A program made the position numbers and the translations under genes. A model generated the notes under the pieces. It was not told where the DNA came from and made no database searches. It saw only the letters and a list, made by a program, of their open reading frames with translations. Of a stretch of 64,000 nucleotides of DNA, positions 1-64,000 are shown in pieces (position 1 is the stretch's first letter; every line of letters begins with the position of its first letter). The DNA lies in assembly GCA_937943625.1 (NCBI GenBank), contig CALEAD010000003.1:1-64000 (forward strand). Reading direction: 5' to 3'. Source of the DNA: an uncultured Anaerolineae bacterium. GTDB taxonomy: Bacteria; Chloroflexota; Anaerolineae; Promineifilales; Promineifilaceae.

Positions 1-390
1 ACTGAGCAGAGTTGTTACGCAGGCCGCTCCCTGCGTTTTGGCAATGGGGTGATTCAATTGCCCCTACCGTTTTTCAAAGGCATTTGTTTTTCGTATTTTT
101 GAGCCATTTCGGCTCTGATTGCACAATAGTTACGTTAATCAAAACAAGTAAATTTGCCAGTAATCTCTTAAGACACAGGGGTTAACTTCCCACAGTATAA
201 GACGCCATGCAGTAAAGCGTCAACCAGGTTGCGAGGGTCACGACACAGCAGTACACTCACGTATTGCATCAACTGTTTCCTCAGCGACACCTGTTGTAAC
301 TGAAGGAACACAGCCCAGGTTGCCAAACCTGGGCTACACTTGCAAACGGCCATCGGCGGTCGGCGGTCATTTTCACGGGAGAAACCAAAA
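1..390. other. Intergenic region upstream of the aldo/keto reductase
   Basis: I see no convincing gene here. A short frame on the minus strand overlaps the real gene and has no family features. The right part (about 310-336) holds an inverted repeat of the word GCCCAGGTT/AACCTGGGC, and 350-372 holds the GGTCGGCGGTC repeat that recurs before other genes in this window. The last bases (369-381) supply the ribosome-binding site of the next gene. Confidence 0.6.
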
Positions 391-1389
391 ATGGAATACA
401 GACGTTTAGGCAAATCTGGTCTTAAGGTGAGCGCTCTCTCTTTTGGCGCCTGGGTCACGTTCAGCAATCAGATGGGCGTGGATAAGGCGCTGGAATGTAT
501 GCAGGTCGCCTACGATGCAGGCGTGAATTTCTTTGACAACGCCGAAATCTACGCGCATGGCGAAGCGGAAATCATCATGGGACAGGCGCTGAAAAAAGCG
601 GGCTGGCGGCGCGACTCTTACCTGGTCTCTAGCAAGGTGATGTGGGGAGCCGTACCCAACCCCCGCCCCACGCAGCAAGGGCTGAGTCGTAAACACGTGG
701 TCGAGGCCTGCCATCAGGCGATGGAACGGCTGCAAGTAGATTATTTGGACATGTACTTTTGCCACCGCCCGGACCCGGAAGTGCCCACGGAAGAGGTGGT
801 CTGGGCAATGACGAACCTGATTCAGCAGGGAAAGGTGCTGTACTGGGGCACATCAGAGTGGTCGGCGCAGCAGATTATGGAGGCGCACCTGGTGGCGCGG
901 GAACATCATTTGCTACCGCCGGTAATGGAGCAGCCGCAGTACAACATGTTCCATCGCCAACGGGTTGAGGTGGAATACGGCCGTCTCTATCACACCGTTG
1001 GCCTGGGAACCACCATCTGGTCGCCGCTGGCATCGGGTCTGCTCACCGGCAAGTACAATGAGGGTACGCCCGGGAACTCGCGCCTGACTCTGCCTGGCTA
1101 TGAGTGGCTACGCGAGATATTTGAAAGCGCCGAGGGGCAGCGCCGCCTGGCAAAGACGCGCGAGCTAACCAGGTTGGCCGGGGAGATCGGCACCACAATG
1201 GCGCGCATGGCCATTGCCTGGTGTCTGAAGAACCCTAACGTCAGCACTGTTATTACCGGAGCCTCTCGCCCAGAACAGGTGGCGGAAAATATGCAGGCCC
1301 TTTCTGCTGTACCGCTGCTGACGGATGATGTGATGGCGCAAATCGAAACCATTCTCGACAATAAACCGGAAGAGATACCGTTTCAGTAG
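391..1389 (+). CDS. Aldo/keto reductase, Kv-beta-like (AKR6-type)
   Basis: A 332-residue NADPH-dependent aldo/keto reductase, expected to reduce aldehydes or ketones in the cytoplasm. The N-terminus ([14 protein letters not shown]) and the stretch [11 protein letters not shown] carry the catalytic Asp and Tyr. SSKV supplies the Lys and YFCHRPDP the His, so the AKR tetrad is complete. The C-terminal [12 protein letters not shown] matches the cofactor-binding segment, and overall it most resembles the potassium-channel beta-subunit-like subfamily. I chose the ATG at 391 because ACGGGAG lies at a suitable distance upstream; an upstream in-frame ATG at 340 would translate the intergenic repeat. 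The acetyltransferase gene starts 15 bases downstream, so the two may be cotranscribed. The physiological substrate cannot be read from the sequence. Confidence 0.9.
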
Positions 1390-1404
1390 CAGATAGCAAA
1401 GCTC

Positions 1405-2139
1405 ATGACTCTGGCAGCGCTGCGTCAGGCCATACGGCCGTTGCTCAACCTCAACCTGCCCCATGACGCCATGGAGGCGTATTTTGCCTTTTACCACGAC
1501 GACAGGCGCACACATCTGGTAACATGGCCGCCAGAAACGGCCGTAGCGGCTGGCTACGTGGCCATCTCTCGCACCGGCATGGACCTTTTTCGCCCCCTGG
1601 TGACGCTGCGCCTGCCGCCGCTGGACCTGGAGGCTGGCGTTGCGCTTATCTACCACGCTTTGTCGCCAGAAACGGCCGTCCTGCTCAGCGCCCCAGAGTC
1701 ATACCTGCCTCTGCTGCGCGCCCTCTTTGAAATTGAGGCCGAGGAGCATTTAAGCATCTATAGCCTCAGCGCCTCTGCCTTTCAGCCCGTCATCAACGTC
1801 CTGGTCACCCAAGGGCAGGCTGCCAATGGCTTACCCCACTTCGCCATTCGTAGCGAGGCTGCCGGAGGCGAGCTGGTCGCCTCGGCGCATCTGAACTGGC
1901 AATCTCCCCAGTTCGGCGAAATCGCAGTCAGCGTCCAGCCCCGCTTCCGCCATCGTGGCTATGGGCGCAGCGTTGTCTCAGCCCTGGCACAGTATCTGCT
2001 GGCAAACGGCCGTACACCTTTGTACGCCACAAACCCACAAAACATCTCCTCTGTACATCTGGCGCAAAGCCTGGGCTTTGCCGATACCGGCGCACGCAGC
2101 GTCATGCTGCAGGCCACTCTTCGCCCACAGCCACAATAG
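1405..2139 (+). CDS. GNAT family N-acetyltransferase
   Basis: A 244-residue protein whose C-terminal half (about residues 130-235) is a GNAT acetyltransferase domain. QPRFRHRGYGRSVV is the acetyl-CoA pyrophosphate-binding loop (R/Q-x-x-G-x-G/A), followed by the N..S...A..LGF pattern (NPQNISSVHLAQSLGF). The N-terminal half is less recognisable and resembles the extra domain of two-domain GNAT proteins. The acceptor substrate is unknown. The gene lies 15 bases after the aldo/keto reductase with only a weak ribosome-binding site, consistent with translation from a shared transcript. Confidence 0.8.
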   Translation: MTLAALRQAIRPLLNLNLPHDAMEAYFAFYHDDRRTHLVTWPPETAVAAGYVAISRTGMDLFRPLVTLRLPPLDLEAGVALIYHALSPETAVLLSAPESYLPLLRALFEIEAEEHLSIYSLSASAFQPVINVLVTQGQAANGLPHFAIRSEAAGGELVASAHLNWQSPQFGEIAVSVQPRFRHRGYGRSVVSALAQYLLANGRTPLYATNPQNISSVHLAQSLGFADTGARSVMLQATLRPQPQ

Positions 2140-2331
2140 TTTCACGCCTGCTTCATGGACATGTCCCAGCCCCCATGCTACTTTATTTCCATCATCATGT
2201 AGCGTATGGGTCTTGAGAGTCGGTAATGCGTATCCAAGCGGGAAAGAAGTACCACTCCCCACAGTTGTGCTATTTCCTATAGGTTGCCAGTCGCTCTCCC
2301 TATACCCAAAAAAAGCTTTTGGAGGTAAAAA

Positions 2332-2556
2332 ATGAGCAAAACCACGGGTGTTGTCAAATGGTTTAGCCGGCTAAAGGGGTATGGATTCATCAACCCTGAT
2401 AATGGCGGTCAAGAGGTATTCGTACACTACTCTGCCATTGAAGGAGAAGGGTACCGCAACCTGTACGAAGGCGACCGCGTAGAATTCGAGTTGGTAGATC
2501 AGGGCAAAGGTCCCCAGGCACGTAGCGTCATCTCTCAGCGCACATTTAATCCCTGA
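2332..2556 (+). CDS. Cold-shock domain protein (CspA family)
   Basis: A 74-residue single cold-shock domain, a small RNA/ssDNA-binding beta-barrel thought to act as an RNA chaperone. RNP1 (KGYGFI) and RNP2 (VFVHYS) are intact, and the surrounding [19 protein letters not shown] is typical, though the usual Asn/Asp after WF is Ser-Arg here. The start is fixed by a strong TTGGAGG ribosome-binding site. The preceding gene ends at 2139, so there is room for a long 5' untranslated leader (up to about 190 bases), as in other csp genes where the leader controls translation. The gene is monocistronic: a strong intrinsic terminator follows at 2663-2699. Confidence 0.93.
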
Positions 2557-2662
2557 TACTCGTAGGCAGTAAACACCAGGCCAGCAAGCTCAGCTGCCGG
2601 ACAATCACTCATCAATTCAGTTTGGTGGGTAGCGAAATGAAGTAAGCGTAGAAAAATATCCA

Positions 2663-2699
2663 GAGGCCAGGTTTTGCAATCAAACCTGGCCTCTTTTTT
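2663..2699 (+). terminator. Intrinsic terminator after the cold-shock gene
   Basis: A perfect 12-bp stem (GAGGCCAGGTTT pairing with AAACCTGGCCTC), a 7-base loop, and six T residues directly after the stem. The T-tract is only on the plus strand, so it serves the cold-shock gene rather than the convergent flavoprotein gene. Confidence 0.92.
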
Positions 2700-2702
2700 G
2701 TT

Positions 2703-3875
2703 CTACAGCTTGGTTAAAAAGGCTTGCGCCAGATGGCTGTTTTCCCTCAGGCCGCGAATCAGCACATCTACCAGCAGGGGGAAGCGCAACAACGTGCGCT
2801 GAATGTTAAAAGAGCGCTTCATGCCCTCCCACATCTCAGTGTGGCACGCCTGTTCATAACTGAGCATAGCCGCGCGCGAGGTGTCTCCCTGGCACAGCGC
2901 CTGATGGACAGTTTGTGCCGCCAGCTTTGCTGAAATCATGCTGTTGTGGATACCGCCGCCGGTAAGGGGGTTAATGAATCCGGCTGCATCGCCTACCAGG
3001 ATGGCGCCTTCATAAACGTGCTGGAGGTGCGCTTGTGAACCAAAATTAAGCTGCCAGGTAGCCACATCGCGCAGGGTGTAACCTGGGTGCAGCCGCTTTT
3101 TGATGGCGGGCATCTCCAGAAACTGTTGCAGCATTTTCTCCAGGCTTTGCTTTTTTTGGCGGAAGTGGTCTAGCCTCATGCCCAGACCAATGTTAACGCT
3201 GCGCGCGCCGGTGGGGAAAATCCAGGCATAGCCGGGCAAAATGTCTTTGTACAGGTAAAACTCTACCTGGTTGGGATATATGTCTATGCCCTCCAGATAG
3301 GCACGCAGGGCTACAGCGCGATGTTTGTCTATGTGCTGTGCCGCCTTGGGGCGCAGGGCGCGGGTAATGCTGGAGGTGACGCCGTCGGCGCCAACCACGA
3401 CCCGGGCGCGCAGGGTTTGTACACGGCCGTTTACCTTTGCCAGTACGCCTGTGACACGGCCGTTTTTCACCACCGGCGCCGTAACCTGTGCCTGCTGAAA
3501 TGTGGCGCCCAACGCAACCGCATGTTGCTGGATGACCGCATCAAAATAGAGGCGCGGCGCAACATAGGAATCGGTACCCAGGCGGCCCTTTTGCAGCGGC
3601 GCTTCCATCTCGTATCTGTGTGGCGAAACCAGGCGCAAACTGGCAAGGGGGTAAAATTCGCCCCGCGCAACGGCCGTTGCCACGCGCTCTCCCATGCCCA
3701 ATTCTGTCATAATCCCCACCGCTTCCGCCGGAATCGCATCCCCACACGTCTTGTCGCGCGGAAAATTGTGGCGGTCTAGCAACAGCACCTCATGTCCTTG
3801 CTGTGCCAGAATGGTTGCTGTGGTTGCTCCTGCTGGCCCTGCCCCCACCACAATCACTTCGTGCTCATGCGTCAT
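2703..3875 (-). CDS. Geranylgeranyl-reductase-family FAD oxidoreductase
   Basis: A 390-residue flavoprotein of the geranylgeranyl reductase / digeranylgeranylglycerophospholipid reductase family, which saturates isoprenoid chains of lipids, quinones or chlorophyll. EVIVVGAGPAGATTATILA is the N-terminal dinucleotide-binding motif, RDKTCGDAIP is the family signature near residue 45, and VGDAAGFINPLTGGGIHN near residue 280 is the second FAD motif. I set the start at 3875 because GGAGG precedes that ATG; the longer frame to 4106 would read through the upstream phosphatase in another frame. The likely substrate is a menaquinone or polyprenyl chain, but the family also includes halogenase-like flavoenzymes, so this is not certain. 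It lies 64 bases downstream of the phosphatase gene and may be cotranscribed. Confidence 0.85.
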   Translation of the reverse strand: MTHEHEVIVVGAGPAGATTATILAQQGHEVLLLDRHNFPRDKTCGDAIPAEAVGIMTELGMGERVATAVARGEFYPLASLRLVSPHRYEMEAPLQKGRLGTDSYVAPRLYFDAVIQQHAVALGATFQQAQVTAPVVKNGRVTGVLAKVNGRVQTLRARVVVGADGVTSSITRALRPKAAQHIDKHRAVALRAYLEGIDIYPNQVEFYLYKDILPGYAWIFPTGARSVNIGLGMRLDHFRQKKQSLEKMLQQFLEMPAIKKRLHPGYTLRDVATWQLNFGSQAHLQHVYEGAILVGDAAGFINPLTGGGIHNSMISAKLAAQTVHQALCQGDTSRAAMLSYEQACHTEMWEGMKRSFNIQRTLLRFPLLVDVLIRGLRENSHLAQAFLTKL

Positions 3876-3939
3876 GCCATCCTCCAGGGGTAAAAACTTG
3901 GCGATTGGCGCTTCAGTTGTTCTCTCGTTTTCCGTGCTG

Positions 3940-4401
3940 TTACAAGCCTTCTTTTGTGCGAATGTACTGCAACAGGCCGCGACAGCCATCTTCGACCAGG
4001 CGATACACATACTCAAAGTTGCCGGTGTAATAGGGGTCTGGCACTTCGCGCACGCTAGTTTCGGTAGCAAAATCAAGCAGGCGATAAAAACGTGGATGAT
4101 CGCCAAAGCGCAGGCGCAAGTCGCTGAGGTTGCTCTGATCCATCGCCACCACGTAGGTTTCCGGGTCTATATCCTCATCGCGCACCTGCCGCGCACGGCC
4201 GTCATACGAAATGCCGTGCTGCTGCAAAACGCGGCGCGTGCCGCTGTGCGCCTTTTCACCCACATGCCAAGAGCCAGTTCCTGCCGAATCTACACTGATT
4301 TTCTCGCTCAGCCCTGCCTGATTCACCATCTGCTGAAACACTGCTTCGGCCATAGGAGAACGGCAAATGTTGCCTAAACAAACGAAGAGAACTTTGACCA
4401 T
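3940..4401 (-). CDS. Low-molecular-weight protein-tyrosine phosphatase
   Basis: A 153-residue cytoplasmic phosphatase. The P-loop C-x5-R-S is at residues 8-15 (CLGNICRS), and the general-acid DPYY motif is near residue 120 (VPDPYYTGN). Length and order match the family closely. Such enzymes dephosphorylate tyrosine or arginine residues, and relatives are arsenate reductases; the DPYY motif favours a phosphatase. The upstream DNA (4425-4498) is a TTGG/CCAA repeat block, and no ribosome-binding site stands out. Confidence 0.93.
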   Translation of the reverse strand: MVKVLFVCLGNICRSPMAEAVFQQMVNQAGLSEKISVDSAGTGSWHVGEKAHSGTRRVLQQHGISYDGRARQVRDEDIDPETYVVAMDQSNLSDLRLRFGDHPRFYRLLDFATETSVREVPDPYYTGNFEYVYRLVEDGCRGLLQYIRTKEGL

Positions 4402-4424
4402 AAGTAGATTTTTGTCTTGTATAA

Positions 4425-4498
4425 GGGTTGGTTGGTTAGTTAGTTAGTTAGTTGGTTGGTCAGTTGGTTGGCTTTTTAGCCAACCAGCTAACCAACCT
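4425..4498. repeat. GGTTGG/CCAACC simple repeat with hairpin
   Basis: The block starts as iterated GGTT and AGTT words and ends as CCAACC words. The inner part (GGTTGGC, T-rich loop, GCCAACC) can fold as a hairpin. It lies just beyond the 3' end of rnpB and upstream of the phosphatase gene. It has no T-tract, so if it terminates rnpB it does so without a classical U-run. Similar blocks occur at 14688-14760, 15035-15070, 21713-21777 and 48406-48488. Confidence 0.7.
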
Positions 4499-4510
4499 GT
4501 TTGCTATGCC

Positions 4511-4903
4511 AAGCCGGCCTATAAGCCGCATTCTGTGCGCGCTTGCCTTGTGGCAAACGCCGGTGATCATCTCTCTGGGAGCGCCATTACTGACGCCCTC
4601 GTGCGGCCTACCCGGACGTTAACGGAGCGAGCAGCCCCTATGCCCTGCTTGGCCTTGCTCCCGGCGGGGTTTGCCTGGCCAGCGACATTACTGCCGCTGC
4701 CGGTGGTCTCTTACACCACCGTTTCACCCTCGCTGGCAGCCGCTGCGGCGAACCGCAGCCCGCTGCTTAGCAATACACCTCTCTGTTGCACTTGCCGTCG
4801 GGTCGCCCCGCCCGGCTGTTAGCCGGCGCCGTGCTCTGTGGAGTGCGGACTTTCCTCAGTAGCCGCGCCCGAAAGCGCGCCACCGCGATCACCCGGCCAG
4901 CTT
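4511..4903 (-). ncRNA. RNase P RNA (type A)
   Basis: The catalytic RNA of ribonuclease P, which matures tRNA 5' ends. On the minus strand the 5' region contains GAGGAAAGTCCG and the 3' end contains ACAGAATGCGGCTTATAGG, both hallmark conserved segments. Helix P1 forms from AAGCTGGCC at the 5' end and GGCCGGCTT at the 3' end, which set the boundaries to within a few bases. The GAGAGATGATCACCG segment near the 3' end is also typical. Length is about 393 nt. Plus-strand frames across this region are antisense shadows. Confidence 0.95.
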
Positions 4904-4912
4904 GGCATGGTG

Positions 4913-4941
4913 ATCGTAGCGGGAAGGGGAGGAGTTGGCAA
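4913..4941 (-). promoter_or_regulatory. Promoter of rnpB
   Basis: On the minus strand TTGCCA (4936-4941) is followed after exactly 17 bases by TACGAT (4913-4918). Transcription would start about 7-9 bases further on, at the 5' end of the RNase P RNA. The same -35 word precedes tRNA-Val and fmt. Confidence 0.75.
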
Positions 4942-5009
4942 GAGGAAGAGCAGGGGAACCAGCAATTCTCAATTTGAAACAACGCAGGTGGGTGGGACGG
5001 CGCGGAAAA

Positions 5010-5030
5010 GTTCGTAGTGGCACTACGAAC
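5010..5030. repeat. Perfect 10-bp dyad GTTCGTAGTG/CACTACGAAC
   Basis: A near-perfect palindrome with one central base, in the spacer between rnpB and the molybdopterin-dehydrogenase subunit gene. The half-site resembles the ends of the hairpin at 7136-7178 (GTAGTAAC...GTTACTACGAA), so it is probably a dispersed hairpin element and not an operator. The spacer 4942-5140 otherwise holds only the GGTCGGCGGTC word near 5080. Confidence 0.6.
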
Positions 5031-5143
5031 GGACAGCAGACGGCCATCGGCAGACCATCCCCCCTGCCAGAATCGCGGTCGGCGGTCAAATGGTAAAAAG
5101 CGCTTGAACCATGCCTGTCCCTGCCCTGGTTCGAATTCCTGGT

Positions 5144-5199
5144 AGAAAAAGGGCAAGGGGGCAGAAAGGCAGATTTGCTTTTGCCTCTTGCCCCTTGCC
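5144..5199 (-). terminator. Terminator after the FAD-subunit gene
   Basis: Read on the minus strand, GGCAAGGGGCA pairs with TGCCCCCTTGCC across an A-rich loop, followed by CTTTTTCT. It lies immediately after the stop codon of the frameshifted FAD-subunit gene. Confidence 0.65.
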
Positions 5200-5203
5200 T
5201 TCT

Positions 5204-5987
5204 CTACCCCAGCACGCGGCGCGTGAGTACGGCCGTCATCTGGGCACGGTAGGCAGCATCGCCGCGAAAGTCGCCAGGGTGGGTGGCGGTAGCCTGGGCA
5301 GCCCGGGTAATTGCTTCTGGCGTCAATTGCTCTTGCAGATAGCGTTTGGCAGCTTTTAGGCGCAACGGCCGTTGCCCACAACCGACGGCCGCCAAACGGG
5401 GTGGCTCATTTTCTGGCTGCCACATGACCAGAGAAACAATCGGCATATCACGTGGCGCGCGCGCCACCCGCTCCAGCACCCCCCGTCCTGCGCCCCAAGG
5501 GAATGGTCACGGCCGTAATCAGGCCAGACGGCCGTTCTGCTGCCGCCAGATACGCTTCCAGCGCCATCTCCCTCTGTTGCGACGCGTACAGAGTAATAGA
5601 GGCTTGTAGCGCCAGCAGCACCGCCAGCAGCTCACTCTCTTCCAGGCGGCTGGCAATCGTTCCCCCCAGCGTAACGGCATTGCGGTACGTATTTGGCCCG
5701 GCCAGGGCAATGGCCTGGCGCAACAGCAGTGCAGGGGTTTCTGGGCCATAGGCCGCCAGCGCCCTATCTAACTGTGCCAGCGGTAATACTGCGCCAATGA
5801 CAAGACGGCCGTTTTCCAGCGTCACGCCATTCAGGCCCAAATATTGCAAATCCACGACCGCCCCCGGCACATCGCCGCGCAGCAGTTTAGCCCCTCCGCC
5901 CAGGGGCAGCATCTCCGGCTGCGCCAGCAAACTCAGCGCTTCCGGTAGCGCGCGCGGTTGGTAAAAAGCAGTGGGTGACTTTGGCAT
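5204..5987 (-). pseudogene. Molybdopterin dehydrogenase FAD subunit, frameshifted
   Basis: The product resembles the FAD-binding medium subunit of xanthine dehydrogenase / CO dehydrogenase (CoxM, XdhB type). Residues near 30-40 (LPLGGGAKLLRGD) and near 115 (GPNTYRNAVTLGGTIASR) are the two FAD-binding signatures. The frame opened at 5987 (ATG, good GGAG site) ends at about 5448 in a low-complexity Gly/Ala tail, while the expected C-terminal domain continues in another frame from about 5479 to 5204. The switch falls on a run of six G (5479-5484); five G would restore one continuous reading frame of about 260 residues. No large (molybdenum) or small (iron-sulfur) subunit gene is adjacent, so the gene is an orphan in this window. 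It is either a real pseudogene or a homopolymer sequencing error. Confidence 0.8.
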
Positions 5988-6136
5988 GGGAATCTCCTCT
6001 TCAGAAGCAAGCGCCAGAGCAAGAGCAAGGGTAAGCATAGGGAAACGTGTTTTCGCACCGCCCCTGGCTTATAATCTTGGCAGCTTGGGCACACACTGAT
6101 TATTGTGCTGCAATCGTTGCAGCGGGCACACGCTAC

Positions 6137-6979
6137 ATGATGAACGAAGAGAACACCTCCCTTTATACACGGAGCGCGGCGCGGCGCTGGGCGGCCATGG
6201 GCGTGGCCAGCCTGGGGCTGGCGTTGATGGGCTTCTACGCCGTGGGTGATGCCGCACACCTAGAGCGTCACGCTTTGCTCAACGGCGCGGACTGGCTCGG
6301 TTATGGCATCTGTCATCGCCTGCCAGATCATTCCTTGACGATTGCTGGGCGACAGTTTCCCCTGTGCGCGCGCTGCACGGGCATGTACCTGGGCGTGGCG
6401 CTGTGCCTGCTTGCTTTCCTGGCAATGGGACGCCTGCGTCGCGTCGAACTCCCCCCTTTGCCCATTCTGCTGACGCTGCTCGGACTCATTGGCCTGATGG
6501 GGGTAGATGGGGTGAATTCGATGCTGCATCTTTTGCCCAATGCACCCTACCTGTACACCCCACAAAACTGGCTCCGCCTGCTAACAGGCCTGGGCACAGG
6601 TCTGGCGATGGGCAGTATTCTTTTCCCGGCACTGGCACAGGTACTATGGCGGCAATATACGCCTCTGCCCATGCTGGCTACCTGGGGAGATTTGCGCGAT
6701 TTGCTGCTGTTGGCGGGCGCGGCGCTACTGCTGGCACTGAGCAACCAACCTGTTGTGCTGTACGTATTGGCGCTTGTGAGTACGGCCGGGGTGGTGCTGG
6801 CATTAGGCGTCATTAATGCGGTGCTGGGATTGATTTTGCTGCGACGAGATGGGCAGGCGGAGAGATGGCAGGAAACGGCCGTACCGCTTGCTCTCAGCTT
6901 CCTCCTGGCTATCATCGAACTGAGCGCCATCGGTCTCGCGCGCTATCAGCTTACCGGCACAATGACTGGTTTTAGCTAG
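6137..6979 (+). CDS. DUF2085-type membrane protein
   Basis: A 280-residue integral membrane protein with about seven hydrophobic segments. The stretch GICHRLPDHSL followed by FPLCARCTGMYLGVAL is the diagnostic Cys/His pattern of the DUF2085 family, whose function is unknown. I chose the ATG at 6137, close to the family start; a GTG at 6047 would add about 30 weakly fitting residues. TATAAT at 6070-6075 could be the -10 box of its promoter, giving a start site between those codons. No good ribosome-binding site is visible. It is divergent from the FAD-subunit gene. Confidence 0.8.
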   Translation: MMNEENTSLYTRSAARRWAAMGVASLGLALMGFYAVGDAAHLERHALLNGADWLGYGICHRLPDHSLTIAGRQFPLCARCTGMYLGVALCLLAFLAMGRLRRVELPPLPILLTLLGLIGLMGVDGVNSMLHLLPNAPYLYTPQNWLRLLTGLGTGLAMGSILFPALAQVLWRQYTPLPMLATWGDLRDLLLLAGAALLLALSNQPVVLYVLALVSTAGVVLALGVINAVLGLILLRRDGQAERWQETAVPLALSFLLAIIELSAIGLARYQLTGTMTGFS

Positions 6980-7135
6980 CGCGAGAAAGAGCCAGGGCTA
7001 GCGTAAGGGCAGGCGCATTCCACTCTCTCGCTCTCGCTTACAAAGAAAACTTCATGGACAACAGCCCGTCACCACAAATGAACAGCTAAAGCAGGTTATC
7101 AAGCCTGCGCGTACCACGCGTACCAGGTTAAGTTT

Positions 7136-7178
7136 GTAGTAACCGCTTTAGCGGGTAACCGGCTAAAGCCGTTACTAC
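7136..7178. repeat. Inverted repeat GTAGTAAC...GTTACTAC
   Basis: Seventeen bases (GTAGTAACCGCTTTAGC) pair with GGCTAAAGCCGTTACTAC across a loop of about 8 bases, with one mismatch. No T-tract follows. It looks like a REP-type dispersed hairpin. Confidence 0.7.
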
Positions 7179-7207
7179 GAACCCCAAAAAGTTATTTTGT
7201 TGAAGTG

Positions 7208-7270
7208 CTGGGCTACACGTTCAAAGGAGCATGGTCCGCCGTCGGCGGTCGGCGGTCATTTTCAAGGGAG
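7208..7270 (+). repeat. 5' leader repeat ending in a ribosome-binding site
   Basis: This segment and 328-381 share CTGGGCTACAC at the left, the GGTCGGCGGTCGGCGGTC word in the middle, and ATTTTCA(C/A)GGGAG at the right. In both cases the GGGAG is the ribosome-binding site of the following gene. Shorter, more diverged versions end at 11225 and 35449. Confidence 0.65.
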
Positions 7271-7276
7271 TAACAT

Positions 7277-7855
7277 ATGATTCAAGCCATTGCCGGATTG
7301 AGCGCAGCTTTTGGCCTGGCCAGCAGCGCCGGGCTAAACGCCTATATTCCCCTGCTGCTGGTAGCCCTGGCGGCGCGCTTCCCTTTAGACGACCCGCTAC
7401 TGGCGCTGGCAGAGCCTTATAGCCTGCTTGGCAGTTGGTGGTCCATCGCCCTGCTAACACTGCTGCTGGCAATTGAGATGACGATAGACAAAATCCCGGC
7501 CGTAGACAGCATCAACGATGTTATCCAGACTTTCATTCGTCCAGCTGCTGGGGCGCTGCTCTTTGCCGCCAACGGGCAGGTAATTACCGACATTCACCCC
7601 ATGCTGGCAATCACGGCGGGCATTTTGCTGGCTGGGGGTGTGCACACCACCAAAGTGGCATTTCGGCCGTTGGTGACAGCCAGCACGGCGGGCACAGGCA
7701 ACTGGTTCATCAGCCTGGTTGAGGATGTAGTGGCTTTTTTTGTCTCGCTCGTGTCGCTATTGCTGCCGCTGCTGGCCGGAGCATTGGCTGTTTTGGGCTT
7801 TGCCTGGCTACTGCGCGCCTACCGACATAGAAAGCAGCAGCGGCTGGCGCTGTAA
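7277..7855 (+). CDS. DUF4126 family membrane protein
   Basis: A 192-residue membrane protein with about five hydrophobic helices. GLNAYIPLLLVALAARF, the PAVDSINDVIQTFIRPAAGALLFA segment and the GN-containing later part match the DUF4126 family, which has no established function. The start is an ATG preceded by AGGGAG. It converges on the lipoprotein gene at 7889 across 33 bases that contain a short hairpin (AGCGTAAGC...GCTCACGCTT). Confidence 0.85.
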   Translation: MIQAIAGLSAAFGLASSAGLNAYIPLLLVALAARFPLDDPLLALAEPYSLLGSWWSIALLTLLLAIEMTIDKIPAVDSINDVIQTFIRPAAGALLFAANGQVITDIHPMLAITAGILLAGGVHTTKVAFRPLVTASTAGTGNWFISLVEDVVAFFVSLVSLLLPLLAGALAVLGFAWLLRAYRHRKQQRLAL

Positions 7856-7888
7856 AGCGTAAGCCTGGACCCGCCCACAGCTCACGCT

Positions 7889-9499
7889 TCACGGCAGCCA
7901 GACGGCAAATTGTGGCGTTATGCCGCCGATGGGTTGTAGCGGCGCTGCACGGCCGTCTACTGCGCCACTGATCAGGCTCCAGTTCACGCCGCTGCCAACT
8001 GCCAGCACGTAACTATCGGCCATTAGCCAGCGCGCGCCGCCAAGCTGCGCGCCGGCGGCCAGCGGGTAAGTAGTGGGGCCTTGCCCAATTTGCACCACCC
8101 CATAAAAACCAGGCCCGCTGTAAAGAAAGCGATTGCTATCCCCAGACCAATCCCACAATACCAGCCCTGCGCCGCTCTGGATGGGGCTGAGGTCTTGCCC
8201 CCCCGTGCCTGCGGTAAACAGTGTGGGCGTTTCCCCAGGGGCCTGGCGCACGTAAGCCATGCGGTTGCCATCTGGCGACCAGCGCGCAGGCGCAGCCAGG
8301 GCATATCCATCCAGGCTGCCCAGGGGGAAGGCCTGGCCGGTAGTGGGAATTTGCCACAAGTCGGCGCGGGCGGCATCTGGCGCAGGGATGGCAACCAGGG
8401 CACGACGGCCGTCTGCAGACCATTGTGGCTGCGGGTAATAACGACTGCCGCTGACGCTAATCGGCGTAAATGCGGGCATGGGCGCATCGCTGCTGCTGCC
8501 CGTCAGCCGCCAGATGGCGTTGCTGCGGCTGAGCAGCACCTGCCCTGTGGCTGAAATGGTAAAATAACCGGCGCCGGAGCCGGGCGTGAAAAGCTGCGCC
8601 GGTTCGCCGTTCAGCCCCACCCGCCACAAATCTTCCTGGTTGACGCCGGGGTCTAGCGAGTTGCGCAACTCAGTGTTGAAAAGCAATGTTTGCGCGTCGC
8701 GCCACCCCACCTGATTAATCCAGACGGAGAAGGTACCCCCCTGTGCACCACTAACAGGCAAATCGGCAGCGCGCAGCAAGAGCTGGCTGCCGCTGCCATC
8801 CACGTTTACCACGTGCAGTTCGTTGCTAAAGCCGCTGCGCAGGCGGTAGGCTATGCGCTTGCCGTCTGGAGAAATGTGTAGGTCGAGCAAATTCACGTCT
8901 TCTACCAGCAACACGGGGGGCGCGGCCGTAACAGGGGTCTGGCTGAGGTCTAGGGGAAGAATAAGCAAACGGCCGCTATCCAGATATGCCAGAATCGGAC
9001 CGAGCGGTCTGGGTGTGGGCGTGGGCGTGGGGGGGGCGATGGCAATGGGTACGCCTTCGCCCTGAGTAACGGCCGTCAGGTCTGTACGCCCGGTCACCCA
9101 GCAAGATTCGGCCGTGACGCGGGGCGGGCATTCAATCAGCCACCAGCCAGACGTTGGCTCTCGGCCAATGACGCGGGCAACGTCATCCTTGCGCAGCACC
9201 GTAATGACCGGGTAATTTGTGGCCGGGCCAGTGCGAATGTTCACGTCGGAAATGGCGCGCAGGGCTGGAAAGTCTGGCGTGGCGGTTCCGGCGTCCACCC
9301 CCGGCAGCGTCACAGTGGGGGCCAGTGTGGGGTCACCTGTTGCGCTGATGGGTGAAGAGGCAACGACCGTTCCCAATCCCACGACTAACGTTGGTGGGGG
9401 CGGCAACACCGGTTCCACCTCTCCAGCAAAGGCATTGCAAGCCAGCGACACCAGGAGCAGTGCCGCCACCGTCAACCATAGCGCGCGCGTCTGTTTCAT
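7889..9499 (-). CDS. Lipoprotein with SH3b domain and beta-propeller
   Basis: A 536-residue secreted lipoprotein. The N-terminus has a signal peptide with lipobox LVSLAC. Residues about 80-140 form a bacterial SH3 domain (VNIRTGPATNYPVITVLRKDDVARVIGR). After a PTPTPTPRP linker comes a six-bladed TolB/WD40-like propeller with PDGKRIAYR, SADGRRALVA and SPDGNRMAYVRQ repeats. The linker is encoded by a very G-rich stretch (about 9010-9035, plus-strand sense). The protein probably sits on the outer face of the membrane and binds cell-wall or protein ligands. No enzymatic residues are recognisable. Confidence 0.85.
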   Translation of the reverse strand: MKQTRALWLTVAALLLVSLACNAFAGEVEPVLPPPPTLVVGLGTVVASSPISATGDPTLAPTVTLPGVDAGTATPDFPALRAISDVNIRTGPATNYPVITVLRKDDVARVIGREPTSGWWLIECPPRVTAESCWVTGRTDLTAVTQGEGVPIAIAPPTPTPTPRPLGPILAYLDSGRLLILPLDLSQTPVTAAPPVLLVEDVNLLDLHISPDGKRIAYRLRSGFSNELHVVNVDGSGSQLLLRAADLPVSGAQGGTFSVWINQVGWRDAQTLLFNTELRNSLDPGVNQEDLWRVGLNGEPAQLFTPGSGAGYFTISATGQVLLSRSNAIWRLTGSSSDAPMPAFTPISVSGSRYYPQPQWSADGRRALVAIPAPDAARADLWQIPTTGQAFPLGSLDGYALAAPARWSPDGNRMAYVRQAPGETPTLFTAGTGGQDLSPIQSGAGLVLWDWSGDSNRFLYSGPGFYGVVQIGQGPTTYPLAAGAQLGGARWLMADSYVLAVGSGVNWSLISGAVDGRAAPLQPIGGITPQFAVWLP

Positions 9500-9638
9500 A
9501 CCAACCTCCAGAAGGTTAACCAGAAGCTCAGCTTCTCCGCAAAATCACACCTCTGAATGATAGCAAATCTTCTTCCCGCCCGCTCCCTGACTTCCCTATT
9601 TTTCCTCACTGTCTCCTACTCGCCCAGGCAGACAACAT

Positions 9639-9719
9639 TTGCCAACCTCTCACGAACCACCTAAACTACCATTGGCAGCGATTAACGATTGACGGCAGGG
9701 TTCAAGTGATCTTTACAAT
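9639..9719 (+). promoter_or_regulatory. Candidate promoters of the UbiD/aconitase-X genes
   Basis: Two possible sigma-70-type promoters: TTGCCA (9639-9644) with TAAACT (9662-9667) at a 17-base spacing, and TTGACG (9689-9694) with TACAAT (9714-9719) at 19 bases. The GGTCGGCGGTCAGCGGTC word (9729-9757) lies between them and the ATG of the decarboxylase gene. Confidence 0.5.
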
Positions 9720-9765
9720 TTGACCGCAGGCGGTCGGCGGTCAGCGGTCAGCGGTTGGAGGCAGA

Positions 9766-11082
9766 ATGGACTTTCGCGCATTTTTAGAGCAGGCAGCACA
9801 CAACGGCGACGTGGTAACCATCAACAAGCCGGTAGACGTGACCTACGAAATGGCCAACGTGGCCCACGCCCTGGAGCCGAAAATTGCCCTGTTTAACCAT
9901 ATCCCAGGCTATCCCGGCTGGCGTGTCTGCGCTAACCCCTGCGCCGACCGGCGCTACTTTAGCATGGCCCTGGACGTGCCCATGGCGCAGCTTGTACATC
10001 ACCTGGCGCAGGCCAACGACCACCCGCAAAAGCCGCCCCTTGCTGCCTACGCCCCCTGCCAGGAAGTGGTGCAAGAAGGGGTGGATTTAGATAGTCTGCC
10101 CATTTTGCTGCACCTGTCGCAGGATGCCGGCTATTACATTGCCAGTGCCGTTGTCATTACTCGTGACCCGGAGCTGGGGCCAAACATGTGCTATCACCGC
10201 CTGCTGCGGCTGGATAAAACCCACTTTGCCGCGCGCATTGTGGAGCGGCGGGGCACGCACACGGCCATGAGCAAAACCAGCGGCGACCTGCCGGTAGCCA
10301 TTTGCATTGGCGTGTCGCTGCCGGTGCACCTGGCCGCCTCTATGTCGCCGCCGCCTGGGGTGGACGAGATGGCGGTGGCGCACGCGCTGGCGCCTACGCC
10401 GGTGGTAGAGTGCCTGACTAATGACCTTTACGTGCCCGCTGATGCGGAAATTGTGCTGGAAGGCCGGATTACGGCCGTGCGCCACCGCGAGGGGCCGTTC
10501 ATGGATTTGACGGAAACGATGGACATTGAGCGCGAGCAGCCGGTAATTGAAATTGACCTGGTGACGCACCGGCGCGATCCCATCTTCCATGCGCTGCTGC
10601 CCGGCGGCCTGGAGCATAAAACGCTGATGGGCATGCCCAAAGAGCCGACAATTTTTGCCGAGGTGAATAAGGTGACGCGCTGCACAGGGGTGGCGATCAC
10701 GCCAGGAGGCGCATCCTGGCTGCACGCGGTGGTGCAAATTGAGAAGCAGGGGCCAGACGACGGCCGTTTAGCTATTGCCGCCGCCTTCAAAGGGCATGGT
10801 TCGCTCAAGCACGTTTGGGTGGTAGATACCGACGTTGACTTGTACGACCCGCTTGCCGTTGAGTGGGCGCTGGCCACGCGCTTCCAGGCCGACCGCGACC
10901 TGGTGCTGCTGGAAAAGCAGCCAGGCAGCTCACTCGACCCTTCAGGGCTGCACGTGCCAGGGCAAAAGAGCCTGACGGCAAAACTGGGCTTTGACTGCAC
11001 CATCCCCTGGGGCGCCGACCGCTCAAAATTTACAAAAGGGCAGTATGGCCAGGTAAACCTGGCAGCATATGTGGGGGAGTAG
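9766..11082 (+). CDS. UbiD family decarboxylase
   Basis: A 438-residue member of the UbiD family, prenylated-FMN-dependent (de)carboxylases of unsaturated acids. The N-terminal FRAFLEQAAHNGDVVTI, the central MGMPKEP segment and EGPFMDLTE (the region of the catalytic Glu/Arg network) fit the family. It starts from an ATG with GGAGG upstream. The neighbouring aconitase-X gene makes trans-anhydromevalonate-5-phosphate decarboxylase of the archaeal modified mevalonate pathway a reasonable hypothesis; the family also decarboxylates aromatic and other alpha,beta-unsaturated acids. No ubiX (cofactor synthesis) is in the window. The gap to the next gene is 147 bases and carries the leader repeat. Confidence 0.85.
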   Translation: MDFRAFLEQAAHNGDVVTINKPVDVTYEMANVAHALEPKIALFNHIPGYPGWRVCANPCADRRYFSMALDVPMAQLVHHLAQANDHPQKPPLAAYAPCQEVVQEGVDLDSLPILLHLSQDAGYYIASAVVITRDPELGPNMCYHRLLRLDKTHFAARIVERRGTHTAMSKTSGDLPVAICIGVSLPVHLAASMSPPPGVDEMAVAHALAPTPVVECLTNDLYVPADAEIVLEGRITAVRHREGPFMDLTETMDIEREQPVIEIDLVTHRRDPIFHALLPGGLEHKTLMGMPKEPTIFAEVNKVTRCTGVAITPGGASWLHAVVQIEKQGPDDGRLAIAAAFKGHGSLKHVWVVDTDVDLYDPLAVEWALATRFQADRDLVLLEKQPGSSLDPSGLHVPGQKSLTAKLGFDCTIPWGADRSKFTKGQYGQVNLAAYVGE

Positions 11083-11159
11083 GCATTGGGGAGCAAAGAC
11101 TTCATGCGTGGACACACCACCACGAATGCACACATACCGCAGGTTCCATTTACAAGGTA

Positions 11160-11225
11160 GACCGCAGACGGCAAACAGCGGTCGGCGGTCAGCAGTCGGC
11201 CCTCGGCGGCCATTTTCATAGGACC
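11160..11225 (+). repeat. GGTCGGCGGTC leader repeat before aconitase X
   Basis: Degenerate iterations of GCGGTCGGCGGTCAGCAGTCGG followed by CATTTTCATAGGACC. It is similar in order to the leaders at 328-381 and 7208-7270 and ends 5 bases before the ATG at 11230. Confidence 0.6.
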
Positions 11226-11229
11226 TTTT

Positions 11230-13008
11230 ATGCTTTCATTGACACCAGAACAAGAGAAGATGCTGCACGGGGAATACGGCCGTACAAAGCAAATGGCCAT
11301 GCGCCTGCTGGTAGACATGGCCGCGACGGCAGGCGCTACGGAGCTGGTTCCCATCCACAGCGCCCACCTCTCTGGCGTATCGCCGCTGACGGGTGGGCTG
11401 GGGCTGCGCCAGTTTTTGCGCCGCCTGGCCGAAGATGTGTCGGCGCGGGTGGCCGTGCCCACCACGCTGAACGCTGCCGGCTGCGACGCCAACCAATTTG
11501 CGGCAATGCGCATTGCCGCGCCCAACTTTCGCGAGCAGAGCCTGGAAATTGTGGCGCTATACCAGCAACTTGGCGTGCAGCCAACACAATCTTGCACACC
11601 TTACGAATGGGAAGGTGTGAACTGCCAGGGCACGGCAGCCTGGGCAGAATCGAACGCCATCGCTTTTGGCAACTCCTACTGCGGCCTGCTGACCAACCGC
11701 GAGTCTGGCCTGTCGGCGCTGGCCAGTGCCTTGACAGGATTTACGCCAAAATATGGCCTATTGGAAGAAAACGGCCGTTTGCCCAACCTGCGCGTTTACG
11801 TCACCCCCCTCCTCAGCGACCCCACCGACTTCTCCATCCTCGGTGACTGGATTGGCAAGCAGCGCAAGGCCAGCTGGCAAATGCCGCTGGGCCCCATTCC
11901 ACTGATTAGCGGCCTGCCCGCCGCGCTGACCCACGAGCAGAAAAAGGCGCTGACGGCCGCTGCCGCCAACTACGGCTGCCCGCTGCTGTACATCGAGGGA
12001 GAGGGGGAAGCGCCAGACGGCCGTTTTCAGGATACCCTCACCTTTAGCGCCGCCGACCTGGCGCAGCGCTACGCCGACCTGCGCCCGCGCCAGCCCGTTT
12101 CCCTGGTGGCCATTGGCTGCCCGCAGGCTTCGGTGGGGGAACTACGCGCCGTGGCCGAACTGCTGCGCGGCCAGACACTGCCCGCCGGCGCGCCGCCGCT
12201 GTGGGTATTCACCTCCGCACACAACAAAGCAATTGCCGAGCGCACCGGCCTGGCGCAAATCATTCGCGCCAGTGGCGCGCTGCTGCTTGAAAACACCTGC
12301 CCAGAAGTAGTGCCCTACGATCCCACCTGGGTGCGCCACGTGCTCACCAACTCGATGAAAGCGGAGCATTACATTCGCTCCGGGCTGAACGGCATTCCTA
12401 CATCGGTGATGAAGCTGGCCGACTGTGTGGCCGTGGCGCTGGGGAAGTGGGCAAGCGAAGAAGCGGAGGCATCACCCCGTCACCCCGTCACCCCGTCTCC
12501 TCGCCATCCCGTTACCCCGTCACCCCGTCACCCCATCCCCCCCTCACCCCGTCACTCTGTCACCTCATCACCTCACCCCTCATTTACGGCACAGGGACGT
12601 GGGCTGCCTTCGCAGGGGGATTTTTGCGTTGTGGCGGAAGCATTTGTCACGGATGCGCCAATTACCTTTTTGGGGTTTGTGAACCGGGAAACGGCCGTAA
12701 TCGAAGAAGAAGGCCATCCCGCCAATGGGCAAAGCATGGCAGGCAAAATTGCCATCTTCCCCAAGGGCAGCGGCTCCACCGTGGCCCCCTATGTGCTGCT
12801 GGAGCTGTTCTATCGCGGTGTGGCGCCGGCGGCCATTGTGAACACCGACATTGACCAGCAAAGCGCGCCTGCCTGCTCGCTGGAGGGCATTCCCTACGCC
12901 TATGGTTTTGACCAGGACGTGATTGGTCAGGTAAACTCCGGCGACGTGGTGGAGCTGCGACGAAGTGGTGAGCAAATCAGCTTGCGGGTGATAGCACGAG
13001 GAGCGTGA
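11230..13008 (+). CDS. Aconitase X, large-small subunit fusion
   Basis: A 592-residue protein. Residues 1 to about 405 are the aconitase-X large (DUF521) part, with LTPEQEKMLHGEYG, the AAGCDANQF and CTPYEWEGVNC segments and NTCPEVVP as probable iron-sulfur ligands. Residues about 456-592 are the small swivel (DUF126) part, with TDAPITFLGFVN, HPANGQSMAGK and PKGSGSTVAPYVLLEL. Between them lies a 40-residue SPRHPVTP-type linker encoded by tandem CACCCCGT words. Aconitase X enzymes are dehydratases: two-subunit archaeal ones act on mevalonate 5-phosphate, fused bacterial ones on cis-3-hydroxyproline. As I recall, the known bacterial fusions have the small part first, whereas here the order is large then small, as if two adjacent genes had fused. 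The adjacent UbiD favours the mevalonate role. Confidence 0.85.
   Translation: MLSLTPEQEKMLHGEYGRTKQMAMRLLVDMAATAGATELVPIHSAHLSGVSPLTGGLGLRQFLRRLAEDVSARVAVPTTLNAAGCDANQFAAMRIAAPNFREQSLEIVALYQQLGVQPTQSCTPYEWEGVNCQGTAAWAESNAIAFGNSYCGLLTNRESGLSALASALTGFTPKYGLLEENGRLPNLRVYVTPLLSDPTDFSILGDWIGKQRKASWQMPLGPIPLISGLPAALTHEQKKALTAAAANYGCPLLYIEGEGEAPDGRFQDTLTFSAADLAQRYADLRPRQPVSLVAIGCPQASVGELRAVAELLRGQTLPAGAPPLWVFTSAHNKAIAERTGLAQIIRASGALLLENTCPEVVPYDPTWVRHVLTNSMKAEHYIRSGLNGIPTSVMKLADCVAVALGKWASEEAEASPRHPVTPSPRHPVTPSPRHPIPPSPRHSVTSSPHPSFTAQGRGLPSQGDFCVVAEAFVTDAPITFLGFVNRETAVIEEEGHPANGQSMAGKIAIFPKGSGSTVAPYVLLELFYRGVAPAAIVNTDIDQQSAPACSLEGIPYAYGFDQDVIGQVNSGDVVELRRSGEQISLRVIARGA
12472..12585 (+). repeat. CACCCCGT-type tandem repeat inside the aconitase-X gene
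   Basis: About a dozen degenerate 8-9-base units (CACCCCGT, CGTCACCCC, CTCACCCC) encode the Pro/Ser/His-rich linker between the large and small domains. The composition resembles the word-based intergenic spacers of this genome, not the flanking coding sequence. Confidence 0.85.
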
Positions 13009-14240
13009 AGCGCAGAATGGCCGAAAATTTCCTAGACATCCTCCTCGCCTTGATCATCATTCTTGTCGCCGCGAAGGCCAGCGGCTATGTCAGCCTGCGT
13101 CTGCGGCAGCCTTCGGTGCTGGGGGAGCTGCTGGCAGGGGTGATTTTAGGGCCAACGGTGCTAAACATGGTACACACCTGGCCTGTTTTTCAAAATAGCC
13201 AGGTGGTGCTGGAAGAGTTCATCACCCTGATGGCGGAGATAGGCGTCATTTTGCTGATGCTGCTGGCCGGGCTGGAACTGCAATTGTCAGAGCTGATGAA
13301 AACGGGTAAGGTGGCGGTGCTGGCAGGCACATCGGGGGTCATGTTGCCGCTGGGGCTGGGCTGGACAACGGCCGCTCTCTTTGGCACCGGTCACGTGGAA
13401 GGGCTGTTTGTGGGGCTGGCTCTCTCGGCCACCAGCGTCAGCATCTCCGCGCAGACGCTGCTGGAGATGGGCGTACTGCGCAGCCGCGTGGGGCTGGGGC
13501 TGCTGGGCGCGGCCGTTTTTGATGACGTGCTGGTGATTTTGCTGCTCTCCATCTCCTTCATCCTGGTGGGCGGCTCTGCCCAGGGGATGGAAGACGTGCT
13601 GATTACGCTGCTGCGCATGGCGGGCTATTTTGGCGGGACGGCCGTTTTGGGCATCTGGCTGGTTCCCCGGCTGGTTTCCTGGGTAGACAGGCTGCCGATC
13701 AGCCAGGGGACGATGGCCAGCGTGCTGGCGCTGACCCTCTTTTTTGCCTGGGCAGCCGAGGTTGTTGGCGGCATCGCCACCATCACTGGCGCCTTTTTAG
13801 TGGGGCTGTTTCTGGCGCGTCTGCCCTTTCACGCGCGCATTGAGGAGGGCATCTCCACCCTGGCTTACAGCCTGTTCGTGCCCATTTTCTTTGTCAACAT
13901 TGGTCTGGCGGTCAATTTGCGCGCCATCAGCGGGAGCACCTGGTGGCTGGCGCTGGCGATTACGGCCGTTGCCATCTTCAGCAAAATCGCCGGCTGCGGG
14001 CTGGGGGCAAAGCTAGGCGGCTTCCGCAACCGTGAGGCGCTGCAATTGGGCATCGGCATGGTGTCGCGCGGAGAAGTGGGATTGATTGTGGCCGCCTTTG
14101 CCCTGAGCGAGTCGCTGATTTCGCTACAGAACTTCTCCATGGTTGTGTTTACGGTGATTGCGGCCACGCTGCTGACGCCCCCCATGCTGCGCCAGGCCTT
14201 TCGCAAGGAGCTACGTAAAAGAACGGCCGTATCGCCGTAA
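13005..14240 (+). CDS. Cation:proton antiporter (CPA2/KefB-NapA type)
   Basis: A 411-residue integral membrane transporter with about 12-13 hydrophobic helices. QPSVLGELLAGVILGP near residue 36 and the GAAVFDDVLVILLLS segment near residue 165 (the DD-like ion-binding region) are typical of monovalent cation:proton antiporter family 2. It ends after the membrane domain, with no TrkA-N regulatory domain. The GTG start at 13005 overlaps the aconitase-X stop by four bases and has a GAGG site; an ATG at 13017 is an alternative. The PII-like gene 63 bases downstream may encode its regulator. Confidence 0.88.
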   Translation: MKRRMAENFLDILLALIIILVAAKASGYVSLRLRQPSVLGELLAGVILGPTVLNMVHTWPVFQNSQVVLEEFITLMAEIGVILLMLLAGLELQLSELMKTGKVAVLAGTSGVMLPLGLGWTTAALFGTGHVEGLFVGLALSATSVSISAQTLLEMGVLRSRVGLGLLGAAVFDDVLVILLLSISFILVGGSAQGMEDVLITLLRMAGYFGGTAVLGIWLVPRLVSWVDRLPISQGTMASVLALTLFFAWAAEVVGGIATITGAFLVGLFLARLPFHARIEEGISTLAYSLFVPIFFVNIGLAVNLRAISGSTWWLALAITAVAIFSKIAGCGLGAKLGGFRNREALQLGIGMVSRGEVGLIVAAFALSESLISLQNFSMVVFTVIAATLLTPPMLRQAFRKELRKRTAVSP

Positions 14241-14303
14241 AAGCCACTTGCCATGAGCGGTTAGCCGGTAGCAAATCGCTAATCGTTCTAAAAGGATTGT
14301 GCC

Positions 14304-14669
14304 ATGCACCACATGGTTTTGCTCGTCTTAAACAACCCCGATGAATGCGCTGACGTCCTGGATGCCTGGGAAGCTGCCGGCGTACACGGCGTAACCATCC
14401 TGGAAAGCACCGGCCTGGGCCGTCTGCGCAACATCAGCAACCGCGACGACCTGCCGCTGATGCCCAGTTTGATGAACCTGATGCGCAGCCGCGAAGAACA
14501 TCACCGCACCCTGTTCACGGTAGTCGAAGGGGAGGAAAAAGTAGAGGAAATCATCAATGCGACGCTGGGGGTGGTGGGCACGCTGGATGCACCGCACAAG
14601 GGGGTGCTGTTTGTGCTGCCAGTTTCGCGCGTAGTGGGGATGCGCAATGGCCCCGATGAGAAGTTCTAA
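14304..14669 (+). CDS. PII-like small signalling protein (putative)
   Basis: A 121-residue protein with HMVLLVLNNPDECADVLDAWEAAGVHGVTILESTG at the N-terminus and a second strand-helix unit near LFTVVEGEEKVEEIINATL and a strand GVLFVLPVSRVVG. This ferredoxin-like pattern and the wording resemble PII-like proteins that gate transporters. The classical PII T-loop is not obvious; residues 36-60 with GRLRNISNRDD occupy that position. It follows the antiporter gene and is preceded by AAAAGGA. Assignment to the PII-like group is by pattern and context only. Confidence 0.55.
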   Translation: MHHMVLLVLNNPDECADVLDAWEAAGVHGVTILESTGLGRLRNISNRDDLPLMPSLMNLMRSREEHHRTLFTVVEGEEKVEEIINATLGVVGTLDAPHKGVLFVLPVSRVVGMRNGPDEKF

Positions 14670-14687
14670 GGACGAAAAATTTGTTGG

Positions 14688-14773
14688 TGGGCTGGTTTAG
14701 TTTGCTGGTTAGTTTCCAGCCTACTGGCAAACGAACCAACGGCTTGCATAATTGAACCAACGGCTTGCATAAT
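14688..14773. repeat. GGTTGG-type repeat and a 20-base direct repeat
   Basis: The region contains TTGGTGGGCTGGTTTAG, GGTTAG words and their complements, and two copies of AACCAACGGCTTGCATAATT in direct tandem (about 14735-14774). It lies between the PII-like gene and the tRNA-Val terminator. Confidence 0.6.
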
Positions 14774-14774
14774 T

Positions 14775-14811
14775 ACAAAAAACGGCCGTTACCAGACAGG
14801 CAACGGCCGTT
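14775..14811 (-). terminator. Terminator of tRNA-Val built from two octamer palindromes
   Basis: On the minus strand AACGGCCGTT (14802-14811) pairs perfectly with a second AACGGCCGTT (14781-14790) across an 11-base loop. Six T residues follow (14777-14782, overlapping the stem end). Both arms are copies of the window-wide ACGGCCGT palindrome. Confidence 0.85.
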
Positions 14812-14815
14812 GCGT

Positions 14816-14889
<74 letters not shown>

Positions 14890-14903
14890 GTAGAGCGAAG
14901 AAA

Positions 14904-14932
14904 ATTATAGCACCCGCACCATACCCTGGCAA
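14904..14932 (-). promoter_or_regulatory. Promoter of tRNA-Val
   Basis: TTGCCA (14927-14932) and a perfect TATAAT (14904-14909) are separated by exactly 17 bases on the minus strand. The start site would fall about 7 bases upstream of the mature tRNA. Confidence 0.85.
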
Positions 14933-15034
14933 ACCCATTTACAGCCCATCCACCACTTCCTTAAAATTTCTCCCCCATACGCCAGCCTGTGCTATACTCG
15001 TGTGCGTCCTATCACAACAAAAAATCCACCGCCA

Positions 15035-15071
15035 ATCTAACTAACCAACCAACTAACCAACCAACCATTCA
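15035..15071 (+). repeat. CTAACCAACC-type tract in the dnaE leader
   Basis: An iterated CCAAC/CTAAC tract directly before the dnaE ATG, with no recognisable ribosome-binding site. A possible -10 box, TATACT, is at 14993-14998, so this tract would be part of the mRNA leader. Confidence 0.55.
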
Positions 15072-18000
15072 ATGACCAATCAACCCTTTGTTCACCTGCA
15101 CGTCCACAGCGAATACTCCCTGCTCGATGGCCTGAGCCGCATTGACGACCTGGTGGCGCGCGCGATTGAACTTGGCCAACCTGCCCTCGCCCTGACCGAT
15201 CATGGCACCATGTACGGCGTCATGCCCTTCTACCAGGCTGCCCAGGCTGCCGGCATCAAGCCCATTATTGGCATCGAAACCTACCTGGCCGCGCGCACCA
15301 TGGCCGATAAGGACCCACAATTAGACAAAGAGCGGTTCCACATGCTGCTGCTGGCGCAAAATCAAACCGGCTATCTGAATTTGCTCAACATCGCCACCGC
15401 CGCACAGCTTGAAGGATATTACTACAAGCCACGCATTGATCGCGCCTTCATGGCGCGCCACGCCGAAGGGCTGATTGCCACCACCGGCTGCATGGCGGCG
15501 GAAATCCCGCGCGCCATCGGCAACGGCAACATGGCCTTGGCGCACAAACTAATGGGAGAATATCTGGAAATTTTCGGCCCCGAACGTCTCTTCATTGAGC
15601 TGCAAGAACACAACATCCCTGAACTCACCGCCATCAACAAAAAGCTCATTGAAATGGCGCCTCGCTATGGCCTGCAAACCAATTTTCTGGCCACCAATGA
15701 CGTGCACTACACCCTGGCTGCGGATGCGGACCCCCACAAGGTGCTGCTCTGCATTCAGACCAGCTCCACCATCAGAGATCCCAAGCTCGCTTTCTCTGAC
15801 AAAGGGTACTACCTGAAGTCTTATGCAGAGATGGCCGCCCTCTTTGGCGATGTGCCCGGCGCGCTGAGCAACAGCCTGCGCATTGCCGAAATGTGTCAGG
15901 TGGAATTAGACCACCAGGGTTATCATCTGCCCGAATTTGACGTGCCGGAAGGGTACACCCCCGATTCTTATCTGGAACATCTTTGCCGCAAGGGGCTGGC
16001 CTGGCGCTATGGCGCAACGCGGGCACAGCAGGACGAGGCGTTGCAGGCGCGGCTGACGCATGAATTGGGCATCATCCGGCGCATGGGATTTGCCACGTAC
16101 TTTTTGATTGTCTGGGATTTGTGTGAATGGGCGGCGCGCAGCGATGCGTGGTGGGAGATGCACCAGGACCCCTTCCCCTATGACAGTTATCAGGAGTGGA
16201 AGGAGAACGACATCTGGTGGAATGTGCGCGGCTCTGGCGCGGGGTCGGTGGTGGCGTATACGCTGGGCATCACCAGCATTGACCCGCTGGCAAATGGGCT
16301 GATCTTCGAGCGCTTCCTTAACCCGGGGCGCGTCTCGATGCCGGATATTGACCTGGATTATCCCGACGATGCGCGCCACTGGATGGTGGCCTATACCAGG
16401 CGGCGCTATGGCGCAGAGAAGGTGGCGCAAATTATTACCTTTGGCACGCTGGGGGCACGCGCGGCCATCCGCGACGTCGGGCGGGCGATGGAGCTGCCGC
16501 TCTCGGAGGTGGATGCCATCGCCAGGCTGGTTCCGGCTATCCCTGGCAAGCCGGTGAAGATTGAAAATGTGTTAGACCAGGAGCATGAGTTTTACTCGGC
16601 TGAGCTGGAGGAGCGGTATAAGCGGGAAACGGCCGTAAAAACCCTTCTCGACACCGCGCGCAGCCTGGAAGGAGTGGCCCGCCATGCCTCCAGTCACGCC
16701 GCTGGGGTCATCATCTCCGATCGGCCGTTGCACGAATACGTGCCATTAAACCGCCCAACCGGCGGTGACGAGGGGCTGGGCGGGCTGGACCGCGTAACCC
16801 AATGGCCCATGGAAATTGTGGAGTCTATCGGCCTGCTCAAGGTAGACTTCCTAGGCCTGAGCACCCTCACCGTCATGCGCCGCGCCGCCCGCCTGATTGA
16901 GGAACGGTACGGCACGGTTTACACCATGGACAATATCCCCTACGACGAGGGGCACGTTGGCCCAGACCCAACAAAGAAGCCAGAGCTACTGTTTGACATC
17001 TTGGGCAAGGGGCAGGTTGGCGGCATCTTCCAGGTAGAAGGAGCGGGAATGAAACGGTTGATGATGGAGATGCGGCCGCGCCGCTTCGATCATATTGTGG
17101 CTGCCATCTCCCTTTATCGCCCCGGCCCAATGGAAAACATTCCCACCTACATCAACCGGATGCACGGGCTGGAGCCGGTTAAATACCACCACCCCGCCCT
17201 AGAGCCGATTTTGGGCGATACTTACGGAATTTGCGTCTACCAGGAGCAAATCATCCAGATGGCTTCACAGTTGGCGGGCTATGAGCCGGGCGAGGCGGAT
17301 ATGATCCGCAAGGCGGTGGCGAAGAAGAAAAAGAAGCTGATGGAGGAGCATCAGATCAAGTTCACCGAGGGGGCGATGGCGCGGGGCTTTAGCCGAGAGG
17401 TGTGCGAAGCTATCTGGGGAGACATTGAATTTTTTGCCCGCTATGGCTTTAACAAGGCGCACGCCGCCGACTACGCCAAAGTGACCTGCCAGACCGCCTT
17501 CCTGAAGGCGCACTACCCGGTAGAGTACCTGACAGCCATGCTCAGCGTGGAGCGGGATAACACGGACAAGGTGCGCCGCTACTTCGCCGAGGCGAAGAAC
17601 CTGGGCATTGATGTGGCCCCGCCGGATGTGAATTTGTCTGGGCTGGATTTTACGATTGAGGATGGGGGGGAACGGCCGCTCATCCGCTTCGGTCTCGGTG
17701 CTATCAAAAACGCCGGCGAAGGGGCGATCAATCTGATTGTGGCCGAACGGGAGGCCCACGGCCGTTTTGCCAGCCTGCAAGCGTTCTGTGAGCGTGTAGA
17801 CCTGCACCGCGTGGGCAAACGCGCGCTGGAGTTTATGATCAAGGCGCGTATCTTCGACGCCTGGGGCACACCGGCGCAGCTCCTGGATGCCCTGGATCGC
17901 ATGGTGAGCTACAGCGAAAACATCCACCGTGCTGCCGCTACGGGGCAGATGACGCTCTTTGGCGGCAGCCTGGCGCAAACGCAAATCCAGGTTGAGCTGC

Positions 18001-18983
18001 TGCGCCCTGTTGCCGAGCTGGAGAAGGTGAACCACAAAACGTTGCTAGAATGGGAAAAGGAGGCGCTGGGCGTACACGTTTCTGAGCACCCCCTGGAACG
18101 GCCGTTGCGCGCCCTGGCCACACAAACCAAAACGGCTATTGGCGACATCACCCCCGAATGGAACGGCAAACAGGTCAAGCTGGCCGGCGTCATCAGCCAG
18201 CTTCGCACCCTCACCACCAAGAAAGGGGAGCCAATGGCCTTTGGTACGCTGGAAGACCTGGGCCACAAAATAGAGGTTGTCTTCTTCCCCCGCACCTGGA
18301 AGGAGGCGCGTGATAGCGTTGCTGTGGATAAGGTGATGCTGCTGTTTGGTAAGGTGCAAACCAAAAATGGCAGCGAGTTGAGTGTATTGGTGGATAGGGT
18401 AATGGTAAATCTGAACATCCCTGAAGCGGCAGAGGAAGCTGATTTGTCCGACTATTCAGAACCAGCCCTGTTGCTGCCAGCCCCATTGCTGGAGGGGGAA
18501 GAGTATGCACCGGCGTGGGAAGAAGAGTCGCCGCCGGCCGTTACCACGCCTCCTCCACCCCCAGAAGAAGAGGCTTTCTGGCCATCCGAGGCTGTTCCTG
18601 CGCCCCGCGCCAGGGCAGCAGCCCCCACCCTGGAGCCGCCACCCAGCCCAGCGACCAGGCCAACGGCCGTTGCGCCAAACTCGTCTGCCCCGGCCAATTT
18701 GCCCCGGCAAGAGACGCATCCGGTATTTGGCAACCCACCCGCCAACGGCCGTAACGGACACAAAGCTGTGATCGTCAAGGTAAAAGCGGTGGGCAACTGG
18801 CAGCAAGCGTGTCGTCAGGCGGTCAAGGTCGCCGGCGAGTTCCACGGTGAAGATGGGCTGACGCTGCGCCTGGTCGGCCAGAAGCTGGCCATGGAGTTCC
18901 CCAACCAACGCACGCTCATTTGCGAGGAATTGATTGAGAAGCTGGAGCGTATTCCCGGTGTGCTGCGCGCACATGCAGGGTAA
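15072..18983 (+). CDS. DNA polymerase III alpha subunit
   Basis: The replicative polymerase catalytic subunit, 1303 residues. The PHP domain starts at once (FVHLHVHSEYSLLDGLSRI). The palm catalytic aspartates are in MPDIDLDYPDD near residues 424-430. A helix-hairpin-helix and finger region follows, QMTLFGG near residue 960 is a typical beta-clamp-binding peptide, and an OB fold (VKLAGVISQLRTLTTKKGEPMAFGTLED) lies near residue 1040. Residues about 1120-1210 are a Pro/Ala-rich low-complexity stretch, followed by a short C-terminal module (AVIVKVKAVGNWQQACR to the end). At 1303 residues it is longer than E. coli DnaE (1160), mainly because of this tail. The start codon has no clear ribosome-binding site. 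Confidence 0.97.
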   Translation: MTNQPFVHLHVHSEYSLLDGLSRIDDLVARAIELGQPALALTDHGTMYGVMPFYQAAQAAGIKPIIGIETYLAARTMADKDPQLDKERFHMLLLAQNQTGYLNLLNIATAAQLEGYYYKPRIDRAFMARHAEGLIATTGCMAAEIPRAIGNGNMALAHKLMGEYLEIFGPERLFIELQEHNIPELTAINKKLIEMAPRYGLQTNFLATNDVHYTLAADADPHKVLLCIQTSSTIRDPKLAFSDKGYYLKSYAEMAALFGDVPGALSNSLRIAEMCQVELDHQGYHLPEFDVPEGYTPDSYLEHLCRKGLAWRYGATRAQQDEALQARLTHELGIIRRMGFATYFLIVWDLCEWAARSDAWWEMHQDPFPYDSYQEWKENDIWWNVRGSGAGSVVAYTLGITSIDPLANGLIFERFLNPGRVSMPDIDLDYPDDARHWMVAYTRRRYGAEKVAQIITFGTLGARAAIRDVGRAMELPLSEVDAIARLVPAIPGKPVKIENVLDQEHEFYSAELEERYKRETAVKTLLDTARSLEGVARHASSHAAGVIISDRPLHEYVPLNRPTGGDEGLGGLDRVTQWPMEIVESIGLLKVDFLGLSTLTVMRRAARLIEERYGTVYTMDNIPYDEGHVGPDPTKKPELLFDILGKGQVGGIFQVEGAGMKRLMMEMRPRRFDHIVAAISLYRPGPMENIPTYINRMHGLEPVKYHHPALEPILGDTYGICVYQEQIIQMASQLAGYEPGEADMIRKAVAKKKKKLMEEHQIKFTEGAMARGFSREVCEAIWGDIEFFARYGFNKAHAADYAKVTCQTAFLKAHYPVEYLTAMLSVERDNTDKVRRYFAEAKNLGIDVAPPDVNLSGLDFTIEDGGERPLIRFGLGAIKNAGEGAINLIVAEREAHGRFASLQAFCERVDLHRVGKRALEFMIKARIFDAWGTPAQLLDALDRMVSYSENIHRAAATGQMTLFGGSLAQTQIQVELLRPVAELEKVNHKTLLEWEKEALGVHVSEHPLERPLRALATQTKTAIGDITPEWNGKQVKLAGVISQLRTLTTKKGEPMAFGTLEDLGHKIEVVFFPRTWKEARDSVAVDKVMLLFGKVQTKNGSELSVLVDRVMVNLNIPEAAEEADLSDYSEPALLLPAPLLEGEEYAPAWEEESPPAVTTPPPPPEEEAFWPSEAVPAPRARAAAPTLEPPPSPATRPTAVAPNSSAPANLPRQETHPVFGNPPANGRNGHKAVIVKVKAVGNWQQACRQAVKVAGEFHGEDGLTLRLVGQKLAMEFPNQRTLICEELIEKLERIPGVLRAHAG

Positions 18984-19124
18984 AACAGCCAACATGGGAG
19001 CGATGAGCAAACAGATCGCGTGTGAGCCTGGCGTACCGCGCGCACCGGGTTGAACAACCTGGGCCTCATAAACCGCTGTGCGCGGTCTGCCGTCCACCGT
19101 CACAACTTGCGCGCAGAATGCTCT

Positions 19125-19964
19125 TTACAATGCCAGCGCCAGCCACTTGGATTCGCCGGGCTGCCAGACGGCCGTTTCCACGGTAACCGCCTGTCCCAAA
19201 ACGCGCGCTGCCAGCAATGCCAGCATGTCTGGTTGTGCCGTAGAAAAACAGCGCAGCGCGCCGGGGGCGCTGTCGTTCGTTTGCAGGTGATGCGCCTCCA
19301 ACACGCGGCGAGTCTGGCGCGCAACAGCCGGGGCTGGGTCTATGATGGCAACGGCCGTTTGCGGCTTTTGCGGCGCGCTGGCAATCACCTGCTCAATTAG
19401 TGAGCGCACAAAGGGGTAGTGCGTGCAGCCTAGCACCAGCGTATCTACCCCATCGGCCAGCATCGGGTAGAGAATGGTTTGCAGCAGCTGCTCCGTTTGC
19501 ACGTCGGCCGTTTTACCAGCCTCAATCAGCTCCACCAGCCCTGGGCAGGGGTCCTCATACACGCGAATACCGGCGGCAAAACGGTGCATCAGCGCCGCAT
19601 AGCGCTCACTTTCAAACGTGCCAGCCGTAGCCATCACCCCCACCTTGCCCGTGTGCGTTTGCGCCGCCGCCGGTTTTACCGCTGGCTCCATGCCCACAAA
19701 GGGAACCTGCGGCAGCACGCTGCGCAAATGAGCCAGCGCCGCCGCAGAGGCTGTGTTACAGGCAACCACAATCAGCTTTGCCCCCAGCGCCAGCAAAAAG
19801 CGGCTAATCGCCTCACTCAACTGGCGCACCTCGTCAGCAGCACGACGGCCGTATGGCACATGCGCCTGGTCAGCCAGATAGAGCAGCGGTTCATGCGGCA
19901 ACTCTGCGCGAATATGGCGCAGCACCGAAAGCCCCCCAACGCCAGAATCAAAAAGGCCGATCAT
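19125..19964 (-). CDS. Glutamate racemase
   Basis: A 279-residue cofactor-independent racemase that makes D-glutamate for peptidoglycan. The N-terminal IGLFDSGVGGLSVL, the first catalytic Cys69 in VACNTASA and the second, Cys180, in GCTHYPF are all present. It converges on dnaE. The upstream DNA has no clear ribosome-binding site. Presence of murI shows that the organism makes peptidoglycan precursors. Confidence 0.95.
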   Translation of the reverse strand: MIGLFDSGVGGLSVLRHIRAELPHEPLLYLADQAHVPYGRRAADEVRQLSEAISRFLLALGAKLIVVACNTASAAALAHLRSVLPQVPFVGMEPAVKPAAAQTHTGKVGVMATAGTFESERYAALMHRFAAGIRVYEDPCPGLVELIEAGKTADVQTEQLLQTILYPMLADGVDTLVLGCTHYPFVRSLIEQVIASAPQKPQTAVAIIDPAPAVARQTRRVLEAHHLQTNDSAPGALRCFSTAQPDMLALLAARVLGQAVTVETAVWQPGESKWLALAL

Positions 19965-20276
19965 AGTAGCGAGTGCGAAATGCGCAGTTCAGGCGATCTT
20001 GACAATTTGACCGCTGACCACTGACCGCAATTGTGCCAGCGAGGGGCGGTCTGCCGGCAGCTGTCTGCAGGCCGGAAATTGGAAAGCGTCGGTAACTATA
20101 CAGGTCCAGAATGATTACACGGAGCCACACGGAGAAGGGACGGAGTTTCGGCAAGAAAACCGAAAATTTTTTCTCTGTACCTCTGCGTGCCTCTCCGTGC
20201 CTCCTCTGTGGCTCTCCGTGATACTCTCTTACATGAAGAAATACAAGCGCCGTTTCCAGAAAGCGGGAACCACGCC
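19965..20276. repeat. Intergenic repeat block (CGGTCAGCGGTC and CTCCGTG words)
   Basis: No gene is seen in these 312 bases. Positions about 20005-20055 hold GACCGCTGACCACTGACCGC words. Positions about 20108-20235 hold ACGGAG words on the left and CTCCGTG/CTCTGTG words on the right, which can fold into a long imperfect hairpin downstream of the hydrolase gene or upstream of murI. The same CTCCGTG family occurs at 43645-43700 and 44335-44415. Confidence 0.65.
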
Positions 20277-21017
20277 CTATTGATCATTCCTCTTCTTTGT
20301 TGCCTGTACCAGGCCGTCAAACAAGGCCTGCATGGCCGGGTGGGTGGGGGCCAGGTCTTCTGGATGCCACTGCACGCCAATGGCGTAGGGATGATCGGCC
20401 AGCTCTATGCCTTCAATCAGGCCATCAGGTGCGTAGGCAACGGCCGTTACGCCTGCCGCCAGGCGGCGAATTCCCTGGTGATGCAGGCTGTTCACCGCTA
20501 CTTCAGTGGCGCCAAGCTGTCGCGCCAGCCGCGAATGTGGCTGCACCGTTACAGTATGGGCAAGGTACTCACGCGCTTCCAGCTCTGTGTAACTGTGAAC
20601 AATAGCGTCTGACATTTGCAGGTACACATCTTCCCACAGGGAACCACCCAGGGCCACGTTGAAAATCTGGTGGCCGCGACAAATTGCCAACAGCGGTTTA
20701 CCTGTTTCCACCGCCCAACGCACCAGGGTAATTTCAATCTCATCCCGATCCGGGTCTACACCGGCGATGGTTTCGTGGTCATTTTGCCCCTGGTAACGAA
20801 TTGGTTCAATGTCGCCGCCGCCGGGAATCAGCAGGGCGTCCACCTGGTCAAAGATAGCGCGCAGTTCATCTACAGATGCGCCCAGGGGAATGAGGATAGG
20901 GATAGCGCCGGCCACGCGCAGCGCCGCTACGTAAGGGGGGCGTAAGGCAAATAACGGCATCTGCCCATTTTTACTGCGCAGGCGATAGGTCGTGCAGCCA
21001 ACGAGGGGTTTACGCAA
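20277..21017 (-). CDS. Gamma-glutamyl-GABA hydrolase family (peptidase C26)
   Basis: A class-I glutamine-amidotransferase-like hydrolase of about 246 residues. The nucleophile elbow is AICRGHQIFNVALGG, and the catalytic His/Glu pair is in GVQWHPEDL near the C-terminus. Relatives (PuuD) cleave gamma-glutamyl-GABA in putrescine breakdown, but family members act on other gamma-glutamyl amides. I chose the TTG at 21017: CGGAGA lies at the right distance, LRKPLVGCTTYRLR is the expected N-terminus, and the longer frame to 21077 would translate the rplS terminator. Confidence 0.85.
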   Translation of the reverse strand: MRKPLVGCTTYRLRSKNGQMPLFALRPPYVAALRVAGAIPILIPLGASVDELRAIFDQVDALLIPGGGDIEPIRYQGQNDHETIAGVDPDRDEIEITLVRWAVETGKPLLAICRGHQIFNVALGGSLWEDVYLQMSDAIVHSYTELEAREYLAHTVTVQPHSRLARQLGATEVAVNSLHHQGIRRLAAGVTAVAYAPDGLIEGIELADHPYAIGVQWHPEDLAPTHPAMQALFDGLVQATKKRNDQ

Positions 21018-21057
21018 GGGGATTCTCCGGTCAAATGGGGAAAATGAGGGGCTAAAA

Positions 21058-21091
21058 CAGAAAAAGGGTGAAGGCACAACGCCCTCACCCA
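21058..21091 (-). terminator. Intrinsic terminator of rplS
   Basis: On the minus strand GGGTGAGGGC pairs with GCCTTCACCC (one mismatch) across GTTGT, followed by TTTTTCTGTTTT. It lies 53 bases after the rplS stop codon and before the hydrolase gene. Confidence 0.85.
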
Positions 21092-21143
21092 GTTCGCGAT
21101 GTATGCTGTAGGGAGCAGGAAACGGCCGTTGCCATTTCTGCCA

Positions 21144-21506
21144 TTATTTCGCAAATGTGCGCTTTTCCCGCAGGCGCGCCGACTTTCCGGTACGGTCACG
21201 CATATAGTAGAGCTGCGCGCGACGCACGTGCGCATGGCGATGCACCTCAATTTTTTCAATACGCGGCGAGCGCATCAGGAAGGTGCGCTCGACGCCAATG
21301 CCATTGGCGGCAATGCGGCGCACCGTAAAGCTCTTGTTGTTATCGCTGTTGCGCAGACGAATGACCATGCCGCGCACAAGCTGCACACGCTCATTCTTTT
21401 CACCTACATTGATGCGCAGGTGTACGGTCACATCATCCCCCACGCGCAGTTCAGGAAGACCAGCCAGGTCTTCATTGTCAAAGGCTTTTAATAGCAAGTC
21501 GGACAT
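21144..21506 (-). CDS. 50S ribosomal protein L19
   Basis: A 120-residue ribosomal protein bL19. It contains RVGDDVTVHLRINVGEKNERVQLVRGMVI, the IAANGIGVERTFLMRSPRIEKIEV core and the basic C-terminus RRAQLYYMRDRTGKSARLREKR. The ATG at 21506 is preceded by GGAG; the upstream ATG at 21554 would add 16 non-conserved residues. The usual partners (rpsP, rimM, trmD) are not adjacent. Confidence 0.97.
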   Translation of the reverse strand: MSDLLLKAFDNEDLAGLPELRVGDDVTVHLRINVGEKNERVQLVRGMVIRLRNSDNNKSFTVRRIAANGIGVERTFLMRSPRIEKIEVHRHAHVRRAQLYYMRDRTGKSARLREKRTFAK

Positions 21507-21640
21507 CACCCACTCTCCGTCTATCAGGGTTGCACAATTCCGGTGCAGCAGCAAGGCAGAGCTGCTGATTCTGCCTTCACTGCTGGCTGCCTGTCAATTA
21601 TCAATATTGTATCACGTGCAAATTGCCAGGGGCATAAAGA

Positions 21641-21662
21641 GAGCCCGCCAGGCGGGCTAGAA
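21641..21662. other. GC-rich hairpin GCCCGCC/GGCGGGC
   Basis: A 7-bp perfect stem with a one-base centre, extended by AG/CT, lies between the class-IV aminotransferase-like gene and rplS. Read on the minus strand it is followed by TCTCTTTATG, only a weak T-tract. It may partly terminate the upstream minus-strand transcript. Confidence 0.45.
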
Positions 21663-21712
21663 GTAAAAATATAGCACGAGCACAGCCGGATTGCAAATTT
21701 ATTCTGGTTTGT

Positions 21713-21777
21713 TGGGTAACTCGTTTGATGGTTGGTTTGCAACCATCAAACCAACTATCAAACGAACCAACCGGTCA
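21713..21777. repeat. Hairpin of TTGATGGTTGG/CCAACTATCAAAC words
   Basis: The sequence from about 21718 to 21770 folds back on itself: CGTTTGATGGTTGG pairs with CCAACTATCAAACG across a loop that includes a second, inner TTTGCAAACC pairing. There is no T-tract. It lies after the stop codon of the aminotransferase-like gene. Confidence 0.65.
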
Positions 21778-21793
21778 GTCGTTACACCTGGTT

Positions 21794-22645
21794 TTATATC
21801 ACTGTCACTGTGTCCATGTAATCCAACCAGCGCCGCGCATAGGCGTTTTGCCCATGTACCGTTTCGGCATAGAGCTGCTGGAGTTGGCGCACGACTGGTC
21901 CCGTGCTCACAGATTGACCATCTACCTCAGCAACGGCCGTTACTTCCAAATTGGCGCTGCACACCAATACTTCGTCAGCCGACATGATGGCTTCGCGTGT
22001 TAGCGCCACGCCAATAATAGGGTAGCCCGCGTCGCGCGCCAGGGTTAGCGCCGTTTCGCGCGTCATGTCTACCAACATACCACCGCCTGGGACCGCATAA
22101 ATGGCGTTATCTCGCACCAACAAAATCTGCCCGGCACTGAATACCGTGCCCGTTTCCAGGTCAACCAGCGTCATTTCTCCCTGGCGCGCGCGCGTGAGCA
22201 CGCGCAAAGGCTCCTGCCCGGCGGTAGGGGCACAGCGCCGCGCCGCAATGCCCAACGTTGGCTTATACTGCTCTAGCGATTGCCCCATGGGGCTGCGGTA
22301 AACCAGTTGCGGCCGAATGGCGCAGTCCACATAGCCATTGGCCTGCACGGTATTGCAGATAGCGGCGCGCAGTTTTTCGGGGTTATAGCCCAAATCGGCC
22401 AGCCCCAAGGCGCGCGTAGCATGCAAAAAGCGCTCTACGTAGTCACGCAGGCGAAAGATGGCCGGGCCACGACCGGTATCGTAGCAGCGCAGTTCGGCAA
22501 AGAGCGCATTCTGTGGCACGTCGGCGTTTAAGAGCGCGGTTACTTCGCTCTCGTTGGCCAGTTCGTCATCCAGCCAGATGTATTGCGGGCGCTGCCAGAT
22601 ACGGCCGTGTGCCTGGGTATGGGCGGGGAAAGTGGGCGTTTTCAT
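21794..22645 (-). CDS. Class-IV aminotransferase-like protein lacking the PLP lysine (putative)
   Basis: A 283-residue protein with the fold-type-IV pattern of branched-chain aminotransferase / aminodeoxychorismate lyase. The N-terminal module has ALFAELRCYDTGRGPAIFRLRDYVERF, and the C-terminal one has NAIYAVPGGGMLVDMTRETALTLARDAG, ADEVLVCSANLEVTAV and a typical RRWLDYM end. The central segment (about residues 141-170) that should contain the Schiff-base Lys reads QEPLRVLTRARQGEMTLVDLE: the position aligns with Arg, and the following Glu of the E-x-S-x-x-N motif is not recognisable. It may be catalytically inactive or have changed chemistry. The ATG at 22645 has a perfect GGAGG. Upstream lie a terminator and an Ile/Leu/Val-rich mini-gene. 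Confidence 0.7.
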   Translation of the reverse strand: MKTPTFPAHTQAHGRIWQRPQYIWLDDELANESEVTALLNADVPQNALFAELRCYDTGRGPAIFRLRDYVERFLHATRALGLADLGYNPEKLRAAICNTVQANGYVDCAIRPQLVYRSPMGQSLEQYKPTLGIAARRCAPTAGQEPLRVLTRARQGEMTLVDLETGTVFSAGQILLVRDNAIYAVPGGGMLVDMTRETALTLARDAGYPIIGVALTREAIMSADEVLVCSANLEVTAVAEVDGQSVSTGPVVRQLQQLYAETVHGQNAYARRWLDYMDTVTVI

Positions 22646-22667
22646 ATGTTCCTCCATCACAAACTGA

Positions 22668-22703
22668 GCAAAACAAAAAAGGCTGTCCTCATCTGGACAG
22701 CCT
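22668..22703 (-). terminator. Intrinsic terminator between the mini-ORF and the aminotransferase-like gene
   Basis: On the minus strand AGGCTGTCC pairs perfectly with GGACAGCCT across AGATGA, followed by TTTTTTGTTTTG. It ends about 23 bases before the ATG of the downstream gene, whose GGAGG lies just after the T-tract. This position suits a transcription attenuator. Confidence 0.88.
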
Positions 22704-22738
22704 GGTGAATTTTGCGATGTATGGCTCCTGTCTTGTCG

Positions 22739-22831
22739 CTAACTCATTCGCCGTCCAGCCACGTGAAGGCTGCTAATCCCAATAAGGATCAGGCTAAGGA
22801 TGACGACAACAAACAGAACAAAGTGATTCAT
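22739..22831 (-). CDS. Ile/Leu/Val-rich 30-residue peptide (candidate leader peptide)
   Basis: ATG at 22831, TAG at 22739-22741, 30 codons. The product starts MNHFVLFVVVILSL and ends in VAGRRMS. Fourteen of 30 residues are Val, Leu or Ile, with an almost unbroken run over codons 5-19. The stop is followed within 40 bases by an intrinsic terminator and then by a class-IV (branched-chain type) aminotransferase-like gene. That is the arrangement of ilv/leu leader peptides. It could equally be a small single-pass membrane protein, since the same composition makes a transmembrane helix. No strong ribosome-binding site is visible. Confidence 0.5.
   Translation of the reverse strand: MNHFVLFVVVILSLILIGISSLHVAGRRMS
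22767..22773 (-). promoter_or_regulatory. Possible antiterminator segment GCAGCCT
   Basis: Read on the minus strand, GCAGCCT lies in the mini-ORF just after its Ile/Leu/Val run. It can pair with AGGCTGT, the 5' arm of the downstream terminator (six Watson-Crick pairs plus one G-U). It can also form a local hairpin with GGCTG a few bases later. Such mutually exclusive pairings would be needed for attenuation. Confidence 0.35.
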
Positions 22832-23122
22832 GATAGCAAAGGGTTGGCTTGTTTATTGGGTTTTTGATAACGCTGATGACAAACTAATTGTTTAGCAGTC
22901 TAATGAGTGACGCGCCTGCTGTCTATTGGACATACTGACCAAAAGAAGTGGCCAGCATTTGTTTAACCTTGACAATGCGGGTTGCCACCAGCGCTGCTTA
23001 GCAGATGCCCCTCCACCCGCACCCCTGCGCCGCAAGCAAGAATGGGTTGACGTTTTACGTTTCCCGTTTCATGGCTACAATATGCGTAACCAACTCATTA
23101 ACCATCTCCAGGAGAATACCCC

Positions 23123-24334
23123 ATGTCTGAACGGCCGTTTACCATCCTCTGTATCGCCTCTGAACCGAAGGGGTTCCCTTTCATTCACGAATGCAAGCGC
23201 CAGGGCTGCCGTGTGCTGGTGCTGATGACAGAAGAAAAACAGCACGAGCAATGGCCCTGGGAGAGCATAGATGAGCACTTCGTCATGCCCAATCTCTCCC
23301 GACAGCCAGATATCACCTATGCTGTCAGTTACCTGATGCGCGGGCAAAAAATAGACCGCATTCAACCGCTGGATGATTATGACGTAGCCACCGCCGCTTC
23401 CCTGCGCGAGCATCTGCGCATTCCCGGCATGGGGGAAAGCACCGCGCGCCACTTCCGTGATAAGCTGGCCATGCGCGTGCAGGCACAGGATGAAGGGGTA
23501 TTGGTGCCATCGTTTACGGCCGTTTTTCATTACGACGATTTGCGCGATTTTATGGCGCGCGTGCCGGCCCCTTGGGTGCTCAAGCCCCGCTTCGAGGCTG
23601 GTGCCATTGGCATCCGCAAGCTCTACGACAGCGAGCAAGTCTGGCGCGCCCTGGATGAGCTTGGGGATCAGCAATCCTTTTACCTGCTAGAAAAATTTGT
23701 GCCCGGTGACATTTACCACGTAGATTCGCTCATTTGGGACAATCAGCTTGTCTTTGCCATCGCCAGCAAATATGGCCTGCCCCCGCTCACCGTTTCACAT
23801 AGTGGCGGCATCTTCACCACGCGGGTGCTGCCCTGGGATGAAGCCGAGGCAACCACCTTGCGCCAGCTGACGGGCGAGTTGATGCAAAAGCTGCGCCTGC
23901 CGCGTGGCGTTTCGCACACGGAATTCATTCGCGGACACGAAGACGGCCGCTTCTACTTTCTCGAAACCGCCGCACGTGTCGGTGGCGCCAACATAGATCG
24001 CATGGTACAGGCCGCTACTGGCATCGAGCTGTGGCAAGAAGCAGCGCGCATCGAGCTGGCCAACCTGCGCCGCCAGCCATACAACCTGCCTGCCTATCGT
24101 CGTGAGTACGCCGGCCTGATCACCTGCCTGTCACGCCAGCAGCATCCCGATCTTTCCGCCTACAACGACCCCGAAGTCGTATGGCGCGTGCCAAAGCCTT
24201 ACCATGCCGGCCTCATTGTCGCCTCCTGGGAACAGCCACGCATCGAGCAACTGCTCACCAGCTACGTCAACCGCTTCACCGGTGATTTTCTCACCAGCGC
24301 CCCGCCTAAGAGCGGCGTACGCACGAATATCTAA
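23123..24334 (+). CDS. ATP-grasp domain protein
   Basis: A 403-residue protein with an ATP-grasp core. FRDKLAMRVQAQDEGVLVPSF begins the ATP-binding lobe, WVLKPRFEAGAIGIRKL supplies the nucleotide-binding Lys and flexible loop, LLEKFVPGDIYHVDSL the adenine-contact Glu, and FLETAARVGGANIDRM the metal-binding Glu/Asn-type end. The N-terminal 100 residues are a Rossmann-like preATP-grasp domain. Such enzymes ligate a carboxylate to an amine or thiol, and the substrate is not evident. It is preceded by CAGGAG and possibly by a promoter TTTTAC-17-TACAAT (23053-23081). It is probably monocistronic. Confidence 0.82.
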   Translation: MSERPFTILCIASEPKGFPFIHECKRQGCRVLVLMTEEKQHEQWPWESIDEHFVMPNLSRQPDITYAVSYLMRGQKIDRIQPLDDYDVATAASLREHLRIPGMGESTARHFRDKLAMRVQAQDEGVLVPSFTAVFHYDDLRDFMARVPAPWVLKPRFEAGAIGIRKLYDSEQVWRALDELGDQQSFYLLEKFVPGDIYHVDSLIWDNQLVFAIASKYGLPPLTVSHSGGIFTTRVLPWDEAEATTLRQLTGELMQKLRLPRGVSHTEFIRGHEDGRFYFLETAARVGGANIDRMVQAATGIELWQEAARIELANLRRQPYNLPAYRREYAGLITCLSRQQHPDLSAYNDPEVVWRVPKPYHAGLIVASWEQPRIEQLLTSYVNRFTGDFLTSAPPKSGVRTNI

Positions 24335-24721
24335 ATCCAAAGTTCGTACACCGTAATCCGGGCGCACTTTTCCGCGGGCTTTCCTCCGTAAGTGAGCGCA
24401 GACCACCGACAGCCGACCGACCGCGGACGGTTGTAAATGTAGCCCACGTTGCCAAATCTGGTGGGCGCAGGTTCGGTAACCTTCATTCCATTTTCATTCA
24501 TGGTGGCCGGCGGCAGCCGGTGAAGCCTCCTGGCAAATTACCGGTTACGAAAATCCGGCAGCTTCTTGACGCTGCCTGCCACATTGGGGTAAGCAAAAGT
24601 GAATTTTATCACCCCTAAAACCCCAAAAGGATTACTCCCTGGTGGTTGAAGGGTGGCGATTGCAACTCTGCGCACTGCCGGGTAGGCTTGCTAGACAGGC
24701 ATTGTAGGTTGGCTGGCCGGC
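24335..24721. other. Intergenic region upstream of the cysteine operon promoter
   Basis: No gene is seen. Positions 24397-24432 hold GACCGACCGCGGACGG-type words. Positions 24438-24467 hold an inverted GTAGCCCACGTT...GGTGGGC element. Positions about 24470-24590 contain several potential stems, such as GGCAGC/GCTGCC at about 24558-24577 and TCGGTAACC/GGTTACGA. None matches a riboswitch class I know, and the best promoter lies downstream of it, so it is probably not a leader of the cysteine genes. Confidence 0.5.
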
Positions 24722-24750
24722 TTGACAAACCATCCGGCCTTCCTCATAAT
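24722..24750 (+). promoter_or_regulatory. Promoter of the cysteine (transsulfuration) operon
   Basis: A consensus TTGACA (24722-24727), a 17-base spacer and CATAAT (24745-24750). The start site would be near 24757, giving a leader of about 60 bases before the ATG at 24818. It is the closest match to the sigma-70 consensus in the window. Confidence 0.8.
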
Positions 24751-24817
24751 CCCTTCCATACCCACGGATTGCTTTGTTGACACCTTGTTTGAATCCCAGT
24801 CACATCAGGAGAATAAC

Positions 24818-26236
24818 ATGATTTCCCAAGCCCTGGCGCCCTCTGATACCCTGCGCGTTTACGACAGCATCTTGCAAACCATTGGCAAAACCCCCTTGGT
24901 CCGCCTGGCGCGGATTGGTCGCGGGTTGCCCTGCCCGCTCTACGCCAAAGTGGAGTTTTTCAATCCCGGCGGCTCGGTCAAAGATCGCATTGCCATGAAT
25001 ATCATTGAAGAAGCGGAGCGCAGCGGGCGCTTGAAACCGGGAGGAACCATTGTGGAATCCACATCGGGCAACACCGGCCTGGCGTTAGCCATGGCCAGCG
25101 CGCAAAAAGGGTACAAAACCATTTTCGTCATGCCCGATAAAATGAGCCAGGAGAAAATTCAGTTGCTGCGCGCCTTTGGCGCGAAAGTTGTTATCACGCC
25201 AACGGCCGTCGAGCCAGATGACCCGCGTTCTTATTACAGTGTGGCCAAACGGCTGGCGGCGGAAACTCCGAACGCCATCCTGGCAAATCAATATCACAAT
25301 CCAGAGAATCCGCGTAGCCATTACCTGACGACCGGCCCAGAGATTTGGGAACAGACCGAGGGGATGGTAACCGATGTCGTAATCGGCATGGGCACAGGCG
25401 GTACCATCAGCGGGGTAGGGCAGTACCTCAAAGAACAAAATCCCAATATTCGCATTGTTGGCGTGGATCCGGTTGGCTCAATTCTGCTAGAAACCTGGCA
25501 GCATGGCGGCATCCCAGAAGGCATAGTCGCCAAAAGTTATAAAGTGGAGGGGATTGGTGAAGATTTTCTACCCTCTACGCTAGACTTATCCGTGATAGAC
25601 CACATTGTGCGGGTAAGTGATAAGGACTCATTTCTATGGGCACGCCGCCTGGTTAAACAAGAAGGGATATTTGCCGGCGGTTCAGCCGGGTCAGCCCTGG
25701 CTGCGGCTGTGCGCTATGCCCAAACCCTGCCAGCCGATCGCCTGGTCGTGGTCATCCTGCCGGATGCAGGCTCTCGCTATTTGAGCAAATTCTATGATGA
25801 TCATTGGGTACGCGAAAATGGCTTCCTGACCACGGAGTGGAGCGAAGCGACCCTGGGGGACATCTTAGCCACCAAATCGGTCCAGGGGTTGATTACCGCG
25901 CACATTACAGACAGGATTTCGGACGTGATTGCGCAAATGAAACAACACGATATTTCGCAAATGCCCGTCCTCTATCCGGATGGTAAGTTGAGCGGCATCG
26001 TGACAGAAGTGAACTTGCTCAAGCATTTATTGGAAAGCAAACAGTTTCATTCCCCAGACGAAACGCTTGTAGCGGTTGTAGCCCCGGTGCGCACGGTTTT
26101 TTCGATTGACACCCCCCTGGAGACGGTGCTGCCGCTGATTATGGAAGGACAGGTGGTGTTGGTCATGGATGGCGAACAGCCAGTGGGGATCTTAACCAAA
26201 ATTGACGTGCTGGATTATATTGCCCAGGGTATATAG
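24818..26236 (+). CDS. Cystathionine beta-synthase with CBS domain pair
   Basis: A 472-residue PLP enzyme. The catalytic core (about 1-330) has TIGKTPLVRLARI, the PLP lysine in NPGGSVKDRIAMN, the substrate loop ESTSGNTGLALAMAS and the phosphate-binding GTGGTISGVGQYL. The C-terminal part (about 345-472) is a pair of CBS regulatory motifs (VQGLITAHITDRISDVIAQMKQHDISQMPVL... and VVLVMDGEQPVGILTKIDVLDY). In the reverse transsulfuration pathway it condenses serine and homocysteine to cystathionine. Without the CBS pair it would look like cysteine synthase; the pair and the downstream gene favour CBS. The start at 24818 is fixed by AGGAG, since the upstream frame crosses the promoter. Confidence 0.92.
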   Translation: MISQALAPSDTLRVYDSILQTIGKTPLVRLARIGRGLPCPLYAKVEFFNPGGSVKDRIAMNIIEEAERSGRLKPGGTIVESTSGNTGLALAMASAQKGYKTIFVMPDKMSQEKIQLLRAFGAKVVITPTAVEPDDPRSYYSVAKRLAAETPNAILANQYHNPENPRSHYLTTGPEIWEQTEGMVTDVVIGMGTGGTISGVGQYLKEQNPNIRIVGVDPVGSILLETWQHGGIPEGIVAKSYKVEGIGEDFLPSTLDLSVIDHIVRVSDKDSFLWARRLVKQEGIFAGGSAGSALAAAVRYAQTLPADRLVVVILPDAGSRYLSKFYDDHWVRENGFLTTEWSEATLGDILATKSVQGLITAHITDRISDVIAQMKQHDISQMPVLYPDGKLSGIVTEVNLLKHLLESKQFHSPDETLVAVVAPVRTVFSIDTPLETVLPLIMEGQVVLVMDGEQPVGILTKIDVLDYIAQGI

Positions 26237-26247
26237 GAAGAACGAGC

Positions 26248-27381
26248 ATGAAATTCGAGACGCTTGCCATTCACGCAGGACAAAAACCAGACCCCCTAAC
26301 TGGGGCAGTGATGACGCCCATTTATCAGACCTCAACCTATTTGCAGGATGGGGTTGGCAAACATCGTGGCTACGAGTATTCGCGCACGGGAAACCCCACG
26401 CGTACCGCGCTGGAGGCTTGCCTGGCTGAATTGGAGGAGGGGCAGTTTGGCCTGGCTTATGCTTCGGGGTTGGCGGCTACAGACAATGTGCTGCGCCTGT
26501 GTAAGCCGGGTGATCACGTTTTGGCCGGCAATGATGTGTATGGGGGCACGTTCCGCTTGTTTGAGCGGGTTTTCCGCCCATATGGCCTGGATTTTACTTA
26601 CGTAGACACGGCCGATTTAACCCAGGTGCGTGCCTCCTTGCGACCCAATACGCGCCTGATCTGGCTGGAAACGCCCACCAACCCACTTTTGCGCGTCAGC
26701 GATATCGCCGCCATCGCCCAAATTGCCAATGAACAAATTCAGCCGCCGCTCTTGGCGGTGGATAACACCTTTGCCACACCTTATTTGCAACGGCCGTTGA
26801 CTCTGGGCGCCGACCTGGTGATCCATTCAACCACCAAATACCTGGGTGGGCATTCCGACGTGATCGGGGGGGCAGTCGTTGGCGTTGACCCGCAGCTGCG
26901 GGAAACGCTTGCCTTTTTGCAAAATGCCGTGGGCGCTGTGCCAGGGCCGATGGATTGCTTCCTGGTGCTGCGCGGCATCAAGACCCTGCCCGTGCGCCTG
27001 GATCGCCAGGCCGAAAATGCCGCGGCCATCGCCGACTTTCTCACAAATCACCCCAAGGTGGCGCGCGTACATTACCCCTTTCATCCCACACACCCTCAGG
27101 TAGAGCTGGCGCGTCGCCAGATGCGTTCTGGTGGTGGCATGGTCTCCTTTGTGATGGCCGATGGCGAAACGGCAGCACGCAAAATGGTGGAAAGTACGCA
27201 GCTGTTCATTCTGGCCGAGTCATTGGGAGGCATTGAATCGCTCATTGAGCTCCCCGCAGCCATGACCCACGCTTCCGTGGCCGGTTCCTCCCTGGCCGTG
27301 GACCCAGGCCTGGTGCGTTTGTCTGTGGGCATTGAACACATTGATGATTTGCTGGCCGACCTAAGCGCGGCCCTGGCCTGA
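26248..27381 (+). CDS. Cystathionine gamma-synthase/lyase family enzyme
   Basis: A 377-residue PLP enzyme of the Cys/Met metabolism family. IYQTSTYLQDGVGKHRGYEYSRTGNPTR is the N-terminal signature, the PLP lysine is in VIHSTTKYLGGHSDVIGG, and SLGGIESLIELPAAMTH closes the active site. It follows the beta-synthase by 11 bases, so the pair should convert homocysteine to cysteine; cystathionine gamma-lyase is the most likely activity, though gamma-synthase cannot be excluded by sequence. Confidence 0.93.
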   Translation: MKFETLAIHAGQKPDPLTGAVMTPIYQTSTYLQDGVGKHRGYEYSRTGNPTRTALEACLAELEEGQFGLAYASGLAATDNVLRLCKPGDHVLAGNDVYGGTFRLFERVFRPYGLDFTYVDTADLTQVRASLRPNTRLIWLETPTNPLLRVSDIAAIAQIANEQIQPPLLAVDNTFATPYLQRPLTLGADLVIHSTTKYLGGHSDVIGGAVVGVDPQLRETLAFLQNAVGAVPGPMDCFLVLRGIKTLPVRLDRQAENAAAIADFLTNHPKVARVHYPFHPTHPQVELARRQMRSGGGMVSFVMADGETAARKMVESTQLFILAESLGGIESLIELPAAMTHASVAGSSLAVDPGLVRLSVGIEHIDDLLADLSAALA

Positions 27382-27387
27382 TTGGAA

Positions 27388-27433
27388 AGTGGCCGCCGGC
27401 CGCTGACCGCTGACCGCTGACCGCCGACCGCCA
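27388..27433. repeat. CGCTGACCGCTGACCGC tandem words
   Basis: Tandem 7-base units (CGCTGAC, CCGCCGAC) fill most of the 58-base gap between the transsulfuration operon and the cyclase-like gene. This is the reverse complement of the GGTCGGCGGTC leader repeat. Confidence 0.7.
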
Positions 27434-27439
27434 TCTCAT

Positions 27440-30400
27440 ATGAATTTGTCTGCCTATTTGCCTCAAGATCGTCGTCGCGCCCTGGCGCGCGGCGAAAATC
27501 TGCCTGACCGCACAACCGGAACCGCTCTCTTTGCCGACATTTCCGGCTTCACTGCTCTCACCGAGGAATTACGCCACACGCTTGGTTCCCGCCGTGGTGT
27601 CGAAGCGTTGACAAGTCAGATCAATGCCGTCTACACTGTCTTGATCGCCGAAATTGAACGATATGGCGGCACGGTTATCAGCTTTGCCGGGGATGGGGTG
27701 ATCTGCTGGTTTGACGCCGGGCAAGCAGCCACAGAGGATGGGCCCTGGGCAACGGCCGTTTGCGCAGTCGCTTGCGGGTTAGCCATGCAGGCAGCAATGA
27801 GCCAGTTTCCCAAACTCGGCCTCAAAATCGCCATTGCCAGCGGCGCGGCGCGCCGCTTTGTCGTAGGTGACCCGCAGGTATGTTACCTGGACACGTTGGC
27901 GGGCACGACTGTAGCCCGCACCGCCACCGCTGAACATCTAGCCCAAAAAGGGGAACTACTGCTTGACGAAGAGACGGTCAGGCTAACAGAAAAAGCGTTA
28001 ACGATTGCAGAATGGCGCGCAGACCAGGCGACTGGAGAGTCATTCGCCGTGATAACTGCGCTGGCCGGTCCTGTTCCCTTACCCTCCCTGCTCGAAACGC
28101 CCGACCTGGAACCTGCGCAACTGCAATCCTGGCTGCACCAGCCGGTGTACGCGCGCCAAATGGCCGGACGGGGTGCTTTCCTGACCGAGTTCCGGCCGTG
28201 CGTGGCCCTATTTATCCGTTTTAACGGGATTGATTACGACAGCGACGCTGCGCAAAACCAGCTTGACACCTTCATCCACCAGGCACAGGCAATCGCCGCC
28301 CGCCATGAAGGGTATCTGATTGACCTCACTATTGGCGACAAGGGGAGCTACGCTTATATCAACTTTGGGGCGCTCAGCATCCATGAGGACGATGCTCGTC
28401 GCGCCGTCAAAACGGCCCTGAGCCTGCGCGAGGTTACCCAGAAACTTTCCTTCCTGGCCCCCTTGCAAATGGGTATCACCAGCGGGGTGATGCGCACAGG
28501 CGCTTACGGCGGCGCGACCCGCCTCGCTTATGGCGCCTTAGGGGATGAAGTCAATCTGGCCGCTCGCTTAATGAGCCAGGCAGCGCCGGGTGAGATTTTG
28601 GTTACTAAGCAAATACATAGCACCACCGCTGCAGACTTTACCTTTGTTGCCCACCTGGCCGTGCAGTTCAAGGGCAAAAAGGAACCCGTGCCTATTTTTG
28701 CCGTCACTGACCAAAAGAAACGGCACGCCATCCGTCTGCAAGAACCAACCTACGCCTTGCCTATGATCGGCCGGCAGGCCGAATTAGAAACCATCAGCGC
28801 CAAAATGGATCTGGCTCTACAAGGCAACGCCCAGGTCATCGCCATTGTGGCCGAAGCCGGTTTGGGCAAGTCCCGGCTTATGGCAGAGGTCATTTGCATT
28901 GCCCGCCAGAAAGGTTTCACCGGTTACGGCGGAGCGTGCCAGTCGGACGCTATCCGCACGCCCTACCATGTCTGGAAAACTATCTGGCAGGCGCTCTTTG
29001 ATGTGGATCCGGAAATGCCGCTAGCCGAACTCATGCGTCATCTTACGGGTAAAATTAAAGAGCGCGCTCCTAGGCGCGTGAATGTCATACCGTTGTTGAA
29101 CGCAGTCCTGGACACACACCTACCGGAAAACGATTTCACCAAACTGCTCGAACCAAAAATCCGGCAGAGCGCGCTACACGCTTTGCTAGAAGATTACCTG
29201 AAGGCAACAGCACGAAATGAACCGTTACTCATTGTCATCGAAGACATGCACTGGCTAGACGCCCTTTCCCACAATTTGCTGGAACAATTGGTGAAAGCGA
29301 CGGTAAAATTACCCATCTGTTTTGCGCTGGCCTACCGCCCGCCGCAGTTGGCCCGCCTGGCCGCACCCCGTCTGGAGAGTTTGCCTCAATTCACGCGCAT
29401 CAAGCTGCAATCCCTAACTCCAGGCGAAGCTGAACAGGTGATTCGGGCCAAGCTGGCGCAGCTGTACCCCTTGCGCCACGAGGTGTTGCCGGCCAAGCTG
29501 GCGGCAACTTTAATAGCCCGTTCACAGGGCAATCCCTTTTATCTGGAAGAACTACTGAACTACCTCCACGACCTCAACCTCGACCCGGCCAATCTGGCCC
29601 AAATCGAACTACCTGATAGCCTGCACACGCTGATATTGAGCCGCATTGACCAGTTAAACGAGGCAGAGAAAAATACCCTGCGCGCCGCCAGCGTCATCGG
29701 GCGACTGTTCTTCGCCAAGTGGTTGATAGGCTATTGCCCCGAACTAGGCCCGCTCCCTCAGGTAAAAGAGTCATTAGAACAGTTGCACAGGCTGGATATT
29801 ACACCTCTAGAATCGCTGGAGCCAGAGCTAGCCTACCTGTTCAAACACATTGTCACGCACGAGGTGACCTACGAGAGTTTGCCCTTTGCCACGCGCGCCA
29901 GATTGCATGAACAGTTGGCGTTGTACCTTGAAAATACGTATCCCGAATCGTTGCCATTGGAAGCGTTGGCCTTTCATTATGGGCGCAGCGCTAATCAAAC
30001 CAAACAGATAGAATACCTGCGCAAAGCGGGCAAAGCGGCACAGAGGAATTTTGCCCACGACGCAGCGCTAGACTTTTACGGCGCGCTCCTGCCCTTGCTC
30101 ATAGAGGCGAAAGAAAAGATAAAAATTTTATTGCAGCGTGGACAGGTGTATGAATTGCTGGGCAATTGGGCTAAAGCAGAAAGTGATTACCGCACTGCCC
30201 TGGAAATGAACCAGGTGGACGCAGCGCTGAAAGCGGACGCACAGTTTGCGTTGGGCAAGTTAAGCAGCTTGCGTGGTGATTACGCAGGCGCACTTGTATG
30301 GCTGGAGCAGGCGCGGGAAACGCGCACGCAATTGGGGGACAGGCAAGGGTTGGCGCGAATATTGATCGAAACTGGCGCAGTCTTGCGGTATCAGGGCCAC

Positions 30401-31330
30401 CACACTGAAGCGCGAGAGCAGCTTAATGCAGGGCTGGCGCTAGCGCAAGAAGCAGGCGATAAGTTAAGCGCGGCGCAGGCGCTCAACAATCTTGGGAACG
30501 TAGCCTGGTCCCAGGGCGCGTATGCCACGGCACGGCGGTTACATGAAGAGAGCCTGAGCCTGCGGCGCGAGATGGGCGACAAGCATGGCGTCGCTAACTC
30601 ACTCAGTAATCTGGGGATTGTGGCGACTGACCAGGGGGATTACGCTGCAGCGCGGGCTTTGTCGGAAGAGAGCCTGAACCTGCGGCGCGAAATGGGGGAC
30701 AAGAAGGGCATTGCGCTGTCGCTTGCCAACCTGGGGCTGGCAGCCAGAAATCAGGGTGACTACGCTGCAGCACGGGCGTTGTATGTAGAAAGCCTGAGCT
30801 TGCGGCGCGAGATGGGGGATAAGCAGGGCATTGCGGCGGCGCTCAACAACCTGGGGGTTGTGGCGGCTGACCAGGGTGACTACGCTGCGGCGCGGGCGTT
30901 GTATGCAGAGAGCATAGCGCTGTGTAAAGAGATGGGCGAAAAATACGCTATAGCATATGCTTGGCTAGGCTTAGGCCTGGTTGCGTTAGCCGAAAACCAG
31001 CCCGAAGCGCGTGAACTTATTTTAGCCAGTCTGCGCCTGCGCGTGGAAATAGGTGCGCGGTTATCGCAAACGTCGAGTCTGGTGGGGGTAGCGGGGTTGG
31101 CTTTGCAGGCAGGCAATGCAACAGGTGCAGCGCGCCTGCTGGGCGCGGTTGAAGCCGCGCTCGCGGCGCTCAATGCGGCGTTAGAAAGTCAAGTAAAACG
31201 GTTCCACGCACAATTGGTGGCAGAGGTAAAGGCGCAGTTGGGCGAGGCGGCGTTCGAGTCTGAGTGGAAGGCGGGAAGAAAGTGGCGTTTGCAGGAGGCG
31301 GTGGCCTACGCACTGGGAGAAAATCAATGA
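27440..31330 (+). CDS. Soluble adenylyl-cyclase-like protein: two cyclase domains, AAA ATPase, TPRs
   Basis: A 1296-residue multidomain protein. Residues about 25-200 are a first class-III cyclase domain with both metal-binding Asp (FADISGF, Asp33; FAGDGVICWF, Asp85) but no N-x-x-x-R motif. Residues about 255-430 are a second one that has lost the first Asp (FIRFNGID) but keeps LGDEVNLAARL (Asn and Arg near 372 and 376). The domains are thus complementary, as in human soluble adenylyl cyclase. Next come a P-loop ATPase domain (EAGLGKSRLMAE near 475; LLIVIEDMHWLDAL) and a helical region ending in TPR repeats, four of them nearly identical. It may make cAMP in response to a metabolite, or be a scaffold. 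No ribosome-binding site stands out. Confidence 0.85.
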   Translation: MNLSAYLPQDRRRALARGENLPDRTTGTALFADISGFTALTEELRHTLGSRRGVEALTSQINAVYTVLIAEIERYGGTVISFAGDGVICWFDAGQAATEDGPWATAVCAVACGLAMQAAMSQFPKLGLKIAIASGAARRFVVGDPQVCYLDTLAGTTVARTATAEHLAQKGELLLDEETVRLTEKALTIAEWRADQATGESFAVITALAGPVPLPSLLETPDLEPAQLQSWLHQPVYARQMAGRGAFLTEFRPCVALFIRFNGIDYDSDAAQNQLDTFIHQAQAIAARHEGYLIDLTIGDKGSYAYINFGALSIHEDDARRAVKTALSLREVTQKLSFLAPLQMGITSGVMRTGAYGGATRLAYGALGDEVNLAARLMSQAAPGEILVTKQIHSTTAADFTFVAHLAVQFKGKKEPVPIFAVTDQKKRHAIRLQEPTYALPMIGRQAELETISAKMDLALQGNAQVIAIVAEAGLGKSRLMAEVICIARQKGFTGYGGACQSDAIRTPYHVWKTIWQALFDVDPEMPLAELMRHLTGKIKERAPRRVNVIPLLNAVLDTHLPENDFTKLLEPKIRQSALHALLEDYLKATARNEPLLIVIEDMHWLDALSHNLLEQLVKATVKLPICFALAYRPPQLARLAAPRLESLPQFTRIKLQSLTPGEAEQVIRAKLAQLYPLRHEVLPAKLAATLIARSQGNPFYLEELLNYLHDLNLDPANLAQIELPDSLHTLILSRIDQLNEAEKNTLRAASVIGRLFFAKWLIGYCPELGPLPQVKESLEQLHRLDITPLESLEPELAYLFKHIVTHEVTYESLPFATRARLHEQLALYLENTYPESLPLEALAFHYGRSANQTKQIEYLRKAGKAAQRNFAHDAALDFYGALLPLLIEAKEKIKILLQRGQVYELLGNWAKAESDYRTALEMNQVDAALKADAQFALGKLSSLRGDYAGALVWLEQARETRTQLGDRQGLARILIETGAVLRYQGHHTEAREQLNAGLALAQEAGDKLSAAQALNNLGNVAWSQGAYATARRLHEESLSLRREMGDKHGVANSLSNLGIVATDQGDYAAARALSEESLNLRREMGDKKGIALSLANLGLAARNQGDYAAARALYVESLSLRREMGDKQGIAAALNNLGVVAADQGDYAAARALYAESIALCKEMGEKYAIAYAWLGLGLVALAENQPEARELILASLRLRVEIGARLSQTSSLVGVAGLALQAGNATGAARLLGAVEAALAALNAALESQVKRFHAQLVAEVKAQLGEAAFESEWKAGRKWRLQEAVAYALGENQ
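30470..30950 (+). repeat. Four tandem 120-base TPR-coding repeats
   Basis: Units of 40 codons with cores like ESLSLRREMGDKxGIA and LGxVAxDQGDYAAARAL repeat about four times with high DNA identity. This suggests recent duplication within the gene. They are coding and in frame. Confidence 0.85.
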
Positions 31331-31429
31331 CAACTGGCGTCTGGCCAAATTTGCGCTGGCCTCTGGCGCCGTAACGCGATTCGGCAAATCGCGCCACACT
31401 GGCAGCCAGCAAAAACGCCAGTGTCCAGT
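31330..31429 (-). repeat. Dispersed ~95-bp repeat, copy 1
   Basis: The reverse complement of this segment matches 36630-36718 with only scattered differences (for example GGCGTTTTTGCTGG and GCGCGATTTGCC are shared). It contains an inner dyad CGCGATT...AATCGCG. It sits right after the cyclase-like gene. Confidence 0.75.
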
Positions 31430-31434
31430 ACCAG

Positions 31435-31495
31435 ATTTGGCGATTGGAGATGAGAGATTGGGCAATCTCCTATCTCCAGTCGCCAATCCCCCCAT
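31435..31495. repeat. GGAGATTGG/CCAATCTCC hairpin
   Basis: Words such as TTGGCGATTGGAGATGAGAGATTGG are followed by CAATCTCCTATCTCCAGTCGCCAATCC, forming a long imperfect hairpin between the cyclase-like gene and the aminotransferase gene. Related blocks occur at 49680-49745 and 57655-57722. Confidence 0.65.
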
Positions 31496-31540
31496 GCCTT
31501 TGCTAGAATAGCGTAAACCCTTATCGAGAGAGGATTGGCC

Positions 31541-32725
31541 ATGAAAGATATATCCCATCTGGTTCGCAGTATCCCTGCGTCTGTCACCCTGGCTGTGAAT
31601 GACAAAGCCAAGGCCTTGCAGCAGGCAGGGCAAGACATCATTGCCCTGGCCGGCGGCGACCCTGATTTTCCCACTCCCCCACACATTGTTGAAGCTGCCT
31701 TTCAGGCAATCCAGAAAGGCGCCACGCATTATCCCGCCCCGATGAAAGGGATCATGCCCCTGCTGGAAGCAATTGCCGTTAAGATGGAGCAGGAGAACCA
31801 TTTACACTGCGATCCGCGCACAGACATTGTGGTGACGCCAGGAGGCAAGTGGGCAATTTATCTGGCGTTGGCGGCGCTGATTAACCCTGGTGACGAGATT
31901 ATCTACCTGGAACCGGTATGGGTTTCCTATCCGCCAATGATCAAGCTGGCGGGCGGGCAGCCGGTGGCCGTCAGCCTTTCGGCAGCCGACAACTATCGCA
32001 TCACGGAGGAGTTGCTGCTGACCAAAGTAACTCCTTTTACGAAGGCGATTATGCTTAATACCCCCTCTAACCCCACCGGACGCGTGCTGACCTGGGAAGA
32101 GCTAAAGGCAATTACAAAGGTGGCGATTGAGCATGACCTGTACATCATTTCTGATGAGATTTACGAAAAGCTGGTCTTTGATGACCACAAACATATTTCG
32201 ATTGGCTCATTGCCAGCCATGGGGGAACGCACACTGACGATTAACGGCCTCTCGAAGGCGTATGCGATGACGGGCTGGCGCTTGGGCTGGCTGGCTGGTC
32301 CCACGCCGATCATGAAGGTGGCCGCGCGCATGAATAGTCAGACCGTCTCTTCGGCGGCTACCTTTACCATGCACGCGGCGGTAGCAGCGCTGCAGGGGCC
32401 ACAAGATTTTGTGGAGGAAATGCGCCTTTCTTATCTGGTGCGACGCGACTTTATGGTGAAGGCGCTGAATGAGATTGAGGGCATTGCCTGCCAAAATGTG
32501 GAAGGGGCGTTTTATCTCTTCCCCAGCTTTCCTGGCAGCAAAAAGGATAGCCTGGGACTGGCAGAGGCGCTGCTCGACCATGTGGGAATTGCCGGTACGC
32601 CAGGTATTGCTTTTGGCAGCAGCGGCGAGGGGCACGTGCGTTTCTCTATTGCTACGGCCATGGGTGACCTGGAACGGGCCGTGGAGCGGCTAGCACAGTC
32701 GGCGCATAAGTTGATGGATGCTTGA
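31541..32725 (+). CDS. Class I/II PLP aminotransferase (aspartate type)
   Basis: A 394-residue aminotransferase of the aspartate aminotransferase fold. It has TPPHIVEAAFQAIQKGATHYP, the NTPSNPTGRV cofactor-contacting motif, ISDEIYEKL, the PLP-lysine segment NGLSKAYAMTGWRLGW and the C-terminal VRFSIAT with the carboxylate-binding Arg. The start at 31541 has GAGAGG upstream. Specificity (aspartate, aromatic or alanine) cannot be told. It has no ACGGCCGT copy, in keeping with the repeat-poor stretch around it. Confidence 0.93.
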   Translation: MKDISHLVRSIPASVTLAVNDKAKALQQAGQDIIALAGGDPDFPTPPHIVEAAFQAIQKGATHYPAPMKGIMPLLEAIAVKMEQENHLHCDPRTDIVVTPGGKWAIYLALAALINPGDEIIYLEPVWVSYPPMIKLAGGQPVAVSLSAADNYRITEELLLTKVTPFTKAIMLNTPSNPTGRVLTWEELKAITKVAIEHDLYIISDEIYEKLVFDDHKHISIGSLPAMGERTLTINGLSKAYAMTGWRLGWLAGPTPIMKVAARMNSQTVSSAATFTMHAAVAALQGPQDFVEEMRLSYLVRRDFMVKALNEIEGIACQNVEGAFYLFPSFPGSKKDSLGLAEALLDHVGIAGTPGIAFGSSGEGHVRFSIATAMGDLERAVERLAQSAHKLMDA

Positions 32726-32820
32726 GGAAGGGTGAAGATGGGGGGCGGTGACGGAGTGAACGGGTAACCGGCTGAGGCTGACAAGCTGACGAGCTGGCCG
32801 GCTGAGTGGTGGACAGCTAT

Positions 32821-34143
32821 CTAGCGGCAAATGAGGATGGGATAGGTGTATTGGCGCAGGATTTTGTCTACGGTGCTGCCAAGCATCACCTGGAGAACAG
32901 GGTGGTAGCCAAAGCCGCCCATGATGAGGAGGTTGCAGGCGCGGGCAACGGCCGTTTCCAGCACAACCCCGGCAATATCCTCCCGCCCCAGGACGTAATC
33001 GGCACTGACGCCATATTGTGCCAGGTGTTCTCTGGCATACGCCAGGGCCGTTGCTGGCGTGTGTTCTGTTTCTACTGTCACGACCGTCAGCCGTAGGTCC
33101 CAGCGCAGCGCCAGATAGGTGGCCGTCAGCAGCGCTTCTTGCGCCTTGGGGCTGGCATCAAAAGCCAGCAGCGCATGGTCTAGTGGCGACGGCTGTCCTG
33201 GCAAGGCGAGCAGGGGAACCGGGCAGCGCTGCACCAGGCGGTTAAAGCCGGAGCTGAGGCGCGCCAACGGCTGGCCGCCGGGAGGATGGTTCAGCCCGAC
33301 GATAACCAAATCGGCGGCATTGGCGTGCCGGACAATGGCCCCACCGGGGCTGCCCACTTCTAGCACAACCTCGTGTGCCACACCGGCTTGCTGGCAAAGA
33401 CGACGGAAAGTGTCGGTCAGGCGTCGGGTCTTGTCGCTCTCTTTTTGCGCTTCTGTTTTGAGCACGTGCAGCCCTAGAATACGGCCATTTTCCCGTCGGG
33501 CAATCTCAATCGTTTGCGCCACGCGCTGCCAGCCCATGCGGGTATCTTGGATTGCCAACAAGATGTCGTTGAATAAGTAATTTCGTTCTGCTGCCTGCGC
33601 ATCGGCCGAGGTAGCCAGCGGCAGTAGCAGTGTATAACGTGCCTTGCTCTCAATTTGCGTCGGTGCATCGGTTGGGGAGAGGGGAACGGCCGTTTTCACC
33701 TCGGTTACGTGGGCGGCAATGGTTTCTGCTCCCAGGTAGCGCATGATGGAAACGCGGTGATGGCCATCCTTGACAAAGTAGACGCTACCCATCTGGTATA
33801 CATCAATGGGGGGAAGCGCTTGCAGATGGGCAACGGCCGTTTTCAGCCCCACCCAGCGCGCCATCTCCCCATCGTGCCGGGGCAAAAAGGTGCGTGTGAA
33901 ATCCCGGTAACGGCCGACACTGCCCACAATCGCATCTAGCCTAATCTCTTGCAGCCCGCGCTCAATGGTGGCCAGCGGATGCAATCTATCTGCCACCTCG
34001 TAATAAGCCAACAGGTCAATCTCCCGGCCCTTCAGGCGTGCCAGCAGCTGCTGCACAATGGCCTGTCGCCGCAGGTGGCGAAAATCCTCGACCGCCGCAC
34101 GATACGCAAGCTGTTTTTCCGGCAACATGCCTCTCATTATCAT
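32821..34143 (-). CDS. ParB-like domain fused to tandem universal stress domains
   Basis: A 440-residue protein. Residues about 100-150 carry a ParB/sulfiredoxin-like element, PPIDVYQMGSVYFVKDGHHRVSIMRYLG, with the DGHHR motif. Two UspA-type domains follow (about 165-310 and 315-440), each with the nucleotide-binding end: VIVGLNHPPGG...PVPLLALPG, and LLIMGGFGYHPVLQVMLGSTVDKILRQ...PILICR, the second having the G-x2-G-x9-G-S/T pattern. Usp domains bind ATP or other nucleotides in stress responses; ParB-like domains of this kind may bind or hydrolyse nucleotides. The fusion is unusual. The start is uncertain: ATGs at 34143, 34137 and 34128 are all possible and none has a good ribosome-binding site. 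Confidence 0.8.
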   Translation of the reverse strand: MIMRGMLPEKQLAYRAAVEDFRHLRRQAIVQQLLARLKGREIDLLAYYEVADRLHPLATIERGLQEIRLDAIVGSVGRYRDFTRTFLPRHDGEMARWVGLKTAVAHLQALPPIDVYQMGSVYFVKDGHHRVSIMRYLGAETIAAHVTEVKTAVPLSPTDAPTQIESKARYTLLLPLATSADAQAAERNYLFNDILLAIQDTRMGWQRVAQTIEIARRENGRILGLHVLKTEAQKESDKTRRLTDTFRRLCQQAGVAHEVVLEVGSPGGAIVRHANAADLVIVGLNHPPGGQPLARLSSGFNRLVQRCPVPLLALPGQPSPLDHALLAFDASPKAQEALLTATYLALRWDLRLTVVTVETEHTPATALAYAREHLAQYGVSADYVLGREDIAGVVLETAVARACNLLIMGGFGYHPVLQVMLGSTVDKILRQYTYPILICR

Positions 34144-34303
34144 GCAGACTGGTTTGTTTTGCCAGTAAAGCGCCTTTCCCCGGCAAGGGAGGGGTTCCTT
34201 TGCGAATCAGCGCTGGGCGGTAACCCAGGTTGGCCAATGAAGTGGCGCAAAACAGCGCCTGACAGTGATGAAGAGCAAGGAGTAAATGCAGTCAGCCATT
34301 CGT

Positions 34304-34333
34304 TTGCCAATGCTTCCAGACGCGTGTTAGAAT
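34304..34333 (+). promoter_or_regulatory. Promoter of fmt (leaderless arrangement)
   Basis: TTGCCA (34304-34309), an 18-base spacer and TAGAAT (34328-34333). The ATG at 34340 is 7 bases beyond the -10 box, where transcription should start, so the mRNA would have no leader. No ribosome-binding site is present. Confidence 0.65.
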
Positions 34334-34339
34334 GGCCTT

Positions 34340-35275
34340 ATGACACGCATTGTCTTTATGGGTACGCCAGAATTTGCCGTGCCGGCTCTCCAGGCGCTCA
34401 TCGCCACCCAGCACGTGGTTGGGGTGGTTACGCAACCAGACCGCCCCTCTGGACGTGGACAGCAGCTCACCCCCTCCCCCGTCAAGCGTCTGGCAGAGGC
34501 CGCCAACATTCCCATCATCCAGCCCGTTTCGCTGCGCAAGGAGGAAGCGGCCGCCCCCCTGCGCGCTTGGCAGCCAGACCTGATTGTGGTGGCGGCGTTT
34601 GGCCAGATTTTGCGCCCACATGTACTGAATTTGCCACGCCTGGGCTGCCTGAATGTACACGCTTCGCTGCTGCCGCGCTGGCGTGGCGCGGCGCCTATTC
34701 AGCACGCCCTGCTGGCCGGGGATACGCAAACGGGCATTACGCTGATGCAGATGGATGTGGGGCTGGATACGGGCGGGATATATGTGCAAGAAGCCATCCC
34801 GATTCTGCCAGGCGACACGGCCGCCACGCTGCATGACCGTCTGGCAACGCTGGGTGGGGAGATGCTGCGCCGCTACCTGGATGACATCATCAACGGCCGT
34901 CTCACACCCACGCCCCAGGAGGATACGCTTGCCACCTATGCGCCGATGATCCCAAAAGAGGCCGGGGAGATAGATTGGCGGCAAACGGCCGTGTATCTGG
35001 ACCGCCACATTCGCGCCATGACACCCTGGCCTGGCGCTTTTACCACCTGGCAGGGACAGTTGCTAAAGATATTGGCCGCACAGCCGCTGCCCGATTACGT
35101 CGCTAACGGCCGTGCTGGCGAAGTCATTGCCCACGAGCCACCCCTCGTCCTGACCGGCGCCGGCGCCCTGGCGCTGCACACCGTCCAGCTTGCGGGCAAA
35201 AGAGCGGTGCCCATCGCCGATTTCATGCGCGGGCGCCCTGATTTTATCGGCAGCGTTTTGGGAACCGGCCACTGA
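34340..35275 (+). CDS. Methionyl-tRNA formyltransferase
   Basis: A 311-residue enzyme that formylates initiator Met-tRNA with 10-formyl-tetrahydrofolate. The N-terminus RIVFMGTPEFAVPAL, the folate/catalytic segment HASLLPRWRGAAPIQHALLAGD with Asn and His nearby, and the C-terminal tRNA-binding OB domain are all present. It lacks a neighbouring def gene. It is probably translated from a leaderless mRNA. Confidence 0.96.
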   Translation: MTRIVFMGTPEFAVPALQALIATQHVVGVVTQPDRPSGRGQQLTPSPVKRLAEAANIPIIQPVSLRKEEAAAPLRAWQPDLIVVAAFGQILRPHVLNLPRLGCLNVHASLLPRWRGAAPIQHALLAGDTQTGITLMQMDVGLDTGGIYVQEAIPILPGDTAATLHDRLATLGGEMLRRYLDDIINGRLTPTPQEDTLATYAPMIPKEAGEIDWRQTAVYLDRHIRAMTPWPGAFTTWQGQLLKILAAQPLPDYVANGRAGEVIAHEPPLVLTGAGALALHTVQLAGKRAVPIADFMRGRPDFIGSVLGTGH

Positions 35276-35403
35276 CCTCCAATTTACGGAGTAACTATCA
35301 GGTCTTTGGTTGGGCAGCATGGTTCATCTTCTCTGTAAACGGCGCTTTACAAATTTCTGACCACAGACAGCAAACGGCCAGAAATATCCTGTAGCATGTT
35401 CAG

Positions 35404-35449
35404 TGGCAGGCGGTCAGCGGTCGACAGTTAGCAATCATTTTCAAGGAAG
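35404..35449 (+). repeat. Leader repeat before the ketopantoate-reductase-like gene
   Basis: GGCAGGCGGTCAGCGGTCGAC followed by ATTTTCAAGGAAG. This is a diverged copy of the element at 328-381 and 7208-7270. It ends about 28 bases upstream of the ATG at 35478. Confidence 0.55.
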
Positions 35450-35477
35450 CCTTAGCAGGTACCTTTTGGATAAGCCT

Positions 35478-36563
35478 ATGAACATTTTAGTCTATGGCGC
35501 AGGCGCAGTCGGGGGATACCTGGCGGCACAACTGGCGCAAAGCGGGCATCAGGTCACCATCATCGTGCGTGACCAGGCGGCCGCTGCGATCAAGGCAGAC
35601 GGGCTGATGATTACCACAGGTGGTCATACGTATCGTGCCCGCCTCAATGCTCTCAGCTCCGTAGCGGAAGCGTTCAACTACACCCCAGACAGTGTCATCT
35701 ATGACCTGATCATCCTCGCCATGAAATCCTACGACCTGCAGGCCGCGCTCGACCCACTACTGGCCTTCTGCACCCGCCCCACAACCATTCTCGGCGTGCA
35801 AAACGGTATTGGCTCCGAGGCGCCCCTGCTACAACACTTTTCCCCTGCCGATCTCATCGCCGGCTCCTTCACCCTACCCATCAGCCGCGAAGGCAGCAAC
35901 AGTCTGATTGTCGAGCGCACCGACGGCGGCCTGGGCATCGCCCCTATGCAGCCAGGGCAAGACATTCACAAATGGGCGCAACTGTTCCGCAACGCCGGCA
36001 TCAATACCCTCAGCGCCAGCGATTACCAGGCTATGCGCTGGTCTAAGGCGATGCTCAACATTATTGGCAACGCCTCATCCGCCATACTCAACCGCTCGCC
36101 CAACGCCATTTACAAGCTAGACCCCCTGTTTGGCATGGAAATTCGCATGTTGCGTGAGGCATTGCATGTGATGCGTGGCCTGAAGTTAAAGCTGATTGAT
36201 TTGCCCGGCTATCCCTCTACCCGCCTCTCGTTTGGCACACGCTACTTGCCGCGACCGATCATGAAGGCCATTCTGACCAACTACGTGCGCAAGGGGCGCG
36301 GGGAGAAAATGCCTTCCTTTCATATTGACCTGATGGCGAACAAGGGAAAGAGCGAGGTGATTTATCACAACGGCGCCATTGCCCAGGCAGGTGAAAAGCT
36401 GGGAATCCTGACGCCGGTTAACAGCACGCTGACAACGGTGCTGCTCAAGCTGGTTCATCGTCAGGTAGATTGGCAGGAGTATGATGGCAACGCCACGCGA
36501 CTGCTGCAAGAGATTCAGAAGACAGAACGGGTGATGCAGGCGCAGCGTCAGAAAGGGCGGTAA
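35478..36563 (+). CDS. Ketopantoate reductase family (PanE/ApbA) oxidoreductase
   Basis: A 361-residue NAD(P)H-dependent enzyme. It starts with the Rossmann motif NILVYGAGAVGGYLAAQLAQ, has NGIGSEAPLL in the middle and the catalytic-helix segment MRWSKAMLNIIGNASSAI, with Lys and Asn as in PanE. In pantothenate synthesis PanE reduces 2-dehydropantoate; at 361 residues it is longer than typical PanE (about 300), and no panB or panC is near, so a different 2-keto or amino-sugar substrate is possible. The start is the ATG at 35478, where the Rossmann fold begins. Confidence 0.85.
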   Translation: MNILVYGAGAVGGYLAAQLAQSGHQVTIIVRDQAAAAIKADGLMITTGGHTYRARLNALSSVAEAFNYTPDSVIYDLIILAMKSYDLQAALDPLLAFCTRPTTILGVQNGIGSEAPLLQHFSPADLIAGSFTLPISREGSNSLIVERTDGGLGIAPMQPGQDIHKWAQLFRNAGINTLSASDYQAMRWSKAMLNIIGNASSAILNRSPNAIYKLDPLFGMEIRMLREALHVMRGLKLKLIDLPGYPSTRLSFGTRYLPRPIMKAILTNYVRKGRGEKMPSFHIDLMANKGKSEVIYHNGAIAQAGEKLGILTPVNSTLTTVLLKLVHRQVDWQEYDGNATRLLQEIQKTERVMQAQRQKGR

Positions 36564-36629
36564 CGGCCTTTTTCTGCTCCCCTGTTTGTCGCTTCCACGT
36601 ATGCTGCTCTATCGTTACCATTGCTGAAC

Positions 36630-36718
36630 AATGGCGTTTTTGCTGGCCACCAGTGTAGCGCGATTTGCCAAAATCGCGTTCTGACAGCAAAGGTCAGGCG
36701 CAAATTTCGCCACACTCT
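36630..36718 (+). repeat. Dispersed ~95-bp repeat, copy 2
   Basis: Homologous in inverse orientation to 31330-31429. It lies between two convergent genes and also contains the CGCGATTTGCCAAAATCGCG dyad. It has no open frame and no obvious target-site duplication. Confidence 0.75.
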
Positions 36719-36723
36719 AGCTA

Positions 36724-39615
36724 CTAACTACGCTGTCGTAGCACGTAGCGCGCCCCGCGCCCCTGCCCTTCTCGCTGCAACACTCCCTTGCGCACCAGCG
36801 CTTGTAAATCCCGGTGCGCCTGACTGCGCGAGAGGCGCGTCAGATCCATATACTCGCTAATGACCAGTTGCTGCCGCTCTTGTAGATAGGCCAGCACCAG
36901 GTTTTCGCGCACGCCGGAGGTCTCCGTCAAAATGGGGTAAGCCGCAACCAGATTGGCAAACTGTGTCAACAACCCCTGCTGGCCCACTTCTTCGGCAATT
37001 GCTACCCCTTCGCGATAAAATTCGCGCGCGGGCAACCACCGTCCTAAATGCGCGTGCGCTTCGGCCAGGTCGTAACAAATGTGCGCCTGCCAGTTGCGGT
37101 TCTTTGTTTCTGCCCAGATGCAATAGGCATGCTCATATTGCTCAATAGCCTGGGTATAATCTCCCTGGAAGAAATAGGCGTTGCCGATCCCTTTGTAGCA
37201 AACCCCCTGCATTTGCAAATTGGCCGACTTTTCCGCTGATTTGCGTGCCAGTTCCAGGTACTTCATGCCAGATTGGTACTGCTTGTTCCACACGTAGGCG
37301 CGTCCCAGGTTGTAGGCCGTTTTGAGTACCAGTTCTACATTTTGTGTTTCGTTGGCGGCTACCCAGGCTTGCAGGCGATAGTGTAGTGATTGTTCCGCCT
37401 CTCCTTTTTTTGCATATAGACCGGCCCAGGCAGTATACAGCTCGGCCCAGGCGGCGCGGTCTTCGGGAACCACAACGTGCATGATCTCTTCCGTGCGATG
37501 CAGGTCAACGGCCGCTTTATCCCAGTCTGGCTGCTCTTGAATGTAAATCCAGGCGCGGTCTACGTAGATGCGTGTAAGCAGTGTCATGAGTGCGAGATCG
37601 AGATCGCTGCGTGCGGTGAGCAGGCTGCGCTCCAGCAGGTCAACCACATATGCATAGTGCGCCAGGCATTCGTCCAGGTCAATTCGCTCCAGCACCTTTG
37701 CGCGGCGGTAATACGCCTCTGCTTTTACCTGGATGTCGCTGGCAGAAAGTGCTTCTCCATATTCGGCAACGGCCGTTTCCACATCCTTCAGGTACTCTGC
37801 CACGCGCCCGGCCACAATCTTAAGCTGTGCCCACACATTTGGCCGGTCGCGCAGCTCATTGGGGCGGAACTGCGCCAGCAGGCCGCGCAACCCTTCTAGC
37901 TGCAACTTGTCGAAAATGGCAGCACGATGCTGAATTAATACCAGGGCTGCCTGCTCATAATCACCCGCCTGGCGAAAATGACGCGCCGCCTCCAGATAAG
38001 TCTGCGCCGCCAGGTACAGGCGTGCCACCGCCGAATGCCACTGCACGCGCTCTTCCAGCGTCAGCAGCTCAGAAAGGTGGGGATAGACAACGCGGTTCAG
38101 GCGTACGGCCGTGATCAATTCATCTCGCTGCACCAGGTAAGCCTCAGACAGCTCGTGCAGGCTGGCAGCCACATCCACATCTGTCACCAACGCATACACC
38201 CACTCCAGCGGCACATACTCCTCCGCAGCAAAGATCGTCAACAGGCGCAGCAGCTTCTGTTCCCCGGCTGTGCGGCGCTGATAGCGCGTCAGCAGCGCAA
38301 AGCGCTGCCGATCCTCCTCCTCGCGCATTTGCGTGACCTCATCCTGCAAGATACGCGCCAGCGCGGCAACAGCTTGTGGTCGCCAACTGCCATAAAACGT
38401 CTGCTCCGCAATCCCCATCAGCTCCACCAGGTCAGCCACGCGCAGCCCCGCCACGTAAAAGTAATAGAGAATGTTATAATGCCGCCAGGCGCTTGCCAGC
38501 CAGTCTTGCGCCCCACCAGGGTTCAACTTTTCAATACCCCAATGCAGCATTACCCGCAGCGCCTGGGCGCGGCTGTCCCGCGTCACGGGTTCGCCGGGCA
38601 AGAAGTAAGGCGTGATCAGATTCCCATGCGCCAGCGGCGAATCAGCCAGCGCCAGCCAATCGCCATCGCGATACTGTTTCAGCGCCTCCCCTACCAGCGA
38701 CTCAAACTCCAGCGGCGGCAAATCAGCCAGGTTTATCGGCTCTCGCCACTGCACGGCGCTAAGCTGTCCTGGCGACGGCTTCCCCTGCAAAATCGCCTCC
38801 AGTTCAGCCGCCACCAGCCGCATACTGCTGATCCGCCGCTCGCGTTCCTTGAGCAGCATGTGTTGAATGAGGTTACTTAATGCTTCAGGAACATCGTTAC
38901 GCAGCAACGTCAGATCGGGCAGCGGCTGGCGAAAGATGGCCGTTAGCGTGGCCATGAGCGTTTCGCCCACAAAAGGGGGCCGCCCCGCCAGCATTTCGTA
39001 CAACAGGATGCCAAATGCCCAAATGTCGGCACGCTCGTCCAGCTTCTCACCATTGCACGCTTCTGGGCTGAGGTACTGCGGCGTTCCCACCCACATACCA
39101 GTCTGGGTCAAATAGCCGGTATCGGCCATACTGGCTACGCCAAAATCGCTCAGCTTGGGCACACCTTCGGCCGTTAACAAGACATTGGCCGGTTTAATAT
39201 CGCGGTGAATAATGCGTAAATGGTGCGTGCGGCTGAGCGCATCGGCCAGTTCCAGGGCAATCCTGAGAACCTGGCGCACGGGCAGCCGCCTCTCACGGTC
39301 TAAGAACTGCCGCAAACTCCCCCCGTCTATGAACTCGACAATCAGATAGTGGCGTCCCTCTTCTTCTATGGCGGCGATCATGCGCACAACGTTCGGGTGG
39401 TTGAGCTTGCGCAGCGCCTCGGCTTCACGATGAAAGCGAGTAATAGTTTCGGGGTTGAGCGTAACCAGGTCTGGATTGAGCGCTTTAATCGCAACCACTT
39501 CTCCAGTGAGCATGTCTAGCCCCTGGTAAACGGCTCCCATGCCGCCACGCCCCAGCAAATTCTTTTGCAGGTCGGGAATGCTAAATCGGTTAGCAATGAT
39601 TTGCGCCGCAGTCAT
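36724..39615 (-). CDS. Ser/Thr protein kinase with TPR region and C-terminal winged helix
   Basis: A 963-residue protein. Residues about 12-290 are a complete Hanks-type kinase: GRGGMGAVYQG, Lys44 in VAIKAL, HRDIKPAN with Asp139, SDFGVA with Asp157 and GTPQYLSPEA. The long middle part is helical, with TPR-like units (for example GNAYFFQGDYTQAIEQYEHA). The last 50 residues (LVISEYMDLTRLSRSQAHRDLQALVRKGVLQREG) are a DeoR/ArsR-like winged helix-turn-helix. There is no transmembrane segment, so unlike PknB-type kinases it is cytoplasmic. This suggests a kinase that itself binds DNA. The start is the ATG at 39615, where conserved sequence begins. Confidence 0.88.
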   Translation of the reverse strand: MTAAQIIANRFSIPDLQKNLLGRGGMGAVYQGLDMLTGEVVAIKALNPDLVTLNPETITRFHREAEALRKLNHPNVVRMIAAIEEEGRHYLIVEFIDGGSLRQFLDRERRLPVRQVLRIALELADALSRTHHLRIIHRDIKPANVLLTAEGVPKLSDFGVASMADTGYLTQTGMWVGTPQYLSPEACNGEKLDERADIWAFGILLYEMLAGRPPFVGETLMATLTAIFRQPLPDLTLLRNDVPEALSNLIQHMLLKERERRISSMRLVAAELEAILQGKPSPGQLSAVQWREPINLADLPPLEFESLVGEALKQYRDGDWLALADSPLAHGNLITPYFLPGEPVTRDSRAQALRVMLHWGIEKLNPGGAQDWLASAWRHYNILYYFYVAGLRVADLVELMGIAEQTFYGSWRPQAVAALARILQDEVTQMREEEDRQRFALLTRYQRRTAGEQKLLRLLTIFAAEEYVPLEWVYALVTDVDVAASLHELSEAYLVQRDELITAVRLNRVVYPHLSELLTLEERVQWHSAVARLYLAAQTYLEAARHFRQAGDYEQAALVLIQHRAAIFDKLQLEGLRGLLAQFRPNELRDRPNVWAQLKIVAGRVAEYLKDVETAVAEYGEALSASDIQVKAEAYYRRAKVLERIDLDECLAHYAYVVDLLERSLLTARSDLDLALMTLLTRIYVDRAWIYIQEQPDWDKAAVDLHRTEEIMHVVVPEDRAAWAELYTAWAGLYAKKGEAEQSLHYRLQAWVAANETQNVELVLKTAYNLGRAYVWNKQYQSGMKYLELARKSAEKSANLQMQGVCYKGIGNAYFFQGDYTQAIEQYEHAYCIWAETKNRNWQAHICYDLAEAHAHLGRWLPAREFYREGVAIAEEVGQQGLLTQFANLVAAYPILTETSGVRENLVLAYLQERQQLVISEYMDLTRLSRSQAHRDLQALVRKGVLQREGQGRGARYVLRQRS

Positions 39616-40122
39616 AGGGACCCGCCTTGTGTCAAAGCAAAGGAAAGACAAGTTACTTCTTTGCCTGCGTAATAGGAACTCTCACCCGACAGCTTGCGTT
39701 AACTGTGAAAGTATCACCCAGGTGGCGAATCAGGGTTACTCCTCTTCCTGCGCGGTGGGGTACCCGCTGCTAAAACCTCTCAATGCAATGGTATGACATG
39801 GGATGCAAAATGCCAAGAGGAGAAGAGTAAAATTTGCGCCAGTTATCATCAGTAAATCATCCCAAACTCGCGTCAAAATCAGGAAATATCCCAAAATGGG
39901 ACATTTGGGCCGCAGTTTTCTGCCAGAAACGGGCCAACTTACAGAGGGCGCTTGCTTTTCTTGCTTGCAGGATTTGTGCTACTGTTGTAATGGGTGTACT
40001 GGGTTGTGCGCCTGGAGAAAGAAAGTTTATAAAGCCTGGCAATTTTAACCAGCCCCGGTATGGGCTGCGCCTGTCTGCAATTGCGTGTGTCTTTTTGTGG
40101 AAGAGGTAATACAAGAAAGAAC
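39616..40122. promoter_or_regulatory. Divergent control region with TCCCAAAATGGGA palindrome
   Basis: These 507 bases separate the kinase and protease genes and hold no credible gene. Positions 39889-39911 contain TCCCAAAATGGGACATTTGGG: a perfect 6-bp dyad followed by a third TTTGGG half-site. CATCCCAAA occurs just upstream near 39859. These look like protein-binding sites. A possible extended -10 (TGTTGTAAT) is near 39982. The region lacks the ACGGCCGT palindrome. Confidence 0.5.
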
Positions 40123-42843
40123 ATGAATGAATATCAGCAAGACACGAGCTGCTACAAGCAGCCGGGGCGTTTGGTCAGTGTGATATGGCTAACCTGGGTG
40201 CTGCTTGGGCTGACTGGTTATTTGTTTGTGTCGGCAGCAAGGGCAGGAGCAACGGCCGATTCTGCCAATGCGCCGCTGCAGAGCAATCTACTTGCCATTT
40301 ATATTTTGGCTTACGACAACAGCCCCGAAGTGATACACACCGTGAATCTGACCACAAAGTACACGGAAACGGTGCAAAGCATTGTGCAGGGTACAGCCGG
40401 GCATGCGGGCGTAACGGCCGTAATTCTGGCCGATCTCGACAGCTATGGCGATACCCACATTCTGCTAAGCGAAAACGGCAGTGTAACTCGTGTCACCGGT
40501 CTGCCTGATACAAACGGGCAGCTAAACCCACAGCTAGACGAATATGACACCACCGATGGCGCCACGTTGGGCGGCTTTTTGCTGTGGGCGCGCGCACTGT
40601 ACCCGGAACGTCGCGTCCTCCTTTCTTACATTGGGCATGGCACACAGCTTGCGCCTAAAACCTCGCCCAGCATCGGTGAAATCATCCAGCACCCACCAGA
40701 CGGCCGTTTGCCTGAATTCAACAGCATTCCCATGCCCACCGACCTGGACGTGCACGCCGAATTTACCGACGCCCACGCGCCAGGTCAGCCAACCGGGCAG
40801 ATGATTACCCCATACGATCTGGGGTATGCGCTGGCGCTACTGACTGAAAACGGCGCCAATCCCATTGATGTACTCGACCTGCTTCACTGCTTTGCCGCAA
40901 CAATTGAGGAGCTATACGAAGTTGCCCCCTACGCCATCACCACGGTGGCTGCACCCAACTACGCTTTCTTTGACCCGGCCATGAGCGGACAGACACTGAG
41001 CGCCCTGGCGCAGTTGCTAAACGACAGCCCCAATGTGCCCGCGATGGCCCTGGCAAACACGCTGGTTAGCAAATACTTCGAGCAAATTCCCCCTCTGAGG
41101 CATCCTCACGTGCTGGTTAGTTTCAACAACAGCCAGTTGCTGCAACTTAAGCCACAGTGGGACACTCTGGCACAGATGATCCTGGACAGCTTTGCCAGCA
41201 ATCCACAGGCCACCACGCAGGCGCTCGCTAATGCGTATGAGAGCGCCAGCCAAAATTTTGGCCTGTACGATTCGACTTTTTGCGGCGTAGCGCCCGACTT
41301 CCGCCTGGAAGCGCCAGACGCCCTGGCAGATATGGGCAAGCTGGCGCAGGCAATTGGGCAGCATTTTTACGCCATTAACCCGATGCTGGCACTGCAAGCG
41401 TATCAGACGGCCACAATGCTCGGCACGGCCGTACACAGCATCGTGGCGCAAAATGGGCAACCCTGGTGGGTGGCCAATCCCACTACCTGGAACTTTAGCG
41501 GTGTTTCCGGGGTTGGCATCTATGCCCCGTTTGTGCCTATGGAAATGGAAGACCTGCCTTTCCACAGCTGGCAGGCGCTCTGGTACACCGATACACTGCT
41601 TATTGCCAGCGATGTCCCCATTGGCGGCCAGCTGCGCGACGTGCTAAACCCACACCCCTATGCCTTTGTGCAGCGCAACGGCGGTGGCGCTACCTGGGCA
41701 GACGTGCTGGATGTGTATTGGCGGCAGGCTGCCATCCATCCGCGTCAGGATGTGGCCACAGCGCTCTGCCTGCCCCGCATTCAAGAGATAGAGGAGCCTG
41801 ATTTGCAGCTGGTGGCGCGGGCCAGCGCCCCGGTTGTGCAGGCCACACGCCCGCTGACATATGGCCTGACGGTGATAAACCGCACAACGCTGATGCTGCC
41901 AGACGTAGTGGTGACAAACACGCTGCCCAGTGGCGTCAACTTCCTCAGCGCCTCACCAGCCGTGTGCGCCTACAATGCGGAAGCGCACCAGGTGGTCTGC
42001 CCACTGGGCAACCTGAGTGCACACGCGCAAGAAGAGATTGTGCTGGTAACAGAGGTGGCGCTGGAAACAGCTGGCAGCGCGCTTAACCGTGCAGAGGTGC
42101 GCACGAGCGCCGCAGAGACGCGCCTGGCAGATAACACGGCCGTTGTGCAAACAACGGTGCTATCAGCCTGGCAGCTCGCCCTGGATGGCGTTAGCGAAGG
42201 AGTGGCTGTAGGTGAAGGAGAAGTGGTACTGTATACGGCCGTGTTAGAAAACACCGGTCTGATTACAGCCACCCAGCTACACCTGGCGCACCAGTTTGGC
42301 AGCGACATTCGCATTGCCGGAGACGTGATTGTCACGCCCTCCACGCTACACAGCGAACCCAACGGCGACTACCTGCTTGTTTTGCCCCAGCTTGCGCCGC
42401 AGCAGCGCGTGACCGTTACGCTGCCTATTCAACTGCGGCGCGGCCCGGCCGTAATCCAGGCCACCACCTACCTCACCAGCAGCGAGGTAAGCCAACCTGT
42501 CCCATTGACGCTGGTTTACACCACCTACAACCTTCCGCCTACGGCTCGCCCCGATTTTTATCACACCATCACGGGTGAAACCCTGCACGTTCCGGCCCCT
42601 GGCGTCATGCTGAACGACAGCGATCCGGGTGATGACTTCCTTTACGTCCTCATGTTGCGAGGCGCCGAAAATGGTCAGGCAATACTCAACACGGATGGTT
42701 CAATGACCTATACACCCATGCGCGGCTTTATTGGCCGGGATACCTTTACCTACGTTTTGCGTGACGGGGATGGGGGAGAGGATTGGGCAACGATCACGAT
42801 TCAGGTTGAGCAGGTACTCTACCTGCCGCTGATACGCCATTAG
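40123..42843 (+). CDS. Secreted clostripain-like (C11) protease with DUF11 and Ig-like domains
   Basis: A 906-residue secreted protein. A hydrophobic signal segment (residues about 17-40) is followed by a C11-type catalytic region with His172 in SYIGHG and Cys256 in DLLHCFAATIEELYEVA, the usual His/Cys dyad of clan CD. Residues about 570-680 form a DUF11-like surface repeat (DVVVTNTLPSGVNFLSAS), a second such unit follows, and then a cadherin/VCBS-like domain (PPTARPDFYHTITGETL...GRDTFTYVLRDGDGG). The chain ends VLYLPLIRH. It probably acts at the cell surface, cleaving after basic residues like its relatives. The true start is uncertain; the ATG at 40123 puts the signal at the N-terminus. Confidence 0.8.
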   Translation: MNEYQQDTSCYKQPGRLVSVIWLTWVLLGLTGYLFVSAARAGATADSANAPLQSNLLAIYILAYDNSPEVIHTVNLTTKYTETVQSIVQGTAGHAGVTAVILADLDSYGDTHILLSENGSVTRVTGLPDTNGQLNPQLDEYDTTDGATLGGFLLWARALYPERRVLLSYIGHGTQLAPKTSPSIGEIIQHPPDGRLPEFNSIPMPTDLDVHAEFTDAHAPGQPTGQMITPYDLGYALALLTENGANPIDVLDLLHCFAATIEELYEVAPYAITTVAAPNYAFFDPAMSGQTLSALAQLLNDSPNVPAMALANTLVSKYFEQIPPLRHPHVLVSFNNSQLLQLKPQWDTLAQMILDSFASNPQATTQALANAYESASQNFGLYDSTFCGVAPDFRLEAPDALADMGKLAQAIGQHFYAINPMLALQAYQTATMLGTAVHSIVAQNGQPWWVANPTTWNFSGVSGVGIYAPFVPMEMEDLPFHSWQALWYTDTLLIASDVPIGGQLRDVLNPHPYAFVQRNGGGATWADVLDVYWRQAAIHPRQDVATALCLPRIQEIEEPDLQLVARASAPVVQATRPLTYGLTVINRTTLMLPDVVVTNTLPSGVNFLSASPAVCAYNAEAHQVVCPLGNLSAHAQEEIVLVTEVALETAGSALNRAEVRTSAAETRLADNTAVVQTTVLSAWQLALDGVSEGVAVGEGEVVLYTAVLENTGLITATQLHLAHQFGSDIRIAGDVIVTPSTLHSEPNGDYLLVLPQLAPQQRVTVTLPIQLRRGPAVIQATTYLTSSEVSQPVPLTLVYTTYNLPPTARPDFYHTITGETLHVPAPGVMLNDSDPGDDFLYVLMLRGAENGQAILNTDGSMTYTPMRGFIGRDTFTYVLRDGDGGEDWATITIQVEQVLYLPLIRH

Positions 42844-42889
42844 ACCTCATCGAATAGGGTGCACTGCATCCTGTACACTCCTTCCTGAA

Positions 42890-42928
42890 AACGTAGCCCA
42901 GGGTAACAACTGGGCTACGTTTTTATTT
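42890..42928 (+). terminator. Intrinsic terminator after the protease gene
   Basis: ACGTAGCCCAG pairs perfectly with CTGGGCTACGT across an 8-base loop, followed by TTTTATTT. The arms belong to the same GTAGCCCAGG word family seen at 310-336 and 24438-24467. Confidence 0.9.
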
Positions 42929-42974
42929 CCGGTTGCTCATTCTTCCGCTTTTGCGCATAATGGCGCACGGAGAT

Positions 42975-43583
42975 ATGCGTAGTTACCCACTTTTGCCGTT
43001 TAGACGATTGAGCCAGCGCATGCGTGGTCGCTTTTTTGGGCTTGCCTGGCTGCTATTAGCCCTGGGGCTGTATGATCTGCTGATCGAGCCGGTGATGGGG
43101 GAAGCCTGGTACTGGCTGTGGGTGGGGTTGGCAATAGTGCTGCTGCTGTGGTTTTACTATGCGCGGCTGCTACCGCGCACGGCCGTGCAGCCCAGGGCGC
43201 AATATGTTGTGCTGCGAGGGCCGCTGCGCCGAGTAAAAATTAGCTACGGCCGTATTCACACCATCACCCCGGTTAAACTGGCACAGCATCTGCACCCGAA
43301 TACCCTCAGCAGCAGCGAACGGGAAGTGCTGGAGCCCTATCTACACGTAACGGCCGTGTTTGTGGCCCTCAGCACCATGCCTAAAGCCCTGCAAAGGCCG
43401 CGCCTCTGGTTCCCGCGCTGGCTGTTCAGCCCTGTGCAGCCAGGGTTGCTTCTGGTCGTCAACGATTGGATGGCGCTCAGCCGCGAGCTAGAAGAGCGCC
43501 GCGCCACCTGGCGCGATCAGCGCCTGCAAGCTACACAGCCAGATAAGCGCTCCCTTGCAGCGCGCGTGCTGCAAGACGATTGA
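42975..43583 (+). CDS. Small membrane protein with two helices
   Basis: A 202-residue protein of unknown family. Residues about 14-60 hold two closely spaced hydrophobic helices (FFGLAWLLLALGLYDLLI and WYWLWVGLAIVLLLWFYY). They are followed by a cytoplasmic part with alternating strands (YVVLRGPLRRVKISYGRIHTI and a later PGLLLVVNDW) that resembles a bacterial PH-like domain. The start at 42975 is chosen for its CGGAGA site. It is flanked by a terminator upstream and a repeat region downstream, so it is probably transcribed alone. Confidence 0.65.
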   Translation: MRSYPLLPFRRLSQRMRGRFFGLAWLLLALGLYDLLIEPVMGEAWYWLWVGLAIVLLLWFYYARLLPRTAVQPRAQYVVLRGPLRRVKISYGRIHTITPVKLAQHLHPNTLSSSEREVLEPYLHVTAVFVALSTMPKALQRPRLWFPRWLFSPVQPGLLLVVNDWMALSRELEERRATWRDQRLQATQPDKRSLAARVLQDD

Positions 43584-43852
43584 CGGTAACTTCTCCCTGT
43601 TTCGCAGCTGTGGCCAGTCTTTCAGGTCTGAATGGTCACAAACCTCCTATTTTCTCTGTGAAACTCCGTCCCTTCTTCGTGCCACTCCGTGAAATCATCT
43701 AAGACTTGTATTGTTATCTGCTGATTGAGCAGATGTCGGGGGAACCATTACGGCCGTTTTCACGTTCTACCTTTTAAGACTGGCAAATTACACCTGCGCT
43801 TTCCTTGTTCTACGCAGGTGCAATCTACCATACTGATAAGGAGAACGACCCG
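43584..43852. repeat. Intergenic spacer with CTCCGTG words
   Basis: No gene is seen. CTCTGTGAAACTCCGTCCC and GCCACTCCGTG words occur at about 43655-43695, and one ACGGCCGT at about 43751. AAGGAG at 43838-43843 serves the next gene. Confidence 0.55.
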
Positions 43853-44320
43853 ATGAAAACACACATCACCTTTTACTTGACCCTATTTCTACTGCTGATT
43901 CTGGCTGCCTGTACGGCTGCCACCGATTCCCCCCTCGACACGCCAACCAGCAGCGATGAGACGCCCTCCCATACGCCTGAACCACCCGCCGCTAACGGCG
44001 AACAGCTTATCCAGGAAGCACAAATTCTTGACGTAGATGTGCGCGTGCTAGAATCCTTCCCTGTGCAAATTCACGTAGGCATCACCGGTGTGCTGGCCGA
44101 TGCCTGCACCAGTTTTGCCTCCGCTGAGGTAATGCGCACAGACAACACGTTTGTGATCACCGTTTACACCACCCGCCCGGCCGACCGCATGTGCGCGCAG
44201 GTTGTTTCACAATTTACCGAAGTTGTGCCGCTGGATGTGGTGGGTTTGCCGGCAGGAACCTATGCCGTAGAGGTCAACGGCGTGCGCGGCAGCTTTACCC
44301 TGACAATGGACAATGGATAA
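43853..44320 (+). CDS. Small lipoprotein of unknown function
   Basis: A 155-residue protein with a signal peptide and lipobox LILAAC near residue 20, then a Thr/Pro/Ser-rich linker (about 22-45). The compact beta-rich domain that follows is DVRVLESFPVQIHVGITGVLADACTSF...DRMCAQVVSQFTEVVPLDVVGLPAGTYAVEVNGVRGSFTL. Two cysteines in the domain could pair. The last strands resemble the end of an immunoglobulin-like or inhibitor fold, but I do not recognise the family. AAGGAG supports the start. Confidence 0.7.
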   Translation: MKTHITFYLTLFLLLILAACTAATDSPLDTPTSSDETPSHTPEPPAANGEQLIQEAQILDVDVRVLESFPVQIHVGITGVLADACTSFASAEVMRTDNTFVITVYTTRPADRMCAQVVSQFTEVVPLDVVGLPAGTYAVEVNGVRGSFTLTMDNG

Positions 44321-44334
44321 TTCGCCTGTCAGAC

Positions 44335-44415
44335 ACACGCAACACGGAGAAGCACCCAGAGAGCACAGAAAAAACGAGGTCAATACCGCTCTGTGTTCTC
44401 GGTCTCGCCTCCGTG
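44335..44415. repeat. ACGGAG/CTCCGT imperfect hairpin
   Basis: ACACGGAGAAGCACCCAGAG is followed by an inner CACAGA...TCTGTG pairing and CGCCTCCGTGC, forming a long imperfect hairpin between the lipoprotein gene and the rarA fusion gene. There is no T-tract. Confidence 0.6.
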
Positions 44416-44467
44416 CTTGCTGTACCCAGCCCATCATCCAGGGCTTTTGTTTTGCCGCTAATGCGGC

Positions 44468-44473
44468 TAAAAT
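44468..44473 (+). promoter_or_regulatory. -10 box of the rarA fusion gene (leaderless arrangement)
   Basis: TAAAAT lies six bases before the ATG at 44480. The -35 region is only weakly matched (TTTTGT around 44445-44450). There is no ribosome-binding site, so a leaderless mRNA is likely. Confidence 0.45.
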
Positions 44474-44479
44474 GCAGCT

Positions 44480-46714
44480 ATGGACCTGTTCAAACACGGC
44501 CGTACTGCGCAAATTCAGCAAGAATCCCCCCTGGCCCACCGCATGAGACCCCGCACCCTGGCCGAATTTATCGGCCAGGAGCACATCGTTGGCCCTGGTC
44601 GCCTGCTGCGCCGCGCCATCCAGGCGGATCAGCTCTCTAGCCTCATTTTCTATGGCCCACCCGGCACCGGCAAAACCACCCTGGCGATGGTTATCGCCAA
44701 CAGCACGCAGAGCCACTTCATCACCATCAACGCCGTGCTTGCCGGGGTGAAAGAGATTCGCGAAGCCATTGCCATCGCCCAGGAGCGGCGCGAGCTGTAC
44801 GGGCAGCGCACTACCCTTTTTGTGGATGAAGTGCACCGCTGGAACAAGGCACAGCAAGACGCGCTGCTGCCCTGGGTGGAAAATGGCACCATCATTTTGA
44901 TTGGCGCCACCACGGAAAACCCTTACTTTGAGGTGAACAAAGCGCTGGTCAGCCGCAGTCGCATCTTCCAGCTCAAGCCGCTGACCCAAGAAGAGCTGCA
45001 CGCCATTGCCCGCCAGGCGCTGGCCGACCCAGAGCGGGGGTATGGCGCGCTGAAAGTGCAAATCAGTGAGGAGGCGCTGGCGCACCTGGTGGATGTGGCC
45101 AATGGCGACGCGCGCGGCGTGCTGAATGCCCTGGAGCTGGCGGTGGAAACGACGCCCGCCAATGCTGATGGCGTGATTGTGGTAGACCTAGCCGTCGCGG
45201 AAGAGTCTATCCAGCGCCGCGCCGTGCTCTACGACAAGGAAGGAGACGTGCATTACGACACCATCTCCGCTTTCATCAAGAGTCTGCGCGGCTCTGACCC
45301 GGACGCGGCGCTCTACTGGATGGCGAAGATGGTGTACGCCGGCGAAGACCCGCGCTTCATTTTTCGGCGCATGGGCATCTTTGCCGGGGAGGACGTGGGC
45401 ATGGCCGACCCGCAGGCTATAAGTGTGGTGATTAGCTGCTGGGAAGCGTTCGAGCGCATTGGTATGCCGGAAGGGCGCTTTCACCTGGCCCAGGCGGCGC
45501 TCTACCTGGCCACCGCGCCCAAGTCTAACTCTGCCTTTGCCTTTTTTGACGCCCTGGAAACCGTGGAGAAGGAGCAGGAAACGGCCGTACCCAATCACCT
45601 GAAAGATGGCAACCGCGATAAAGAGGGGTTCGGTCACGGCCAGGGCTACCTCTACCCGCACGCCTACCGCGACCATTGGGTGGCGCAGCAATACCTGCCA
45701 GATAACTTGCAGGGCAGGCTCTTTTACCAGCCCGGCGACCAGGGGTATGAGCGCACCATCCAGGAAACGGTGGCGCGGCGGCGGGAAGCACAGCTGGCGG
45801 CGATGCTGGAGACGGCCGATTGGCGGTTGGAAATTGGCGAAATTTACACGACCAGCCCCACAAACCGGGCTAAAGACGCCTGGCTGCAGCGCACCGTATC
45901 CCAGGCGGGGGAGAATCTAGCGCGGCAGCGGCAAAAGCTGTTCGAGCTGGCGGCCGTGCAGCGGCATCATCGCTTGCTGGACGTGGAGGCGGGCAGCGGC
46001 CTGCTGACCTGGGAGGCGGTGCGCCGCGCGCCGGAGGGGGGTGTCTGGGCGCTAACGGCCGATCAGCAGGCGGGTGAGGCGCTGCGGCAAATGGCGGAAA
46101 AGCTGCCGGAAATGGAACGGCCGTTCATCCTCATTGGCGATCTCAGCGAATTGGCTTACCTGCTGGAGCTGCGCGGCGAAGCCGGCCTGCGCTTTGACCG
46201 CATTTTGGGGCGCAACCTCTTCAGCCAACCTGTAACCCGAAAGCCGAAAGCCGAAATCCGAAATTTGGCTGGCTGGTTGGCGGAAAACGGCCGTCTCTGC
46301 CTCATCCAGACTGTTCCCCGCCAGGCGCAGCGGCTGTATGCGCTGGTGGATTGGCGCGGGCACGCCGCTTTGCGCGAGAAAGTGGCGGCAGCGGAAGAAG
46401 CCATTTACGCCGACGCCGCAGACCCGCTGGTGAATTGGGATGAGCACGACCTGGAAACGGCCGTTACCCAGGCGGGTTTGCGCGGGCAGCTCTTGCTGGA
46501 GCGGCAGACGGAGCAGCGACGGCTCACGGCGGCGCACCTGGCACGCTGGTTTGGCGTGGGCAGCGACCGGCCCAGCTACGGTGAACGGCTGGCGGCGGCA
46601 GGGCTATCTGCGGCTGAAGTGCAGCAGGTGGCCGACCTATACCGCCGGCAGTTGGTAGACCGGAGCGTGCGTTGGCAAACGGCCGTGCTCTATGTGCTGG
46701 CCGCGTTGACCTGA
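44480..46714 (+). CDS. RarA (MgsA) AAA ATPase fused to a methyltransferase-like domain
   Basis: A 744-residue protein. Residues 1 to about 430 are replication-associated recombination protein A: RPRTLAEFIGQEHIVG, Walker A GPPGTGKTT near residue 60, Walker B LFVDEVHRWNKAQQDALL, sensor GATTENPYFEVNKALVSRSRIF and the C-terminal MgsA region with FHLAQAALYLATAPKSN. RarA acts on stalled replication forks. From about 480 the chain continues with a Rossmann-like domain resembling SAM methyltransferases (HHRLLDVEAGSGLLTWEAVRR, then GLRFDRILGRNLFS). A comparable extension is known in cyanobacterial annotations as RarA/unknown-domain fusion. Short intergenic-type words (CCGAAAGCCGAAA, GATTGGCGG) appear in the linkers of this gene. 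Confidence 0.88.
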   Translation: MDLFKHGRTAQIQQESPLAHRMRPRTLAEFIGQEHIVGPGRLLRRAIQADQLSSLIFYGPPGTGKTTLAMVIANSTQSHFITINAVLAGVKEIREAIAIAQERRELYGQRTTLFVDEVHRWNKAQQDALLPWVENGTIILIGATTENPYFEVNKALVSRSRIFQLKPLTQEELHAIARQALADPERGYGALKVQISEEALAHLVDVANGDARGVLNALELAVETTPANADGVIVVDLAVAEESIQRRAVLYDKEGDVHYDTISAFIKSLRGSDPDAALYWMAKMVYAGEDPRFIFRRMGIFAGEDVGMADPQAISVVISCWEAFERIGMPEGRFHLAQAALYLATAPKSNSAFAFFDALETVEKEQETAVPNHLKDGNRDKEGFGHGQGYLYPHAYRDHWVAQQYLPDNLQGRLFYQPGDQGYERTIQETVARRREAQLAAMLETADWRLEIGEIYTTSPTNRAKDAWLQRTVSQAGENLARQRQKLFELAAVQRHHRLLDVEAGSGLLTWEAVRRAPEGGVWALTADQQAGEALRQMAEKLPEMERPFILIGDLSELAYLLELRGEAGLRFDRILGRNLFSQPVTRKPKAEIRNLAGWLAENGRLCLIQTVPRQAQRLYALVDWRGHAALREKVAAAEEAIYADAADPLVNWDEHDLETAVTQAGLRGQLLLERQTEQRRLTAAHLARWFGVGSDRPSYGERLAAAGLSAAEVQQVADLYRRQLVDRSVRWQTAVLYVLAALT

Positions 46715-46944
46715 GCGCCATACGATTTTCCCTACGTAGCCGCGGTATGCCTACCGCTTTTAAGCCGGCGCGGTTCGTGGCCAGTATGCGACCCTTTTGT
46801 CCCACCTACCGATAAGGACCGGCTTGCGCCGCATCGTCCAGCACACTACGGGTGTTTTACCAACGAATCCAGGATAGCATAAGGGAAACGGCCGTACCAG
46901 ATGACCTTTTTCACCTGCTGGTGCGCCGCCAAATGGAGGCAATT

Positions 46945-48372
46945 ATGCAGCAAACGCAAAAACGGGGCTGGCTGGCGGGCCTGACGGCCGTTTTCAGCGC
47001 CATTCTCCTGCTCAGCAGCGTGTGGGGCAGCCTGCAAGCCACGCGCCCGGCCGCCGCGCCGCCGTTGGGCTATGGCTTTAACGTCGCCGCCTGGGAAATT
47101 TCGCTCATGCAAGAGATGGGCTTCAACTGGATCAAAGTATTCAACCCGCCGGGCAGCCGCCTGCCGGTGCAGGTTTTACTGCGGATAGATGCACACGCAT
47201 CCGACATGGGCAACCTGGCCGGGTATGGGACATGGCTGCACGCGCTAGCGCTGGAGCAGGCCGGCTTTGTAGACGCCTACGAAATTGGCAATGAGCCAAA
47301 CCTGGATGCCGCCTACGGCTGGGCCGCGCCACCCAACGCCGCCGATTACGCCGCCCTGCTGTGCGTGGCCTACGCCAACATCAAATCCGCCGACCCGCAG
47401 GCGAAGGTCATCTCCGCCGGGCTGGCGCCCACGGGGCGGGTGCAGGGCAACTGGAACGGGCACCCCGGCCACAATGGGCTGTACCAGGACGAGCGGGAAT
47501 TTTTCCTGGAGTTTCTCGCCGCGGGGGGCGGCAACTGCCTGGATGGCGTGGGTTACCACCCCTATGGCTTTAGCGCCGACTTTGACGCCGTGCCGGACGT
47601 GCCCTCCGCCAACCCGACGCAGAACTGCGCCAACGGCTTTTGCTTTCGCGGCGCAGAGAAGCTGTATGAATTGATGGCCGCCAACGGGCTGGGCCACAAA
47701 ACGATGTGGGCGACGGAGTTCGGCTGGCTGGTGATGCCGCTCGACCACTGTCTGAGCGATGGTTCGTGGAACGGCCGTTTATGGCAGCTAGTAACCGAGG
47801 AAAAACAGGCCAGCAACCTGGTGGGCGCCTTCCAATACGCCGCCACCAACTGGCCCTGGATGGAGACGATGGTCGTCTTTAACCTGAACTTTAACACCGC
47901 CCCCTACTACCCGGAGTGTGAGCACATGCGCTATTACGCCGTGCGCCACCGCCCGGCGGAGCAGGCCTTGCGCGAGATGCCCAAAACGACGCCTCAGGGT
48001 GAGCTGCTGCTGCGGCCAACGGCCCTCCACCTGGCCATTGGCGCCGCCGAGCAGCCCTTTGCCATCACCATGCCGGTGCACCTGCAAAACGTGGGCACGT
48101 TGGCTTTCACCTATACGGCCGTTGTCTCCTCGCCTGCTTCCCTGGGTATGACTCTGATCAACCCCACCGGCCTGCTGCCGCCTGGGGAAGCGGCCGCCCC
48201 TGCCCTGGTTATTGGCGTCAATGGGCAACCGCCGGGAATGCTAACAGGAACCTTGACGGTAACGGCCGTACCCACTGCCACACTGGGGACGCCAGCCCAG
48301 GTGCCGGTCACCCTGCATATTTTCGCGGAAATTTATCGCGCGTATTTGCCCGTGGTGATGAGCAGAGATTAG
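46945..48372 (+). CDS. Secreted glycoside-hydrolase-like TIM-barrel protein
   Basis: A 475-residue secreted protein: signal segment about residues 8-32, then a TIM-barrel with YEIGNEPNLDAAYG (probable acid/base Glu117) and KTMWATEFGWLV (probable nucleophile Glu258), the arrangement of clan GH-A retaining glycosidases. The C-terminal 120 residues are a beta-sandwich (FAITMPVHLQNVGTLAFTYTAVV), and the chain ends AYLPVVMSRD, like the YLPLI end of the protease at 40123. The substrate is unknown; the best resemblance is to xylosidase or cellulase-type members. The ATG at 46945 has GGAGG; the longer frame to 46852 lacks one. Confidence 0.8.
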   Translation: MQQTQKRGWLAGLTAVFSAILLLSSVWGSLQATRPAAAPPLGYGFNVAAWEISLMQEMGFNWIKVFNPPGSRLPVQVLLRIDAHASDMGNLAGYGTWLHALALEQAGFVDAYEIGNEPNLDAAYGWAAPPNAADYAALLCVAYANIKSADPQAKVISAGLAPTGRVQGNWNGHPGHNGLYQDEREFFLEFLAAGGGNCLDGVGYHPYGFSADFDAVPDVPSANPTQNCANGFCFRGAEKLYELMAANGLGHKTMWATEFGWLVMPLDHCLSDGSWNGRLWQLVTEEKQASNLVGAFQYAATNWPWMETMVVFNLNFNTAPYYPECEHMRYYAVRHRPAEQALREMPKTTPQGELLLRPTALHLAIGAAEQPFAITMPVHLQNVGTLAFTYTAVVSSPASLGMTLINPTGLLPPGEAAAPALVIGVNGQPPGMLTGTLTVTAVPTATLGTPAQVPVTLHIFAEIYRAYLPVVMSRD

Positions 48373-48405
48373 TGGTCACTGTATCTGCTAAGGTTTTTTG
48401 GGGAA

Positions 48406-48488
48406 AGTTGGTTGGTCGGTTGGTTGGTTTGTTTGATAGTTGGTTGGTTTACAGCCAACTAATCAACCAACTATCAAACTATCAAACT
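48406..48488. repeat. GGTTGG/CCAACC and TTTGATAGTTGG hairpin
   Basis: GGTTGGTCGGTTGGTTGGTTTGTTTGATAGTTGG is followed by CCAACTAATCAACCAACTATCAAAC, a long imperfect hairpin between two convergent genes. There is no T-tract. Confidence 0.7.
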
Positions 48489-49678
48489 TAGCCAAATAGC
48501 TTTGCCTGGCGCATGGCGTCTATTTCGGCCGGGGTGTAGCCAATTTCTGCCAATACTGCCTGCGTGTGTGCGCCCAGCGGCACACCAACGTGGCGATAGG
48601 CAGGCTGTGCCGCGGAAAACTTGAGGGGATGGGCAATCTGGCGCTGCACACGGCCGTTTTCTTTTGGCACTTCTACCACCATTTGCCGCGCCTGTACGTG
48701 TGGCTGCGCCAGCGCCTCTGGCATGGTCAATACCGGCTCAACGCACACATCCAGAGAAGCAAAAACGGCCGTCCAATCGGCCAGCGTCTTTTGGCGAATG
48801 ACAGCGCGTACTTCCGCTTTCACCTGCTGCTGGCTGGCTACGTCCTGGCGCAAACCCGGCCCAACCAGGTCCGGGCGGCCAATGGCGGCGCAAAAGCCCT
48901 GCCAGAATTTCGGTTCCAGGCTGGCAACAGCCAGGAAACGGCCGTCTTGCGTTTCATAATAGTCGTAAATACCGCCGCCATTAAGCGCCATCTGTTCCCG
49001 CTCCGGCGTTTCCCCCGCTGCCAGGTATTGCCCGGCCAGGTACGCCTGGCACGCCAGCGTCATGTCCAGAATGCTCACATCCAGCAGTTGCCCTTCACCG
49101 GTGTGCGCGCGCTGAATAATGGCCGTGAGAATGCCCATGATCGCACCAAACGCGCCGCCCAGGTCGGCTACCTGCGCCCCCAGCAGCGCCGGGCCACCTT
49201 CGCGCCGCCCGGAATAGCTCATCAGGCCAGAGAGTGCCATGTAGTTACTCTCGTGCCCGGCGCGCGCTTTCAGCGGTCCCGTCTGGCCATAGCCGGTCAG
49301 GGCACAGTAAATGAGGCGCGGGTTCACGGCGCGTAGGGTGTCGTAATCAATCCCCAGGCGCGCCATTACGCCAGGGCGAAATTGCTCCAGCACCACGTCA
49401 TAGCCACCGCCGTCGGCGGCCACCAGCCGCTTTACAACCTCGGTCGCGCCAGGCTGCTTCAGGTCAAGCGCCAGGGAACGTTTGTTGCGGTTCAGCACAG
49501 CGTGCCAGGTAGAAGTGTCCCCATCAAAAGGGGGCAGCAGGCGCACCAGGTCAGGGCGGTTGGGCGCCTCCACGCGCAGCACCTCTGCACCCAGATCAGC
49601 CAACAGCATAGTGGCAAAGGGGCCGGGAACCAGGGTAGAAAAGTCGAGAATTTTCAGGGAAGAGAGGGGTTGGTTCAT
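48488..49678 (-). CDS. CaiB/BaiF-type CoA transferase or alpha-methylacyl-CoA racemase
   Basis: A 396-residue class III CoA-transferase family protein. The N-terminus LKILDFSTLVPGPFATMLLADLGAEVLRVE and the stretch NRNKRSLALDLK bind CoA. LIYCALTGYGQTGP precedes AGHESNYMALSG, which is GHD-x-NY in most relatives; here the Asp is Glu. The racemase His remains, as does the later Asp in QVADLGGAF. Length and motifs are nearest alpha-methylacyl-CoA racemase. It is the last gene of a long minus-strand block with an acyl-CoA synthetase, suggesting work on branched acyl-CoA. The start at 49678 is the first conserved Met; no ribosome-binding site is seen. Confidence 0.85.
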   Translation of the reverse strand: MNQPLSSLKILDFSTLVPGPFATMLLADLGAEVLRVEAPNRPDLVRLLPPFDGDTSTWHAVLNRNKRSLALDLKQPGATEVVKRLVAADGGGYDVVLEQFRPGVMARLGIDYDTLRAVNPRLIYCALTGYGQTGPLKARAGHESNYMALSGLMSYSGRREGGPALLGAQVADLGGAFGAIMGILTAIIQRAHTGEGQLLDVSILDMTLACQAYLAGQYLAAGETPEREQMALNGGGIYDYYETQDGRFLAVASLEPKFWQGFCAAIGRPDLVGPGLRQDVASQQQVKAEVRAVIRQKTLADWTAVFASLDVCVEPVLTMPEALAQPHVQARQMVVEVPKENGRVQRQIAHPLKFSAAQPAYRHVGVPLGAHTQAVLAEIGYTPAEIDAMRQAKLFG

Positions 49679-49679
49679 A

Positions 49680-49745
49680 GGAGGATTGGGGTGAGAGATG
49701 GAAATTGGAGATTGGACAAATCGCTTCTCGCTAATCTCCAGTCTC
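49680..49745. repeat. GGAGATTGG/CCAATCTCC-type hairpin
   Basis: GAGGATTGGGGTGAGAGATGG and AAATTGGAGATTGGACAAATCG are followed by CGCTAATCTCCAGTCTC, making an imperfect hairpin at the boundary of two minus-strand genes. It overlaps the last codons of the upstream hydrolase gene. Confidence 0.55.
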
Positions 49746-50705
49746 ATAGAAAATAATGCCATTCTCTTCATGGGCGACAATGCGCCCTGCTTCTAGCAGC
49801 AAATCCACGTAGCCCAGCGCCATCCACAAGCCGGCAAATTGGATGTTTAATGGCCGATCGGCATAGAGATGGGCGGTAATTTGCGCCGCTGTGCGACAGC
49901 CGCTGCGAATGCACGCATAGGTTTCTTCCGTGCGGCGCAAAATTCGCTCGCGCTGCTGCTGAACCAGGGCGCGGGGCTCGCGGAAAATGTCGCCATGCCC
50001 AGGATACACTACGTCTACCTCCAGCGCCTCCACTTTTTGCAAGGAGCGCATGAAGGTGGGCAAAGAAGGCTGACGGGTACGGCCGTCTGGCGGCAGTTCT
50101 ACCACCGGCGTGGGGGTACGCTGGAGCAGCATGTCTGAGGAGAGAAGCTGGCGCGTTTCTGGCTGGTAAAAAATGGTCTGGTGACTGCAATGGCCGGGCG
50201 TGTGCAGCACCTGCCACACCAGCCCGCCCAGGCAAATGGTGGCGTCATCTGCGTAGACGTGCAGGGAGGTGGCGGGTACATCCTCATAGTTGCTGGCAAC
50301 CAGCTCAAAGTAGCGCAAAATGTACTGGTGCATCTGCGGCGGCAGGCCGGTTTGCGGCAAAAATACGTCGCGGTAATAAGTGGTGCGTTTTTGCCAGTAG
50401 GCGCTGAAGTTGGTCAGACGGTGGGCGACGATAGCGGCCGTTTCCAGCCGCGCGCGCCCCTCGTGCGCCAGGCGCGTGGCCTGGCCAAAGTGGTCTACGT
50501 GGCCATGTGTCAGCACCACACGCGCAATGTCGCGGACGGTGAGGCCGTGCCTGGCCAGAGCAGCCGTCAGCGCCTGCCAGCTTGCCGCCGACTTGACGCC
50601 CGTATCTACCAGCGTTGGCTCCGGCTGCAAAAAGAGGTAGGCGTTCACCGGCCCAGATTCATACTGGGTTGGCAACTCAAGGCGAAAGGGTTCTATCATA
50701 GTCAT
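49731..50705 (-). CDS. Metallo-beta-lactamase-fold hydrolase 1
   Basis: A 324-residue MBL-fold hydrolase. The zinc motif THGHVDHFGQ (His67, His69, Asp71, His72) is complete, and LHTPGHCSHQTIFY and PGHGDIF give the further metal ligands. The C-terminal domain (about 240-324) is helical, as in LACTB2-like or beta-CASP-free proteins. Its ATG follows the stop codon of the preceding hydrolase gene with no gap, so translation is probably coupled. Substrates could be thioesters or lactones given the CoA-linked neighbours, but that is an inference. Confidence 0.87.
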   Translation of the reverse strand: MTMIEPFRLELPTQYESGPVNAYLFLQPEPTLVDTGVKSAASWQALTAALARHGLTVRDIARVVLTHGHVDHFGQATRLAHEGRARLETAAIVAHRLTNFSAYWQKRTTYYRDVFLPQTGLPPQMHQYILRYFELVASNYEDVPATSLHVYADDATICLGGLVWQVLHTPGHCSHQTIFYQPETRQLLSSDMLLQRTPTPVVELPPDGRTRQPSLPTFMRSLQKVEALEVDVVYPGHGDIFREPRALVQQQRERILRRTEETYACIRSGCRTAAQITAHLYADRPLNIQFAGLWMALGYVDLLLEAGRIVAHEENGIIFYETGD

Positions 50706-51620
50706 CTACGTTCGGTTTCCGTCAGCAGCCTCTTCCCCGAAACTGGCCAGCATCATGCGCAGTTGCGCGGCGTGTCCTTCTGTGCGGTAGTAAGGGTGGA
50801 CGTTTTGCCAGGGCGGGGTCTGCGGCACGGCCGTTTCATAGCGCAACCCCACCAGGGCAATCACATCTGCATCTGCCGGCGGATTGGCGGGCACACCGCG
50901 CCCCAGGGCGGCGCGGCAGGCCGCTTCCAGGCGGTCAAAATAAGCAATGTTATCGTGTAAGAGTTGGGGGCCGCTGTCGGTGGGGGCGTGGCAATAAAGG
51001 ACGGTTTGCGCATCGAGCGCCGCCAGCCTGGCCAGAGATTGGCGCATGGCAGGCAGATCGCACGCGGCGCCCGGGGCGGGATAGGGCAGTTCGGCAGCGT
51101 CGCCTGCCAGCAGCGTGCTAATCTGCGGTATGTAGATGGAAGCGTGGTCAGGGGTGTGTCCAGGGGTGGCAAACAGCTCTAGCGTCAGGTCGCCACCGTC
51201 AATGGTCAGCTCTTCTGCAAAGAGGAGTGTGGGCGGTGTAGGGGTCACATCGGCAAAGATGGCAGGTTCGGCGGCCTGTGCGCGCTGCCAAAAGTCCAGG
51301 CTCTCTGGCTGGCTGAAGATGGGCACGCTGGCGCGGCGGCCAATGATCGGCACACCCAGGGCGGCAAAAAATTGATTGCCCCAGCAGTGGTCGTAGTCAG
51401 CATGGGTGTTGACGACCAGCAGGGAACGCGCCGAAGTAAGATACGACCGTATCCCCTGCCAGACCTGTTCGGCTGTGGCGGGGTTAATCAACGTGTCTAC
51501 CACCACCACGTGCCGCTGCGTGATGACGACGAAGGTATCTACCAGTGGGGCGTTGCGATAGACCAGAATACGGCCGTCCCAACCGCCATTTGCCACGAGT
51601 TCCACACTGTTTGTGTGCAT
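50706..51620 (-). CDS. Metallo-beta-lactamase-fold hydrolase 2
   Basis: A 304-residue MBL-fold protein. The motif NTHADYDHCWGN (His73, Asp75, Asp77, His78) lacks the second His of H-x-H-x-D-H, so one metal site is altered; FATPGHTPDHASIYI and the later CHAPTD segment supply other ligands. It is preceded by GGGAG and lies upstream of and contiguous with hydrolase 1. Substrate unknown. Confidence 0.82.
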   Translation of the reverse strand: MHTNSVELVANGGWDGRILVYRNAPLVDTFVVITQRHVVVVDTLINPATAEQVWQGIRSYLTSARSLLVVNTHADYDHCWGNQFFAALGVPIIGRRASVPIFSQPESLDFWQRAQAAEPAIFADVTPTPPTLLFAEELTIDGGDLTLELFATPGHTPDHASIYIPQISTLLAGDAAELPYPAPGAACDLPAMRQSLARLAALDAQTVLYCHAPTDSGPQLLHDNIAYFDRLEAACRAALGRGVPANPPADADVIALVGLRYETAVPQTPPWQNVHPYYRTEGHAAQLRMMLASFGEEAADGNRT

Positions 51621-51632
51621 GGTGACTCCCGT

Positions 51633-52193
51633 TCATGCAGAGCGACGCAAAGCTGGCCGCCAGACGCGCCAGACAAACACCTCATCGCGCACCTCATCTA
51701 TGACCCACCCCGTTTTTTGCAGCACGCGCTGTGAAGGCAGGTTGTCTTGCGCCGTCACGGCGCGAATGGCATCACAGCCGGGCTGTGCCCAGGCCCAGGC
51801 CATCATCGCCTGTACCGCTTCGCTCATGTATCCCCGGCAGCGGTAGGCGGGAGCCATGTTGTAGCCAATTTCGGCTTCGCAACGGCCGTCTGGCGCGCCC
51901 TTAAAGCCAATCAGGCCAACCCCAATGGCTGGCGCCTGTAATTGTATCAACCAGTAAGTGTACCAGGAGTGGGCGCTGGGGACGACGTTTTGCATCTTTT
52001 TCACCTTCACTGTCATAGCGCGCAGCGAGGCCTGGCTGGCTGTACCGGGGGCAATGGGGACGCCCAGGCGCATGGCAATCTCACCGCGGCCACGCAGCCA
52101 TGCCCGAAGATGCGCCAGGCTAAGCGGAAAAAGGTGCAATCGCGCCGTCTGCAACAGGTCGCGGTTTATGAACTCCTGTGCTTCACGCTTCAC
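51633..52193 (-). CDS. GNAT family N-acetyltransferase (RimJ/RimL type)
   Basis: A 186-residue acetyltransferase. [40 protein letters not shown] contains the acetyl-CoA loop (R-C-R-G-Y-M), and [16 protein letters not shown] is the C-terminal N..S..V..K.GF pattern, as in the RimJ/RimL group. It overlaps the SDR stop by four bases, so it is in the same transcription unit. The acceptor is unknown. Confidence 0.85.
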
Positions 52194-52966
52194 GCCGCAA
52201 TGCCGCTATCGATCATCTGTCCGCCGTCTACCACAAAGGTGGCACCGGTGGTAAAGCTGGAAGCGGCTGAGGCCAGGTAGAGGGCAATGCCGCTGATTTC
52301 CGCCGCTTCGGCCATGCGCCCCTGGGGAATGGCTTTGAGCACGGCCGTTTTTAGCTGCGGATTTTGCCACAACGCGGCGCTGAACTGGGTCTGCACAAAG
52401 CCGGGGGCAATGGCATTTACCTGAATGTTGACCGGGGCCAGTTCGGCGGCCAGCACTTGTGTTAACATCAGCACGGCCGCTTTGCTGACGGCATACACGC
52501 CCATCAGCGGCTGCGGCTTTAGCCCGGCAATGGAGGCGACGTTGATGATTTTGCCGCCGCCACGCGCCTGCATGTGCGGCGCGCATGCCTGCGCCATGCG
52601 GAAGTACCCTTTCACATTCACGTCGAGAATTTTATCCCATTGGCTTTCTGTGGCGCTGAGGATGGGGCCAAAGTGGGGATTGGTGGCGGCGTTGTTAACG
52701 AGAATATCAATGCCGCCATAGGTTTCTACGGCCCGGTTGACCAGATTTTGGACGGCCGTGTTGTCTCCGGTGTGCGCGGCAATAGCAATAGCTCCCTGGC
52801 CGCGCTGCCAGAACTGCTCCACCACCCTATCCAGGTCCGGCTGCTTGCGGCTGGCAAGCACCACATTTGCGCCGGCGACTGCCAGCGTTTCGGCAATGGC
52901 CAGGCCAATGCCGCGTGATGCGCCGGTGACGAGGGCAACTTTTCCCCTGAGGTTAAACAAATCCAT
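52190..52966 (-). CDS. SDR family oxidoreductase
   Basis: A 258-residue classical short-chain dehydrogenase. The cofactor motif is [10 protein letters not shown], the NNAA motif is present, and the catalytic set is Ser (NVASIAG), Tyr and Lys (YAVSK). The family-typical end [16 protein letters not shown] follows. It probably uses NAD(P) to oxidise a hydroxyacyl group or reduce a ketone, fitting the acyl-CoA context. The start at 52966 is supported by AAGGACAG; a longer frame overlaps livF. Confidence 0.92.
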
Positions 52967-53016
52967 AAACTGTCCTTTGTTCAAGGCGCCTTTGGCAAAG
53001 GCGCGCACGGATGCCA

Positions 53017-53814
53017 TCACCCCAGCCAGCGTTTGCGCCGCTTGTAATGCTTCACATCGCGGTAGCTTTTGCGCTCCCCCACAGCGGTTAACCCCAGGTA
53101 AAATTCTTTGATGTCGGCATTTTGCGCCAACTGTTCCGCGGGGCCATCCAGCACAATCCGGCCGTTTTCCATCACGTAGGCATATTCGGCCGTTTGCAGC
53201 GCCACGTGCGCATTCTGCTCTACCAGCAGCATCGAAACGCCCGATTCGTGGTTATACTGGCGAATCATGGCAAAAATCGTCTGCACCAGCAGCGGCGCCA
53301 GTCCCAAAGAAGGTTCATCCAGCAGCAGCAGGCGCGGGCGTGCCATCAGCGCGCGACCAATAGCCACCATTTGCTGCTCGCCACCAGAAAGATAGCCGGC
53401 TGTGCGGTGGCGCAGCTTCACCAGCGGCGGGAAATAAGCATACACCCGTTCCAGCGATTCTTTGATCTCGCTGCGATTGTTTGGGCGCACCAGGGAGCCG
53501 GTGAGCAGATTCTCTTCGGCGGTCAGGTGCTGAAAGAGGCGCCGCCCCTCCAGCACCTGCGCGATGCCCAAGCGCGTAATCTCCTCGGCGGGTAATTTAT
53601 CCAGTCGCCGCCCCTCGAATTCAATGCTACCGCGCGTGACGGCGCCATTTTCGCGCAGCAGCAGGCCCGAAATCGCTTTGAGCGTGGTGCTTTTGCCGGC
53701 GCCATTGGCTCCCAGTAGCGCCACAATTTGCCCCGGCTCCACTTTTAGCGAGATGCCGCGCAGGACCAGAATTACGTCGCTATAGACGACTTCAATGTTG
53801 TTGACAGTTAACAT
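53017..53814 (-). CDS. Branched-chain-type ABC transporter ATPase LivF
   Basis: A 265-residue ATPase of the LivF type. Walker A is GANGAGKST near residue 35, the Q-loop segment is GLLLRENG, the signature [20 protein letters not shown], and Walker [16 protein letters not shown]. The typical LivF spacing [15 protein letters not shown] is seen. It energises import through LivH/LivM. The last 20 residues ([17 protein letters not shown]) are an extra basic tail. Confidence 0.94.
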
Positions 53815-53819
53815 AAAAA

Positions 53820-53949
53820 GTGGTTGGCAATTAGCGATTAGCTTTGGCGACCGATTGCTAATCGCTAATCACCCTATGTGCAAGCCGAAGCCAGATGGTG
53901 GTATCCATGAGCCGCTATCGTTAGTCGCTATCGGCTCATAGTTTGCGGC
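53820..53949. repeat. GATTAGCGATTAGC words in inverted arrangement
   Basis: GCAATTAGCGATTAGC is followed by GATTGCTAATCGCTAATC, and ATGAGCCGCTATCG by CGCTATCGGCTCATAG, making two imperfect hairpins between livF and the binding-protein gene. There is no T-tract. They may define or stabilise transcript ends within the operon. Confidence 0.65.
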
Positions 53950-55338
53950 TTACGGCCGTAAATCAGGCATCTGCGTCCAATCTTGCAGCACGTTAAAGGC
54001 GTCTGGCCCACCCTGAATCTGGCGGATTTGCGCCTGCTGCGGCGCGCGCACGCCGTTGGCGTAGTCTACGCGCACGACGCCGTTCAGCGCCTCAATCGGC
54101 CCCATCGTGGTCAGGGCGTTGTAGATGGCCTCGCCGTTCAGGTTGTCAAAGCCGACGGTGTCAATCGCCTTTTCGATGGCCTGCACGGCAATATCCACCC
54201 CGGTCACCAGCATCAGGTAGCCGACGTTGCGCGCGCCGGCGGGACGGCCGTTGGCCTCAAACAGGGAGGCGGCGTATTGAATGCCAGGATGATCGGCGTT
54301 GTTCCACCACAGGTAGGGGAAGGGTGAGATCAGGCCAACGGCTAACGACGGATCAGAGACAAACGCATAGGTTGCCAGGTCCATAGCCCAGTTGCAGCCG
54401 CCCAGCACAAACTCTTGCTTCAGCCCCAGCGCGCCCAGGCCGTTCATCAGCGCCGCCGGGCCAAAGGCCAGGGTGTTGGTCCAAATGACGTTGGCGCCAG
54501 CAGCCTGGGCGTTGAGAATGGCGGTGGTGGTATCGGCCGTTGGCGAAAGGTCATACGTCTCTTCGGCGACAATTTGCACGCCCAGGCTTTCAGCGTAGGC
54601 GCGGGTCTTCGGCGTAAGCGCCCCTTGACCAAAGGCGCCGGGCCAGCTCAGGTAAGCCAGCTTGATTTCGTCCCCGGCGCTGGCCGGCTTGATGGTCGCC
54701 CAGTTAGCGGTAATGTAGTCCAGGAAGAGACCGAACTGGTCAGGATAGATTGGGCCCAGGCCAAAGGTGTAGCCAGATTCTGGGCCATAAAAGCCAATGG
54801 CGCTGAGGCCCGCAGAAAGGTTGACGATTTTGTCTTCGGCAAAGCGGCTGGCCAGAGCTTCGACTTCACCGGAGCCGTAGGTGATCATGATCATGGCGTT
54901 GGGGTCGCTGCCCACAAAGCGATCATAGGCGGCTACGGCCTCGTCTATGCTACCGCCCGTGTCAGCAAAGCGCACTTCGATGGTGGCGCCACGAATGCCA
55001 CCGCGTTCGTTAATGGCTTTGACCGCGTCTTCCATGCCAAATACCAGCGGGCCGGTGATGGCGGCGTAGGGACCAGAAAGGTCGCCAAAGTGGTAGAAGG
55101 TGATTTTTTCCCCTTCCAGGTTTTGCGTGCGCTTATCAGGCTCTTGCACAGGAACGGCCGTTGGCTCGGCCGGCGCTTCTGGGGGCGTAGTGGGGGCTGC
55201 CGTAGGCGCTGCTGTGGTAGGTGGCGCAGCGGTTGGCGGCGCCGCTGTCGGTTCAGTTGGTGTGGCCGGGGAGCCGCAAGCAGCCAGCAACACCAGGCCC
55301 ATCAGGGCTACGAGCATAATTAGTGTCCACTTTCTCAT
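53950..55338 (-). CDS. ABC transporter substrate-binding lipoprotein (LivJ/K type)
   Basis: A 462-residue solute-binding lipoprotein. The signal peptide ends in lipobox LLAACG near residue 20, and a long Thr/Pro/Ala linker covers about 22-60. The two-lobed periplasmic-binding domain follows (GEKITFYHFGDLSGPYAAITGPLVFGMEDAVKAINERGGIRGATIEVRFADTGG), as in type-I branched-chain amino-acid or amide-binding proteins. The ligand is unknown; with the acyl-CoA synthetase inside the operon, an aromatic or fatty acid is as likely as an amino acid. The ATG at 55338 has GAAGGAAG upstream. Confidence 0.9.
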   Translation of the reverse strand: MRKWTLIMLVALMGLVLLAACGSPATPTEPTAAPPTAAPPTTAAPTAAPTTPPEAPAEPTAVPVQEPDKRTQNLEGEKITFYHFGDLSGPYAAITGPLVFGMEDAVKAINERGGIRGATIEVRFADTGGSIDEAVAAYDRFVGSDPNAMIMITYGSGEVEALASRFAEDKIVNLSAGLSAIGFYGPESGYTFGLGPIYPDQFGLFLDYITANWATIKPASAGDEIKLAYLSWPGAFGQGALTPKTRAYAESLGVQIVAEETYDLSPTADTTTAILNAQAAGANVIWTNTLAFGPAALMNGLGALGLKQEFVLGGCNWAMDLATYAFVSDPSLAVGLISPFPYLWWNNADHPGIQYAASLFEANGRPAGARNVGYLMLVTGVDIAVQAIEKAIDTVGFDNLNGEAIYNALTTMGPIEALNGVVRVDYANGVRAPQQAQIRQIQGGPDAFNVLQDWTQMPDLRP

Positions 55339-55489
55339 CTTTCTTCCTTCTCCTTTTGCGTGAAAACCGTGTTTACTGTTTCCGCTTGTCAACGTTTATC
55401 CTGCATCTTAACCAGCTATGTAACGAAACGACTCTCGGTTATCTGAAGCACACCTCCTTTTTTTACCGTTCACGCTCAATACGTCACGC

Positions 55490-56614
55490 TCAACGCGCAT
55501 ACGGCCGTAAACGCCACGCCGCCTTGATCAACATCCAGCGATGCGCCAGGCCACGCGGCTCGAAAATCAGAAAGAGCATCAGCGCCAGGCCAAAGAGCAG
55601 CGGCTTGAGTGCGGCCGTTGCCCCTCCGGCCAGCGTGGGCAGCAGCGCCGCTGCCGGCGGCGCCAGCACCGTGGCCAGCTCTTCCAACAGCACCACCAAC
55701 GTTGCGCCCAAGATGGGGCCAAGATTACTGCCCAGGCCCCCCACAACCAGCATCCCCATAAACATAATCGAATCCACCAGCCCAACCGTCTGCGAATTGA
55801 TGTGGCGCAAATTGTGCGCCAGCAGCGCCCCCGCCACACCTGCATACACGGCAGCAATAAAAAACGCCTTCAGCTTATAGGCAAACAGATTCACCCCCAG
55901 CAACTCTGCTGCCAGGTCATTGTCACGCACAGAAATCAGCGCCCGTCCCAGGCGGCTGCGCGAGATATTCAACGCCACAATCGTACTGACAATCAGCACC
56001 CCCAGGGTAATGTGAATAAACTGACTGGGCGTGGCAAAGCGATAAACACACGTCCCTAACTCGGCGTTAAACGTTGTGCCCAAAAAGCAGGTATTGGCAA
56101 TCACCGGCAGCGAAAACGTGGGCACAGGCACATTAATGCCCTGCGCGCCATTTAGCAAGCTGGGGTAAATGTGGCGCGTCAGCCAGGGAATAATGAACTG
56201 CGCGCTCAGCGTCGCCATCACCAGGTAAAACCCCTTGACGCGCAGCGAGGGCAGGCCAAAGATCAGCCCCACCAGCCCTGCGCCCAGCCCGGCGACCGGC
56301 AGCGCCAGAAAAAAGCTCCAGCCCGCTGCGCCCACCAATAGCGCGGAAATGTAGCCCCCCACCGTCATGAACGCCGCCTGCCCCAGCGAAATCTGCCCGG
56401 TATAACCGGTGAGAATGTTCAGCCCCTGCACGGCAATAATGGCAATGCCAATGCGATTAATCAGCGAAACGGTCGGTGCTGGCGCGTAATAGGGCAACGT
56501 AAACAGGGCCAACAACAACAGCAGCAACAACGCCCACTGCCAACGCTGACGCACCACCGCCAGATCATGTTCATAACTGGTATCAAAATCGCCAGACGGT
56601 CGTAAAACGGCCAT
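55490..56614 (-). CDS. Branched-chain-type ABC permease LivM
   Basis: A 374-residue integral membrane permease of the LivM type with about ten helices. INRIGIAIIAVQGLNILTGYTGQISLGQAAFMTVGGYISALL matches the conserved start of the permease domain, and SVRDNDLAAELLGVNLFAYKLKAFFIAAVYAGVAGALLAH is the cytoplasmic coupling segment. GAGGTGAG precedes the ATG at 56614; a GTG at 56620 is less likely. Confidence 0.92.
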   Translation of the reverse strand: MAVLRPSGDFDTSYEHDLAVVRQRWQWALLLLLLLALFTLPYYAPAPTVSLINRIGIAIIAVQGLNILTGYTGQISLGQAAFMTVGGYISALLVGAAGWSFFLALPVAGLGAGLVGLIFGLPSLRVKGFYLVMATLSAQFIIPWLTRHIYPSLLNGAQGINVPVPTFSLPVIANTCFLGTTFNAELGTCVYRFATPSQFIHITLGVLIVSTIVALNISRSRLGRALISVRDNDLAAELLGVNLFAYKLKAFFIAAVYAGVAGALLAHNLRHINSQTVGLVDSIMFMGMLVVGGLGSNLGPILGATLVVLLEELATVLAPPAAALLPTLAGGATAALKPLLFGLALMLFLIFEPRGLAHRWMLIKAAWRLRPYAR

Positions 56615-56695
56615 GCTCACCTCTATTAAGCAAAAGCAGGCGCAAGCGGTAGCGGAAGACCCCCTGCACGCGCGCTTTCACATTCGCTCTCGCTT

Positions 56696-57649
56696 CTACA
56701 CCCGTTCAATCCGCTTCTGTCCAAACAGCCCATCCGGGCGAATGACCAATACAATCAGCAAAAGAATATAGGGCACAATCTCCGCCGAGTTGCGGATAGC
56801 CTGCGCTGCCGCCGGCCCCATAAAAAAGCTATTGTTGGGCAGGCCAACCAGCCCCTGCGCCAGACCCACAATCAGCCCGCCCAGCACCGCTCCGGGGATA
56901 GACTCTAGCCCACCCAATAGCACGGCAGGAAAGGCCGCCAACACGACAATCGAGAGGCTGAGGTCTAGCCCACTGGCAGTGGCAATGAGGATGCCGCTGA
57001 TAGCGGCAATGACCCCGGCTATCGCCCAGGAGATGCCAAAGACGTGGTTGATGCGAATGCCGACGCTTTGCGCGGTTTCATGATTTTCGGCCGTGGCGCG
57101 CATGGCCAGACCAGTGCGCGTGTACTGGAAAAACAGCACCAGCACAATCACACAAATCATGGCAATGACAAACGACCAGACCAGATTTTGCCGCAGCACC
57201 ACCACAATAGGGTTGTCGTTGTAGGTTAACGGCAGGGTGATGCGGTACGGATTGGTCACAGAAAAGATAACGGGAAAGTTGCGCTGTGTGGTACCAAAGA
57301 CAAAGATGGTAAGCCCCTGGAGAAATTGCCCCAGTGCAAGGGTCATGAGGATAATGGAGAGTAGCGGCTGGCCAGTCATGGGGCGCAGGGTCAGGCGCTC
57401 GATGGCTAACCCCAGCAGCACAGAAACGGCCAGGGCGGCGATGATGGCTGCCCACAGCGGCAGCCCCATGCCTTCTGGCGAGGCAAACCACCAGGCTGCC
57501 ATCGCGCCGATGAGCAGCATTTGCCCATGCGCAAAGTTAAACACCTCGGATGACTTGAAAACCAGGACAATGCCCAGGGCCATGAGGGCGATTGGCCCGC
57601 CATTAAGCAGACCGGTAATTGCAAATTGAGGGAGTAATTGCCAATTCAT
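56696..57649 (-). CDS. Branched-chain-type ABC permease LivH
   Basis: A 317-residue integral membrane permease of the LivH type. NGGPIALMALGIVLVFKSSEVFNFAHGQMLLIGA at the N-terminus and the MRATAENHETAQSVGIRINHVFGISWAIAGVIAAISGIL coupling region are typical. It lies directly upstream of livM, separated by a short spacer with hairpin-type GCGCAAGCGG/CGCTCTCGC words. Confidence 0.92.
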   Translation of the reverse strand: MNWQLLPQFAITGLLNGGPIALMALGIVLVFKSSEVFNFAHGQMLLIGAMAAWWFASPEGMGLPLWAAIIAALAVSVLLGLAIERLTLRPMTGQPLLSIILMTLALGQFLQGLTIFVFGTTQRNFPVIFSVTNPYRITLPLTYNDNPIVVVLRQNLVWSFVIAMICVIVLVLFFQYTRTGLAMRATAENHETAQSVGIRINHVFGISWAIAGVIAAISGILIATASGLDLSLSIVVLAAFPAVLLGGLESIPGAVLGGLIVGLAQGLVGLPNNSFFMGPAAAQAIRNSAEIVPYILLLIVLVIRPDGLFGQKRIERV

Positions 57650-57726
57650 AATGATCTTGGATTGGGGATTTCGGATGTTGGATTAAAAAGCGCACGCTGC
57701 CGCAATCCAACCCCCAAAATCTGAAA

Positions 57727-59646
57727 TTAATCGAGGGAAGCAATTTTAATGGAGGTCGCAATGGTGCTTTCGCTGCCATCCTGGTAGCGCACGGTCGCGC
57801 GCACGTCTACTTTTTCGGCGCCGGCATACATGGCTTCGATGATGTCGCCATATTTATCATAGAGGACGCCGCGCCGCAGCTTGCGTGAGCGGGTCATTTC
57901 TGCTTCGTCGGCGTCGAATTCTTTGTGCATGAGAACGAAACGCCGCACACGGCCGTTTTCCGGCAAGCTCTCATTTACTTCTGCCACCGCCTGCCGGATG
58001 AGTTCGTACACCTGCGGCTTTTGCGAAAGGTCAATGAAGGTCGTGTAATTAATGCTGCGCCGCTCCGCCCAATTGCCCACATTGCCAAAGTCCATCACAA
58101 TCAGCGCCGCGACAAATTGGCGCGTTGGCCCGCCAACCGCCATCACGTCGCGAATGTACGGATTGAACTTTAGACGCCCTTCGATAAATTGCGGTGAGAA
58201 GCGTTCGCCATTGGCCAGGGTCAGCATGTCCTTCACGCGGTCCAGGTAAATCAGATGGCCGTCAGCGTCTATGTAGCCCGCGTCGCCAGTGCGGAACCAG
58301 CGCTGCCCGGCCTCGTCAATGTACAGCGCTTTGGCTGTGGCCTCTGGGTCTTTGTAGTAGCCCTGAAAGATGACCGGACCGGTGAGCAAAATTTCGCTGG
58401 TGTCGGGGTCAATTTTTACGGCCGTACCGGGGATCGGCTTACCCACGCTGGCAAATTTAATATCCCCATCACGGTGCATCGTTAGCCCCCCGGTCACCTC
58501 CGTCGAGCCATACACCTGCTTCAGGTTAATACCCAGGGCATGAAAAAAGCGAATCACGTCCGGGCTGAGCGCCGCGCCGGCGGTATAGGCGGTGCGAATG
58601 CGCGACATGCCGAGCTTATCACGCAGCGGGGCAAATATGGCCAGGTCGCCCACTTTGTAAGCCAGCTTCAGCCCCAGCCCCGGCTCCACACGGTGCAGCT
58701 TTTTGTCTGCGTAAGCGTAGCCAACGGGCAAGAAGCGTTCAAACAGCTTGCGGTTAAGCCAGGTAGATTCTTTGATATTGACCTGCACCATGCCGACCAG
58801 TGACTCCCAAAGGCGAGAGTTATAGAGGATGCCTTCTGGGGCAATTTCGCGCACATTTTCGCGCACTGTTTCCGGTTCTTCGGGGAAGTTGAGGATGATG
58901 CCGGTGTAGCAGTGGGGGGCAATGCCCAGGGCATGTTCACCAATCCAGCCCAGGGGCAGCAAGCTGACGTGATTGTCGCTGTCATAGCGCGGGTCTACCT
59001 GCTGGAAAAGCTGGCTGCTGGTCATCAGGTTGTTATGGCTGAGCATAGCTCCCTTGGGCAGACCGGTTGTGCCAGAGGTGTAGCAGAGAACGGCCGTGTC
59101 CTCTCCTTGCCCCAGCCACACTTCCGTCTCAAAGCGGTCTGGCTCCTTGCGCGCCAGCTCCCGCCCCAGGGCTTGTACTTCAGCAAAAGAGATCAGCCAG
59201 GGTTCCTCATAATTCCAGAGACCCTTCTCATCCCAATAAATGACGCGCTTTATTTTTGGCAATTGGTCACGCACCTCCAGCAGCTTATCGCACTGCTCCT
59301 GGTCTTTGGCCAGGGCAAAGGTGGAATCGCTGTGTGCGGCAATGTAAGCCAGCTCATCGGGAATGGCATCGGTGTAAATCCCCACTTGCGTGGCGCCTAC
59401 GGCCAGCAGCCCCAGGTAGCCCCACAGGTAAAAGCGATCATTATCGCCAATGGTGCAAATTTTGTCCTGCCGCTGCACGCCCAGCACCAGCAGCCCCAAG
59501 GCAAAGTCGCGCACATTTTCGTAGGATTCTTGCCAGCTAAATTCGCGCCAGATGCCCAGCTCTTTCTGGCGCAGGGCAACTTTGCCGGTACCATATTTTT
59601 GCACCTGCTGCAAAAAGTATTGAGGAAGGGTTTGTGGAGCGTTCAT
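57727..59646 (-). CDS. AMP-forming acyl-CoA synthetase (long-chain type)
   Basis: A 639-residue AMP-binding enzyme. The P-loop is TAVLCYTSGTTGLPKGAMLSH, followed by YGSTEVTGG and the hinge WFRTGDAGYIDADGHL; the C-terminal adenylation domain includes LMHKEFDADEAEMTRSRKLRR. It activates a carboxylic acid to its CoA thioester. It is inserted between livG and livH on the same strand, so it probably activates the substrate imported by this transporter. The catalytic Lys of the C-terminal domain seems to lie in the LRR end and cannot be assigned with confidence. The start is the ATG at 59646. Confidence 0.92.
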   Translation of the reverse strand: MNAPQTLPQYFLQQVQKYGTGKVALRQKELGIWREFSWQESYENVRDFALGLLVLGVQRQDKICTIGDNDRFYLWGYLGLLAVGATQVGIYTDAIPDELAYIAAHSDSTFALAKDQEQCDKLLEVRDQLPKIKRVIYWDEKGLWNYEEPWLISFAEVQALGRELARKEPDRFETEVWLGQGEDTAVLCYTSGTTGLPKGAMLSHNNLMTSSQLFQQVDPRYDSDNHVSLLPLGWIGEHALGIAPHCYTGIILNFPEEPETVRENVREIAPEGILYNSRLWESLVGMVQVNIKESTWLNRKLFERFLPVGYAYADKKLHRVEPGLGLKLAYKVGDLAIFAPLRDKLGMSRIRTAYTAGAALSPDVIRFFHALGINLKQVYGSTEVTGGLTMHRDGDIKFASVGKPIPGTAVKIDPDTSEILLTGPVIFQGYYKDPEATAKALYIDEAGQRWFRTGDAGYIDADGHLIYLDRVKDMLTLANGERFSPQFIEGRLKFNPYIRDVMAVGGPTRQFVAALIVMDFGNVGNWAERRSINYTTFIDLSQKPQVYELIRQAVAEVNESLPENGRVRRFVLMHKEFDADEAEMTRSRKLRRGVLYDKYGDIIEAMYAGAEKVDVRATVRYQDGSESTIATSIKIASLD

Positions 59647-59726
59647 AATTGTCAATTGTTAATGGTCACCAGTCAATTGGCAACGAAGAAATCGGTCACA
59701 ATTGACCATTAGCTATTGACCATCTT

Positions 59727-60500
59727 TCAGGCATCTCCCAGGTAGGCGTGAATGACTTTTTCGTCACGTTTTACTTCGTCGGGCGTGCCTTCGGCAATTT
59801 TCTGGCCGAAATCGAGCACCACCACGCGATCAGAAATATCCATCACCAGCCCCATATCGTGTTCAATCAGGACAATGGTTGTGCCTTGCCGTTCGTAAAT
59901 ATCCAGGATGAAGCGCGCCATATCCTCTTTTTCTTCCACGTTCATACCGGCCATTGGTTCATCCAACAGCAGCAATTCTGGCTCCAGCGCCAGGGCGCGG
60001 CCTAGCTCGACACGCTTGCGCAGGCCATAGGGGAGCGCACCCACAATGGTTTTGCGAATATGGGCAATTTCGAGGAAGTCTATGATTTCTTCCACGCGGC
60101 GACGGTGGGCCACTTCTTCACGTCGGGCGTATCCCCAGTAAAGGATGCTTTGCAGGCTGTTTTGGCGCATGTGGATGTGGCGCGCCGCCATTAAGTTATC
60201 CAGGGTAGAGAGGCCGGTGTAGAGGGCAATGTTCTGAAAAGTACGGGCAAGGCCTAGGGCGGCAATTTTGTGTGTGGGGGTTTTGGTCAGATCATGGCCT
60301 TTGAAGCGGATACGGCCGTGTTGCGGCCGATAGAAGCCGCTGATACAGTTGAGCATCGAGGTTTTGCCTGCGCCATTTGGGCCAATGATGGCCAAAATTT
60401 CCCCCCGACGCACGCCAAAGGACACTTCGCACAGCGCCGCATTGCCGCCAAAGTACAGGGTTACGTCCTCAACTGTCAAAAAATTCTCGCTTGCCGTCAT
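59727..60500 (-). CDS. Branched-chain-type ABC transporter ATPase LivG
   Basis: A 257-residue ATPase of the LivG type. Walker A is GPNGAGKTS near residue 40, and GLARTFQNIALYTGLSTLDNLMAARH is the characteristic LivG helical segment. The signature is LPYGLRKRVELGRALALEP (a degenerate LSGGQ, common in LivG) and Walker B is LLLLDEPMAGMNVEE. It is the first gene of the block, with a GAGGTGG site before the ATG. Confidence 0.94.
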   Translation of the reverse strand: MTASENFLTVEDVTLYFGGNAALCEVSFGVRRGEILAIIGPNGAGKTSMLNCISGFYRPQHGRIRFKGHDLTKTPTHKIAALGLARTFQNIALYTGLSTLDNLMAARHIHMRQNSLQSILYWGYARREEVAHRRRVEEIIDFLEIAHIRKTIVGALPYGLRKRVELGRALALEPELLLLDEPMAGMNVEEKEDMARFILDIYERQGTTIVLIEHDMGLVMDISDRVVVLDFGQKIAEGTPDEVKRDEKVIHAYLGDA

Positions 60501-60780
60501 GCCACCTCAGCTATAGGGGGTTGGTATCGTCGTGGTGGAGGCTGGCTCCATGCCTGGGAAATAGCCTGGATCAACTTGCGCCGAAGTTCAACGTTTAAGG
60601 GAGGTGAAACTTCTTTGGGAGCGGGCGCTGACTTGTATCTGAGCAAGGGCAAAAAATATCACATTCAAGCAGAGATGGCAAATGGTTTGGGGCCCATCCC
60701 GAAATTCTCAATGTGGCTCGTTTGCCGCCGACGCCGCCAATGGAAATCGGCGTCGGCGATGAAACAGGCGCGCCGCTTTG
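60501..60780 (+). other. Region upstream of an orphan terminator (possible small RNA)
   Basis: No convincing protein gene. A perfect 10-bp hairpin (GCCGACGCCG/CGGCGTCGGC) lies at about 60727-60757, and an intrinsic terminator on the plus strand follows at 60781. A weak promoter TTGCCG-15-TATAGG (60491-60517) would start a transcript of about 280 nt. The transcript has no family resemblance that I recognise. The region also carries the minus-strand promoter of livG. Confidence 0.4.
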
Positions 60781-60803
60781 AACGTGCTTGAGCACGTTTT
60801 TTG
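60781..60803 (+). terminator. Orphan intrinsic terminator upstream of the PBP-like gene
   Basis: AACGTGC pairs with GCACGTT across TTGA, followed by TTTTT. The T-tract is on the plus strand only. No plus-strand protein gene lies upstream, so it ends either an RNA gene or a 5' leader. Confidence 0.8.
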
Positions 60804-60836
60804 CATCAGCCTATGAATTCATTCCTCGCTTTGCAG

Positions 60837-60842
60837 TATAAT
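60837..60842 (+). promoter_or_regulatory. -10 box of the PBP-like gene (leaderless arrangement)
   Basis: A perfect TATAAT ends seven bases before the ATG at 60850, with no ribosome-binding site between. The -35 is weak (TGAATT around 60814-60819). The transcript should begin at or next to the start codon. Confidence 0.6.
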
Positions 60843-60849
60843 TCGTACT

Positions 60850-63846
60850 ATGTCTGACTCTTTGCGCCTGGTAAGACGGCGCGCCCAGCGTGCCAGGCAG
60901 CGCCGCCGCGCTCCTTTGCTGCTGCGTGCAGTAGCGCTGGCGTTGTTACTGCTTCTGGCGCCGCTGGGGGCGCTGCTGCTGTTGGGGGGCATAGGGGTGC
61001 TAACGGCCGTTGCCACTTTCAGCCAATCTTTACCTGATGTCAGCCGCCTGGAAGCCCTGCCCCAGGAAATGTTGCAATCCTACGAAGGCAGCAAGCTCTA
61101 TGCCTGGGGGGAACGCCAGCCGGATGGCAACCGCGAGGCGGTGTTGATCTATCAGGTGCAAGACCCGCTAGGAGCCGAGCGAACGTGGCTGAGTCTCGCG
61201 CAAACGCCGCCAATGCTGGCCGATGCGGTGCTAACGGCCGTTACCTTCAACGCTCCCTCGCCTTCCCCCTTGCTGCTAGCTGGCGACCGGGCCAGCGCCG
61301 TGCTGGCGCAACAGCTCGCCAGCACCTTCCTGCTGCCCGACGCCAAGGCAGACGAACCGCCAACTAGCTTGCGCACCTACCGTCAGCAGTTGGAAAAGCT
61401 GGTGGTAACGCGCCAGGTGACGCAGCGCTACAACCAGGCACAACTGCTAGAATGGCATCTGAACACCGCCTATTACGGCAACCTGGCATACGGCATTCAG
61501 GCCGCGGCGCACGTTTACCTGAACAAGCACATTAACGAGCTCACCCTGGCGGAGGCGGCCCTACTGGCGCCCATCGCTTACGCCCCGCACCTGAATCCCA
61601 TTGACGCCCCTGAGGCAGCCAGAACGCGGCAGGTGCAGCTCCTGGAGGCGCTGCTGGCCAACGGCCGTATTACCCGCGATCAGTTTGCCACCGCCCAATT
61701 TGCCCCTTTGCCCCCTCCCCCTGGCACAGAGGTGCGCTTTGATGTGATTGCCCCTCACTTTGCCCTGTACGTGCGCCGACAGCTAGAAGCGCTGGTGGGT
61801 GCGCGGGCGCTGTTGCGCGGTGGGCTGCGCGTCTACACCACGCTCGACCTGAGCCTGCAGCGCCAGGCCGAGTGCGTGGCGCGCGCGCAGGTAGCGCGAC
61901 TCTCTGGGCAGATGGGTGAATTGCTGCCGCCAGATGAACGCGCGGCCTGTGGCGCGCTCACCTTTTTGCCCCCCTCGCCTGGCGCTACCGTAAGCGCGAA
62001 TCGCAACGTAAGCAATGCGGCCGTTGTCATGCTGGACCCCACAACCGGTGAAATCCGCGCCCTGGTAGGCAGCCTCAACTACTGGGACGCGCGCAGCGGC
62101 GGCGCGCTAAATATGGCAACGGATGGGCTGCGTCAGCCTGGCTCGGCGCTGCAACCCTTCGTCTATCTGACAGCGCTCAGCCAGGGGTATACGGCCGCCA
62201 CTATGGTGCTGGACGTGGAGACTGACTTTGGCGCCCTGTATGAGGGACGCACCTACGTGCCGCAAAACGAAGACGGCCGTTTTCATGGTCCCATGCGGCT
62301 GCGGCAAGCGTTGGGCAACAGCTATAACGTACCGGCGGTGCAGGTGCTCAGCTGGGTGGGCGTGCCGCGCCTGCTGCGCACGGCGCAAAACCTCGGCCTG
62401 ACCACGCTGAATGAAGGTGCCGAATCATACGCCCTTTCCTTACCGCTTGGCGGCGGGCAAGTACAGCTGCTAGAGATGGCCTACGCCTATGGCGTACTGG
62501 CCCACATGGGGGAGATGGTGGGGCAGGCGCGCCAGACGGCCTTACAGCCCGGTGAGCGCCCGCTTGATCCCGTTGCCATTGTGCGCGTTGAGGATAGCGC
62601 CGGTCAACTGCTGGTTGCCTATGACCGGCCACAGCGCCGCGAAATTTTGCCGCCCCAACTTGCCTTTTTGATGAATGACATGTTGAGCGACCGCAGCGCG
62701 CGCTGCGCCGCTTTTGGCTGCCCGAATTGGCTGGAACTGCCCAATAATCGTCCGGCAGCCGTGCAGACGGGCAGCACCAACGATTTCCGCGACGCCTGGG
62801 CAATTGGCTACACGCCGCAACTGGTAACGGCCGTCTGGGTGGGCAACACAGATAACAGCCCAATGGTGGGCGTGAGCGGCTACGATGGTGCCGCACCCAT
62901 CTGGCAGGCGCTGATGGCATGGGCGCTACAGACAGAACCGGTGCAGCTCTGGTCGCCGCCGCCTGGGCTGGTGGAACGGCCGGTTTGCGACATTTCTGGC
63001 CTACGCCCCACGCCCATCTGCCCCACGGTGTTGGAATGGTTTGTTGCCGGCACAGAACCCCTGCTTTTTGACACAATCTTCCAGGAGTTTGCCGTGAACC
63101 ACGAAAACGGCCGTCTGGCCACTTTTTCTACCCCGCCGGAGCTGATTGAGCGGCGCATTTACCGCGTCTACCCGGAAGCGGCCGCCGCCTGGGCGCGCGC
63201 CAACGGCGTGGAGCAGCCCCCCACCGAGTACGACACGCTCCGCGTAACGGCCGTTGCCGAGGAAGTTGCCATTCGCTCCCCACAGCCATTTGCTCACCTG
63301 CGCGGGCAGGTCGCCATCACCGGCACGGTGGCGCTGGCAGACCTGGCTTACTATCGCCTGGCCTACTTTGCCGGGCTGACACCGGTAAACCTGCGCACCA
63401 TTGAGGCAGATGTGCCGCAGCGCATCATCAACGGCACCTTGGGCGTGTGGGATGTGGAAAATTTACAGGGGCTGTACACGCTGCTGCTAACGGCCGTGCG
63501 CCAGGATAGCAGCTTTGTGGAGCTAAGCCTGCCCGTCACCGTAGATAATACACCCCCGACGGTTGAGCTGCTGGCGCCGCTGCCTGGCCAGCAATTTTTT
63601 ACCGACGCCCGCTGGGTAGAGGTGCAGGCACAGGCAAGCGACAATTTGACTATCGCGCGCGTGGAATTTTATCTGGATGACGCGGAACGGCCGTTTGCCA
63701 GCAGTGATACCCCCCCCTACAGCCGCCGCCTGCCCGCGCGCACCCCTGGTTGCCACACCGTGCGCGCCGTGGCGGTTGATCTGGCAGGAAATGAGCGCAG
63801 CACAACGGCCGTGCCGTTTTGCGTGGTTGTGCAAAACAGGAATTAG
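60850..63846 (+). CDS. PBP1A-like protein lacking catalytic residues (pseudoenzyme)
   Basis: A 998-residue class-A penicillin-binding protein homologue: a basic N-terminus, one membrane anchor (about 23-55), a glycosyltransferase-51-like domain (about 60-245) and a transpeptidase-like domain (about 290-690). C-terminal Ig/FN3-like domains follow to the end. The GT51 fold is clear from LLEWHLNTAYYGNLAYGIQAAA and LTLAEAALLAPI, but the ED-x-x-F catalytic motif near residue 131 reads AVTFNAPSP, and GGSTITQQ reads RASAVLAQQ. In the transpeptidase domain S-x-x-K is Ser432-Ala-Leu-Gln435, S-x-N is intact (491-493) and K-T-G is Gln639-Thr-Gly. It has lost at least three catalytic residues and is probably a structural or regulatory relative. 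Confidence 0.85.
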   Translation: MSDSLRLVRRRAQRARQRRRAPLLLRAVALALLLLLAPLGALLLLGGIGVLTAVATFSQSLPDVSRLEALPQEMLQSYEGSKLYAWGERQPDGNREAVLIYQVQDPLGAERTWLSLAQTPPMLADAVLTAVTFNAPSPSPLLLAGDRASAVLAQQLASTFLLPDAKADEPPTSLRTYRQQLEKLVVTRQVTQRYNQAQLLEWHLNTAYYGNLAYGIQAAAHVYLNKHINELTLAEAALLAPIAYAPHLNPIDAPEAARTRQVQLLEALLANGRITRDQFATAQFAPLPPPPGTEVRFDVIAPHFALYVRRQLEALVGARALLRGGLRVYTTLDLSLQRQAECVARAQVARLSGQMGELLPPDERAACGALTFLPPSPGATVSANRNVSNAAVVMLDPTTGEIRALVGSLNYWDARSGGALNMATDGLRQPGSALQPFVYLTALSQGYTAATMVLDVETDFGALYEGRTYVPQNEDGRFHGPMRLRQALGNSYNVPAVQVLSWVGVPRLLRTAQNLGLTTLNEGAESYALSLPLGGGQVQLLEMAYAYGVLAHMGEMVGQARQTALQPGERPLDPVAIVRVEDSAGQLLVAYDRPQRREILPPQLAFLMNDMLSDRSARCAAFGCPNWLELPNNRPAAVQTGSTNDFRDAWAIGYTPQLVTAVWVGNTDNSPMVGVSGYDGAAPIWQALMAWALQTEPVQLWSPPPGLVERPVCDISGLRPTPICPTVLEWFVAGTEPLLFDTIFQEFAVNHENGRLATFSTPPELIERRIYRVYPEAAAAWARANGVEQPPTEYDTLRVTAVAEEVAIRSPQPFAHLRGQVAITGTVALADLAYYRLAYFAGLTPVNLRTIEADVPQRIINGTLGVWDVENLQGLYTLLLTAVRQDSSFVELSLPVTVDNTPPTVELLAPLPGQQFFTDARWVEVQAQASDNLTIARVEFYLDDAERPFASSDTPPYSRRLPARTPGCHTVRAVAVDLAGNERSTTAVPFCVVVQNRN

Positions 63847-63879
63847 AGAGTGAAAGTAACTGCGAAGGCTCCTGCGAAA

Positions 63880-64000
63880 ATGCGATATCTGGCGCTGGGT
63901 GATTCCTATACCATTGGTGAAGGCGTGCCGGAAGCGGAACGCTGGCCAGTGCAGCTTGTCGCGCGGCTGCGCGCGGCCGGCCTGCCCGTGAGCACGCCAC
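63880..64000 (+). CDS. SGNH/GDSL hydrolase, start only
   Basis: An open frame from an ATG at 63880 (GTG at 63850 possible) to the end of the window. The first residues, MRYLALGDSYTIGEGV, contain the GDSY block I motif of SGNH hydrolases, so the Ser nucleophile is present. Later blocks lie outside the window. It follows the PBP-like gene at 33 bases and may be cotranscribed. Confidence 0.75.
   Translation, partial: MRYLALGDSYTIGEGVPEAERWPVQLVARLRAAGLPVSTP

Follow-up and report, generated by a model that had tools for sequence, protein, structure and literature searches.

A class A penicillin-binding protein orthologue with both catalytic sites degraded, probably retained as a non-catalytic protein, in an Anaerolineae bacterium

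Relation to described penicillin-binding proteins

Class A penicillin-binding proteins (PBPs) of the PBP1A type (TIGR02074; structures 4oon, 5u2g and 3udf) share with the protein described here the order of membrane anchor, GT51 and transpeptidase domains, the fold, and homology over both domains. The protein is encoded in the window, by which we mean the whole 64,000-nucleotide stretch of DNA that was analyzed. Compared with the PBP1A type, it lacks the GT51 catalytic Glu and both transpeptidase lysines, has two extra C-terminal beta domains, and scores below the family cut-off (346 bits against 508 for the NCBIfam model PBP_1a_fam, TIGR02074). Another class A PBP, PBP1C (PbpC), likewise carries a beta module at its C-terminus. 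Its family model (TIGR02073) is the second best for the window protein and spans the transpeptidase and part of the region that follows it (post-TP region), also at a score below the curated cut-off (326 bits against 494). However, the C-terminal domain of the window protein is a Big_7 domain, with no match to BiPBP_C in Pfam, and PBP1C keeps its catalytic motifs, unlike the window protein. A possible parallel is PBP2B of Bacillus subtilis, a PBP that contributes structurally to the assembly of a complex whether or not it is catalytically active (PMC5656894). PBP2B differs in that it is a class B protein and natively intact, its dead form having been made by mutation (PMC5656894). Bacterial pseudokinases (PMC12599244) are alike in their kept fold, their lost catalysis and the recurrence of loss at the family level. 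A literature search confined largely to open-access papers turned up no account of a naturally occurring class A PBP that lacks both sites.

The gene lies at positions 60850..63846 of the forward strand (+), as do all its features given below, and is one uninterrupted reading frame of 998 codons (998 aa). An Arg-rich N-terminal segment precedes the membrane anchor (approximately residues 24-58; 60919..61023), which is seen in the sequence as a hydrophobic run and falls within a long helix at residues 3-59 of the structure model. The remnant GT51 domain (approximately residues 121-267; 61210..61650) matches Pfam Transgly over profile positions 69-176 only, the match starting at position 69 of 178. 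The transpeptidase domain (residues 391-700; 62020..62949) has retained its fold according to Pfam, the model and Foldseek, and its Pfam Transpeptidase match covers profile positions 2-181 of 299. It is followed by the post-TP region (residues 701-800; 62950..63249), a first all-beta (Ig-like) domain delimited from predicted strands (residues 805-898; 63262..63543) and a Big_7 Ig-like domain (residues 903-973; 63556..63768; Pfam E 3.5e-11). The extra C-terminal Ig-like domains noticed in a first-pass annotation of this DNA are recovered as two all-beta domains in the model, the last of them also by Pfam as Big_7. The Big_7 domain is absent from the degraded orthologues of G029, G013 and the species of genus g4.

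The AlphaFold model has a mean pLDDT of 86, with values mostly of 80-97 over the transpeptidase domain and low values at residues 164-170 in the GT domain. Structures of PBP1A and PBP1B are its top matches in Foldseek, and the sequence homologues with a solved structure in the PDB are PBP1A proteins. Confidence over the GT region is alike in the model of an intact orthologue and in that of the window protein, so the models do not discriminate intact from degraded proteins.

Catalytic motifs and other wall-synthesis genes

To read the motifs, the protein was aligned with the genome's three intact class A PBPs, with many orthologues and with PBP1A proteins of solved structure. In the GT domain, the site of motif 1 (E-D-x-x-F; 61234..61257) is lost and reads T-A-V-T-F-N-A-P; the motif-1 Glu is deleted and about 14 residues are missing around motifs 1-2. 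Motif 2 (S-x-T-Q-Q) now reads ASAVLAQQ, and the position of the motif-3 catalytic Glu is occupied by Lys183 (61396..61398). In the transpeptidase domain, Gln435 (62152..62154) replaces the lysine of S-x-x-K (S432-A-L-Q435) and Gln639 (62764..62766) that of K-T-G (Q639-T-G), both positions being Lys in 43/43 intact orthologues. Ser432 at the nucleophile position (62143..62145) and S491-Y-N493, the S-x-N motif (62320..62328), are retained. The alignment thus confirms what the first-pass annotation had read from the letters, namely that the GT51 Glu motif and both lysines are replaced while the nucleophile Ser and S-x-N are kept. From what is known of GT51 and acyl-serine transpeptidase chemistry, both activities should be absent without these residues.

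By descent and fold the protein belongs with the class A PBPs (63% identity to an intact orthologue of the same genus; matches in Foldseek and the PDB), but both GT51 Glu positions are lost and only S-x-N is complete in the transpeptidase domain. What remains has the sequence features expected of a pseudoenzyme, those of a homologous protein of intact length from which the catalytic residues are gone. Stops, frameshifts and truncation, the marks of a pseudogene, were not found: the 998-codon frame is open and the GT region is in frame. When all frames were compared by tblastn with the intact same-genus protein, the GT region was collinear in a single frame. Because this match runs in frame and without a break across the region, the GT changes are not due to a frameshift. 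Together with the alignment to PDB sequences, the same search ruled out shifted motifs.

The genome that contains the window (G000; 4.09 Mb, 95% complete, a draft of 89 contigs) has three further GT51 genes, which score 190-208 bits compared with 77 for the window gene. In the alignment, the motifs of these three class A PBPs are intact in both domains; the first-pass annotation had suggested looking for an intact PBP1A elsewhere in the genome. The genome also has further transpeptidase genes and three SEDS genes. Given these intact class A PBPs, transpeptidases and SEDS proteins, wall synthesis need not rest on catalysis by the window protein. A GT51 search of 34 genomes extends the pattern: the degraded copy stands apart at 51-123 bits, and each genome with such a copy has 2-5 other, intact-scoring GT51 genes.

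Intact and degraded orthologues

Across the host's class the orthologue is common and occurs as a single copy. Among 61 near-complete orthologues, 43 are intact and 18 degraded, with 2 of the 43 intact calls resting on the transpeptidase domain alone (genes cut by contig ends). Degraded copies account for 17/40 orthologues in the host's family and 1/21 outside it. The first-pass annotation had envisaged that the same substitutions would be conserved in relatives; this did not hold, as the nearest relatives, including the same-genus orthologue, are intact and the substitutions differ among the degraded orthologues. Another 80 loci from named GTDB genomes (MAGs of Chloroflexota under labels such as Anaerolineae and Ardenticatenaceae) comprise 70 intact and 6 clearly degraded copies and 4 cut by contig ends, but they are not an independent sample because many are the same contigs as other loci analyzed. 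A recent paralogue was considered and rejected, since two copies of this orthologue type were seen in no genome; likewise, an intact and a degraded copy occurred together in none of the genomes searched. In G017 and G031 (both of genus g17) and in G023, genomes of the host's family that are 92-96% complete, nothing matches the C-terminal part of this protein in full. The orthologue may have been lost outright in these three genomes, and its apparent absence there suggests that it is dispensable at times.

On how often catalysis was lost, the gene tree is less clear than the species tree. In a tree of RpoB and IF2, G000 and the intact G001 are sisters (100/100), as are G006 and the intact G026 (96/92), and the data reject a tree that unites all degraded genomes in a single clade (p 3e-105). 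The PBP gene tree was built from the transpeptidase domain to the first Ig domain with the motif columns removed. It also pairs G000 with G001 (67/99), a pair that recurs in the LG+G4 maximum-likelihood (ML) tree. In the ML tree the degraded g6 copies pair with the intact G026, and the other degraded copies fall into a single group. For the PBP gene, a tree that unites every degraded copy in one clade passes the AU test (p 0.25 and 0.28), and a tree constrained to the full species topology is rejected (p 4e-22). A quick gene tree that united nearly all degraded copies proved misleading, as better trees came out of the clade tests. If catalysis was never regained, the RpoB and IF2 tree implies about 7 losses in the host's family plus one in G057 elsewhere. 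The trees do not settle the number; we place it between 2 and about 8 independent losses, of which that of the window copy is the best supported.

Five replacements, N207A (61468-61470), S432T (62143-62145), F434L (62149-62151), R476G (62275-62277) and S491G (62320-62322; positions are those of the corresponding window codons), are common to several degraded lineages and rare in intact orthologues. This sharing extends to a genome from another family. Such sharing fits convergence and common origin alike.

Intact and degraded copies occupy the same locus, as judged from shared neighbors whose names were assigned by reading the sequences. The intact G059 and the degraded G019, G021 and G029 have downstream neighbors in common, drawn from a PAS histidine kinase, PdxT/PdxS and others, and an upstream aminotransferase is common to the intact G001, G025 and G059 and the degraded G009, G014, G019 and G021. 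In six degraded genomes (G000, G009, G014, G019, G021 and G029) the pseudo-PBP gene is preceded, immediately or almost so, by a divergent liv operon, which encodes a branched-chain amino acid ABC transporter and an AMP-binding ligase (window positions 53950-60500, minus strand; loci L116-L119 and L062). Next to the intact orthologues of this clade no such operon was observed, though several of those contigs end early. The association of the liv operon with the degraded copy may come from shared ancestry. The liv operon, aminotransferase, PdxT/PdxS and histidine kinase gave no clue to function.

Remaining constraint and competing explanations

To locate constraint, we used the residues that are nearly invariant in intact orthologues as a reference. 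The 18 degraded proteins keep 31% of these residues at GT catalytic and 25% at transpeptidase catalytic positions, 52% and 61% at the other positions of the two domains, 72% in the linker, 85% in the Ig domain and 89% in the post-TP region, the best-conserved part of the degraded copies. Residue by residue, the S-x-x-K Lys is kept in 1/18, S-x-N in 1/18, the K-T-G Lys in 2/18, the nucleophile Ser in 3/18 and the two GT Glu in 4/18 and 3/18. The window copy is the only degraded orthologue that keeps both Ser432 and S-x-N. It retains 48% of GT invariants, 85% of the other transpeptidase invariants and 91% of those in the post-TP region plus Ig domain; its identity to the intact sister is 72-76% in the transpeptidase domain, 63% in the linker and 68% in the Ig domain. 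Constraint has shifted from the catalytic residues to the post-TP region and the Ig domain.

Codon changes give a second view of this constraint. Within genus g6, the degraded pair G073-G075 (77-82% complete draft genomes) has a whole-gene dN/dS of 0.07 (NG86) or 0.10 (YN00) over 768 codons, the strongest sign of purifying selection on a degraded protein. Degraded pairs of genus g4 are under weaker constraint (dN/dS about 0.37). In both genera, degraded copies persist with long frames through several species. For the window copy there is no close relative with the same degraded state, so that its constraint was judged from one divergent comparison, with the intact sister (outgroups G002 and G025), in which counts are small and synonymous sites partly saturated. 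The GT codons show 24 nonsynonymous and 5 synonymous changes (24 N:5 S) on the window lineage compared with 0:7 on the sister lineage (p 9e-5); evolution was near-neutral over codons 126-267, with 39/39/28 changes at the three codon positions. The transpeptidase domain is relaxed (17 N:24 S compared with 2:21, p 0.009), the post-TP region plus Ig domain mildly so (8 N:5 S compared with 2:10, p 0.04), and the Ig domain taken separately shows no difference (4 N:2 S compared with 2:3). No stop arose on the window lineage, where 10.6 are expected if substitutions were random (P ~2.5e-5), and the frame is open despite seven indels. For the window copy, the missing stops and the conserved post-TP and Ig parts are indirect signs that selection has kept it.

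We consider it probable that the window gene encodes a pseudo-class A PBP that has lost both activities and is retained as a full-length, membrane-anchored, wall-side protein without catalysis. Under this reading, the counterpart of an active bifunctional PBP, present in one copy per genome, would have lost glycan polymerization and cross-linking while other active synthases in the genome could cover wall synthesis, and selection would now act on a non-catalytic job done by the folded body together with the post-TP/Ig module. As a structural subunit, the protein would most likely hold or position the remaining active synthases, or use its C-terminal module to bind the wall; the first-pass annotation had suggested a wall-binding scaffold or a regulator of active PBPs.

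The main rival for the window copy is early decay, in which the three intact class A PBPs made the gene redundant and so freed it from selection, and the frame is open only because little time has passed. The near-neutral GT codons, the relaxed transpeptidase domain, the mild relaxation further downstream and the apparent loss of the gene in g17 speak for it, but it sits poorly with the lack of stops in a frame that survived seven indels, with the conservation of transpeptidase, linker and Ig domains relative to the intact sister, and with the lasting degraded copies of g4 and g6, constrained as they are in g6. We regard it as rather unlikely. A single old degraded allele that horizontal exchange spread, or differential retention sorted, among these genera is likewise unlikely. 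It would account for the gene tree allowing one degraded clade, for the rare S432T, R476G, S491G and N207A shared among degraded lineages and for the liv operon adjoining the locus in six degraded genomes. Against it, the window copy pairs with the intact G001 and alone keeps Ser432 together with S-x-N, the free ML tree joins the degraded g6 copies to the intact G026, the locus shares its neighbors with intact orthologues (c3 upstream, PdxT/PdxS downstream), the species tree rejects a single clade, and the two forms were never seen in one genome.

Residual chemistry, by which Ser432 and S-x-N would allow slow acylation or an esterase-like activity and make the protein a beta-lactam sensor or trap, is improbable: although Ser432, S491 and N493 are retained in a transpeptidase fold modelled with confidence, Gln stands in place of each lysine that would assist acylation, and few of the degraded copies have the nucleophile Ser. 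An artefact of assembly or sequencing might be suspected in a draft of so many contigs. The first-pass annotation held that damage to both domains makes simple sequencing error unlikely. Against an artefact stand also the large number of distinct substitutions, all in frame in a reading frame without interruption or frameshift, and comparable loss in 17 other genomes, including named records from different projects; we give an artefact almost no credence.

Beyond the window, we propose only tentatively that this particular class A PBP orthologue became a non-catalytic structural protein several times independently in one Chloroflexota family. Were this so, the post-TP/Ig module of the PBP would have served an important non-enzymatic purpose all along, one that can be separated from wall synthesis, and the two active sites would disappear together when the other synthases are enough. 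Non-catalytic roles of class A PBPs are usually probed by engineered point mutants; on the best-supported trees, nature seems to have run the dead-enzyme experiment several times in one orthologue. The comparison of degraded copies with their intact sisters points to the post-TP region plus the first Ig domain as the part that matters without catalysis. It also cautions that Pfam Transgly and Transpeptidase matches in Chloroflexota genomes do not always denote a wall synthase or a penicillin target.

Two minor observations concern other genes of the genome. A gene for a GDSL/SGNH hydrolase of 213 aa, not found beside other orthologues, starts 3 bp past the stop of the pseudo-PBP gene on the same strand (63850..64000, +, continuing at L055:6851-7492), and the two could be co-transcribed. 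Elsewhere, an 885-aa frame (G000:C10:71815-74133) carries a SEDS (FTSW_RODA_SPOVE) and a transpeptidase domain and is an apparent SEDS-PBP fusion.
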